From: Epinephelus fuscoguttatus | Taxonomy: Eukaryota > Chordata > Actinopteri > Perciformes > Serranidae | Length of the DNA: 64,000 bases | NCBI RefSeq assembly: GCF_011397635.1 | Contig: NC_064754.1 | Location: 37,577,543 to 37,641,542, forward strand | Direction of reading: 5' to 3' | The notes under the pieces: generated by a model | What the model saw: only the letters and a program-made list of their open reading frames with translations | The model's database searches: none | What the model was told of the DNA's origin: nothing | Part shown: positions 1-64,000 of the stretch, piece after piece | Layout: each line of letters opens with the position of its first letter | Numbering within the stretch: the first letter of the stretch is position 1 | Made by a program: the position numbers and the translations under genes

Positions 1-857
1 CTCAGTGAAGCTTCCGGTTAACCACCACATGGACCCACCTCCTGGACCCACCTCATGGCCACATGATAAATAACATCCACTAAAGCAAACCTCTTGAGCC
101 TTTTTGGACTTTTACCAAACGGTTACCCCTTGAACAGATTTGGTGGCGGTTAATGGTACATTTAAGTATTAAATATTTTTATTGTTACAAAACCACTCCA
201 ATACTGTTTTTTTTTTGGGATGCTGACCAGGAGTCTTGCTGCATGGCTTTGTTATTTTTGCTGTCGACTGTCTGCCATCTTCCTGCTGTCTAGGGATTTT
301 CACTCCTCTCAGTTTGTGTTAAGGGTTCATGTACTACACCAACAGGGCTGGGCATTGTATCCATAATCAATATGGTGAACGTACCAGACTGTTTTAGCTG
401 TTATATTATTTGCCTTTACCCACTATATCCACATTCATTACTGATGATTATTTTTAAAAAAAATCTCATCCTGTAGTTATTTTGTGAACGCACCGATAGC
501 CAACCTTACAATGTTGCCGTAATATTGATGTTGAGGTACGAGGTAAAAAATACACTGATGTTTGATATTTTTCCATATCACCCAGCCCAACTATGCAATG
601 AAAACACTGTACTGATCTCACCAGTACCTGAACAATCACAGTGATTTACATTCTATGAAAATGAGCAACGCAATTTACAAAAATAGAATGTTTTAATTTA
701 CTTTTCATGGTTGCACTTACATGTAAATAAAATGCATCTCATTTGCATTCAGTTGATTTGACTGACAGTATTTAGGTGGAGATAGTGTTCAGGTGAAATG
801 AACGCACAGTAAAATAAATACTGACTGGAGTAAGGTGAGGTAGTAAGGTTCTTTTCT
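1..857. other. 3' flank / 3' UTR of the atad5 gene
   Basis: No coding exon is visible here. On the minus strand this follows the atad5 stop codon. The plus-strand hexamer TTTATT at 178-183 reads AATAAA on the minus strand, about 680 nt past the stop, and is a plausible poly(A) signal. The rest is AT-rich and unremarkable. Confidence 0.5.
178..183 (-). terminator. candidate poly(A) signal of atad5
   Basis: AATAAA on the minus strand, about 680 nt downstream of the stop codon at 858-860. It was chosen on hexamer and distance only. Other hexamers beyond the window edge could be used instead. Confidence 0.35.
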
Positions 858-3800
858 CTATGAAAAATCTTCTGCCAGGAGCTGAATGGTCGACTTTGAG
901 AGGCCCAGGTGTTTGCTGCTGAGGTAGTTCAGGCACCTAATGTGGGGGATACATTATTTGAATTTTGCCTGCAAATATTGCAGCTGATATCTCAAACACT
1001 CAGCAAGTCACACCAAAACAATCGACATTGACAAATAACACTACAGGTAAGAGGAAAAATATGTATTTTTGATTTTGGGATAATCTGTCCCTTTAAATCT
1101 TTATTGTGTCTGGCTCACCTGACTGGCTCCTCATTTTTTTGCTGCTCTTTCTGAAAGCGACAGATGTAGCGGAGGATTGGCATGTAGTCGACACTAACAG
1201 CTCGTCTGTTCCCCAGAAGCCTGAAAGATTCACTGTTGAGCACCGTCCTGCTCAGTTCATACCTCCTCTGGGATGTACTGGAGGGAAAGCCATGAGAACG
1301 AGGTGGTAAAAAACGGACATTTGTCCCATGCCAGAATAGACAGTAAACTATCTGAATATTCAGAAGCTGTGATGGAAGTAGACTTACCTTACTGGACACA
1401 AAGGTTGAAAACTAAAGCTGAGACTCTGTCTTCTGGAAGAGGAGGGTGGTGTCAGTCTCTCCGCCAGCTTTTCCCATCTTGCATCTCCAAGTTCCTGTCT
1501 ATATTTCTGGGCTTCTGTCCACGCCTCGGACACTCGCTGACAGCACCTGTGACACCCCAAGCCCTCAACTGCAGCCTGGATATCCAACAGCTTCTCCTGG
1601 TTCCAAATCCTGTCCACCTCCTCGTCCTCGCTGATCTCATCCAACAAACCATCCTTCATCTCAGCTCCTGTCCAGACAAACGCCTCAGGTCGGCACGAGC
1701 CTGAAACAAGCGGCGCTGCAGCTGTTGGTATTGTGGAATCAAGGTACGACATGAGGTCAAAGAAGTCTGTCAAGGCATCCAAACAGTCTGTTGCCACTTT
1801 GGCTGCATTTTGTTCACTCTTGTCTCTTGAACAAGAGGAACTATCTGATGATAATGATGTTCTTTGAGGGGTTTTTGTCAAACCACAAGATGGTGTGGTG
1901 TGAGACACTGCTGGGATATATTTTTTCCTTCTGCTAAGTCTGGAGATATTTCTCACAGATTTGCTGTTGGTGGCTGACACCTTTGGACTGACACATCCTT
2001 CCTGCTGCTGGACATGAAGGTTGAGGTCAGTGTGTGCCAGCTCACTCTGCAACCCAGAACAAGTCCCTTTGTCAAGGAGGGGGACTGAAGTCCCCTTGGC
2101 CCCGACAGGTAGAAGAAGCTCCAGGTTAGAGTACAGAAGAGGAGCACCTCCTCTCCAGCTCTCAGCGAGGATCCTCAGGAGCTTCATCATGTCTATTTCA
2201 GACCAGAACTGACACTAAAGATTTAAAGTATTGACAAATGTTCATTTATTCTTTGATACAAAGCTATTTGAATTTAAATACATGAGGTAAAGATATCAAT
2301 ACTTGCCTTTAGCAGATTTTGCAGGTGGTTTAGGGTCGCTGGGTGGAGACCAAGCATGCTAGCAGTGCAGCCTGGGCCACACCGAGAAAGTTGGGAGTCT
2401 ACATTGTCTCCTCTTTCAGTAACACTCGAGTCTAGATAAAGAAAAGGAGAAACTTCCAGCACATCTGTTGTTTTTGAAAACAAATTCTTTATCTCGAAGG
2501 AGGTTTGATTGTGATTTACACAGAGCAACTTACACTGCACAAAAGTAGGCTGGAGTGAGCCTCCACTCTGAGATGCCCGCCCTCCACCGCTGTGCACCCA
2601 GAGCTGCAGCTGAAGCAGACAGCGTCGGATATCACCTCTGGATAGCGTGAGGAGGCTGCTGACATCATCCGTGTCCAGTCGCACGCTCTCAGCCAAACCC
2701 ACCAGCTGCAGGTAGCTACAGATGTTCACCTTGGAATAGATGGTGTAAGTTAATGACAAATTGGGTCATTCTTGCTCATTAGGGCTGAGACGATACGTTT
2801 ATTCGATCAAAATACTTTCGTTTCTAATTTGATATGTATTGCGATTGAGTTTATATACATTATATATAAGTTTTTAATATGAGACCATGGGAAAAAGCTG
2901 TAAACCTAGGGCAACACTGTAGCTGCCACAATATCAATGTTGACTGCCACTTACTGATATTCTTTTTAGTATTTAAAATGGGTAAAATCTTATTCCATTG
3001 TAGAGCTGCACGCAGCGCATTGATTCATTCAGCTTCTCACCCCACTCTCACTCTCTCTCTGTTTGTCAGGCCACAAATGAGACTAGCACGTGGTCCCTCC
3101 ACCTCACTCCCCGCCACTAAAAGACAATTCCCTGGGAGAAGAGTTGGTTGAAGGTCCGGAGATGGACTTGGTAGCTATGGCTATGGCAACTACAATTCAA
3201 CCAATGGCAGCAGGCAGGTTTGATCTGTGACAGCAACAGAAAATTTATTGATCTGGTGGAGAGTTTATGCTGGAGCAGCTAATTTCAAGTTGCTATTCAA
3301 GCAGCTGAATGTCCGTGTCCTCTGACCGTCTGCCATTTTCTGCGTTCTCGCTTCAGCTTTGATTTTCTTGAAAGGGACGTGATGTCACATTACTTAAGGA
3401 TTACCACAATAATCGCAACAACTTCTATCCACCTCTGCTTTTGAACTGTATCAATTCAGGCATTAAAAAACTGATTAAAAATTCGATAAAGAAACATTGC
3501 CATACTTAAGTAATCTTTTTTCCCCCCGCAGCTCTACTGCTCATATTTGCTCTGATGATTCTGCAGGTGTTGGAAGCCTTTATAGTTCACCAAGCAGCTA
3601 GCAGAGGGGTTTTTTTGGTCACAAACACACAAAAAAGTGTGAGCTTCTTCAGTAAACGTATGCATTTCACACTGAAGTTGTACTAGGGTGTAGAGATTAA
3701 AAAAAACAAACTTACCGCTGATGGGATTTTGAAAACAATTTCCTCCAAGCTGCAGTTGAATCTCTCTTTGAACGAGGGATCTAAGGAAGACATTTATTTT

Positions 3801-6800
3801 TGCATCATAGCTTGTCCTCAAATCTTTTCCAAAATTACACAGTGTGTGCGTTTACCATTGGTGGTCAGAACGACCGGCCTCTTAGTGGTCGTCATGAAAG
3901 TCTTGATTGCTGCGAGGAAACCAACATCATCATCAAATATGACATCAACCTGTGGGGGCAGACAGTTGCAACAGGATCAAACCAGACCAAACTCGGTTCT
4001 TGCGCCGCCTCATATCCATTAAATTATATGTCTTACGGCGTGGGGTTACCAGATGGTTTACCTCTTCAAACAGAATGAGTGATGTGGCTGTCTTTTTGTT
4101 CTGTGGCACTGTTTGATCAGAGCCTGGTGATGGGTTGCCCAATTTCTTGCTGACTGGTTTTTCAGATGGCGATGCAGACGGACCGCCAAAGTGTAAGTGA
4201 TCCGCTTTGGCCTTCATTTTAAAGTAGTTGGCCAAAGTGACCGCAGCTGGATTCACTTTTCCTTTACGGCTGTATTTCTGTGCCTCTCTCTTTTTTGAGG
4301 TAGAGGTAACATTTTTGGGGCGCATGGTTTTTCCTGTGAAAGAAAAGAATAAAAATGCCTGTAAAATATGTGAATATGACATTGAGACCTACAATATGGT
4401 CCTCAGATGTACACTTAAACACTACACAATCCTGACACCATATGGTTTTTCACTTCTTCACAATCTAGTATGTAAGTAGGCAGTACAAGATTTTTTATGA
4501 TTATTTGGATTTTAGAAATGTCTTCATCATTTACGTCCTACCAGGTAAAGTCTCAGATTTCGGAGTGCAGCTGTTGATGTTATAGTTGTTGAAGTAAGCT
4601 GGTTTCAGTGGGTCCTTTCCTGATATCTCCACTAGGTGGGACTGGGTAGCTTCCTTCAGCTGGGACAGAACATGGCGGCCGCTGCGCTGTGAGGAGCAGT
4701 TCACCTCAAATACCTTTGATTGAAAAGGAAAAGGAAAAATAAAGGATAATTCCTGTTATTTAAGTGGGATGTCTGGATGATTATTTGCTGTGAAAGCAGT
4801 CTAGAATCTGGTTAAACTCATGATTTGGTCCTCCGGTAAGCGCCACAAAATACTGTAGCATTTGCCAAGTGATCCATTTTTGGCCACCAGTTTCAAATTT
4901 GACTTCCATTTACAATTAGCAGTGTCATAATTGTTGATTTTTGTGACTACTGCCAAATGGCCACATAATTTATTTCAAACTCTTGATCTAATTTGAGGCC
5001 AAATAGTCAGGATACATAATTTCAATGAGCTACAGAGCAGTGTATTTAAAGATGTTAATACGGCTGTATCAGCTTCTGGGAGCATGAATTCAAAGATATA
5101 GGTCCAATTCCAACCTTGAAGCCAAGCTCCTGAGCGCAGGCATACACTGCAGCAGTCTTGCCCACACCTGGAGGTCCTGTGATCAGCATGGTGTTACACA
5201 ACGGCTCCTCTCTGTCTCCCTCTGCCCCAGCCTCACCCTGGAAGTCTCCACAGTCCCATGAGTCTGCACAGGAAGTAGATACTTTTCCCATGAAAGATGG
5301 AAATTTCTGGGAAATCCTGAGTCATTAAATGTCATGTGGATACTCAAAAAACATAAGCAGACTTGTAAAAAAATTTTTGGTCATGGCTCATGAAACCGCA
5401 TTAAGATGTTGACCCTGAGCTGAGATACAAGAGAAAATGTTAAGTGTGACAAATGCCAGCTCTTACCACTGCTGTTTTCTTCTTGTTTCCTCTCCTCTAT
5501 TTTTCTCCTCTCGTCACAGCCAGCTCTCAGTTTCCATTTCTTCAACCAACTGCATGTTAGAGAATAACCAAAATAAAAGAATATGTTCACACGGATATCA
5601 AGTCCAATATATCAGTGAAAGTATGACAGAACTAAATGTGTAAAACTAACCTTTGCAGTTTGTTCACAGAGGCAGAGTTGCCAGTTACTTCACTTGAATG
5701 CAGAGGACTGTACTTGTCTGTCCAGAGAACATCCTCGAAACTGGAATCTAGACAAAAGAGAGGGGAAAATGTTACTTTCCTGCAATGTAAATGACAGAAA
5801 AAATGTCATAAAACTATCACCATATGACAAGTTTACCTCTCTGGATGATGTCAGAAGTTGTGGTTGACTTGTTCTGAGATTCTGTGTGATTGATCAACCC
5901 AGAGTTCAGATCACAGTTGTTGACCAGGCCTGCTGGGCTCTCACATAGCTGCCTCAGTCTGTAAGTACGACTTAGCTTGTTGCTTCTGAGCTGCTTCTTG
6001 ACCGTCAGGACAGTGTCTTCCTGAGCACTGTGTGCTGACATGAGACAGTGTCCCATACCAACAGTACCATCTGCAGAGAGACTGGACCTCAGACGTTTGG
6101 GCATCCTCTCAAAGCTTTCACTGTCCCATTTCCTTTTCTCTTTTAAATGGCTCTGTTGGGAGCTTAGATTTTCTGCTTTGAAAAGGAGAGAGATGCTTAA
6201 TGAATGAATAATAAATGAAAATAAAGTACATTCAGAATAATAACTCAGTCTCACCTGTTGGTCCAAAATCCTGCTGCCTTTCACTTGCTCTCCTCTGCAA
6301 AGTGTTGAACACTGTTAGGGCTGGAAATGCTGGGTTGGCTGTTTGGATTTCCTCCAGACAGCTGTGCAGAGCTGAGGGGGGCAGCTGTCCTCTCCAGGAC
6401 CTCCTCCTCTCTGTCAGGTGAGAAACTGTTGATACATGCTGCTGACTTTTCACCAGCTGCACATCTTCAGTCTGAGGAGGGAGCTCTGCTTCCTGGTGCT
6501 TCTCCACAGGCTGATGTAGCTTCCCATCACTGCTCCGTTTCCTCTTGCCGTGCTGTGTTGCATGAAGGAAAATTGGTGCAATTTTAATGTTTCTTGTGCA
6601 TAAAGTCGTCCTCTGTACCTGAAGTGGTTTGACTTTGGTGGAGGTGCCTGCAGCAGCAACAGCTGTGTCTCCTCCTGGAGATGCTTCATCACTGGAGCAG
6701 CTCGACTCTGACACCACCAACGTTATCACGTCAACGGTTCGCGAGTGGTCTTTGCTCGGACATGAAGCATCTTTCACACATTTCTTGCTCCGGCTGAGTT

Positions 6801-6813
6801 TGTTTCGCATCAT
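858..6813 (-). CDS. atad5: ATAD5-type PCNA-unloading AAA+ ATPase, short form, 14 exons
   Basis: ATAD5 (yeast Elg1) replaces RFC1 in an RFC-like complex that removes PCNA from replicated DNA in the nucleus. Proposed coding exons, in transcription order: 6813-6255, 6172-5837, 5747-5651, 5549-5467, 5263-5115, 4713-4542, 4333-4062, 3949-3856, 3780-3716, 2729-2534, 2431-2307, 2208-1388, 1277-1119, 936-858. They sum to 3207 nt (1068 codons plus stop) with consistent phases. Visible features: an IAPIFL motif near residues 78-83 matching the APLFL region of human ATAD5; Walker A GPPGVGKT at about 388-395 (exon 5); LANYFK and the non-canonical Walker B LFEEVD at about 553-558 (exons 7/8); an SGGG motif in exon 10; and a C-terminal block with YSNLELLLPV and LLGNRRAVSVDYMP. 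An in-frame TAA lies 24 nt before the ATG, so no coding sequence extends upstream in this exon. Human ATAD5 is about 1844 aa; roughly 800 N-terminal residues have no counterpart here. Intron 11 has a GC donor (2306-2305). I cannot decide between fish paralogues a and b. Confidence 0.93.
985..1096 (-). repeat. solo end of a TTAA-flanked MITE (AAAGGGACAG family)
   Basis: The segment matches the right ends of the elements at 56228-56924 and 39458-40526: CACACCAAAACAATC, then a CTACAGGTAAGA-like stretch, then CTGTCCCTTTAA ending in TTAA at 1093-1096. Only one terminus is present. It sits in the last intron of atad5, about 20 nt from the exon 13 donor at 1118. Confidence 0.7.
2780..3536. mobile_element. 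non-autonomous hAT-like transposon in atad5 intron 9
   Basis: The element begins TAGGGCTGAGACG and ends GCAGCTCTA, forming short imperfect inverted ends. It is flanked by an 8-bp near-duplication, TTGCTCAT (2772-2779) and CTGCTCAT (3537-3544), the length expected for hAT insertions. No transposase ORF is visible in its 757 bp. It lies between atad5 exons 9 and 10 and enlarges that intron compared with its neighbours. Confidence 0.72.
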
Positions 6814-6900
6814 AAAGGACTCCGCAGTGAGAGACTTTTAGCTTTGGCGCTTGCTTGTCACACATAATGAGGAAGTAACCTCATTTTTGCGACGGTAGCT
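6814..6900 (-). promoter_or_regulatory. atad5 5' UTR / proximal promoter with E2F-like site
   Basis: TTTGGCGC at 6843-6850 (plus strand) fits the E2F consensus TTTSSCGC and lies about 30 nt upstream of the ATG. CpG dinucleotides are locally enriched (GCGACGG, TTCGGCGAG). E2F control would suit an S-phase factor. The transcription start is not defined by sequence alone. Confidence 0.45.
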
Positions 6901-7947
6901 TCGGCGAGAAGCGTAAATATTCTCTTACACCGACCAGGCTACCAAACCTTGCATATTAGGTGAATTAATTAAAGTATGCAAATGTGAACGCTACAAACAA
7001 ATACAACAAACTTCTGCCCTTCACTCTTCAACAGTCGCTGTTTTGAAACTGTGAAATGACGTTTAAACTGTGCGCGAGAAGGTTGAGTGTTGCCGAAGAT
7101 CGTTTATAACAGACAAATCACACTGAAGCACTCGTGAAGTGCAGCGAGTGAACCGAACTGATTCAGATGTAGCAAAAGTCGTTAAAACTACCTCTCAAAT
7201 AAGTGTTAACGTCGTTAATAAATGCAGACGGCATTAAAAAATAACTGCAATGTTAATGGAGGATATATTTTCCTCTACATTCGTCACTCCAACACTAATT
7301 TTCTTTCTCCCCCAGAATCAAATGCGGAGTGGTACCTCTTCCTGTTGTCAGCTGGTTTTGAATGTCTTCCTAGATCGTGTATTTTGCCGTCCTAACCTGG
7401 TCCGAACTCACAGAGAGCAGCTTGAGATACTGTCTAAAATGCATTTTATTGAAAAGCACAGCCCTCCAAAAGCACACTTCTTTTTTCAGTAGATGACTAG
7501 CCACCAGACAAATTAAAAACTAGGTGTGTGCCAGCGCTTGCATTTAGTAAAACTGAGTAAATGATGAGCATGTTCTCTTGACTGTCCACAGATCCTTCCC
7601 ATCAGCCAGAAGGCCCTGTCAGTAAAGACATGTCCCGCAACAAACATGTGACTTTTTTTTTTTTTTTTTTGCCAAGAATCATAATAGTCCTCTTATGACA
7701 GCTACTCTTTATCTACACATAAAATGTTTTGATACTAGCAAGAGGAGTGAGGGAGACAGACTGTGCTTTATATTGCTGCAGATGCAGTGTGAAGTCTGAG
7801 AGAGGAAACATTTCCTGACAGACTCCTATGAGCAAAGGAGCTTCATAATTAACCAGTTTAAAAAAATAATGATAAAATAAAAGGAGATACACAACTGAGG
7901 AAGACTCTTAGAAGCAAAAGAGTATTGAGTATTTCCTTCTTTTAGAT
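6901..7947. other. intergenic, atad5 to suz12 (5' side of atad5)
   Basis: No supported gene. An 18-nt T run lies at 7653-7670. Short ORFs here have no recognisable similarity and contain low-complexity residues. Confidence 0.5.
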
Positions 7948-8662
7948 CAGGGTGTCAAACATACGGCTCACAGGTCAGAACTGGCCCACCCCAAGGGTCC
8001 AATACAGTCCACTGGATGACCCAACACACCTAATATTGATGCACTTGTGAAGGTTGAGAGCTGTCAGGTTTCAGGAAAAAGCTAAACAGCAAGTTATCAT
8101 TTCATGTAAAATGCTGCTTCAGAGGCTTTTCCAACCTGAACAGAATACAGCTCCCTGAAATAACCATGAATACATCTTGAGGTCATATTTAAAGACTGGT
8201 AATGCACCTTAACGTTGGTTGCCACCCGCCATAAAACATCATATTTAAAGATATTGAACACTGTGCAAAATATTGTCAATCTGCAGCTCCAACACGAAGA
8301 ATCTGTATCAGACCTCTATCTTAAAACAACATTAGTGAAACCCTTTTGCTAAAGCACTGACAGAACTTTTGATTTGTAACTGGTTTGTGAGGCAGGGGAT
8401 AACTTACCCTGCTTCTTCAATGGCTTCCACTTTACTTTGGTGTGGTGATGCCAGCATTACTACACGGGAGTGGAAATGTACAGAAAAACACACATGTAGA
8501 GACAGTAGTAACGGACTGAATGTGGAAAAACTGGAAAGAAAGGGAACATTTGGAGGTGTTGTTATTTATAGGTTATTATGCAACGATTTTACTGGTCTGG
8601 TCCTCTTGACATTAAGTTGGACTGTATGTGTTGCTTGAACTAGAATGAGTTTGACACCCCTG
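7948..8662. mobile_element. non-autonomous hAT-like element (CAGGGGTGTCAAAC ends)
   Basis: The left end CAGGGTGTCAAAC and the right end GTTTGACACCCCTG (written as its plus-strand end TTTGACACCCCTG) form terminal inverted repeats of a type common in vertebrate hAT-Charlie-like elements. Flanks TTTTAGAT (7940-7947) and CTTTAGAA (8663-8670) share a TTTAGA core, consistent with a decayed 8-bp target duplication. No intact transposase ORF. Confidence 0.7.
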
Positions 8663-9049
8663 CTTTAGAATGAATGCAGACTGGAGTCTGCAAAGACTAT
8701 ATTTCTGATGACATTTTATGTAACTGGGAAATTTGCAAGGTCTGCACTCTCGTTAATCCTATTTCTCTTGGTATTCACTGGAGACATGCAAAGTTTCATT
8801 TAGCATGTACTTCATAGTCAGTGTTGCCTCGAGTGAACATTTGTATTAAAACAGGTCTGGTCCTGAGAGCTTGTTAGGACTGGACCTCAGCCACTGTGAT
8901 GCACCTTTACAGTTTATTTACATTGCAATAGAACTGACTAATACGTCACAAAACTAAAGCAAAATTCAGTTATTAAATTCAGTAATTAATTTTGAGTAAC
9001 TTGAGCTTGATCATCAATTCTTTATCTTGAAAACAACAGATGAAAAATA

Positions 9050-9737
9050 TCGTCTCACTAACTTGCCTGTTCTCGAGTACAACTCTAAAAGGTATGGACT
9101 CGAGTCAGACTTAGATCACAAATTTGATGACTTTAGACTATAGAAAAAGTATATTTAAAACGTGTGCAACAAATAAATTCATTTCCCTTCATTTTCCTGA
9201 ATCAACTAGTGTTAACACTGTTCATTCCCTGGAAGTCGAAACCTTATTCCCCTGATCCACTTTGCTGGAACCAATCTGCGTCCAGTCAAGTTGCAGGAGT
9301 GAACCACGAGGAACTAACGTTGTTTCTGAGTGCCACTTAGAAAAAGTGATACCAAAGATAATTTCTTTCATGTACAAAAACAGACAGATATGCAACAATT
9401 TCCAACTTCGTAAGATATTTGAAGCTGCACCAAGACTAAGTCAAGGCTAATATTAACACAGTTAGAAGGCTTTTGCTTAGCTAATGTTAGCTTAACAGCT
9501 AACAAACTTTTTTTTTTTAAAGCAAACTTGCTTCAACAAATAAATACAAATTTTAAAAAGCATCTATAACTTTTCCAATTTAATATATTATTAATGTTGT
9601 TGAAATGGCATTACATTTGGTGAAGAGCGCATTATGACTTGTTTATGACTCGCTAATGGTTAGGACTTGGAACTCGCCTGTCTTGACTTGAGACGTTAAG
9701 ACTTAGGACTTGCAAAACAATAACTTAGTCCCACCTC
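9050..9737. mobile_element. truncated DNA-transposon fragment ending AGTCCCACCTCTG
   Basis: The right end (about 9640-9737) consists of degenerate GACTTG/ACTTGAGAC iterations closing with TTAGTCCCACCTCTG. I recognise this as the terminus of a dispersed teleost DNA transposon with CAGAGGTGGGAC ends. A matching left terminus is not visible, so the copy appears 5'-truncated and its left limit is approximate. Confidence 0.5.
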
Positions 9738-10412
9738 TGAAAACTGTCTAAAGCAAACTCAATCTGGTGATGAGGGCAGTAACATACGGTCAAAAGCTCC
9801 TGAAAAACTGAGTAAGCAGCTTTGAGGAAAGAAAACTGTTTTTCTGGTTTGGATTTCTCAACCTAAATGACGTGTAAAATAAGATGCAGCTGACCATGTC
9901 TGTAAGAACAAACAGCTATGCTACTGAAAAACTAAATATTTCATTCCACATGCAATATATTTGTAACTTTTTGTTGCATTAATTGTTTAAATATAATTTA
10001 TAAACTGAGGTTGTAGCCTGAAGGGAATGGTCTAACTCAGGCTGGGTTATTCTTCAAGTGGACCTGCTGGGCAGAGACCGTGACAGAGAGAGTTGTAATG
10101 ATGGCTAATGTCCAGAATTGCTAAAACATTACAGCCGTGCTTAAAGGTCAAATGTATTTTATTTCTTTAAATATAAAAATCCCCTTAGCCAGAGTGTACA
10201 GTTCACAATTTTTCACAGGGTGTTCTGACAATAATGGTGAATATGTCTCCCTTTTTCCAGATGAATACAGAAACCTTCCATGAATATCAGAGGGAGGAAA
10301 AATATGTTGTCAATTTGGTTGTCCACGAGGAAAGTCCTGATGAAACAATGAGTGGTGATAATGATCACCTACTCATGTGCACGCTAGAAAACACAACTAC
10401 TACTGCTGCTTT

Positions 10413-10438
10413 AAAAAAAAAAAAAAAAAAAAAAAAAA
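10413..10438 (+). repeat. A26 homopolymer
   Basis: Twenty-six consecutive A residues. There is no recognisable SINE or retrocopy body immediately upstream, so it is a simple homopolymer. Confidence 0.9.
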
Positions 10439-10936
10439 GTTATGGAATGAAGAAAAGAAAAGATGCTAAATAATATACAGAACTAAGAGACTGGTGAAAG
10501 TATTCCACTTTGGCATAAACTGCACCTAAAAAAAACTTGGACCTGAAAACCAACCATCCAATAAACAGCATATTGCTTTGAGATAAGAACTGCAATCTGT
10601 TCAATACTGGATTCAGAAGGAAAACAGCTAAACATCAGATGTGATTACATGTAAACACATTTCTGTCAATCAGCTACTGACGCTCAGAACACTGTGATTT
10701 CAACATGTTCAAACCTCAACGTGAAAAGACACCACAGGTGATCAGAAAACTGTTGACTTGCTGTGCACTCTGCTGGATACATGGGGTGATGTGCTGCTGG
10801 TTGTTTCAGTAAATCTGAGGAGAAAGAAAAAAATCTGAAAAGTTGCTTTCCCTGGCTTTCCTTGAGTTATTATCAATGTAGACCAAAAGGCTTAGGGGTG
10901 ATAGAGTAGGAGTTTCAGCATGGACCCAAATCTGAA

Positions 10937-10942
10937 TTTATT
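10937..10942 (-). terminator. candidate poly(A) signal of suz12
   Basis: AATAAA on the minus strand, about 820 nt after the stop codon. A second hexamer at 10158-10163 is an alternative. Confidence 0.35.
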
Positions 10943-11760
10943 CTCTTGTCCAGGATCCAAGGCTTACAGTATATAACTATTGTCATGGCAACCTACCAGC
11001 GAAACCCACAATCCATGTTGGGGTCCTAACACAAGCTTTACAGGCTTTATATACTCTAGACATTGATGCCAATAGTGTCGATTCTTACCGTAACTGTATG
11101 ACCCTTCAAATTAAACGTCATTCACAACAGTGAAATCAAACCCACTAAAGTTTCTCCACTGATGACAGCGGAAAAGCTGCATTTAACATTTGGCGCAGCA
11201 TGATTTTAAAAAAGAAAAGAAAAAAAGGACAATTTCAAGGTAAGCTTTCTAAATACAAACACCAAGTGCTAAAATAATCAGCTAAAAAGATAAGTTCTCA
11301 ACAAGGTTATTGTGTACGTGTACAAATAATCAAGAGTGACATTATTACCAGTACAGTTTTAACTGTAGTCTTGATACAGTTGTCTAGAACGTGGACACAA
11401 CAGAGGCAGTCGTGCCACATCAGAAGACTCGGTTTGTTCACTCTCTCACCCCAACACAGATACTTCAGCGGCTCCTACAAAATGCATATTTAGTAGGTTC
11501 AACTTACATCATCCAGTCCTCAAATTCCTGGTTTGTGTGGTAGTGGGTGATTGTTCATATTTGGTTCAGTTCTCAAGTTTCAAAACTTGTTTACCTTGTA
11601 TACTGGTCTGCTTGAGGTCAGATCCTCAGCTGACCAGTTCTCCCACCTATCTAAGCACCAAAGGGTTGGTAATGTTCATTGAAGAAGAAAAAAATAAAAT
11701 AAAATAATAAAAAAAACCAAAACACAACAATCATTGTTCCGTCCATCCATCCATCCAACA

Positions 11761-23694
<11,934 letters not shown>

Positions 23695-23819
23695 TAATTT
23701 GTTAGCCTCGCTGCCTCCAGCACAAGCCTGGCAGACTCAACAGCAGAAACCCATGAAGATGAAGAGGAGGCGACGAGACGCTGGCTAGTTAGTTAGCTAG
23801 CAATGCTAGCATGGTTTAC

Positions 23820-24100
23820 TAGAAAACAAACCACCGTATGCCTGAGGTTCTCCCGCATCCAGCTGCCTCAAATACCGTTTGATATCGTTGCTGGTTGGAG
23901 TATTTTGGATCAAATTATTGATTATCTATCTCAAATTTATTGTCGGTGTGGTTTCCTTCAATTTGTACTGAACAACAGAGCTGTAGTCAGTTATCAGCCA
24001 ATAGGAGACGGACTGAGAGAATGCAGCGCTGTGATTGGCTGTTAACCTCCGGAGATGACATACAACCCGCTCTCGCTTTCTGCGATTTTGCGGGAAATCG
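23820..24100 (-). promoter_or_regulatory. suz12 upstream promoter region with CCAAT and E2F-like motifs
   Basis: Two NF-Y-type CCAAT boxes lie in opposite orientations (CCAAT at 23998-24002, ATTGG at 24034-24038), and an E2F-like TTTTGCGGGAAA lies at 24086-24097, about 300-400 nt upstream of the first coding exon. Clustered CCAAT and E2F sites are typical of cell-cycle genes, and other PRC2 subunit genes are known E2F targets. The TSS is not determined. Confidence 0.5.
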
Positions 24101-25560
24101 AGTTTATCAGACTTCTCATCAAGACAGCTCAACTTACCACGCATGCTGTGGATTTTCTCTGTTTGATTGTACGCCGTGAAATGAATGAATTTCATGGTAA
24201 AAAAAAGAAAATAGAACGACAGTCTACATTAAAGTCATCTACAATACACAGTAAAGAGCTTAAAGTTATTTTTTAGGGTAATAATACGACTTTGATCTCA
24301 CTTTGTGGTATTACTATGAAGGCAAGGGCATTATTATCCTGGCAATATATATATAAAATTCATATATATCATCAACATTATCTTTTTAAATAATATTGGC
24401 ATTCATAGTATGGGATTGTTCATTACTTATCAGAGGAGAGGGTGGCTGGGTTGTGACTTTTCTTTTTGTTTGCTTGTTTGTTTCAACCCTCCCTGAAGCT
24501 ACAAATATTTTTCCTTGATCCTCCCTGACTGGCAGAAAATGTATGACCCTCCCTCCACCACAAATTAGTTGTTACTTACCCTTTGATACTTGAAAGTAAA
24601 AAGTGAAAAGCTGAAGACGAAGTCCTGGAGTTGAAAAAAGCCTTGGGTTTTCACTCTTGTCATGCATGCTGGTTAGTTATTGTAAATGGTTTATTTTTAG
24701 TCATATGTTAAATGAGACTAGTTTGAGCTCAGATTCTCTGATGGAAGTGTTCATGACATATGATGTGACCAAGGATTCTTGGAAATGTGAAAATCCAACA
24801 ATAATTCCTGTTATTACAGTTTCTGTCTATCATAAATGGGGCAACTTTGGCAATTTTTAAAGAAAAACGATAGGTTTGGAAGGCATATTGAATATTGGCA
24901 GTAAAATGAATTTAAATTTAAATTATTTTACATGCCTCCCCCTTTTTGCACATAAGTGATGAACTGTGCCTTACTGCTTCAAATTAGTCAGACATGCATC
25001 ATATATTGTAGGGACTGTATTTATAAATATATGTGCCCAAAAGCAAAATGAAAAACACAATTCCCTCCCCCCAAAAATATTTGAAGTGCCTCCCCTATTT
25101 TGCACCACACCTTCTCCGCTCACAAGCAACTAACAGTCTCTTACAATCGCATTTCTCATTGAGACTGAACTTCACAGGAGCATACATAGCAGACTGTACC
25201 TGCAACAGCAGCAGACTACAGTATGGTACATGGTAATAGAAAACAGTTCTTCACATATATGTCAGCAGCGGCTTATGAATATCTTAATTTTCCAAAACAG
25301 TGATTCAGTACAATTTAAAATTAATTTCCTTAAATATGTGGCATTTGGTTGTTTTCAAATGTTTTCCCAAAATCTATTAAAATTTCCCCATCAGCAATTT
25401 TGTATTTACTTTTAGGTATTTGACAAATACTTCTGTTATTTAATGCCACTTAAAAGCCGTATGTGACTCCTAACATCAGTGGATTAGCAGGTTTGAATTT
25501 ATTTTGCCATCACTCAGACCATACACTGTTGAAGACTCAGACACATTTCATCGTGTTTCC
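24101..25560. other. intergenic region between divergent suz12 and utp6
   Basis: AT-rich. Contains a TATATATA-rich patch near 24345-24375 and CCCTCC-containing segments (24480-24560, 25060-25100) that look like decayed repeat. No supported gene. Confidence 0.5.
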
Positions 25561-25569
25561 ACACGGAAC

Positions 25570-25742
25570 TTTTTACAGACGGAACCGGAAGTGGGGCGAA
25601 TCACAACTTCCACACATGTGTGGGGGAGAAAGATGCCTCATTGCTTATAGTCAAATTATATTCTAATATAAAGTCGACATAAATAACTCTAATTCAACCA
25701 AACAAAAGTCGGACCTGAACCCGTTACGTGTGCGCGGACAAG
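25570..25742 (+). promoter_or_regulatory. utp6 proximal promoter / 5' UTR with ETS-type site
   Basis: ACCGGAAGTGGGG at 25584-25596 matches the GABP/ETS consensus CCGGAAGT, about 150 nt upstream of the utp6 ATG. The sequence before the ATG is CpG-containing (ACGTGTGCGCGG) and TATA-less, as usual for ribosome-biogenesis genes. Confidence 0.5.
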
Positions 25743-27716
25743 ATGGCGGAGATCGTTCAGCATCGCATCGAGGAGAGAATCCCTGAGCTGGAGCAGCTGG
25801 AGAGAGTGGGACTGTTCACCAAGAAAGAAGTCAAGTAAGACGACATGTCACTTACCGGGGGTTTCCAGTTGTGTTCATCCAACAGAAAAACACATCAATA
25901 TACAAAGGGCATCCTTTTGATAAGATCGTGCTGCCGCCCACCTGAGAAATGTGTTTGTGGGCAACAGTCCACAGTAATGTGGAGAGATGACAGAGAGAAA
26001 AAATCTTCTTACTCTGTAGTTGACCACACTAGTGCAGAGGAAATATTGGTGGATTTAAACCCTAAAATACACATGGCGTGTACAGTAAAGTGACATGACA
26101 GAATCAAATCCTGGAGCTGCTCCACAGGTGCTGTAGTGAAATAACATATAAACCCATAAGCCCATGGAGTCAGCCAAAAATAGGACACTGTAGTCTAAAT
26201 AAAGATTGTGAAACACTTTTGAGCTACTTTTTTGTAAGGAAGGTGCCATATAAATGAAGATTATTATTATTATTGTTGTTTTAGATCCATCATCAAGAGA
26301 GCCACAGCTCTGGAATACAAGCTCCACAGGCTGATTGTAAACAAAGACGACTTCATTGCATACATCCAGGTAGGATGCCTTTACTGTCATCATTGTAAAA
26401 CAAAGGAGAAATTAAAGTTGTTTTTAAAACACTAACGTCAAAATTGTTTTTGATTCTAGTATGAAATCAACATTTTAGAGCTCGTTAAGAAGAGAAGAGC
26501 GGTAAGTGGTGTGTTTTTGGCTTTATGTAGCATTAATGTTCACTTCAGATAGGATTCATTTTAAGGTAGACATTTTTTTGAAATTTTCATGTTGAGCTTT
26601 TTTAACACAAATTCAAAAGAAATGAATCTACTTTCACATAATCATCACAATGTTTGAGTGTGTCTAACTTTGCTTTGGCAGCACATACATTACCAGTTCA
26701 AAAGAGAGGAGATTGAGTACCCCATCATCCATAGAATAAACAGTGTCTTCAGAAGAGCAACAAAAAAATGGAAGGTAATGTCACCATCACAATTCTTTAA
26801 AATCATTAGAATATTATTCGTGTTCATTTATTATGTTATTTGCTTATTTTTCCATCACTATTTACTTTAAAATCAAATATGTAGCCCAATGTGATACAAT
26901 TTATAGTTAGTTTAAACTGGCTGAATCATTGTAAGCATAACTGAGTGAACACTCGTGTCTTCTTTTGTCACAGGATGATGTGCAGCTGTGGCTCTCACAA
27001 GTTGCTTTCTGTAAGAAATGGGTATGTGATCTCATTATTTGCTTTAAGTACAACTCAGACCAAATGCGGCATCTTCTCATGCTAAAAATAATCGTCTCCT
27101 TTCTCTCTTCAGGCCACCAAAGGCCAGATCAGTAAGGTGTTCTCAGCCATGCTTGCTATACACCCTGACAAACCAGGTACAGAGGGTTGTGTTTTACAGT
27201 CTGTTGTAACAAAGCCGTTATTATCTGTCATTAATAGTGACCATTTGCTTCTCTGTCTTTAAGCCCTGTGGATCATGGCAGCCAAGAGTGAGCTGGAGGA
27301 TAGAAGTTCCTCTGAAAGTGCCAGACACCTGTTTCTGAGGGCTCTGCGCTTCCACCCAAACAACAAGAAAGTCTACCAGGAGGTAACAGAAGCTAAATAT
27401 ATGTTGTTGTTTTTTTATCCAAGGTTATTGCCTCTATTTTTAAACAATGAAAACCTGTACAGAGAGACGTTGTTCACTGGTGTGCTTGAGTGAAATATAG
27501 TGACAAGAGTCAGTAGCTGCTGTTGAAAGAGAGATGCACGTGCACGTGTATTTGTCAAATATTCCTACCTTACTATCTCCCATGACTTCTGTGTCAGTAT
27601 TTTCGTATGGAGCTGCTGCATTGTGAGAAACTGAGGAAGCAGAGGGAGGAGCTGGAGAAAGCCGAGATGGACCTGGTTAGTGTGTCACAAATTGACAATG
27701 GAAAAAAGAATAGTCA

Positions 27717-27762
<46 letters not shown>

Positions 27763-30594
27763 GCTCTCACTTTAACACTCTGCTCTTCACTCCTACCAGG
27801 GGGAATATGAGTTTTCTCCAGAGATCCTGAGTGGCAAACTCGCTGAGGTTGTGTACAGAGATGCTACAGGGAAAATCAAAGGTAAGTCTTAAAGTCATGC
27901 ATTTTATCTCCTCATTTAAACAAGAATTTAGTCAGTTAATGTTTATTTTGAGTTTTGAGTAAGAAAACTGATGCTGTGAGGAAGGCGTTTTTGCACTTGG
28001 CAAGTATGTCACACAAAATGCCTCATTAAACCACAAACTTTTGTTTTCCCACATTGTTTTTTTTTTGGTGTGAATTAGCAAATAAGAGCTTTACAGGTGC
28101 TGATAGGCAGCTTTTGTTTACTTCAGAGTAGTGTTGTCAAAAATATCAATTTGATAGATATCGATTCTAAAAATTTGTAACAGTTTCAGTACTAATATTC
28201 CGAAGTATCGATACACCAGTGCCAGCTGCGCTTTGTCACTGTCTCTTATTGTTATCATGCACTACAGTCATTCTGCTGTTCTGCTGTGCTCTCCTTCCGC
28301 TACTAACCATAAAAGAAAAGTTGCCATTGTCATGTTACATCTTTGTTTTTTTATCTTTCAGTAAAGCTTTTACATTTTAGGCACTATGTCAGTTTTCCCC
28401 TGTGGTATCTAAATGTTATTGAATATGTTAGAAAGTCCAGTATCGTCACAACACGAAAACAGGTTAGCCGTTTCTCTCATTTTCATTGTTTTATGCTAAG
28501 CTAAACTACACAGCTGCTGGTCGTAGGTTAATATTTATGATACAGATATTGTCAAGTCATGTCAATTTTATTTATAGAGCCCAATGTGACAGATTTGCCT
28601 CAATCTGTACAGCATACGACACCCTCCGTCCTTAGACTCTCGCTTCAGGTAAGGGTAAAACTCCCCCTTAAAAAAGGGGGGAAACCCTTGAGTGGTATCT
28701 TTTCATCAAACTCTTGCCAAAAAGCAGATAAGCGTTCTTCCCAAAATGTCCAACTATTCCTTTAGCAGCAGAAACTCCCAGATCTGGGGCCTCATTTATA
28801 AAAGAGTGCTTAGGATTCATACTAAAAGTTGACGTGCGCCCAAAAGCTGAAAATGGCGTGCGCCAAAAAATAATCTGATTTATAAAACAGTGCACGCGCA
28901 CACTTGCACGCAATGTTCTCTTTTTTCACCCAGATCCTCCTCATATTCCGCCCTCTACATGCCCTAGCTCAACCATAAATGGTCATGCAAATCACCTCAT
29001 GAATGCGATCTGCATATAAATAAGCCGGCATGCGAGTGTTCTCTCGTTGTGTGAGTCATGGCGACGGGTGAGAAACGAACCAAAAAACGGAATTTCTCCG
29101 AGACTGAGCTAGAGACCCTTTAACGGGAGGTGGAGGACTGAAGAAAGATTTTATTTGGTGGCCACAGCAGCGGGATCACTAATAAAAGAAAGCGAAAAAA
29201 AAGTGGCAACACATCAACGCTGCTGATGCTGTCAGCTGTGTCTGTGGGACTGCACGGAGTGTCTGATCTAAAGGTAGACCAAATATTTCTACTCCTTTAC
29301 CAACATGTAGTTAATGTGTTGCTTTTAAATTTGAGGATGTTTGACATTAATGTGCGACATAAAGAATCACTAAAGCTGGAGGCAAAAAGGAGTATGTGCC
29401 AGTGCCATCTTGCGCAATTACACGCGAGGGTCACCGCAGTATTTATATGTTCATGGCAATTAGTCTGATCAGACACCCGGCCTGAATTACAGCATGAACC
29501 AGTGGTATCCCGGTCCCAAAATACAACGTGTAATTGGAAATACAATTCAAAGATGAAAGTGTAATAGGCGAACACGTTTCTTCATGCTGGTTTTGTCATC
29601 AACAGCACATGTCTAAGTAGGGCTGATGAAATGAGTGTAACGGTTGTGCTTAATGGCTGTATTTCGAGACATGATAAATGCGCTGGAAATATTTAGCTAA
29701 ACAAATAAATATATTCCATGCAGTCACGCCATCCTCTCCCCCTCCTGCGCTCACAGAGTGGACAATGAGACGTTAGAGGCAGTGTGGATTAAATACATAT
29801 TTAGAAAGAATTTCAATTCAGGATTTGAGTTGGATTTTACAACGTTTTTATGAAACAATTATCACTCACTCCAAGCGCAAAATAAGGCTGCTGGATTTAA
29901 TTTCAATGATAACGTGGATCTAAGGTGGATATAGCGTGACATTAAATTTGTGTGAGACATCAATAAAAATCTGACTCCACTTCTCCACCTCGCCATCTGC
30001 GTCGCCACTTCCCAGTGTCTTCCAAAATGTGCGCACGCATGACTCAGAGTTTGCTTACAGGTGCGCACATTCTCTCGCCAAGTTTATGTTTATAAATCAC
30101 AACCTTTGCGTGGTAAGTGGCGTACGCCACTTTCAAGCCCCGTTTTGTGCGTAAGCAAGCTTTATAAATGAGGCCCCTGATCACTTCATGTCTTGTGTCA
30201 CTGATCTTTTTGTCCCACAGAGGCCGAGTTTGTCGTCTCACTTTTGAACATAGCAGCTATCTTTGACTTCACCAAAGAACTCCAGGACTTCATCCTGCAA
30301 GAGTAAGTCACCACATAGCTCACCCACACTCACACGCATTCCTGAACTCAAACAGAACTCCATCACTAAGCATGAACATGCCCACTCCCCCACCCTCGTA
30401 TCACAGCCTACAGGCGAACTACACAGAAGACAGCTTGACGTGGGATTTCATGGCTAAGAGGGAGCTGGAGGCTCCGGGGGCAGGGGAGGAGCTGCACACA
30501 GCCAAAGGCCGGGCCTCAGATATCAACCGCAGAGAGGAGCGCTGCTGCCAGGTGTATGAGGAGGGAGTCAAGAGCCTTGACACAGGTAGGTGCT

Positions 30595-30640
<46 letters not shown>

Positions 30641-33600
30641 ATAGACACGGTAGTTGGGCTACTTTCCAAATGGCATGATCACCTGTAGAGATTGAAGCTT
30701 GACGGATTGTTATAATCAACATTTTACAACAGGGATCTGTGGATTTTATGACGTATAGAAATTAGCTAAAGTATTAAAAGCAGTAAAAATTAAAATTACA
30801 GTGAAGGTTTTATCACTATACAGTAACACATTTCTTCCCACTGCCTGTGCTTTAGAATGAGGAGATACTTAGTTTTAAAGTATGAAAAACTTACATTTTG
30901 TTGCAGTGTGGTCGAAGCTATATTACCTAACCAAATTTATTTCATTTCAGTTATTAATTTAATTCCCTTAATTTATTGTGGACATACTGTCAATGTCATC
31001 TGCATTGTTGAATTTGCCGCAAGTTTGGTTTTGTCACTTTTTTTGGTCAGAAAGTCAGATCCAGGAAGCTTAAAAAGTTTTAAACATCTTAAAGGGACAG
31101 TTCACCCCAAAATCAAAAATATATATTTTTCTTCTTACCTGTAGTGCTGTGTGTCAGCCTAGATTGTTTTGGTGTGAGTTGTCAAGTGTTGGGAGATACT
31201 GGCCGAAGAAATGTCTGCCTTCTCTCTAATATGATTAAACTACGTAGATGGCGCTTGACTTGTGGTGCTCAAATTTTTATTTAGGGGTCAGCTGTCACTT
31301 TAAATGTGCCCCTCTGAAATCTACGGATGTCTTGTATTAATTCCCTGCCAACTTGATGTGTCAGTATAGTAACCCTTTCTGTTACCTGTGCTCTAGAGCC
31401 CATGTGGACTTGCTATGCAGCCTTCTGCCTGGAAAGGCTGAAGAGGAAGACCAACGTCCAAGAGCTGAAGGAAAAGGTAAGTGACCGTCCACTGAAAACT
31501 CTCAGTGGCTTCAGTGTTTTGGGAGGTGGGTGTTGAAGGGGTAAATCCTGACAGACGTGTGTGTTGTTCGTGTCACAGAGGCAGGAGAGGCTGCTGGGAG
31601 TGCTGCAGCGCGCCCACGACTCCTCACTGCTGAAGGAGGATTATTATAAGAACTGGGTAAGATAATGGCTTCATTAAATGTGCAAATGGAATCACAGAGG
31701 CCCTTAAGCCGTAATGCTTCAGTCTCCATTCATTTGCATAATGACTTGTCAAATGTCTGCTCACAAAAAGCATTTCTTTGCTTGCATTAGTTAAGCTTTA
31801 GTTTGAGTTTAAGTTGAAGTTTTTTAGTGCTGGTCAAAGTCTGGGGAGGCCAACAAGCATCTCTTTGTCAGTCTCAGTCTGCTCCTCCAAATGTGCGTAA
31901 CTGTACCGTGCTCAAAACATAAGGTGTGATCTGAAGCTGGCTATCGGTAGTCACTTGAAAACCCTGGCATAACAAAATGAAACCAGGCTGCTGTCTCCAG
32001 TGATGTCCAAGCTCCGAAACAGCTGATGAGAATAAAATGTTTGAAAAGAGGATGTCCTGGTGGCCTTGTGGTTAAAGGCTCATACCATGCAGCCATCTTG
32101 GTTTTGACTCTAGCTAAGGACCTTTTTATGCCCCACATTTCCTGTTACTCTCTATTGTTTACCATCTAATTAAGGCATTAAAGATGTCCATAAAATATCA
32201 CAGAGCATCCTCTTGCTGCCAAAATCATGTTACAAAAACTGTGTTGAATAAACAAGTTACTTATGAGTCAGTGTGACTGTTATTTACAAGTCCTATTTAA
32301 CTTTTAATTTGGCAGCGTGAACCTAAATAAGTCAGATAAGCAGAGCTGAAGTAATAATAAAAAAAGATGGAAAATGGAGGGAATCTGCTCCTGATTTAAC
32401 TTTCTCTTTGATTGTCAAATAAAAGTTGCAGACCCTGCTCTCATCCGGAGATACTGAGGGAGCGGCCAGCGTTGCTATGGCAGCAACGCAGCGCTACAGC
32501 CAATCAGCATCAGTGTGGAGCCTGAGTCTGCAGACACTGATGCAGCTGGGGAGTGAAGACGTGGGCAGGCTATTCCAGGAGGCTCTCACACACGTCAGTC
32601 CCAAGGTACACAGAATACACACACACACACACCCTCAACATAATTTGTTCTCAACCACATCAAGTTTGGTAATCTTCTCTGCTTACACTGAGCACATACA
32701 CCACATCAGTCGTGCCCACTGTACTAGTATAATTGTTCTCTTAGGCGAGTGGAGGCACTTGGACACACACACGGACACACACGGACACACACACACACAC
32801 ACACACTAGCCACCAGCACTGCTGTATAAGTGGGCCATCTCCTTGGCCCAATTACCCTCTATTTCATTTTATTAAATTTCCTCAAATGGCTTCCTCTGTC
32901 CCTTCTATACATGAGGAGAGCTGAAGATGTATAAAAAAAGCCCCTAATTTAAGCAGGCACTTAAAGGAATACTTCACCCACAAAATGACCGTTTGTATCA
33001 GTTACCCTGTGATACCTTGAATTAGTAAAGAAAACTTTGTGTTTCTCACATGCCTCCACAGTGAATCAGAAATCCAAAAACTGAGAAAATTCTTAATGAA
33101 TTGAAGTCATATTGGGAGCTGCGTTTAACAACAGCAAAACTGTCACAACTTGTGCAGTATAAAACCTATGAAAACCTTACTATTTAAAACATTTTTATAT
33201 AAAAAGTCTAATGCGCGGATGAGTAGTGCACCTGGGCAAGCATGTGGGTTTGAACTCTGTTGAATGGAATTCACAAGCGTTCCGAGTTCCAATGCACGCA
33301 CTTGCCTGGGCGCATTACTTGCAAGTTATTAAAATAGTTAGGTTTAGTGAAAATGCATGTTGGGGAAGTACTGAGCAAACAACTGGATAAATGAGACTTG
33401 GATTATACCGTACGAGTTGTGTGAGAGTTTGTAAACAGATGCTTTGATTTAGTTTTGCTGCAGTTAAACGCGACTCCCCTTTACTTCAATTTATCAAGAA
33501 TAATCACCGTTTTCAGATTCTTTGTTCACCGTGGAGGCGAGAAAAACTGTTTTCTTCACGAATTCAAGGTAACACAGGGAGAGTAATTGATATTCAAATG

Positions 33601-36600
33601 GTCATTTTGTGGGAGAAGTATTCCTTTAAGCAACCTTCAGTTATAAACGCAACATGAGATGTGTAATTTGTGTCATTATTCACAGTCAGAATCACATCAT
33701 CTCAATTTAACTTGACAGGTAAATGAGCAGGATTACTGTTGAACTCTGCACTCTAAATATAATTATAAGCTTTGGATGCAAAGTGAACTAGAAATCCCTC
33801 AGATATTTGGAGGTAGTCACAGTCATCATCATAAAGATAGCTTAGATGATTTTCACATGTTGTTACCTAATATCTGAACTTTTATATGAAACTAAAAAAA
33901 CGGTAAGCAACAGTTTTCTCTCCTTAGATTTGTGTTGCTTTAAATAATCACTACACTATGTACTCACTACACATAAACTTGGATCCAATACTAGATTTAA
34001 AAAAGATATTTGATACCTCTTTGCATACCATGGTAAAAAGAGAATAAGTCCTTGGCACACACACTAGGAAAAAAGAATATTTTTAGAAAATAACAACCTG
34101 CGCACAGTGCTGCTACAGAAAAAGTCACTGAACACACGCCCTCTAGTTATGTGGTGGGTCCATTGTTAGAGAGAATGCTGTAACAGCCACAGGTTGAGTT
34201 CATTTTCTCTTGTGCAGCTTTTGGTTAAAACTCTCGTTGTGGATCTGTTTTCTTTTGGGGGTTTTTCCAGCTTTGTTACTTTCGATACTATCAAATGTAC
34301 AGTTAATGGAGATCAGATCATTTTAAATACATGGTGTCAAACATAGCAACAAAGTACTGATACTTTTCACAGCCTTAGCTCTGGCATCCTTCACATAGCT
34401 GCACTGTACATCACAGTAATGTAGGATGCTGTGTGTCTGTGGATACTCATGCTCTGACTCAGTCACAGGCCTTCACAGTAATGCGCAGAAAGCTGCTGAT
34501 TGTTTCACAAGACTGTGGCCCTGAGAAGTAGCTGTGTGAGGAGGATTACTACATGCTGCTCATTAGGCAAAGTCTTTTCTCTGGAGATAAACACTCTTCT
34601 TAAGCGTTGGGAAACAGTATAAACCCTCAGGGTATGTCGAACAATAAAATGTTTCCATAACTGCAGGCACAGAAGTTGAGATAAATGAATGTAGTCCAGC
34701 ATGATGTTTTATTCTCATGCACTTTCTAAAGGCATATTGACCTGTTGGAGGAACTGCTAGCTTAGAACAGAAGAAGGCGTCACTTAGGTGCTAAGCTAGG
34801 ATTTATTACTAATTTTAAAGTGTCTGCATATAGTGGGACATTATTGTAGCTTAGTCTTTGAGAATGGGTCTGGTTTAAGCTTGGCTTATTTGGATGAAAA
34901 GAAGATGAAGATAATAAACGACACTGGCATCACTGACCTCCACCCAGTGCTACAGGAAGTAAGTGGACTACCTGCTGAGCTAAAATCCTCTCTGTCTTGT
35001 CTTGACAGGAGAGTCTACCACTTTGGCAGCTGCAGATCCAGTGGAGCGTGGCCAACCAGAGTCCAGAAGAGACGGAAGCTGTCTTCAAGGTAGTACACCT
35101 GAATCCACCACATGCAGTTTCAGTCAGCTACTGCACAGTGAAACATTCAGCACATAGTTTACACTGGAACGTTTTTTGGCTTGGCTGGAGAAGTAGTTCT
35201 TAGTAGCTTCTATGATTGTAGAAAACTGGTAATGTCATTTGGAGCCAGAGTCTGGGCAGAAGTTTTTCGGGAAGTGGAGCTGCGGTATCGAGTTCCTTCC
35301 ATCCGTACAAGTGCCCCACCCAATCGCGAGCAGCTCCTTTGATTGCTAGCAAATCGTCAATCATACTATCAATCATGACGTCACTGCCACTTTTGATAGC
35401 ATCGATAACTAACTAAATCCAAATTTATCTGAAATATTAACACTTGAACATACATCAGCATGATAAGAATTGACAGAAACCATCTGACACAAATTTTAAG
35501 GGTACTTCTGTCTTTTAGTTTGGCCCATGTCCCATGTGCTAACGCAGAGGAGGGGCGGGGTTTTAATGACGTATACTGCAGCCAGCCACCAGAGGGTGAT
35601 AAAGATGTTCTGATTTCACTTTTAAGGGGCTGTCACGTCGTCCATCTTTCAGTCATTGTGAAAACCTATGCAGAAATCCCATAATCTTTCTGGTCAGTAA
35701 TATGAAGTACTGTGTAGAGATTAACTGAAATCAGAAAAAGCAGGTTCTGTCAATGCTTCCAGGCGAATAACTATAGATGAATAGCCCCTTACGACTGCAG
35801 TGTTTTGGCCTCCAAAATGAGACTGTCTTGCAGACGGTTTGTTCTCGTTTGTTCCCAGAAAGGTCTGATGTCTGCAGTAGCGGCTGTTGCCATGGAGATG
35901 AAAGAGAGCTTCCTTGATTGGTCGTACTGCACCGGAGGCTACAAGAAAGCTAGAAGGACCTTTACAAGGTAAAAACTAATCACTTTGTCTGCTGATGTTG
36001 TCGTTAATTTAAGTGATAAATACGACAAAACAGAATGCAAATTTAATGGGTCCCAGAACACTGTGGCAAAATGCAAAAATAAACTCCAGAGAAGTGTATC
36101 CTGTGACAAACCTGTGGATTTTAAGCTAGAAAAACTTTTTTTTTCCCTTCTGTAGCTTACAGGAAAACCGTCCCTTGTCCAAGGCCTTTTTCACCAAAAT
36201 GATTGAGATTGAGAAGGAACAGGTATGTATAGCCACTGCTGTATTTAATATGTGAAAGCTCTAATATAACTGCATCTCAGTCTTTAGATTTAAGGTGGAG
36301 AACAGATAATCTTGATAATAGTTTGGACTCTGAACTGCCGTTTGATTGACACATTGTTACAGCTGTTTCAGAAGGCTATCTCTGCCAGAAAGAAGAAACA
36401 GATGGTGGACTTTGATATTATTTGTATTACTGATGAGGTGAGACAATCCTGAATAGTGATAACAACGTTGTTTGTTCTTCCAGGAGACTCCGAAGATGAA
36501 CAATCTAAGGGACTACTATGAGAGGGCCCTGCAGGAGTTTGGTACCTCAGACGATGGTGAGCAAAAAATACCTTAAAGGAATACTTCATCCCCCCCAAAT

Positions 36601-37700
36601 GAATTTGAATTTTTTTTTCTCTCGTCTCCATGGTAAACAGAGAATCCAGAAACGCAAAAAATTCTTGATGAAGGAAGTCATAGGGGTCCACATTTAACAG
36701 CGAAACTTTATCGAAACATCCATTTTTCACATAAGTCAACCGAAGCCAGACTGTAAAAACAGTAATTTTTACTAGCTAAAAACAGGAGCTGCTGGTCTAC
36801 CACTGCCTTGTTCAGATAGTTAGTTTGTGTTATTCTGTGATGTTGGTGCTTTAAAAGGTCAGTTTGGATTCATCAAAGTCACACAATAACGCAAACAAAC
36901 TACCAATTGAGGCAGCACTAGCCTAGCAGCTTGTGTGTTCACCAAGGTAAAATTACTGTTTTTTTCAACGGAGTTTGGCTTTGTCGAGAGCACAGGTAAG
37001 TTTCACTTTTTGTTCAGTTCCCCGTCAGAAAGGGCCGTGTGTTTAGGAAGTACTGAGCATATGACTGGATAAATGGGGCTGTTGTGAAACACGATCCCCA
37101 TTTTTGTATTCTTCATTCACTGTGGAGGCGTGTGAAATAAAGTTTTCGTCACAGAATTCAACATAGCATGGGAAGAGTAATTGATATTTGGGGGTCGTAT
37201 ATCTCACGCATGTCAAAAAGAAAAAGCCTTAGTTAAAAAATGTATCCACAACATTCTGTTAATCAAGTATTAAGGAGTAAATTTCAAGTTTCCATCAAAC
37301 AAAACAACTGCAAAAAAATGTGTCAGTGCCAAGTTATTTAATAGTTACCTGACCAGATACAGAAAAGATTGATCTGTAGCTGGACCCCACACAAACTAAC
37401 GTCTGGTTACTAGGCCAAAGAAAAAGCCATCAATAGATAAAGAAAGTTAAAGAACTCCTGTTGAGTATCAGATTATGTAATCATCCTTGCACACTTGCAC
37501 CTTTTTCGCTTAAAATATTTTCTGTTGTTTTTTATTTCCATGAAGATCTGTGGCTGCAGTACATCCAGGAGGAGCTGGGACCCCTCGGACAGCCAGAGAA
37601 CTGTGGCAAGATTCACTGGAGAGCGATGAAGTTTCTGGAGGGGGAGAGCGTGGAGAGGTTCACTTCCAAGTATACTCTGATTCAGACTGGCCACTTATGA
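25743..37700 (+). CDS. utp6: UTP6, small-subunit processome (UTP-B) HAT-repeat protein, 19 exons
   Basis: UTP6 is a nucleolar protein of the UTP-B subcomplex that works in early 18S rRNA processing. Proposed coding exons: 25743-25834, 26285-26369, 26460-26501, 26682-26774, 26974-27021, 27113-27176, 27264-27382, 27598-27675, 27800-27881, 30221-30302, 30407-30585, 31397-31476, 31579-31656, 32426-32605, 35009-35089, 35859-35968, 36156-36222, 36484-36556, 37546-37700. The total is 1788 nt: 595 aa plus stop (human 597), all with GT-AG boundaries and consistent phases. Recognisable blocks: N-terminal MAEIVQHRIEERIPELEQLE; DDVQLWLSQVAFCKKW; SKVFSAMLAIHPDKPALWIMAAK; half-a-TPR (HAT) type helices such as SARHLFLRALRFHP; EERCCQVYEEGVKSL; and the C terminus GQPENCGKIHWRAMK...QTGHL. 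The start is preceded by an ETS-type promoter. Introns 8, 11 and 14 carry (CA)n tracts next to splice sites, and intron 9 holds a stack of transposons. Confidence 0.96.
27721..27759 (+). repeat. (AC)n microsatellite in utp6 intron 8
   Basis: About 19 AC units, ending 40 nt before the exon 9 acceptor (AG at 27798-27799). Confidence 0.97.
28131..28454. mobile_element. small hAT-like TIR element in utp6 intron 9
   Basis: The left end GTGTTGTCAAAAATATC and the right end GTATCGTCACAACAC are imperfect inverted repeats, with internal TATCGAT motifs. No clear 8-bp target duplication is visible and no ORF is present. Confidence 0.5.
28555..28760 (+). repeat. dispersed teleost repeat (TTTATTTATAGAGCCCAAT head)
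   Basis: The segment from CAAGTCATGTCAATTTTATTTATAG through CTGTACAGCATACGACACC and CTCCCCCTTAAAAAAGGGG resembles a widespread fish repeat I know by sequence pattern. It is interrupted at its right by the Harbinger-like element at 28787. Confidence 0.55.
28787..30176 (+). mobile_element. Harbinger-like DNA transposon with CTG target duplication
   Basis: Both ends carry the same inverted repeat, GGGCCTCATTTATAAA at the left and TTTATAAATGAGGCCC at the right. They are flanked by the trinucleotide CTG (28784-28786 and 30177-30179), a 3-bp duplication fitting the CWG target of fish Harbinger elements. The 1390-bp element lies in utp6 intron 9. It retains the start of a Myb/SANT-like accessory gene (29058 on) but no transposase. 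Confidence 0.78.
29058..29300 (+). pseudogene. broken Myb/SANT-like gene of the Harbinger element
   Basis: The frame opens at an ATG with a basic N terminus (MATGEKRTKKRNFSE) followed by ETELETL. This resembles the start of the Myb/SANT-like DNA-binding accessory protein of Harbinger transposons. It is stopped by TAA at 29121-29123 and TGA at 29139-29141. Further on, a HSSGITNKRKRK-like segment typical of the same domain is readable in the same frame, after which the match drops out of frame. The copy is inactive. Confidence 0.6.
30598..30636 (+). repeat. (CA)n microsatellite in utp6 intron 11
   Basis: About 19 CA units starting 12 nt after the exon 11 donor (GT at 30586-30587). Confidence 0.97.
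31089..31275 (+). repeat. solo left end of the AAAGGGACAG MITE family, utp6 intron 11
   Basis: Starts TTAAAGGGACAGTTCACC and continues through TAGATTGTTTTGGTGTGAGTT and GATGGCGCTTGACTTGTGG, matching the left ends at 39458 and 56228. No partner end is found downstream. Confidence 0.72.
32045..32185 (+). repeat. diverged tRNA-derived SINE in utp6 intron 13
   Basis: GGTGGCCTTGTGGTTAAAGGC resembles a tRNA A-box head. The B-box region is degraded (GGTTTTGACTC), and a body with CATTTCCTGTTACTCTCTATTG and AAGGCATTAAA follows. It resembles another common teleost tRNA-SINE lineage and is older than the copy at 12331. Confidence 0.6.
32615..32807 (+). repeat. paired CA-rich microsatellite tracts in utp6 intron 14
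   Basis: (AC)n at 32615-32632 begins about 10 nt after the exon 14 donor. A second compound tract with ACACGG interruptions runs 32762-32807. Confidence 0.9.
32961..33629. mobile_element. TTAA-flanked MITE with AAGGAATACTTC ends, utp6 intron 14
   Basis: The left end TTAAAGGAATACTTCACCC (continuing with a run matching CACAAAATGACC) is mirrored at the right by GGTCATTTTGTGGGAGAAG followed by TATTCCTTTAA. The inverted repeat is about 30 bp, and TTAA sits at both limits (32961-32964, 33626-33629). No ORF of note in 669 bp. A TTAA target is the signature of piggyBac-like elements. Confidence 0.8.
35225..35660. repeat. dispersed repeat in utp6 intron 15
   Basis: The segment from GGAGCCAGAGTCTGGGCAG through GCAGCTCCTTTGATTG, ATCATGACGTCACTGCC and CCCATGTGCTAACGC to GTCACGTCGTCCATC matches, from memory, a high-copy repeat of percomorph fishes. 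Classification is unknown to me. Confidence 0.5.
36573..37200. mobile_element. decayed TTAA MITE in utp6 intron 18
   Basis: The left end TTAAAGGAATACTTCATCC is of the same family as the element at 32961. The interior is shared with 14878-15382 and, near GGAAGTACTGAGCA and ACTGGATAAATG, with 32961-33629. The right inverted end has decayed after GAGTAATTGATATTTGGGGG. It begins only 16 nt after the exon 18 donor. Confidence 0.6.
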
Positions 37701-39457
37701 AGGATCCGGGTAGTGTAGATCAAGGCCTTTAAGTTTAGGTAACGACAGCCAGTGTTCAACAACTGAATAGAGGTTTATCAGCTGAATAAGCAGCACATGT
37801 TTTCAGAGCAGGTGTTCATCTTGGTCTTGTTGAAGTCTGGTGCTGTGCCCATCCATGAATTGCCAGTACTGCAGTTTCTGAAGTTTGCGGTCCATCAGGA
37901 AAAGGCCTGTCAATTCTTCTTCAAAGGTTTCAGCAGTGTTGGAGGAAATGTTCTTGATTGAGCCACCTCTGATGTTTGCAGTTTCAAGCCGTCATATTTT
38001 ACAGCTGTAATTCACAACTTTTTATTTTCAGTTACACCAGACTGATTTTGGGAACATTTATTGTAAGGATGTCCAATTTGATTGAATTCCACATTTATTT
38101 GTCAAACTTTGATGCTGTTATAATATTAAAACATTCTTTCATTCTGGTGCGATCTCTGTTGTGGTCCCTCTGACACAGTGACATAGCAGATACACACAAA
38201 AAAAAAAAACACAGCACACACTTTTTTCTAAACTCCAGAATTACATGAATTACACAATAGTTTTCAATAACCCACTCTTTTAAAAAGGTTCTTGGCAAGT
38301 AAGTGAAGTTAATTTAAATTACTGTGGCAATAAATATCCTTTATCCTCTAAAATTCTCAGTTCACACGTCGATCCAGTGTTCGCAGTCAAAAGCAAGACT
38401 CATTATTCAGATTCCTGCCTGTCATGGTGCAAAATGTTGCCTTAAAAACACACAACAACACATATAAAGCAGCAGTGGTATGAGATAGTTGCACATCTAT
38501 AAAGTGTTTCAATGGCCAGCTAAAAACTGTCCATACACATCTAAATATATTTACAATTAGTTTTTAAGGACACTTAAAATTGTAATGTCTTACAGCAGCG
38601 CAGCATCTACAGTAATGTAACAGCTATGAGGTATGGCAAGATGTTAATTTAAAAAGCATTATATAACTGGATCATGAAATTGCACTTTAAAGCCTAATAA
38701 AATACATAATACACCTATAAAATTGTATCACAATGAATTTTACAACGTTTTTTCTCTCTGACACTCTGCTTACAGGCATGGACAGTGTTACACAATGGCC
38801 TCCTCTTTTCATTGAAAGTGATGTTCATAAGACAACCATGTGGCCAGTTTTAGGGGGGAATGATATAAATTAAATATATTTAGTTTGAGATATTAAAATA
38901 CCTCTGCACTCTGACACTAGTTTCAGAGGAACTGGCTTCAGGCTTTAAGGAAATGAGTGCAAACATGCAAACAACCAAACATTTAAAACAATGTACTTTT
39001 AAGGCAGAAGTTGTTATGGCAAAGGACTTTTTTTCGATGATGATCACTTTAGAAAATAAGTGAATTAAGATGTTGAGGGAATGCCCAGTTACATCCTGTC
39101 AGCTGAGGTTTGATAGACTACTACTACCGTGTGTGAGGGGGGTTTCTAACAGGGTTGGCAGACGTACTGGTTTGCTGATATATTGAGCTACTTAGGCTAT
39201 TTAAAACAAATTGGCCGGTTTACGGCTGAGATAATGGAGCGTCTGTGCTGACACTGGGTGTTTTCAGAGAGCAAACCTGAGAAAATATTAAAATGTGTTA
39301 AGGACATATTTTTAGTCAGCAGCTTCAGCCTGCAACACGTGTGACGAGCTGCTGAGTCACAATGTCCCATGATGGTCTAAATGCTTTATCAGAGGCCTAT
39401 TAAAAATAACATTTAGAGGGAAACAATGAATCCTTTTAGTAGTTGAAGCCAACAGTT
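37701..39457 (+). other. utp6 3' UTR and downstream flank
   Basis: No coding exon seen. Candidate poly(A) signals AATAAA lie at 38329-38334 and 38696-38701, about 630 and 1000 nt past the utp6 stop codon. The rest is AT-rich. Confidence 0.5.
38329..38334 (+). terminator. candidate poly(A) signal of utp6
   Basis: AATAAA hexamer 630 nt downstream of the stop codon; a second one lies at 38696-38701. Confidence 0.35.
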
Positions 39458-40526
39458 TTAAAGGGACAGTTCAAACCATATAAAAAACACATATTTTTCA
39501 TCTTATCTGAAGTGCTGTTTTTCAGCCTGAATTGTTTTGGTGTAAGTTGGTGAGTGTTAAGAGATATAGGCCGTAGAGATGTCTGCCCTTTTTCTTCATA
39601 TAATGGTACCAGATGGCACTTAGCTGGTGGTGCTCAAAGCGCCAAAAAAAAAAATACATTTGAAAAACTCAACAGCAATGACTCTTTAGAGAAATCATGA
39701 CCCAGTTACTAGAGATAATCCACAGACCTTGTTGTGAGCAGTTTCATGAAGGAACTATTTTCTTCATACTGAACTACACCTGCCAACTGTATCACTGCAC
39801 AGAAGGAAGCGTGCTTCTACTGCTAGCTCACCTAGCACCACTGGGCTAGCTAATGTTACAACAGTAGACTAAATAAAATAATAGATGTAGCTACGGTGAT
39901 GTCACTCATTGGTTTGTGGACTGCCATTTTGAAGCCTCAAGTGTGACATTTTGGCCGTCGCCATCTTGGATTTTTGGAAACAGAGGTGACCATATTTGGA
40001 TGAGAGGGTGGAGCTGTAGAAGAGCGAGGGGCGGGTCGGACTCAGACTACAGTGATGACTTGCAGGCAGTCTGTCACTCAAAACGTATTTTTTATTACTC
40101 TCCCCTGCACGACACAGTTGTCACGAATGTTGAAATGAGCCACAGAGATCTGCTGTAAAGTTGGGCATTTTAACATGGGGGTCTGTGGGGATGGGCTCGT
40201 TTTTGGAGCTAGCCTCAAGTGACCTCAAAGAACTTCACATTGGCTTCATTTTCCAGCCCCGGAGGATGCTGTTTGGCTACTGCTCAGCTGAGGAGGACAC
40301 CATTAATGTGTACATCTGGAGCACAGGCCTCTCTTCAATGAGTAGATGCACACTTCCTTCAGCACAGTAATACAGTCAGCGAGTGTTTCAAATGTTTGGA
40401 GATTCGAGCGCCACAAGCCGAGTGCCATCTAGTCAACTCACACCAAAACAATCTAGACTTACAAACAACGCTACAGGTAAGAAGAAAAATATATTGTTTC
40501 AATTTTGGGGTGAGCTGTCCCTTCAA
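39458..40526. mobile_element. full-length AAAGGGACAG-family TTAA MITE carrying a nested repeat
   Basis: The left end TTAAAGGGACAGTTCA and the right end GAGCTGTCCCTTCAA are inverted copies over roughly 150-190 bp, including GTTTTGGTGTAAGTT against its complement AACTCACACCAAAAC. TTAA is intact at 39458-39461 and mutated to TTCAA on the right. The interior is split by an unrelated dispersed repeat at about 39893-40266, which accounts for most of the extra length compared with the 697-bp copy at 56228. Confidence 0.78.
39893..40266 (+). repeat. nested dispersed repeat within the MITE
   Basis: The unit from GGTGATGTCACTCATTGGTTTG through CTGCCATTTTGAAGCC, GGAGCTGTAGAAGAGCGAGG and TTTTAACATGGGGGTCTG to GCTTCATTTTCCAGCCCCGG matches, from memory, a common percomorph repeat. 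MITE-type sequence continues on both sides. Confidence 0.5.
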
Positions 40527-41008
40527 TAAAAATTTGAATATTTTGAATACTGGCACATGTAATCTGTCAGCGTCAGTAAAAATACTATCTATACCGGCCA
40601 ATAAAAAAAAAACAGCTGGACCCTGTAGCTCCACATGCTCACATCCTCCACAGCCACTCCTACATTACTGAGAGAGGACATGAACCTCAATCTGTTTTCC
40701 CCAAAATAGCTTGATGTTAAAAATTACCATCTGGATCTTTTAACACATAATGCTGCACCTTCCTACCTCCTGTGTCCCCGAGTATATGTTAGGTCCAACG
40801 CCATCTCCTCCTTACTGTCTCCTCCCTCACTGTACACTCTCCTACATGTGCCCTTCAGCTCTTACGAGTCTGTGTAATGTACCCAATGTGTAAGAAACTC
40901 CCCTTTGTCTGTCTCACCAGTGTTTGCTTTACCACCCTTGACACTCATGTCTGATTCTTGTCGGTCTACCACCCCCACGTCACCCCCAGCCCACCCCTCC
41001 ACACATCT

Positions 41009-41218
41009 TCAGAGCTTCTTGAAGAGGATGTAGGTGAAGAGTACCAATACGCCTGCTGACAGAAGTCCAATCACACACTGGTGGATGGTGATGACGTTCT
41101 CCAGGGCGTGGATGCGCTCCTCCATGGCGTTGGTGTGGATGTAGTCATAAATGGAGGCCCCGATGCTCCACACCGCCCATACAGCATCCACCAACGCTTT
41201 CATGGTGGGAGAGACCAT
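41009..41218 (-). CDS. small predicted tail-anchored membrane protein, unidentified
   Basis: This 69-aa ORF starts MVSPTMKALVDAVWAVWSIG and ends FTYILFKKL. Residues about 45-66 form a strong hydrophobic helix (CVIGLLSAGVLVLFTYILF) followed by KKL, the arrangement of a tail-anchored protein. The middle (IHTNAMEERIHALENVITIH) is amphipathic and could form a short coiled coil. A good splice acceptor (pyrimidine tract then TAG at 41280-41278) lies 59 nt upstream, and an in-frame TAA follows it, so the ATG at 41218 is the first in-frame Met of a putative last exon. An out-of-frame short uORF overlaps the start. I do not recognise the family. It lies between utp6 and the miRNA cluster, where human has COPRS, but it does not resemble COPRS. 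It could be a chance ORF. Confidence 0.5.
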   Translation of the reverse strand: MVSPTMKALVDAVWAVWSIGASIYDYIHTNAMEERIHALENVITIHQCVIGLLSAGVLVLFTYILFKKL

Positions 41219-41796
41219 TGAGAGGGCCGCCTGCAGCCGGGTGCCAGCCGCATCCGCTGCTTATTGGCCCTACTGCACTACAGAGAGAGAAGAGGGTGAC
41301 ACATGGTGCAGTGAGGAGAGAGCTTTGTGTGGGTGCACTGTTAGCCTCCGAAATAGCAATTACAGTTACACATCTACAAACGTGAACAGAGCATGTGATC
41401 TGAGCTGTGAGAAGAGTGAAAGAGTGATTAATAATGCCATCTTTATACTTTCTCTTTTTGTTCTGATTCATGAAGGAATACAATTAAAAGATTTCTGTGA
41501 TTTTAGTAATTTTATAGTTGCCATTTGACGTTTATTATAGGAGTACAGTGTTTAAGTATAATTTTGAGGTACTTTTACTTTACTTGAGTGTTTTTCTATT
41601 ATGCTGTTTTATACTTTTATACTCCAGTACATTTACTTGACAAGTGTAGTTACTCTTCACAGTGGCAACCCCAGAGATTTTTCACAAAATTGGCTGCATT
41701 GGGGTGCAATACCAAAACCAACAGCCATACTGAATTTCAGGAATTCTATAACGCTGTTGCAGTATATGGGCTAGTTGAAAACTGTCAGTATGAAAG
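41219..41796. other. 5' side of the small minus-strand ORF
   Basis: Holds the putative acceptor at 41278-41280. No further exon could be recognised, and no repeat was identified. Confidence 0.4.
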
Positions 41797-42294
41797 TTAA
41801 AGTTTCAGTGTGTAGGATTTAGGGGGATATATTGGCAGAAATGGAATATAATATAAATATGCTTTCTGTGGTTTATAATCATCTGAAAATGAGAATTGTA
41901 ATATTTTTGTTACCTTAGAATGAGATGTTTATATCTACATAGGGAGTGGCTCCCTATCCACAGAGGTGGCCATGTTGCACTTCCATGTTTCTAAAGTAGC
42001 CCAAAATGGACAAACCAAACACTGGCTCTGGATAGGGACATTTGCATTTTTTCACATTGGCCACTGTAGATAGCAGCCTCTCTGCAATGAGCATTCAGTG
42101 TTTCTAAAATTTTTAATCATCTGGTTTGTTTGTTTTGGAGAGGAGACTGCTGCGGATAATTAAGCTTTTGCTAAAATCCACCCAAACAATAAACACTGAA
42201 TTCTAACCTAGAAAGGTTTTAGCTGGTTGCAATTTGCAATCCTCACCACTAGATGCCAGTAAATCACCCTAAATCTTAAACACTGTTCCTTTAA
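41797..42294. mobile_element. TTAA-flanked MITE (CAGTGTGTAGGATTTAGGG ends)
   Basis: The left end TTAAAGTTTCAGTGTGTAGG continuing to ATTTAGGGGGAT is mirrored by the right end ATCACCCTAAATCTTAAACAC followed by TGTTCCTTTAA. The inverted repeat is about 30 bp with TTAA at 41797-41800 and 42291-42294. No transposase in 498 bp. This is a third sequence family here using TTAA targets. Confidence 0.8.
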
Positions 42295-42430
42295 GGAATC
42301 ACACAGGCTGCTGATATACTTTAGTTTATTATTTTTTAAGTTAATGTTACTAATTCTATGATGTGCATACCTGTATAGTTAACATTTTGAATTCCACAGC
42401 AATCCTTTTTAATGTGTGTTATATATCTGT

Positions 42431-43395
42431 TAGGGATGCACCGAATATTCGGTAACCGAATATATTCGGCCGAATATTGCAAAAAACCACACATTCGGTA
42501 TTCAGTGGAATAAGTTAAAAGCCAGGCCGAATAATAGTGGCGTGTTTTGATAAACAGCGTGCTGTGACCGGCGGAGTAAAATGTCGGTAGTGTGGCGATC
42601 CGTCCGTCACGGCACTTGCATTTGCGACTAAAAATAGTTGTGAGTGAGCAAAATAGGCTTAAATCATTCAGCATGCTGTGCGAGCAGCCTACACATTTCA
42701 ACCAGCAGCAGAAACGAAAGGCGAATCCCATCGGTTGTGGGTTGAACGGGGGTCACAGACACAGACAGTAATGTATTCCTGTCAAATATGGCGGCCATCG
42801 GCTTACCGGCGAGGGGAAGTCGGCTCCAATAATATCCTCTTGCCGTCATGACTGCCCAGAAGTACCTGAACAGCCGAGCCAGCCGAACACAGGTATGTGA
42901 TGTGTCAGAGGAGAAACGAGCCTTTCACGGCCCACAAACCTCACCGCACTTTAGGGACTGTTCTTTACTTATGAAGGGACTGTTCTTTATTTGTCAGGGG
43001 AGGAGGATGGCTGGTTGATTCTTATTTTATTTATTTATTTATTTTGATCCCCCCTATGTTCTTCACTCATTGATGCTGTGTTTGAAGTATGAATAAGTCA
43101 AGTAATGTATTCCATTGAAATATCATTGATGTATTATAGAAAAGTGATTTATCTTTTCATAAATGACAAAAGGCACATCTGCCTCATTTTCGCTGTGGTA
43201 TCGTGATACTACTCAGAACCATGATATTTTCATTGGTATTGTACAGTGGGTCCCAATTTTGGTACCGTGACAACACATCTGGAGGGTGTTCATCTGCAAA
43301 AACTAATGAACAACTAAACAACGATATTTGGTATTCGGCCAAGCGTTTAATATTATTCGGCTTCGGCCACAGATTTTCATTTCAGTGCATCCCTA
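42431..43395. mobile_element. non-autonomous hAT element with perfect 8-bp target duplication
   Basis: The termini are TAGGGATGCAC and GTGCATCCCTA. The direct duplication ATATCTGT is exact at 42423-42430 and 43396-43403. Subterminal ATTCGG/CCGAAT motifs recur in both orientations near both ends, as in hAT transposase-binding regions. The 965-bp interior has no long transposase ORF. The exact duplication suggests a relatively young insertion. Confidence 0.9.
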
Positions 43396-43403
43396 ATATC
43401 TGT

Positions 43404-44559
43404 ACATAGTCTACATATTTTATTGTTCTTTAAATAGGCTGCTTGTCCTTTTCTTTAAAAAGACAAGAGGCTAGTTTTATTTTGAAGGAGTACATTGGTT
43501 GAAAGGGAAAAAAATCATTCACTGAGAACAAGTCTGCAAGCAAATTACCTCCATCTTTAACATTAAAATGCAGGTTACACACTGATGCATCAATAGTAAT
43601 CTAATAGTTTCCGAGTGCTCTTATTTTTGATACTATCAGTACATGTTGTTGACAATACTTTGAGCAAACATTTAAGATGCAAGACTTATGACTTCCTGTG
43701 CTTCCTCTTCACAGGCTCTGCCTACTTAATCAACAGATAGAGTAGGCTATAACTTTCAGAGTCTTTCTGCCTTTAACACAGTCTTTCCATTCCTCTCCCT
43801 CTCTCTGCTCTACTGGTCGACTGATTGACTCCCCCATCACACGCTGACGTCATGTCATTATTAATAAACTTGGTCCTGTAAAGAACAGGCTCCACATGAT
43901 CTGACATTTGGTCTTGTGAAATCAGAAAACTCCGAATCTGCAGAGCAACAGGAACCTGAGTTTGAGCGAAATGACTGGTGTACACAGAGATCAAAACACA
44001 CAGGCTGTGTGGCGGAGACATTTGTTACTAACGGACTCCAAACTCACCGACGGCTGTCAGACGTTACTGTGATGATGAAGATGATGATGAACATCCGTCC
44101 TGCTGTTGCTGGAGTAATGAATATGTTGTTTAGGAGAAGCCAGGATTGTTCCTGTCAGGTATGAAGTCGGACATTGCTATTCGGCGTCAAGTCAGCCTTA
44201 ATCCAACACTTCGCTTCCGGTTAAACCTTTAAAATTAAAACGGTCCTATTCTGACATCAATTAGAGAACATTTTGTTGACAGAGTGTCCAAGCTCTTAGA
44301 AATGTGCACAGGAGAAGGAATATGACGTCAAAAGACACCACATAAAAAACACAACTGCTATTCACATAAATAATGGGTCCTTCAGGGCACAACATGAGGT
44401 CATTTATTTTATTTTGACAAGAAACTCGCCCAATTTCCGGTATTATTGTGGGATACTTGTCTACATTAAGCAGCTGACTGAAACCATATGAGAGCGTCAC
44501 CATGGGCACTAAAAGTGGAGCATGACCTCGAGAATAGAATAGGATGCGAAATAATAAAA
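43404..44559. other. intergenic, no supported gene
   Basis: Short ORFs only. A GATGATGAAGATGATGATG tract lies near 44070-44090. Nothing else was recognised. Confidence 0.45.
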
Positions 44560-44950
44560 TAGAAAATTAAAACGACACAAAAAGTTGAGCAGAGTGCAAA
44601 AAATCTAATAATGATAATAATGATGATAGTAATAGTAACAATATTAATAGTAAAATAAAATAAAATAAAATAATAATAATGATAATTATTATTATTATTA
44701 TATTTATTATTATTATTATTAGCCTATCTTAAGATACAGAGAAAGGTCTATAGCACTAAATAAAAACAGACAATATGTAGAAAAATAAAATGATACAATA
44801 GGCCTATAAGAATAGAATAGCATAGAAAATAAGGCTAAATAGCAGAGAGATTAGAACAGAACAGAATTTACTGAAATGTGAAATGGAAAAATAGAATAGA
44901 ATAGAGAAAAAAAATGCAAAACAGAGTAGAAAAATTAAGTCAAGTCATGG
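44560..44950. repeat. AT-rich low-complexity tract with (AAT)n/(ATT)n
   Basis: Degenerate AATAATGAT, AAAATAAAAT and ATTATT repeats, purest at 44640-44722, followed by AATAGAATAGA-like degenerate pentamers to about 44950. It lies directly upstream of the CpG-rich block. Confidence 0.85.
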
Positions 44951-45159
44951 AGCAGCAGACAACTCAACATGACATAACGAGAGAGACTAGAAACCTTGCT
45001 AACTTGTTATAACATTTGAACTGAAGCCACTGATTACATTTGTCCAAAAGGATCCAGCTGTCGCGCTGTAATGACCCCCTGATGTACAGCTGCACGTGAT
45101 CACACTCAGTGATCTGAATAAAACAATAAGATTGTGTTTGACACATGCATGTGATGAAG

Positions 45160-46200
45160 TGTCAGGGCGCGTCGCTGCCACCAGGGGTCGCAGCACACTA
45201 ACATGTTGCTGGTTCAGGGAGGTAACATGAGAGGTGTGATGAACCTGGGATGTATATAGCCTCCTGAACAGCATCGATAAAAGAGGGGAACACCTCGAGA
45301 GAGCCGCAGACGAGCCGCTCCGGAGCCGCCGGAGACGCAGCCAAGCGCGGCACGGGGCCTGTGTGGCGCATGTGGACGGGCGAGCCAACACACCGCAGGA
45401 ATGTGTGCAGTTACAGGAAAACACACATGCTCGGACATTACTGAGTGTAGTGTTCTTGGCCGTTTCAAAGTCCTCTTACAGAATAATTGGGAATACGGGG
45501 CCACATTGCTGCGCCCCCGACGGAAACCTATAATTGGAGACGAGCCAGTGACGCGCTGAAAATAACCAGGTTACCACTTAGCACCGGTCCATTTTGGGGA
45601 GGGCCCAACACGAGGGCGCAGCACCATATATCAGCTCCTTCCAGCTGTTTGGGAATATCCTGCTCATAATATCGAGGCTGCAGCATGGCAGTAGCAGCAG
45701 CAGGCTCCAGTCTCTTTCCCCGACTGTCTCTTTCCAGAATGGATATTGGGTGACTGGCTGGGTGCTGGGTGCGCACCGGGGATCTCTCGGTGGGAAACGC
45801 AGAAGCGTTCTTTTTTTTTTTTTGAAGGGAGGAAGGGCGGGAGGGGGGAGACTGGCACAAGGCGCGACACTGTTGCGTCTGCATGTTTTTTCCCCTTGGA
45901 CAGAAGGAAAAAGATAGGCCGAGGGGGAGACTGTCCGACTTCTTCCAAAAGACAATTCGTTCCCCCCACCCCCGAAAGGATAATCTTGCTCAGTCTGGGA
46001 TGCGTGCAACACCAAGTGATCAGATATTACTGGGGCGGCGGTGGTGCCGGAGCTGGCGGTGGATGGACGGCGAAGTTCAACTTCGCTTGCAGACGCGATC
46101 TCCTCCAAGCAGCCAGACAAGCAACCAGACAGTCGGCGCTTTTTACGCGAAGTCCCCATATGGCTGCGGGATGCTGACACCTGCGCAGTACGCAGGTAAC
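45160..46200 (+). promoter_or_regulatory. CpG-rich promoter, likely for the mir-193a/mir-365 primary transcript
   Basis: CpG dinucleotides are dense compared with flanking DNA (for example CGCAGACGAGCCGC, CGGAGCCGCCGGAGACGC, GGGGCGGCGG). A TATATAG box at 45253-45259 would place a start near 45285. A donor-like CGCAG/GTAACT occurs at about 46196, allowing a first exon of roughly 0.9 kb. Overlapping ORFs on both strands look non-coding and GC-driven. mir-193a begins 230 nt further on in the same orientation, so I infer a pri-miRNA promoter. A protein-coding host cannot be excluded. Confidence 0.55.
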
Positions 46201-46396
46201 TACAACCGGGCAGCATCACTCACTTCTGCAGACACTGACAGACAGCAGATCAATGGGTATGTATCGGTGTGGTCACAGGTTAAACCCTTCGCATTCCTTC
46301 ATTACCTCGTCTGGAAGTTATATCTTGTGGTGTGAAAGACACTTCCAGAATCCATAGGTGTGTAGTTTCCTCCACACTGAGTCCCCGACGATGGGA

Positions 46397-46424
46397 CTGA
46401 TGATGATGATGATGATGATGATGG
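46397..46424 (+). repeat. (TGA)n microsatellite just upstream of mir-193a
   Basis: About eight to nine uninterrupted TGA/GAT units, ending roughly 6-8 nt before the base of the mir-193a hairpin. Confidence 0.95.
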
Positions 46425-46429
46425 TGTGT

Positions 46430-46504
46430 GTCAGAAGCTGGGTCTTTGCGGGCAAGGTGAGTCCTCAATTCGTTCAACTGGCCTACAAAGTCCCAGTTTC
46501 TGGC
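46430..46504 (+). ncRNA. mir193a: microRNA precursor mir-193a
   Basis: The 22-nt segment at 46476-46497 matches vertebrate miR-193a-3p as I remember it, base for base; its seed is ACTGGCC (46477-46483). The 5p arm at 46439-46460 (TGGGTCTTTGCGGGC...) pairs with it: TGGG with CCCA and CTTTG with CAAAG. The stem continues outward with CAGAA (46432-46436) against TTCTG (46498-46502). The GGCCTAC form separates it from miR-193b (GGCCCTC). miR-193a-3p is a conserved growth-restraining miRNA. The precursor lies downstream of a CpG-rich promoter and 2.7 kb upstream of mir-365, the conserved vertebrate pairing. Confidence 0.95.
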
Positions 46505-49158
46505 TCATGTGACCACCAAGTTATTGCAAATGCACTTCTGCTACATATTCATGTGTTAGAGAAAAGAAATAGGGAACAGATGGGAAGTCTCGCGGAGAAT
46601 ATAAATAGGCGTTTTAAAGAAGGACAGTGATATCTCAGGAGTCTCACTGTAAAGCTCGATAAGGTCAGTAAACACACCATTTAATACCGCTGATAGGCCT
46701 GTTTAATGTGAGCTATAATATTTTAGGGGAATATTATGGCAGAAACACAGCAGCCTACAGTACAGTAAGGTCATTATAAAGTCACTAATAAATACCACAG
46801 GACCCATTACAGACCGCAGGTAATATTATACCAATATTACACTTAATTTCTTTTTATTTGAATGTATGAGCTGCACTTAAGCCAGTACAGAAAAGCACAT
46901 ACGATGACTACATTTGCAAAGCAGCTGCAGGTACTTAACCAAAGGAAATGTAAAGATATGTAAAATTATATTTAATATCTCAGAGGGTCAAACGGTGAAT
47001 GTCATTGCCTAATAATAGGCCAAAACCCTTTGATTAGTCAAACTTGAACTTTTCAGCCTTGTGAAAGGGAAGCATGCTTCTCAAGAGAGTCACAGAAAAC
47101 CAGAGCAGAGGGTGTTTCTGTCTGATGCTTACAATGATGAACAACTTTCACATGCCATTTCTCGAGGAAAAAAAACCCAGCCCCGCATTTCTCAGCTGGC
47201 CTCATTCTGCTGTACAGTTTTTGATAAATAGTTTTCAAAACATTTTTTTTCCCAAGCTTTTTTATTTTTGAAGTCCAATCAAAAATAGATTAGAAATTAG
47301 ATTAGGGAAAACAAGAAAATCCAAATGTACAGGGAAAATCAGCTCGTTCTTTGAATGAATCCATCTTCAAAGAGCAAAAATGATAAAAACTTAAACTGGT
47401 TCTGTTACAAGCAAATTACTCCTACCCTTCCTGAATTTAGATGTGTAATTTAATCCAAAGTTTAACCATTTCTGGAGAAGCTTACAGCCTACACTCAACA
47501 TTAACACATCCAAATAGATTAAAAACAGACAAACATCACAAAGTGCAACACTCTATTATGTCGAACAAGTGTGTCAAGTGGGAAGAAGTTGTTTTGGAGG
47601 CCTGTTTCTATATCCGTCCTGACCCTAGCATGCCGTACATACCTCACTAATGAATTTAGCATCCTGACACTAGATGCTTTATGTAATTAATAGAGCGGAG
47701 GGCCAGGGTGGCATCTCCATGCTGCAAGTGACACATAGGTAAGACATTCGCTGAAGCATGGGATTTTTATTTTAAAAACACGAGACCTCCGTGATTATTA
47801 AAACACACCTAAAAACAGGCCTGTAAATGAAACAGACTCCCTTGGCATCACGGTAGGTGAGAAGTGGTTGTATTAATCTTTCCGTCAGTTTTATTTATTA
47901 AAAAGTTCATGCTTGATCATAAGTTATTTGCAGGCCGTGTATAACACATCAGTGACAGGTCGTTTGTTTTTACGAGCCTGCTATTTCTTGTAAGAAGTTG
48001 CTAGGAAAGTTGTCAGAACTTCTCGACTTCTAATTAAATTCCTTTAGATGTCGGTGATATCCTTCTGCTAATTACATGTAGAGAATATTTCAAACATTCT
48101 TTGTTAGCAGATTATAAAATGTAGTTAAAATCAAATAAAGAGAATAGATGAAAATGCTTTCACCTCAGATCGGACGAGATGAGCTCAGCTATCATCACTG
48201 ATTCCCTCCAACGTAGCCCACTAAAGCACAATGACACATCACAGAAAGCAGATAAAAAACCTCTCCAGCCAAAAGCTCTCCATATATGCTGCAGGAGAGT
48301 ACGAGCCAGTGCGAGTATGAGAGCTGAGGGCCTAGTAAGGGAGGCTTGGTGGAATGAGCCTGGTTTGAATAAGCAGCATGGCTACGGGGAGCTCTGGGAT
48401 AGTCACCAAGTGTGCTGATTAAAGTTGTGATATTAAACAGTGCTGGCTGCTACCGCCTGCCAAGCCTCTCTCAGTGGCATTTCACATTGTTTAAAAGGCC
48501 CAATCGGACTCATCTCGCCACTTGCTGCACAGTGTTGCTTACATCTTTTTATTTTCCACCACGGCTGTCTCGTATTCTCTCCTCACACCATTTGTTAGCA
48601 GGGTTGTAGTCTTACTTTAAATAGACTTTTCCTGCGTTTTCCTACAGGTTGTTTTCTGCTCAGGGTCACTGGGTTCATGCAGTTCTCAAACAGGCCACAA
48701 CAATGTGTATGTTATTGTGAGCATCATATAGAAACGTCTGCTAAAGGTAAAAGCTTCAGATTGTGTTTACCTTTTCTGTGAAAGCTGAACTCCTAATGAA
48801 CACATGGAGCGCTCCTTCTCGGAAATTCTGCTCTGAACTCATTCAACCCCCTTTAAAAACGTCACTGAAAATCCCAATAAAACTCTGCCATTATAAATAT
48901 ACAATTCATAAACACTGGAGAGCGTGCTCGCTTTTTGTGAAATATATGACCCAGCCCCCCACCCCCCCTTCTTAAAAGGTCAGACGCTGCGGTCACTCCA
49001 GGTTGTTGCATTTCTCAGCCACGATTGAACAGATACCAAAGTTATGCACCCAATCGCACTCGAGGAGCCAGCGAATGTTGTAGTTTGATCTCAAAAGTCT
49101 GGAATGAGACATAGAAAGCTTAAGCTAGGAAGGGAGGGAGGGAGAGAGAGAAAAGGCA
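46505..49158 (+). other. inter-miRNA spacer of the probable primary transcript
   Basis: No coding exon seen. If mir-193a and mir-365 share a primary transcript, as in other vertebrates, this is transcribed spacer or intron. A GGGAGGGAGGGAGAGAGAGA purine tract lies at about 49131-49152, just before the mir-365 hairpin. Confidence 0.5.
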
Positions 49159-49241
49159 GCAAGAAAAGTGAGGGACTTTTAGGGGCAGCTGTGTTTTATT
49201 AACCCAGTCATAATGCCCCTAAAAATCCTTATTGCTCTTGC
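49159..49241 (+). ncRNA. mir365: microRNA precursor mir-365
   Basis: The 22-nt segment at 49211-49232 matches vertebrate miR-365-3p as I remember it (seed AATGCCC). The 5p arm at 49171-49193 (AGGGACTTTTAGGGGCAGC...) is complementary: AGGGGCA opposite TGCCCCT and AGGGA opposite TCCTT with a G-U pair. The hairpin closes with GCAAG (49159-49163) against CTTGC (49237-49241). It has the same strand as mir-193a 2.7 kb upstream, so co-transcription is likely. The 5p arm differs slightly from the human one (TTTTAGGGGCAG rather than TTTTGGGGGCAG), as tolerated for a passenger strand. Confidence 0.96.
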
Positions 49242-52200
49242 AATGGTCAACAAATCTCCTGTTGCAGCACGTAGATGATCTGTGAACGCCATGCAGGGAT
49301 TCAAATCAACAACCTGTCGCACGTCGCAGGGCCAGGGCACGAGTCGATGTTTACTGTATGTATTGGCTGCATAGGTTACATTTAGAAAGTTAAACCAAGC
49401 GTAGAAGTCGCAGCACTTATTGAATTGCAGAACACGTGAATGGAAGGATGCAGTCTCACGGGAGCTGCTGAAATCGAACAACAGTAACCTTCGTCATAAG
49501 TTTCACAACACGTTTGCTGATGCAGATTAGCACAAAGTTGGAAATGTTAACAACTCTATCTTGGAACTGCACAGGCTGAATGAACAATATACTAACAATA
49601 CCAATGTTTCCCTTTGGCAGACTTATGAAGTACGTTGTCATTGTATTACTGCAGTAGTTTAACATGCAGACGGGGGAGTCAATGCTCCTTGTCCTTCGGT
49701 ATTTTGACTTTGCAATCAAGTGCCAAGGGATGGACTGAAAGATAAAGACAGAAAGGCAGGTAGACTGACAAATAAGACAGAGTGGCAAGCAGCGATGGCA
49801 GACTAACACAAACTCAGGGAGTATTAAGATACACAGTACAGGCTGGTAGAAATACAGGCAGGCAGATGGGTGCATAAAGACAGGTAAACAATGAGACATC
49901 TTGACAAGACAGCAGCAGCGCAGAGAGATATAGAAAATGGCAACCAGGCAGACAGAAGAAGACGGGCAGCAATACAGGCAAATACACAGAGAGACAGAGA
50001 GAGAGACATTGAGGCAAGCGGGCCGTGGACTGGGATCCAGGCCTGGGTGTGGTGAGGTGGGCTGTCGTGGCTGGAGAGCGGGTGGTGTGGAGTGGAGCTC
50101 TCGATGTTGTTGAGTGAGTCATCGGAGGGAGGCTATTCTGTTGAGTTTCCCTGTGGGACGGCCGCTGCCGAAGGAAGGAAGGAAGAATCCTCTTCACATC
50201 GAGGGAAGGAGAGAGAGAGACAGACATGGGGAGAGGGAGTGAGGGAAAGTGTGGACGATGACTCAGGGCCACGAACCACATGGTGATGGAGGAGGGAGGG
50301 AGGAATTACTCATCAGAGCATGTGGAATCTCATACGGCTATCACAGGACTGACAGTGTGCTTCCCCCATGGCTGCTACTGAGCCTCCGCCACCCAGCCGC
50401 CATCACTCCCTCAGGCACCAGCTCGACACCAATCATCCTTGCTTCCACCGAACGAGAACAGAGTGAAGGTGGGGATCAGGGTGAGCCTGGGGTCAAATTC
50501 ACACGGGAAGGTTTTTTTTTATTTTTAATTCTTTCATCAAAGCCAGATCCCCTCCAGTTTGGGCACCTCAGGGCGTCATGAGGCACGAACTGACAATAGA
50601 TGAGTTTCTAAACTCTTTTATCAAAGCTGAATCCACTCCAGTGGGTCTGAGTCACACGACTTTTTTCCCCCAAAAGTCTTGGTCACTTGGCTTTGCGCAG
50701 CAATCCGTGTGACTGTCGAGTGCATGTTGAAAATACTGCATCATTCTCTGACGACGCCATTTGAATTTCAGCAGAGGCTGTAACAGGCCTCCTGATAAGT
50801 CATTCTGGGTGAAAGAGAATATGTCAAATTGTGGGCCAAGTGGAGCAGCTACTAAAGTTTCTAGAAACACCTGAGTGTGGAAGGCCAGCCTGGCTCAGGT
50901 TCTGGTTTTAATCAAGAAAGATAAGTATTATCAAGTGTAAATACTGAGGTATTTTGAAACAGGAGTTTCGCCTCAGTCCCTGTCTGCTTATATTTGGCTT
51001 TAAATTACAGCAAGTTGGTGCAGGCCTCTGTGCTCTTTCTCCAAATTAGGCAATACTGTCAAAATATGTAATCAAAGGAACTTTTCAAAAGGACTGAAAA
51101 TGGCTTTATGAATATGTATCTGCAGTGCAAGGAGAACAGAGGATGACATTTTAAGTCCAGTCGCTTCTCTGTGGCTCGGCTCACAAAACAGCTCTTTCAT
51201 GGCTGTGTAAATCCATCTTTACAGTGATAAATGTGCCACTACAGAGAGCCTGTGGGTGACAAAGTTGCACTGAGTGATGACAAGGCAGAGAATCTAAACG
51301 GGTGAAAGGGCCACAGCCACGGCATACACCACGACTTCTCTTTATCTGCTTGAGAGTCAGCAGCTGAACCTGCAGGTGTCCTTGAATGTGAGTGGTTGTG
51401 AATTAAGTGTTAACACATAGCTCAGTGGTGGAGGGGGAAGGAGTTGGCAGAAAGTTTGTACAACAGTGAAGACACGCACCCAGGTCATATTTATATGAGT
51501 GTATGTGTCCAGTACACCTGTCGCTAAATTTTTGGTAGGCAACAATTTTTTTATATCTGCATGTGCAGCAAAAAAAGATGGCGATGAGTACACCATGGTG
51601 GCATGACTCAACAGGTGAAAGGGGCACGCCCATGAGACTAGTTTAGGCCCCCCCCCCCCTTACCAGTGGCGGCACAGTCCCAGATCTCTCTCTCTAACAG
51701 AGGTTGCCATTAGGGTGTGGGCTGACAGTACTCCAACACCAGAAGAACCACTCAAATCCAGAGCAAACACTGCAGACAAAAGCGAGAGGGCAAGAAAAAC
51801 TGGAGCAGACCTTCCCTGTGTCGATCTCTGCAGCACCCCTCTTTAAAAAATGAGAATGAACCTTTCTGACCTGCTTTTAGCCAATCAGCTTTTGTGACCG
51901 GGCTTTGGTATGACTAGAGCAAATAGAGGAGGGTAATCAGCCATCACGTATCTGCGATGGTAATTTTCCCGTCTTAGTAATACCTTTAGCCAAATGAATG
52001 TGACGCTGTTGTTGCTGTCCACTGCCTTTGTGGATCTGCTGTGGCTGGTTGCACCAGCTCTTTGTAATCACAAGGCTATTTGTAATGTTAAGTGTTTCCT
52101 GTGTGAAGATTTATGTATCACCAAATGACACAAGGTTGCACCACACAAACTAGGTCTTACACAGCGAGTAGTTGTGAATAAATACTGTATTTACACCCAA

Positions 52201-52400
52201 TGACTGCCAGGTGTAACTGCTGAATTAACATTGTTAACGTTAGCCTGCTAATATATTGCCAGTTCAGACTGAACATGGTCCAGGCACTTGATAATATGCT
52301 GTTTAAAAATGATGAAAAACCCTGGGAAAATTTAAATATGTAATGTCTTAAAAATGAACACAATGTGCGTCAGATTAGAATATGTTGTGCCAGTAATGTT
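49242..52400. other. downstream of mir-365, no supported coding exon
   Basis: Contains a degenerate GACA/CAGG-rich tract (49735-50015), a purine-rich tract at 50160-50310 (GGAAGGAAGG, GAGAGAGAGA) and a C12 run at 51648-51659. A short frame at 50368-50466 starting MAATEPPPPS ends at a TGA and lacks supporting features. Confidence 0.45.
49735..50015. repeat. degenerate GACAGGCAG-type minisatellite
   Basis: Imperfect iterations of AGACAG, CAGGCAG, AGACAGAGAG and similar over about 280 bp. Translated on the minus strand they give long CLSVYLP-like open frames that are repeat artefacts, not genes. Confidence 0.7.
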
Positions 52401-52860
52401 TAACCTGTTCTCACCCAGATTGTGAAATAGCGATGTTTTGTCACACCCCTCAGCATCTTAAAGCGACACACAGGGCACCCTTTAGTGTCCAATATGACTC
52501 ACAATTGAAACACATTGTAAAACCTCATATAAAGATCAAATTTTGGGTTATTTTTTTATGAAACGTCAGTATGTGTTGACCATACGGAACATTTTTTGTT
52601 TGACAGCACTGACTTATGGTTTTAGGAGGGACACAAACTGTGATCTCCTGGGTGAAAGTCCGTTTTTCACGCCCTATGTGGACTTTCTTGCTCTTTACAT
52701 TGCGTCAGTTGCTGTCAGCATCAAGTATGGGTTTACATCGGAGTTGGTTGAAAGCCTGGTGCGTGTCATAAGCATGCTAAAGGGTGCCTTCAGCATCGAT
52801 ATCACACGCCGAGGGGTGTGACAAAATGTTATTTAAAGCCCTGGGGAATGAGAACGGACT
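52401..52860. mobile_element. small TIR transposon with 8-bp target duplication GTAATGTT
   Basis: GTAATGTT occurs exactly at 52393-52400 and 52861-52868. Between them, ends TAACCTGTTCTC and GAGAACGGACT are inverted. Subterminal GTTTTGTCACACCCCTC (left) is mirrored by GAGGGGTGTGACAAAATG (right), and AGGGCACCCTTTAG by CTAAAGGGTGCC. The long, nearly palindromic arms explain an open frame at 52543-52821, which I treat as fortuitous. The 8-bp duplication suggests a hAT-type or similar mechanism. Confidence 0.8.
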
Positions 52861-55800
52861 GTAATGTTAGACTTGAACTGTGTATAGACAGCCTGCTTAA
52901 CAGAAGCAACGTGTTAGCAGAGTAGTAGCGTTGTTGTTCATGAGTGTTTCGTTCAAATTCACTGAACATTCTTCAAGCCTGCTCCTCTCCATCTCCACTT
53001 TCTCATGTCTAACATTGTCGAAGTAGAAGGTACCAAATATTTTATTTAATAATTTTGTGGCACAAAAATATACGTGCTGTACATAATAGGGTAATAGGGT
53101 GCCTAGCTAGCACACTGAACTCAACATTTGGCCATATTTTAGTTCAGTCAGTGGCACTATACAGTCTGAGCTCCAGTCAAGCACTGAGCAATTCAGTGAA
53201 TGAACCCTTTGAATTAATCTTTTTAAGTAACGGATTCTAGAAATGTATAAGTCTAGACTGTCTTTGTCTACACAGAATGCGTTCAGGCACAGTATTGAGT
53301 GTAGGACAACTGCATTTCGCAGCGCTCAAAGCCCAACACGCAATGACTCAAAAGTTGTGTGTGTAAAACAGATGTAAATACACTTGTAGCATGAAAATAT
53401 GCATATCGTGTTGAATAAAATGTGAACTGACATGCAGCGCAAGTACTGTGTGCCATTGTTTTGATTAAAACAGAAGCCCATCTGTTACCTGAGACAGACG
53501 ACTATAAATGGTGGCTGTGTAGACATGCCATAAATGACCAAATACCTTCAGCTAGGTTAGCATAATCAGATATTTCCGACCTATTTTAATCTGCATGAAC
53601 ACTGCTAACCGCATGTATCTTTCCATGTTTGCATATATAAATAAAGCAAATTGGACCTATGTTCACAAAGACTGGCAGTTAAGTGTAATATATCCTTTGG
53701 CTCTTTTATTTTTTTGGAAGTTATGCTCCAGTTTGTGATTGACATCACGACATTGATTGATTTTGATCGGATGTTTCCTATCAACCAATTTACACATCAC
53801 TAAAGTCTTTATTTGCTAAGATATTTCTTAATTTTTAATGGTGCAACCCAGTTTAGTAGTAAGCTTGAAACCAGCCAGTGGTTACTAAGAACTTTAGGGG
53901 GGCAAATTTAATTTAATGTGAGATCCATTTAAGGATTCCAGCATCAATAAATAAACTCCGGAGGAAACAAAATCCAGCTGATCCTTTTGAAAAGGTCTGG
54001 CCGCAGTATGCTGCAATTGTAAACAGATAAAATAATAAGGTTGTGCTGCGCAGTGCAGTAAGTTTCAGCAGTAGGTAGACTGAAAGGTCAAAATAAACAC
54101 CATACATGACTCCCAGGCTTCGACTCTAGTTGTAGAAGGTGTGTCTCTGTCTCTTGCACATATATCGAAATAAGATCTTTTGACCCAGGGGTCAGTGCTG
54201 TGTACACACAAATATATACTCAGTGACACACTCACACAAACACACACAGTCAGACACATTAGCTCTCTACCTCTCGACCTCTCCTTCACTCACTGTTTGC
54301 TTTTCATATGGAATGTCAAACTGCTCGCAGGTATTGAACTTTTCTGCGTCGGCCTGCCTTCAGTCAGCAGCTGGGCCTCATCTTCAACTGTTTGTCTTTG
54401 TGATTATGTTTGCATATATGTACATAAGCGGAGTGTTGATGTTTGTATTGTGTGAAACTATTTGCTATAGTATGAAGAGAAATAGTTGAGAGGTGCTCTG
54501 CTGCCTGAGCTCGAGCTCAGCCGGAATATTTTGAAGTCATTCCTCCTCTCTTCTCCTCTATCCCCCTGCAAACCACAGACAGGGACACGTCGGTTTCCAG
54601 TTGTTTTCTGGCTATTTGGGGTCAACGATGCATGTTGGCAGACCTCATCGGCACTTTCTCTTTGCATTGCAAAATTTGTTGGAGGCTGAACTCGGCTCAG
54701 CATTTGTGGGCCCTGGTATTGAGTAACAATGAGCTCCGCAGGGCGATTGGCAGATGTCTGTTTGATGGTGCAGATACAGTCATGCCATTGTGTGGAGTCA
54801 GCGAGTGAGATGTGTGTGTTCACGTGTGTGTATATATGTGTATAAAGGGTGAGGAAACGCGGGTGTTTGTTTTGGCATTATGATCATTTGCCTAAGAAGT
54901 GGCTCCACTGCCAAAACTTGCCAAACAAACCTGCGGCGGCAAGTATCTTACCTGTTCAACCTCCTCAGTTGTTATAACAGAAAGGTGGCCATTTTACTTC
55001 CACCGTGCCCACCTCCTTCACAACCTTTGTGAGCTAACTGTGGTAGGCGTATTTCAGTGTGGTGTTTCTTTAAAATACAAAGAGGCAGCAGTGGAGGTAA
55101 GCATTTGTAGCTAACGAGGGGATGAAGTAAACATTTTCAGCTAATCAGGGGCACGACAGAGCCTCATGGTTGCTCTGATCTTTTCTTCTATTCGCTGTGG
55201 CTCACTTGAAGTCCCATTGTCTGGCCCGAGCCAACATCCTCCCGTCCAAAGGGCTTCTGTGCCAAGCTTGGCTCTGAGGATATTACAAAAAAGGAAAACC
55301 CATCTTCCCGAAAAACCTTCTTCCATTACAGAAAAGAGGTTTTCCGCTTCTATCGAAAGCTGTCAATGGAAGTTATTCAAGCCGCTTGGAAAACATCAAT
55401 TGGAGCTTTTTTTTTTTTTTTTTTCGGTCTCATGTTGGCAAAATCATCAGTCACGGGACAGCGTGATCCTGCCATAGTTGGTTTACAGAAGAAAGGGAGA
55501 TTGTGTGTGAGTGTGCATGTGTTTTTATACCCTTGATTCTCTATAGTGATGTATGCAAGTATTGTTGATCTGCAGAGCACATGTGCAGCTTGGTCTGTGA
55601 AGTATCAGCATCTGCATTGCTTTTCTAACTGTAACCTTTACAGCTGATGTGGACATGAATAAGATGTCTCTGTGTGTGTGTCTGTGTGTGTTTGGAGTAT
55701 GCCTTGTTAAGTGTTGAATGAAGAGCTGTTTAATATTTGCAACAGAGTGATGGGAGCCACAATGTGACAGGCAGGCCCGCGGCGACCTTAAGCACTGTAA

Positions 55801-56227
55801 TGTGCCTTCTTGGAACTTCCCTCTCATTCCTTGGGCATAAGAACAGTGGCGAAGCGCCCGCCTGACTCCAAAACCAACAGTTTTGGAAATATCTTTTACA
55901 TCTGCATCCCAAATATTCAGATACACTTTAATGACTCTCTGATTTGGGTTGACAGTGTTTTATTTTTCTTCCTTTATGCCTCTTGTGTTTTCTTGTTATA
56001 CTTGGCTGTTTTCATCTTGACTCATCTCCTCGGTATACAGGACAGGTTATTTTGGGCAGAGTGGATGTGTGAATGTAAACAATATGTACAACATACAGTA
56101 TGGCTACATGCAGGAACAGTGTGTACAGACAGTTTTTTTTTATGTCGGATTCCCCTTTTTTTGTCACCACATTCGACACAGACTACTTTTCTCATAAATG
56201 GCTTTCTGTAGTACACTTTGTTCATTC
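52861..56227. other. no supported gene; scattered low-complexity
   Basis: CA-rich stretches near 54210-54260, a T16-18 run near 55409-55425 and (TG)n-like tracts near 55670-55695. No convincing exons. Confidence 0.45.
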
Positions 56228-56924
56228 TTAAAGGGACAGTTCAGCCCAAAATCAAAAACACATATTTTACATCTTACCTTTAGTGCTGTTTATCAAACTA
56301 GATTGTTTTGGTGTGAGTTGCCAAGTGTTGGAGATATCGGCCGTAGAGATGTCTGCCTTCTCTTGTATATAGTGGAACTGAATGGCACTCAGCTTGTGAT
56401 GCTCAAAGCATCAAAAAATACATTTTAAAAACTCAACAGCAATGATTCTTTCCAGAAATCATGACACAGTTACTCAAGATAATCCACAGACTGTGTTGTG
56501 AACAATTTCATGTAGGAACTATTTTCTTTCTACAGAACAACACCTGCCAACCGTATCACCACGCAGAAGGAAGTGTGCATCTACTCATGGACCAGAAGCT
56601 CATGCTTGTAACAGTGCGAAATGTAGAAGCACTGATGGCGTCCTTCCCATCTGAGTTGTGACATTAGCGAGCCTGGTGGTGCTGGGTCATGATTTCTGGA
56701 GAGAGACATCGCTGTTTGGTTTTTCAAATCTATTTTTTTGGCGCTTTAAGCACCACAAGCCGAGTGCCATCTAGCTCCATTATATTCCAAAGAGGGAAGA
56801 CATCTCTACGGCTGACATCTCCAACATTCTGCAGCTCACACCAAAACAATCTAGACTGATAAATAGCACTGCAGGTGAGAGGGAAAATCTGTATTTTTGA
56901 TTTCTGGGTGAACTGTCCCTTTAA
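56228..56924. mobile_element. complete AAAGGGACAG-family TTAA MITE
   Basis: TTAAAGGGACAGTTCA at the left and TGAACTGTCCCTTTAA at the right, with TTAA at 56228-56231 and 56921-56924. The inverted arms extend about 190 bp (ATTGTTTTGGTGTGAGTT and its complement, GAATGGCACTCAGCTTG and its complement). At 697 bp this is the best-preserved copy in the window and can serve as a reference for the partial copies at 985, 31089 and 39458. Confidence 0.87.
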
Positions 56925-56999
56925 CATAACATTTTTGGAGATACACTTCTTAGTTTTTTTGCCAAATGTTAGCTGAAAAGAGCCATACCACTGTCACAT

Positions 57000-57155
57000 C
57001 TAGATATGGTAACTATAAGGTTACTGTAAGCAGCCTGTTAGCTTAGCTTAGCATAAAGACTGGAAACAAGGGGAAACAGTGAGCCTCGCTCCACCCTGAG
57101 GTAACCAAATCCACCTACTAGCACCTCTAAAGCTCACTAATTAACACTGTTCAAC
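57000..57155 (+). repeat. dispersed teleost repeat (TTAGCTTAGCTTAGCATAAAG)
   Basis: The segment GTTAGCTTAGCTTAGCATAA, then GACTGGAAACA, then CACCTCTAAAGCTCACTAA matches a very common fish repeat that I recognise from memory. It directly follows the MITE at 56228-56924. Confidence 0.65.
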
Positions 57156-60100
57156 TTTGTTTCAAGCACACTGAGGCCTGTAAGTTGAACTACAACACTA
57201 ATGCTTGTCTGTTCAGATTCTGACCACCTGCATCACAGTCTGATCCCTGATTCTCTCAGTTTGCTCACGTCTGGTGACATTTCAAACTCCCTGTGTGCTT
57301 AATTGTAAAACAGCCTCCGGCTTTATTAAGCAAGGGGAGGATAAAGACGTCTCAAGGCAACATCAAATGAAGAGATAGAGGCTAACATTAATGCAACAAG
57401 CACAGAGTCCTTATCCTGCCAGAGGAGCCTTAGCAACAGCTACAGTCATTTCATAAATCAACTTGTTATAAAGGAACATGTACATAAAAGAATAAACACT
57501 CCCTTTTTCCCAAGGCTGTATGGGAGGACAGGGGTCAGAGGGTGATGGAGTTTGGAGGACAAACTCAGCTCGGCTTTGTCAGTCCCCCCACCCCGCCATC
57601 CTCCCCTCTGCACCCATCCATATTAACCTGCTCTAATACAGCGTGCAAAGCTAACAAAGTCTGCATCTAAAAAAGCTATTAAAGAGCCTGAGTGACTTTG
57701 TCTCATTATGTAAAATGTCAAGAGCTTGAATAAGCACCCTTCATACAATCAACTGTCCCTCCAGGAATAATTAACACAAATTTAACCATTCCTCACATTA
57801 TTTGTGTGAGTTTGCAGTTTTGTCTGACGGGTGCTTGCAGATTTTAACAGTGACTGCATATCCTCACATAAAATAATCTAATTCAGAGCCACCACCACAG
57901 GCTCAGGTCAAATAAAATCAAAACTCGAACTGAACAAACTTAATTTTAAAACAGTTAATGCCTGGAGGATTTGCAGTCCCCTGATGTTGGCTTCTTGAGC
58001 AGTGCTTCCGTTCAGACTGCACATCAACCTCAACAAGCTGAAATCCAAGCAAGCCATTTGTAATCTTATACCTGAAACTAACCACTTGATGAATGCAGCT
58101 TGTTGGGAGTTGCACTTGGCGTGCGGGGAGGATTATATCTGATTTAATTTTGGTACTGGATGCACTTCATCTTATATATAGTTGCCATCATAGAGCATGT
58201 CATAGAAGCTGTCAAAATAGGAGAGAAGCAATTTGGATGCCCAATTCTAGTTTTTGGGGAGCTGTGAGTTTTCCAAGATGCTGTGTCAGTTGTCTTCCAC
58301 TATGACACACGACATGGAATAAAACCAGTTATTGTCATGCCTGAAGCTCATCTCTGTAATGTCCTACATTGTTGGTTTTGGCCAGTATTGGGCTAATACT
58401 GTATCAGGACTCCTACAGCTTAAGTCAAGTTAGATTTAAGACCTTATAGGACTTTTTTTAATGGCACTCAGAGTTAAATTTTTTCCCAAAGAAATAATAC
58501 TAATAATAAAAGCATGAACTGACATCAGTTACTTAGGATTAGGGCCAGTTGCCAATATTTTTGTATCACAAAACATGACTTTTTTGGGCAACATCTCGCC
58601 TTTGTTGGTGATTTTGTGTTTTCCACTCTGCATGTGGGATTCCACTGGCTCGATTCCCATCTTGCAGAGTTTGAAAAAGTTTTTGCACAAAACACACCAA
58701 GCCTTGTATGCATTTGTAATATCTGTTCAGCCATGCCATGAGATCTTGGTTAAATGCCCCATGTTGTCCAGGGTACAGTGAAAGCTAGCCTCTGCTCTGA
58801 ACATGCTGGATGGAAAAATAAATTGTGCTTTTGGTTTTACTACCCTAATCTGTGTCACTTAAATGTGAGAGGCGTTTGTTAATTTTTTTTTTTTTTTTTT
58901 AATTTAATTGTTTCAAATTTATTCATTGCAACATCCGAAAAAAACTTCCCATGCCTGAGCAATTTTGGGACTTTTGAAAGATAAATTTAAGACATTTTCA
59001 TACCAGTAAAGGCCTTATTTTAGATAAACTAATTCAATGCCTTTTAAGACTTTTTAAGGATCTGCAGGATCCCTGTGTTTGTTGTTATCTTATTCCAGCA
59101 TACACGTATGAGGCACCAGCTGTAAGGTCTAAAGATACTTTTATTGGAACTTAGTACATATTTATTACCAGTGAGTTCCTTTCTGCTCTCTTTTAAACCT
59201 TTTTTGCCATTTTTAAACATTATCTCAATTTATTGCAAAATAACTCAAGAAAAGGTCAGAAAACGCATCACTGTTTCTCGTGATAGTAGCCACAGAGTTA
59301 CTCATTCCTGGCTGCAAAAATCACACCACAATCTCTGCAAGATCTTGGTGGGACCAAACAAAACAAGTGCCGAGGAGAGCATGCAATCTGATGATTGATT
59401 TCAAAAACTGAATTTTTCCAAGTGTTGCTTTCACTCCCCTGCTGAGGTGTTGCCGTCAGCCTGGTGGTGTTCAACTCGTGGCTGTCAGCAATTAGCATAT
59501 AGGAAGATTAGCGATGTAGCTTTGGGCACGATCTTTGTTAGCACAATAGGAGCTTTTACAAGAAGAGCAGCATCTACATTCCCAGTGTTCATGCTGCCTC
59601 TCAAAGCTGGAGCCATGATCTAAGATCGTAAATGTCAGAATAAATAATGATAGATTGCTGGACATGGATCTATGGCTCAATAGAACATAATAATACTCAA
59701 TCCAATAATACCAACCCAACAGAGACAGGCCTGTGACTCCAGTGTCCTGGGACTGCACTGATATACTTCATTTCGACAGGTTGTGCACCATGCCCCAAAA
59801 CAATTCTTAACCAAAACAGCAACTCATTAAAGTTTTGGAACTTTTATAACAGTTTCCCCCTCTCAGTTCAAGCTCAAGTTGCAGGCAATTAGGCAGGCAA
59901 ACATCACATTTGTATATTGGCTGCAAATCTGGAAGCCAACAGTATTTTATCCTGACTATGTTACATTACAAGGACTTATTTGGGTGGACTTTGGCAAGGC
60001 GCTGTTACACTGCTGCAGATACTAATGTCTTTAGTGTCATTTTGGGCGTCGTTTCAACGTCAACCTGATCCACTCTTGGTTGTCAAAGCAAGTGGGGACT

Positions 60101-61708
60101 GTATGAAAAACTCTGGCAGGCCTCAACCAAATTTTACTTGAGCTGGTAACCACCACGTTAACTGTCTTTTTTTTCTTTGTGTGATCTGCATGGCTCAGGC
60201 TCAGTGGGATGTGTTGTTCAGCATGCACGGAGATAATTAAGCGGTCGCAGTCTCGTTTTCCTGGAAGTTGACTGTATTAGCGAGCTCCTTCTCTATTCTC
60301 ACCTCTCCTTTTAATTTTTTTTTATTTATTTATTTTTTTTTTGCTGGCAACTGTCACACAGAAAGCTTTGGAGTGGGTGTAAATAAGAAGACATGCATGC
60401 TTAATGAGCAAGAGTAAAAACGGCTTAATTCTTGTTTTAGCAGTGTAGCTCTGCTTACTGATCCGAATGTCAAGGCTGCGGGACTGCTTAATTAAGTTGT
60501 CTGTTAACTCGAAGAGACGAACGGTCACAGTTGTTGTGTCAGTCAGATCGTATCTGTTTAATTTCATACTCTCGATGAAAAAAGTCTAAAACATCTGCAA
60601 GCAGACATTGAGATTTCACCTCCTGAACTCACTTGTCAAACAGATTAACATCTAACCATGACTTGCCAAAAGGATATAATGAGTCCATATTAAACACTGA
60701 CAGTCACTGCTTGTCAGTGTTATGTGCAGTGCCGGAAAGTTAAAGGGAGAAGTGGGAGAGAAAAAAAAGCAAGAAGTAAGGAATGGTCTTCTACTTTCAG
60801 ATTTACAGCCATGGGGTCACCAGTGGAAGTGGAGCTGGAGCAGAGTGGTGCAGAGCTCTGCTCCTCCTCCTCCGCTCCCACCCAATTCTTTTTTTTTTTT
60901 TTTGCTCTCTGTTACTGTATATGGGTCATACTGCGATTGTACATGCGGGTAAATAAGTTCTCTTTTCCAGTGAGCGTATGGAAAGAAGTACTCAAACTTG
61001 TACCTTTAGGTAAAAGTAGCAACACAGTGGAACAATGCTGCATTTAAAGTAAAAGGTCACGCTTAGAACTTACTGTACCAACACGTGTACCTGCCACATC
61101 AAAATGTGCGTCAAAATGAGCGCTCATGGTGACAGTTGATGCCTTGATTCATTTACAAGAAAGAAGTTTTTTGAAGGTTTTAGCCGGTCTAATTTTTCAG
61201 TGTTGATGAAGTTTAATTGAAACAGTGTTCTATGAGCTTTTTCTATAAAACCCTTTTTTCTGTAACATCTAACTACAGACTTGCAGCGTCATTAAAAACA
61301 ATTGATTCATATAATTATATGAACTTGAGAACATGTAATTTGCTGTGCTCAACATCTTTCTGCTTTCACATTGTTACCTGTGTGCATGAATGTGTGCGTG
61401 TCGATGCATGAGGAGCATAAGCCCCATGTAATTTATAGTATGGAATACATACAGCACACATTGTTTTAGGAATTTACCCACGCAGTGCAGTTCCTTCCTG
61501 AAGTATATTTCGCAATATAAGAAAAAAGGAGTGGTTAAAGCAATGCTGTTATTTACTAGACAATAACTTACATTGTTTAAAATTGACAATTATTGCAACA
61601 GAGTCACAGTGCAAGGTAGTATTTATAATAACCAGTATGTTTTATTCTTTTAGTCAAATAAACTGTGAAAATAAGACAACTTGTCTTTTTCCAAGAAGCT
61701 GTAACAAA

Positions 61709-61710
<2 letters not shown>

Positions 61711-61745
<35 letters not shown>

Positions 61746-61752
61746 TGTGTGT
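61711..61752 (+). repeat. (GT)n microsatellite
   Basis: About 20 GT units with one TA interruption. Confidence 0.97.
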
Positions 61753-61903
61753 TCCCACTAGTTTACCTGCACGAGAAATGAGAGAAGTCAATGTGAGCTC
61801 GGTCCAAGCAGGAAGGCAGGATGTTTTTGATGAAGCAGTGAGCTTAATTTAGGTCCAAGCATTCTCAGCATCTGTCACCTAACTCCCAACGATCTCAATA
61901 CAC

Positions 61904-61940
61904 AGTGTGTGTGCGTGTGTGTGTATGTGTGTGTGTGTGC
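61904..61940 (+). repeat. (GT)n microsatellite, interrupted
   Basis: GT repeats broken by GC and AT, about 150 nt from the tract at 61711. Confidence 0.93.
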
Positions 61941-63639
61941 TCATGTTTATCCAGGCAGGCGGGTTATATATTCAAGAAACATACACCGACACTTTGCCAT
62001 GCTAAAAAGATGAGAATACTTCCCAGTGTAAAGACATGCCCATCCTCTTTTTGAGTTGGTGAATTGTATTAATAACTGCAGCTTTACAACAGACTATTGT
62101 GATACGGTGGCTCTTTGATAGGATTTTATTATGCTTTACCAATACCAGCTATTTAAAAAATAATACCATTAACCCTGCCAAACACCCAAAATCTTGATTT
62201 CTTCTTCTAAAGGAATTGGCTTAGTTGTAGCTCCTGCTTGGCCGTAAAATAACCAAACAGGCGTCTGCATTGCCAGCAAACCAGCAAAAGCAAAAGACGA
62301 ATGCCAACAACCTCTGCCAAAGACTTGAGCTTGCACCCAGTGTTCTCTTACATAGAGGAAATTTCTGCCTACTTCTTTGAATCACAGAATTTTTCGGCCT
62401 CTATAAAAATGTTTTTATTCATAACACTTGAATAAGAGCAAAGCAGTGACACACTGTATAATATAATTACATGAACCTACATTTTCTAGCACTCTCTCTA
62501 AGCCTGAGGTGTAATCCATGTTTGATGAGCACATGCACACGCTGAAAGGAGCAATCTGGGTTTTTTTGAAAACCCCGTAAGAGAACCTCGCGATGCTTTG
62601 ACCTCGAGCTTGTCATCATTTTAATGTTGCATTAAGTGAACGTGCTCTGACTCGTCGAGCAACTGCATGGAGTGCCGACAGGAGGAGGCGTGTGGTCGTC
62701 ATGCATCCGTAACGAATGGAAAGAAAAGGAAGACCACACAGTGGCATGGTCAGATCAGGTTGTCAGAGACCATATTTAAAATCTGGGTCAGAGACCAAGC
62801 CATAACCTCTCTCCTTCACCATCGCTCTGCACTCACTACCCCTCCTCTGCACCCTGTTTCTCCTTCATCTCATCCCACTACCATCACTTTGTCTTTTCTC
62901 CTTCTCCATGCAGTTTTATCTCCTCACCCACTTTATATCCATGTGTTTATTTCAGTCATTCCTTCCTGTCTTTCTTTCTTTCTCTCCATATGCCGTGCCT
63001 GGCATGTGCCGCCTGAGCCATCCACAGAGGCAGCAGCTTTGTGTTGTGTTTCACAAGCAGCATCTTCAGATTAAGATCGTATTAGTTGTAAATGAATGGG
63101 AAGAATGAATTTGAAAATGTAGTAACAATCTAAAAATATCACTTTAAACTTTTGTTGAGAATACAACAGTGGATTTTTTTAAACTATTGCTTTTCTCCCA
63201 TGAGGAATCAAGAAAATTGAAGGCGGGTGTAAGGAACAGCCATATGATTCATGTGCAGGTCCAGTGGCAGCCAGATGAGTTATGAGTTGTTACAATAAGC
63301 CTATTCAGTCCTACTTCATAGCGTAAAAAACAGGCACAGCTGTTACTGCAGTACTTACACAGGACTTAAAAATTCAGGTACTTATATTATATGGTAAAGT
63401 CAGGGCAAAAAAAATTGGAAAGTGATGAGCTGTATTTTTAAGAAATACTCAAACATTGTGGGAATCACCCTCGATTGGCTTGAAAACTGATGTTGGTTTC
63501 ATCTCAGTGGTGCCACATGCTGCACAGTCACTGGTCCCACTGGTTGTTGGTTAGTAAATAGCTCCAGTGCTTAAGCCAACTGCTCGTTACACTACATTTC
63601 CTTGCTGTTTTTCCAATGTGTGTGAAATGCACAGAATAC

Positions 63640-64000
63640 AATGTGTGCAGGGGGACTGACCATTGTTTCGATGGCTCATTTTTCCCCAACCCCAATAGTC
63701 AGAAAAATGTCCCTCTGGACAGAAAGCCAATTTGTCTGACAGCCTGTTACCCTAAAAACAAATTTGTGTTGTTCCAAAGGCCCATTGCTCCAAAAATACA
63801 CGGTCCCAACCACAAGCGCATGGCTAATTATTATGCAGAATGATTTCACTGGACCTTCCTAATAGGGGAAAGCATGATCTTTCTCTGACTGACTAGAACT
63901 TGTTACCTTTGTTAGTTTGATTGGTTAGGTTTAGGCATGAGGAGTGAGACTGGTTAGGATAAGAATATCAGGGTAGGCCAATCAGAGGCAGTGTACAGCG
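63640..64000 (+). repeat. probable dispersed repeat running off the window
   Basis: Segments such as GATGGCTCATTTTTCCCCAA, CCCATTGCTCCAAAAATAC, GTTAGGTTTAGGCATGAGG and ATATCAGGGTAGGCCAATC resemble a high-copy fish repeat known to me by pattern. A 75-codon frame inside (63616-63843) is therefore not called as a gene. Confidence 0.4.

Follow-up and report, generated by a model that had tools for sequence, protein, structure and literature searches.

The mir-193a and mir-365 cluster of Epinephelus fuscoguttatus and its probable CpG island promoter

In zebrafish, at least three mir-365~193a pairs, on chromosomes 3, 6 and 6, are listed as polycistronic in table 3 of PMC2427041, and in mammals a miR-193b~365-1 transcript is recorded as annotated in PMC2632650. 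The human genes hsa-mir-193a and hsa-mir-365-2 appear as intergenic, with hES and mES entries, in a table headed putative long-range-regulated target miRNAs (PMC3123655). According to PMC5605928, a 1556-bp CpG island carrying H3K4me3 and H3K27ac encloses human MIR193A, and a regulatory region lies upstream of the gene. The gene list in PMC5370280 gives the human order as RAB11FIP4, MIR193A, MIR365B, MIR4725, COPRS, UTP6, SUZ12. Among fish, a salmonid mir-193a precursor is given in PMC4938405, where whitefish liver small-RNA reads were mapped to salmon.

We analysed a window of 64,000 nucleotides of E. fuscoguttatus (contig NC_064754.1, 37577543-37641542), which contains mir-193a and mir-365. 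The locus is an ordinary conserved fish version of this well-known miRNA pair, with the same pairing as the zebrafish mir-365~mir-193a polycistrons (table 3 of PMC2427041). Like the human MIR193A~MIR365B cluster at 17q11.2, it has both miRNAs and a CpG island at mir-193a (PMC5605928). Very probably it is the vertebrate mir-193a~mir-365 cluster in conserved form, its neighbourhood making it the orthologue of human MIR193A~MIR365B, with a single primary transcript from the CpG island. RNA polymerase II would start within the island, at 45.1-46.3 kb on the plus strand, one non-coding primary transcript would run through both hairpins, and Drosha and Dicer would release miR-193a and miR-365. This adds one more fish genome in which the pair, known and deeply conserved, is annotated together with its likely promoter.

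Hairpins and copy number

A cmscan search of the entire window gave exactly two Rfam matches at the gathering threshold. These were mir-193 (RF01895; 78.2 bits against a threshold of 55, E 1.1e-16, model positions 1-76 of 76) and mir-365 (RF00659; 110 bits against 62, E 1e-23, positions 1-86 of 86), both on the plus strand (Table 1). The stretch holding the mir-193a hairpin (46425-46509) had a predicted fold of -42.6 kcal/mol (z -6.84) and that of mir-365 one of -39.2 kcal/mol (z -6.55); in neither case was any of 200 dinucleotide shuffles equally good. The starts of the two 3p arms are 2.7 kb apart. The earlier note on this DNA, made from its letters, had described two plus-strand hairpins with this spacing, and both the Rfam scores and the comparison with shuffles agree with it. 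Its mature arms were also correctly placed when the positions were re-read.

Table 1. Features of the mir-193a and mir-365 locus, in window positions
Feature	Position	Strand	Basis or remark
suz12, two VEFS-box exons in span	11761-15705	-	Pfam VEFS-Box
utp6 last coding exon, in open frame	37437-37697	+	Pfam UTP6_C, profile 229-261 of 261, E 3.5e-16
CpG island, probable pri-miRNA promoter and first-exon region	45116-46347	+ (putative orientation)	CpG scan
TATATAG, weak TATA-like site	45253-45259	+	7.6 bits
GT of candidate 5' splice site CAG/GTAACT	46196-46197	+	donor of the earlier note
mir-193a hairpin	46430-46504	+	5p arm 46439-46460, 3p arm 46476-46497
Near-optimal 5' splice site AAG/GTGAGT	46454-46462	+	mir-193a 5p arm and first loop letters
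Candidate 3' splice site TTTTCCTACAG	48627-48647	+	about 0.5 kb before mir-365
mir-365 hairpin	49157-49242	+	5p arm presumably about 49171-49193, 3p arm 49211-49232

The 3p arm of mir-365 reads TAATGCCCCTAAAAATCCTTAT; it lies within the Rfam match and we take it to be miR-365-3p. The 3p arm of mir-193a, AACTGGCCTACAAAGTCCCAGT, is identical to the whitefish miR193-3p printed in PMC4938405, and both mature arms of the salmonid precursor given there are identical to the arms found here. The antisense of the mir-193a hairpin (46430-46504, minus strand) scored 51.8 bits on the mir-193 model, where the cut-off is 55. A search for both mature sequences in viral contigs returned no matches.

Exact scans of the 1.05-Gb assembly (26 contigs) located the miR-193a pattern AACTGGCCTACAAAGTCCC and the miR-365 pattern TAATGCCCCTAAAAATCCTTAT in one place each, in this cluster. 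With one mismatch permitted, the 193 pattern had 42 further places, 22 of which were one identical variant, and none of the 16 that were checked against Rfam matched. The shortened miR-365 pattern had two further places at one mismatch, and neither matched Rfam. A control with a reversed pattern gave 2 and 1 places. A family search of the genome scored 55 of 181510 candidates and its outcome is a lower bound. The exact scans suggest a single locus for each miRNA, unlike the three or more pairs listed for zebrafish in PMC2427041, and a diverged copy of the 193b type may be present besides. If each miRNA does have a single locus, one deletion would be informative.

Neighbouring genes and orientation

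Linkage of the miRNA cluster to suz12 and utp6, proposed earlier, was confirmed, as both genes were identified by Pfam within the window. VEFS-Box matches of suz12 were found in 11761-12123 (E 6e-15) and 15415-15705 (E 6.4e-17). The coding part of utp6 ends at 37697, 7.4 kb upstream of the island. Divergent from suz12 (minus strand), utp6 lies upstream of the miRNA pair and on the same strand. The 60 kb following the window, which were also scanned, contained no Rfam match at the gathering threshold. In them, on the minus strand 69 kb past mir-365, lies the final exon of a Rab11-FIP gene of class II, with matches to Pfam RBD-FIP (E 1.5e-18) and to a Rab11-FIP3-like domain (E 1.2e-9). The nearest solved structures were those of Rab11-FIP3. 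Sequence did not settle between FIP3 and FIP4, and the neighbourhood favours rab11fip4.

The locus has the arrangement of a 17q11.2-type cluster: the two miRNA genes share a strand, lie a few kb apart and are linked to utp6, suz12 and a Rab11-FIP gene of class II. Strands here are plus for utp6 and the miRNA pair and minus for the Rab11-FIP gene and suz12. We take the human strands to be plus for RAB11FIP4, MIR193A and SUZ12 and minus for UTP6. On these strands, the flanking genes may have kept their order and orientation, with the miRNA pair inverted in one lineage. The plus strand of human MIR193A fits the lower coordinates of its upstream region as described in PMC5605928, and UTP6, SUZ12 and RAB11FIP4 are its neighbours in the list of PMC5370280, the counterparts of those found here. 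No paper linking utp6 or rab11fip4 with "inversion" was among the matches listed in a literature search. Between utp6 and the island, 41012-41280 on the minus strand is a candidate terminal exon. Its 69-residue frame, from 41218, ends in a hydrophobic, membrane-like stretch and had no match in Pfam or among solved structures.

CpG island and promoter signals

The longest CpG island of the window (45116-46347; sliding 200-bp scan) spans 1232 bp, with 68 CpG, an observed/expected ratio of 0.76 and a GC content of 0.54, and stops 83 bp upstream of the mir-193a hairpin. The next longest listed, among islands of at least 300 bp, measured 458 bp. The best 500-bp step of the island had a CpG observed/expected ratio of 0.84 and was 19th among the best 25 steps of the window. 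Steps with higher ratios, all of lower GC, were found near 6.7, 42.3, 23.8, 28.7, 29.7 and 25.3 kb. Since several steps outscore the island on this ratio, the promoter argument rests on its length and position.

Ten open frames of at least 90 residues overlap the island, and none contained a Pfam domain at threshold; one match below threshold had 13.3 bits (cut-off 25) and an E of 0.09. In the two of these frames that were also scanned with NCBIfam, which is built for prokaryotes, there was no match. Long frames are common in Markov-1 sequences (n=1000), where the median longest frame was 129 residues. A coding exon in the block was rejected on the absence of a Pfam domain at threshold from all ten frames. 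The CpG-rich block upstream of mir-193a and its lack of a convincing protein-coding exon, both remarked on earlier, hold. The proposal that this block drives the primary miRNA is supported as the best reading by the adjacency of the island and the missing domains. A dedicated CpG promoter for mir-193a and mir-365 is probable, and is favoured because human MIR193A sits in a CpG island with H3K4me3 (PMC5605928). The human hairpin lies inside its island as described there, whereas the hairpin here begins just past the island's end.

The TATATAG box to which the earlier note had pointed is present on the plus strand at 45253. When TATA-matrix matches were ranked over the whole window, both strands included, it came only 72nd, a chance level, so it is no evidence for a start site by itself and was rejected as such. 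The donor-like site CAG/GTAACT at 46196 is real. It scored 8.5 of a possible 12.6 (rank 40 of the 3841 GT on the plus strand), within the 4.7-11.9 covered by the best sites at six exon ends presumed for utp6 and suz12; its use as a donor is plausible and unproved, and the start at about 45.28 kb put forward earlier is likewise unproved. The donor and TATA matrices were entered by hand. AATAAA motifs at 46787, 48134 and 48876 all lie between the two hairpins, which makes a single transcript less than certain. Also between the hairpins, a TATA-like site at 46600-46608 (TATAAATAG, followed by GCG) ranked 11th in the window and beat the site at 45253. It may have arisen by chance or may serve as a second start, for mir-365.

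Possible alternative transcripts and a splice-site consensus in mir-193a

It is quite unlikely that the CpG block is bidirectional or serves mainly as the promoter of a minus-strand gene, with its last exon at about 41012-41280 and the miRNAs driven from elsewhere. That candidate exon has a pyrimidine-rich acceptor in addition to its frame and is 4 kb from the block, a 213-residue minus frame crosses the block (a length attained in 31 of 1000 Markov-1 sequences), and the antisense hairpin gives a mir-193 score, which is nevertheless under the cut-off. However, a CpG-rich stretch at 42552-43009 lies closer to the exon, and the two best-scoring donors on the minus strand between 41.3 and 46.4 kb, at 42806 and 42944, fall within it. 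No Pfam domain was found in the minus frames that cross the block, and the human CpG island surrounds MIR193A itself, according to PMC5605928. The first exon of the minus-strand gene may lie in the small island at 42552-43009. Processing of the hairpins from read-through or a long 3' extension of utp6 is highly improbable. While utp6 is on the same strand and is the nearest identified upstream gene on it, the long CpG island stands between utp6 and the hairpins, and human UTP6 is presumably on the opposite strand. In the human list of PMC5370280, moreover, COPRS lies between the miRNA genes and UTP6.

An unlikely alternative to simple processing of both hairpins from the CpG-initiated transcript concerns mir-193a itself, whose 5p arm reads TGGGTCTTTGCGGGCAAGGTGA and is followed by the letters GT. 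In this way the consensus AAG/GTGAGT (GT at 46457) falls within the hairpin. The donor at 46457 would be used with an acceptor such as that at 48647 in competition with Drosha. Splicing would remove the loop and 3p arm of mir-193a and leave mir-365 in the second exon, a Drosha cut would remove the donor, and this competition would fix how much miR-193a is made relative to miR-365. The site scored 12.28 of a possible 12.57, ranking second of the 3841 plus-strand GT and above the best site at any of the six presumed exon ends used for comparison. Only 0.002 such donors are expected per 75 nt, a figure from the window density that includes this site, which was chosen post hoc. The candidate acceptor upstream of mir-365 has 15 pyrimidines in the 18 positions before CAG, and ties with one other as the most pyrimidine-rich of the six candidates listed for 46.2-56 kb. 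The human mir-193a 5p arm, in the letters that 19 of the 20 listed papers (27 matching) print, has GAGAUGA at the corresponding place and lacks the GT present here. The salmonid precursor given in PMC4938405 has the nine letters of AAG/GTGAGT too, but as part of a miRNA arm and loop they would be conserved in any case, and splicing cannot be argued from that conservation. In the predicted fold of the hairpin, six of these nine letters are mostly base-paired, and the whitefish reads reported in PMC4938405 show that the arm is produced in that fish. The consensus perhaps marks a conflict between splicing and Drosha, or is perhaps incidental. We consider it improbable that the mir-193a 5p arm of ray-finned fish holds a working 5' splice site, such that splicing to a mir-365 exon would destroy miR-193a and uncouple the two miRNAs.

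MiRNAs that overlap splice sites form an established class (PMC8465124), and evidence on competition between splicing and microprocessing at endogenous loci is conflicting, including that in PMC8465124. A literature search on miR-193a and splice overlap yielded five papers without miR-193a and one clinical-trial review. The donor in mir-193a offers a precise, checkable prediction on the unequal expression of two clustered miRNAs. As in miR-34b, miR-412 and miR-222, a splice signal lies in the hairpin, and microprocessing of a transcript could preclude its splicing and vice versa. In mir-193a the candidate donor, read from sequence alone, is in the 5p arm, whereas miR-34b and miR-412 are described in PMC8465124 as lying on acceptor sites.
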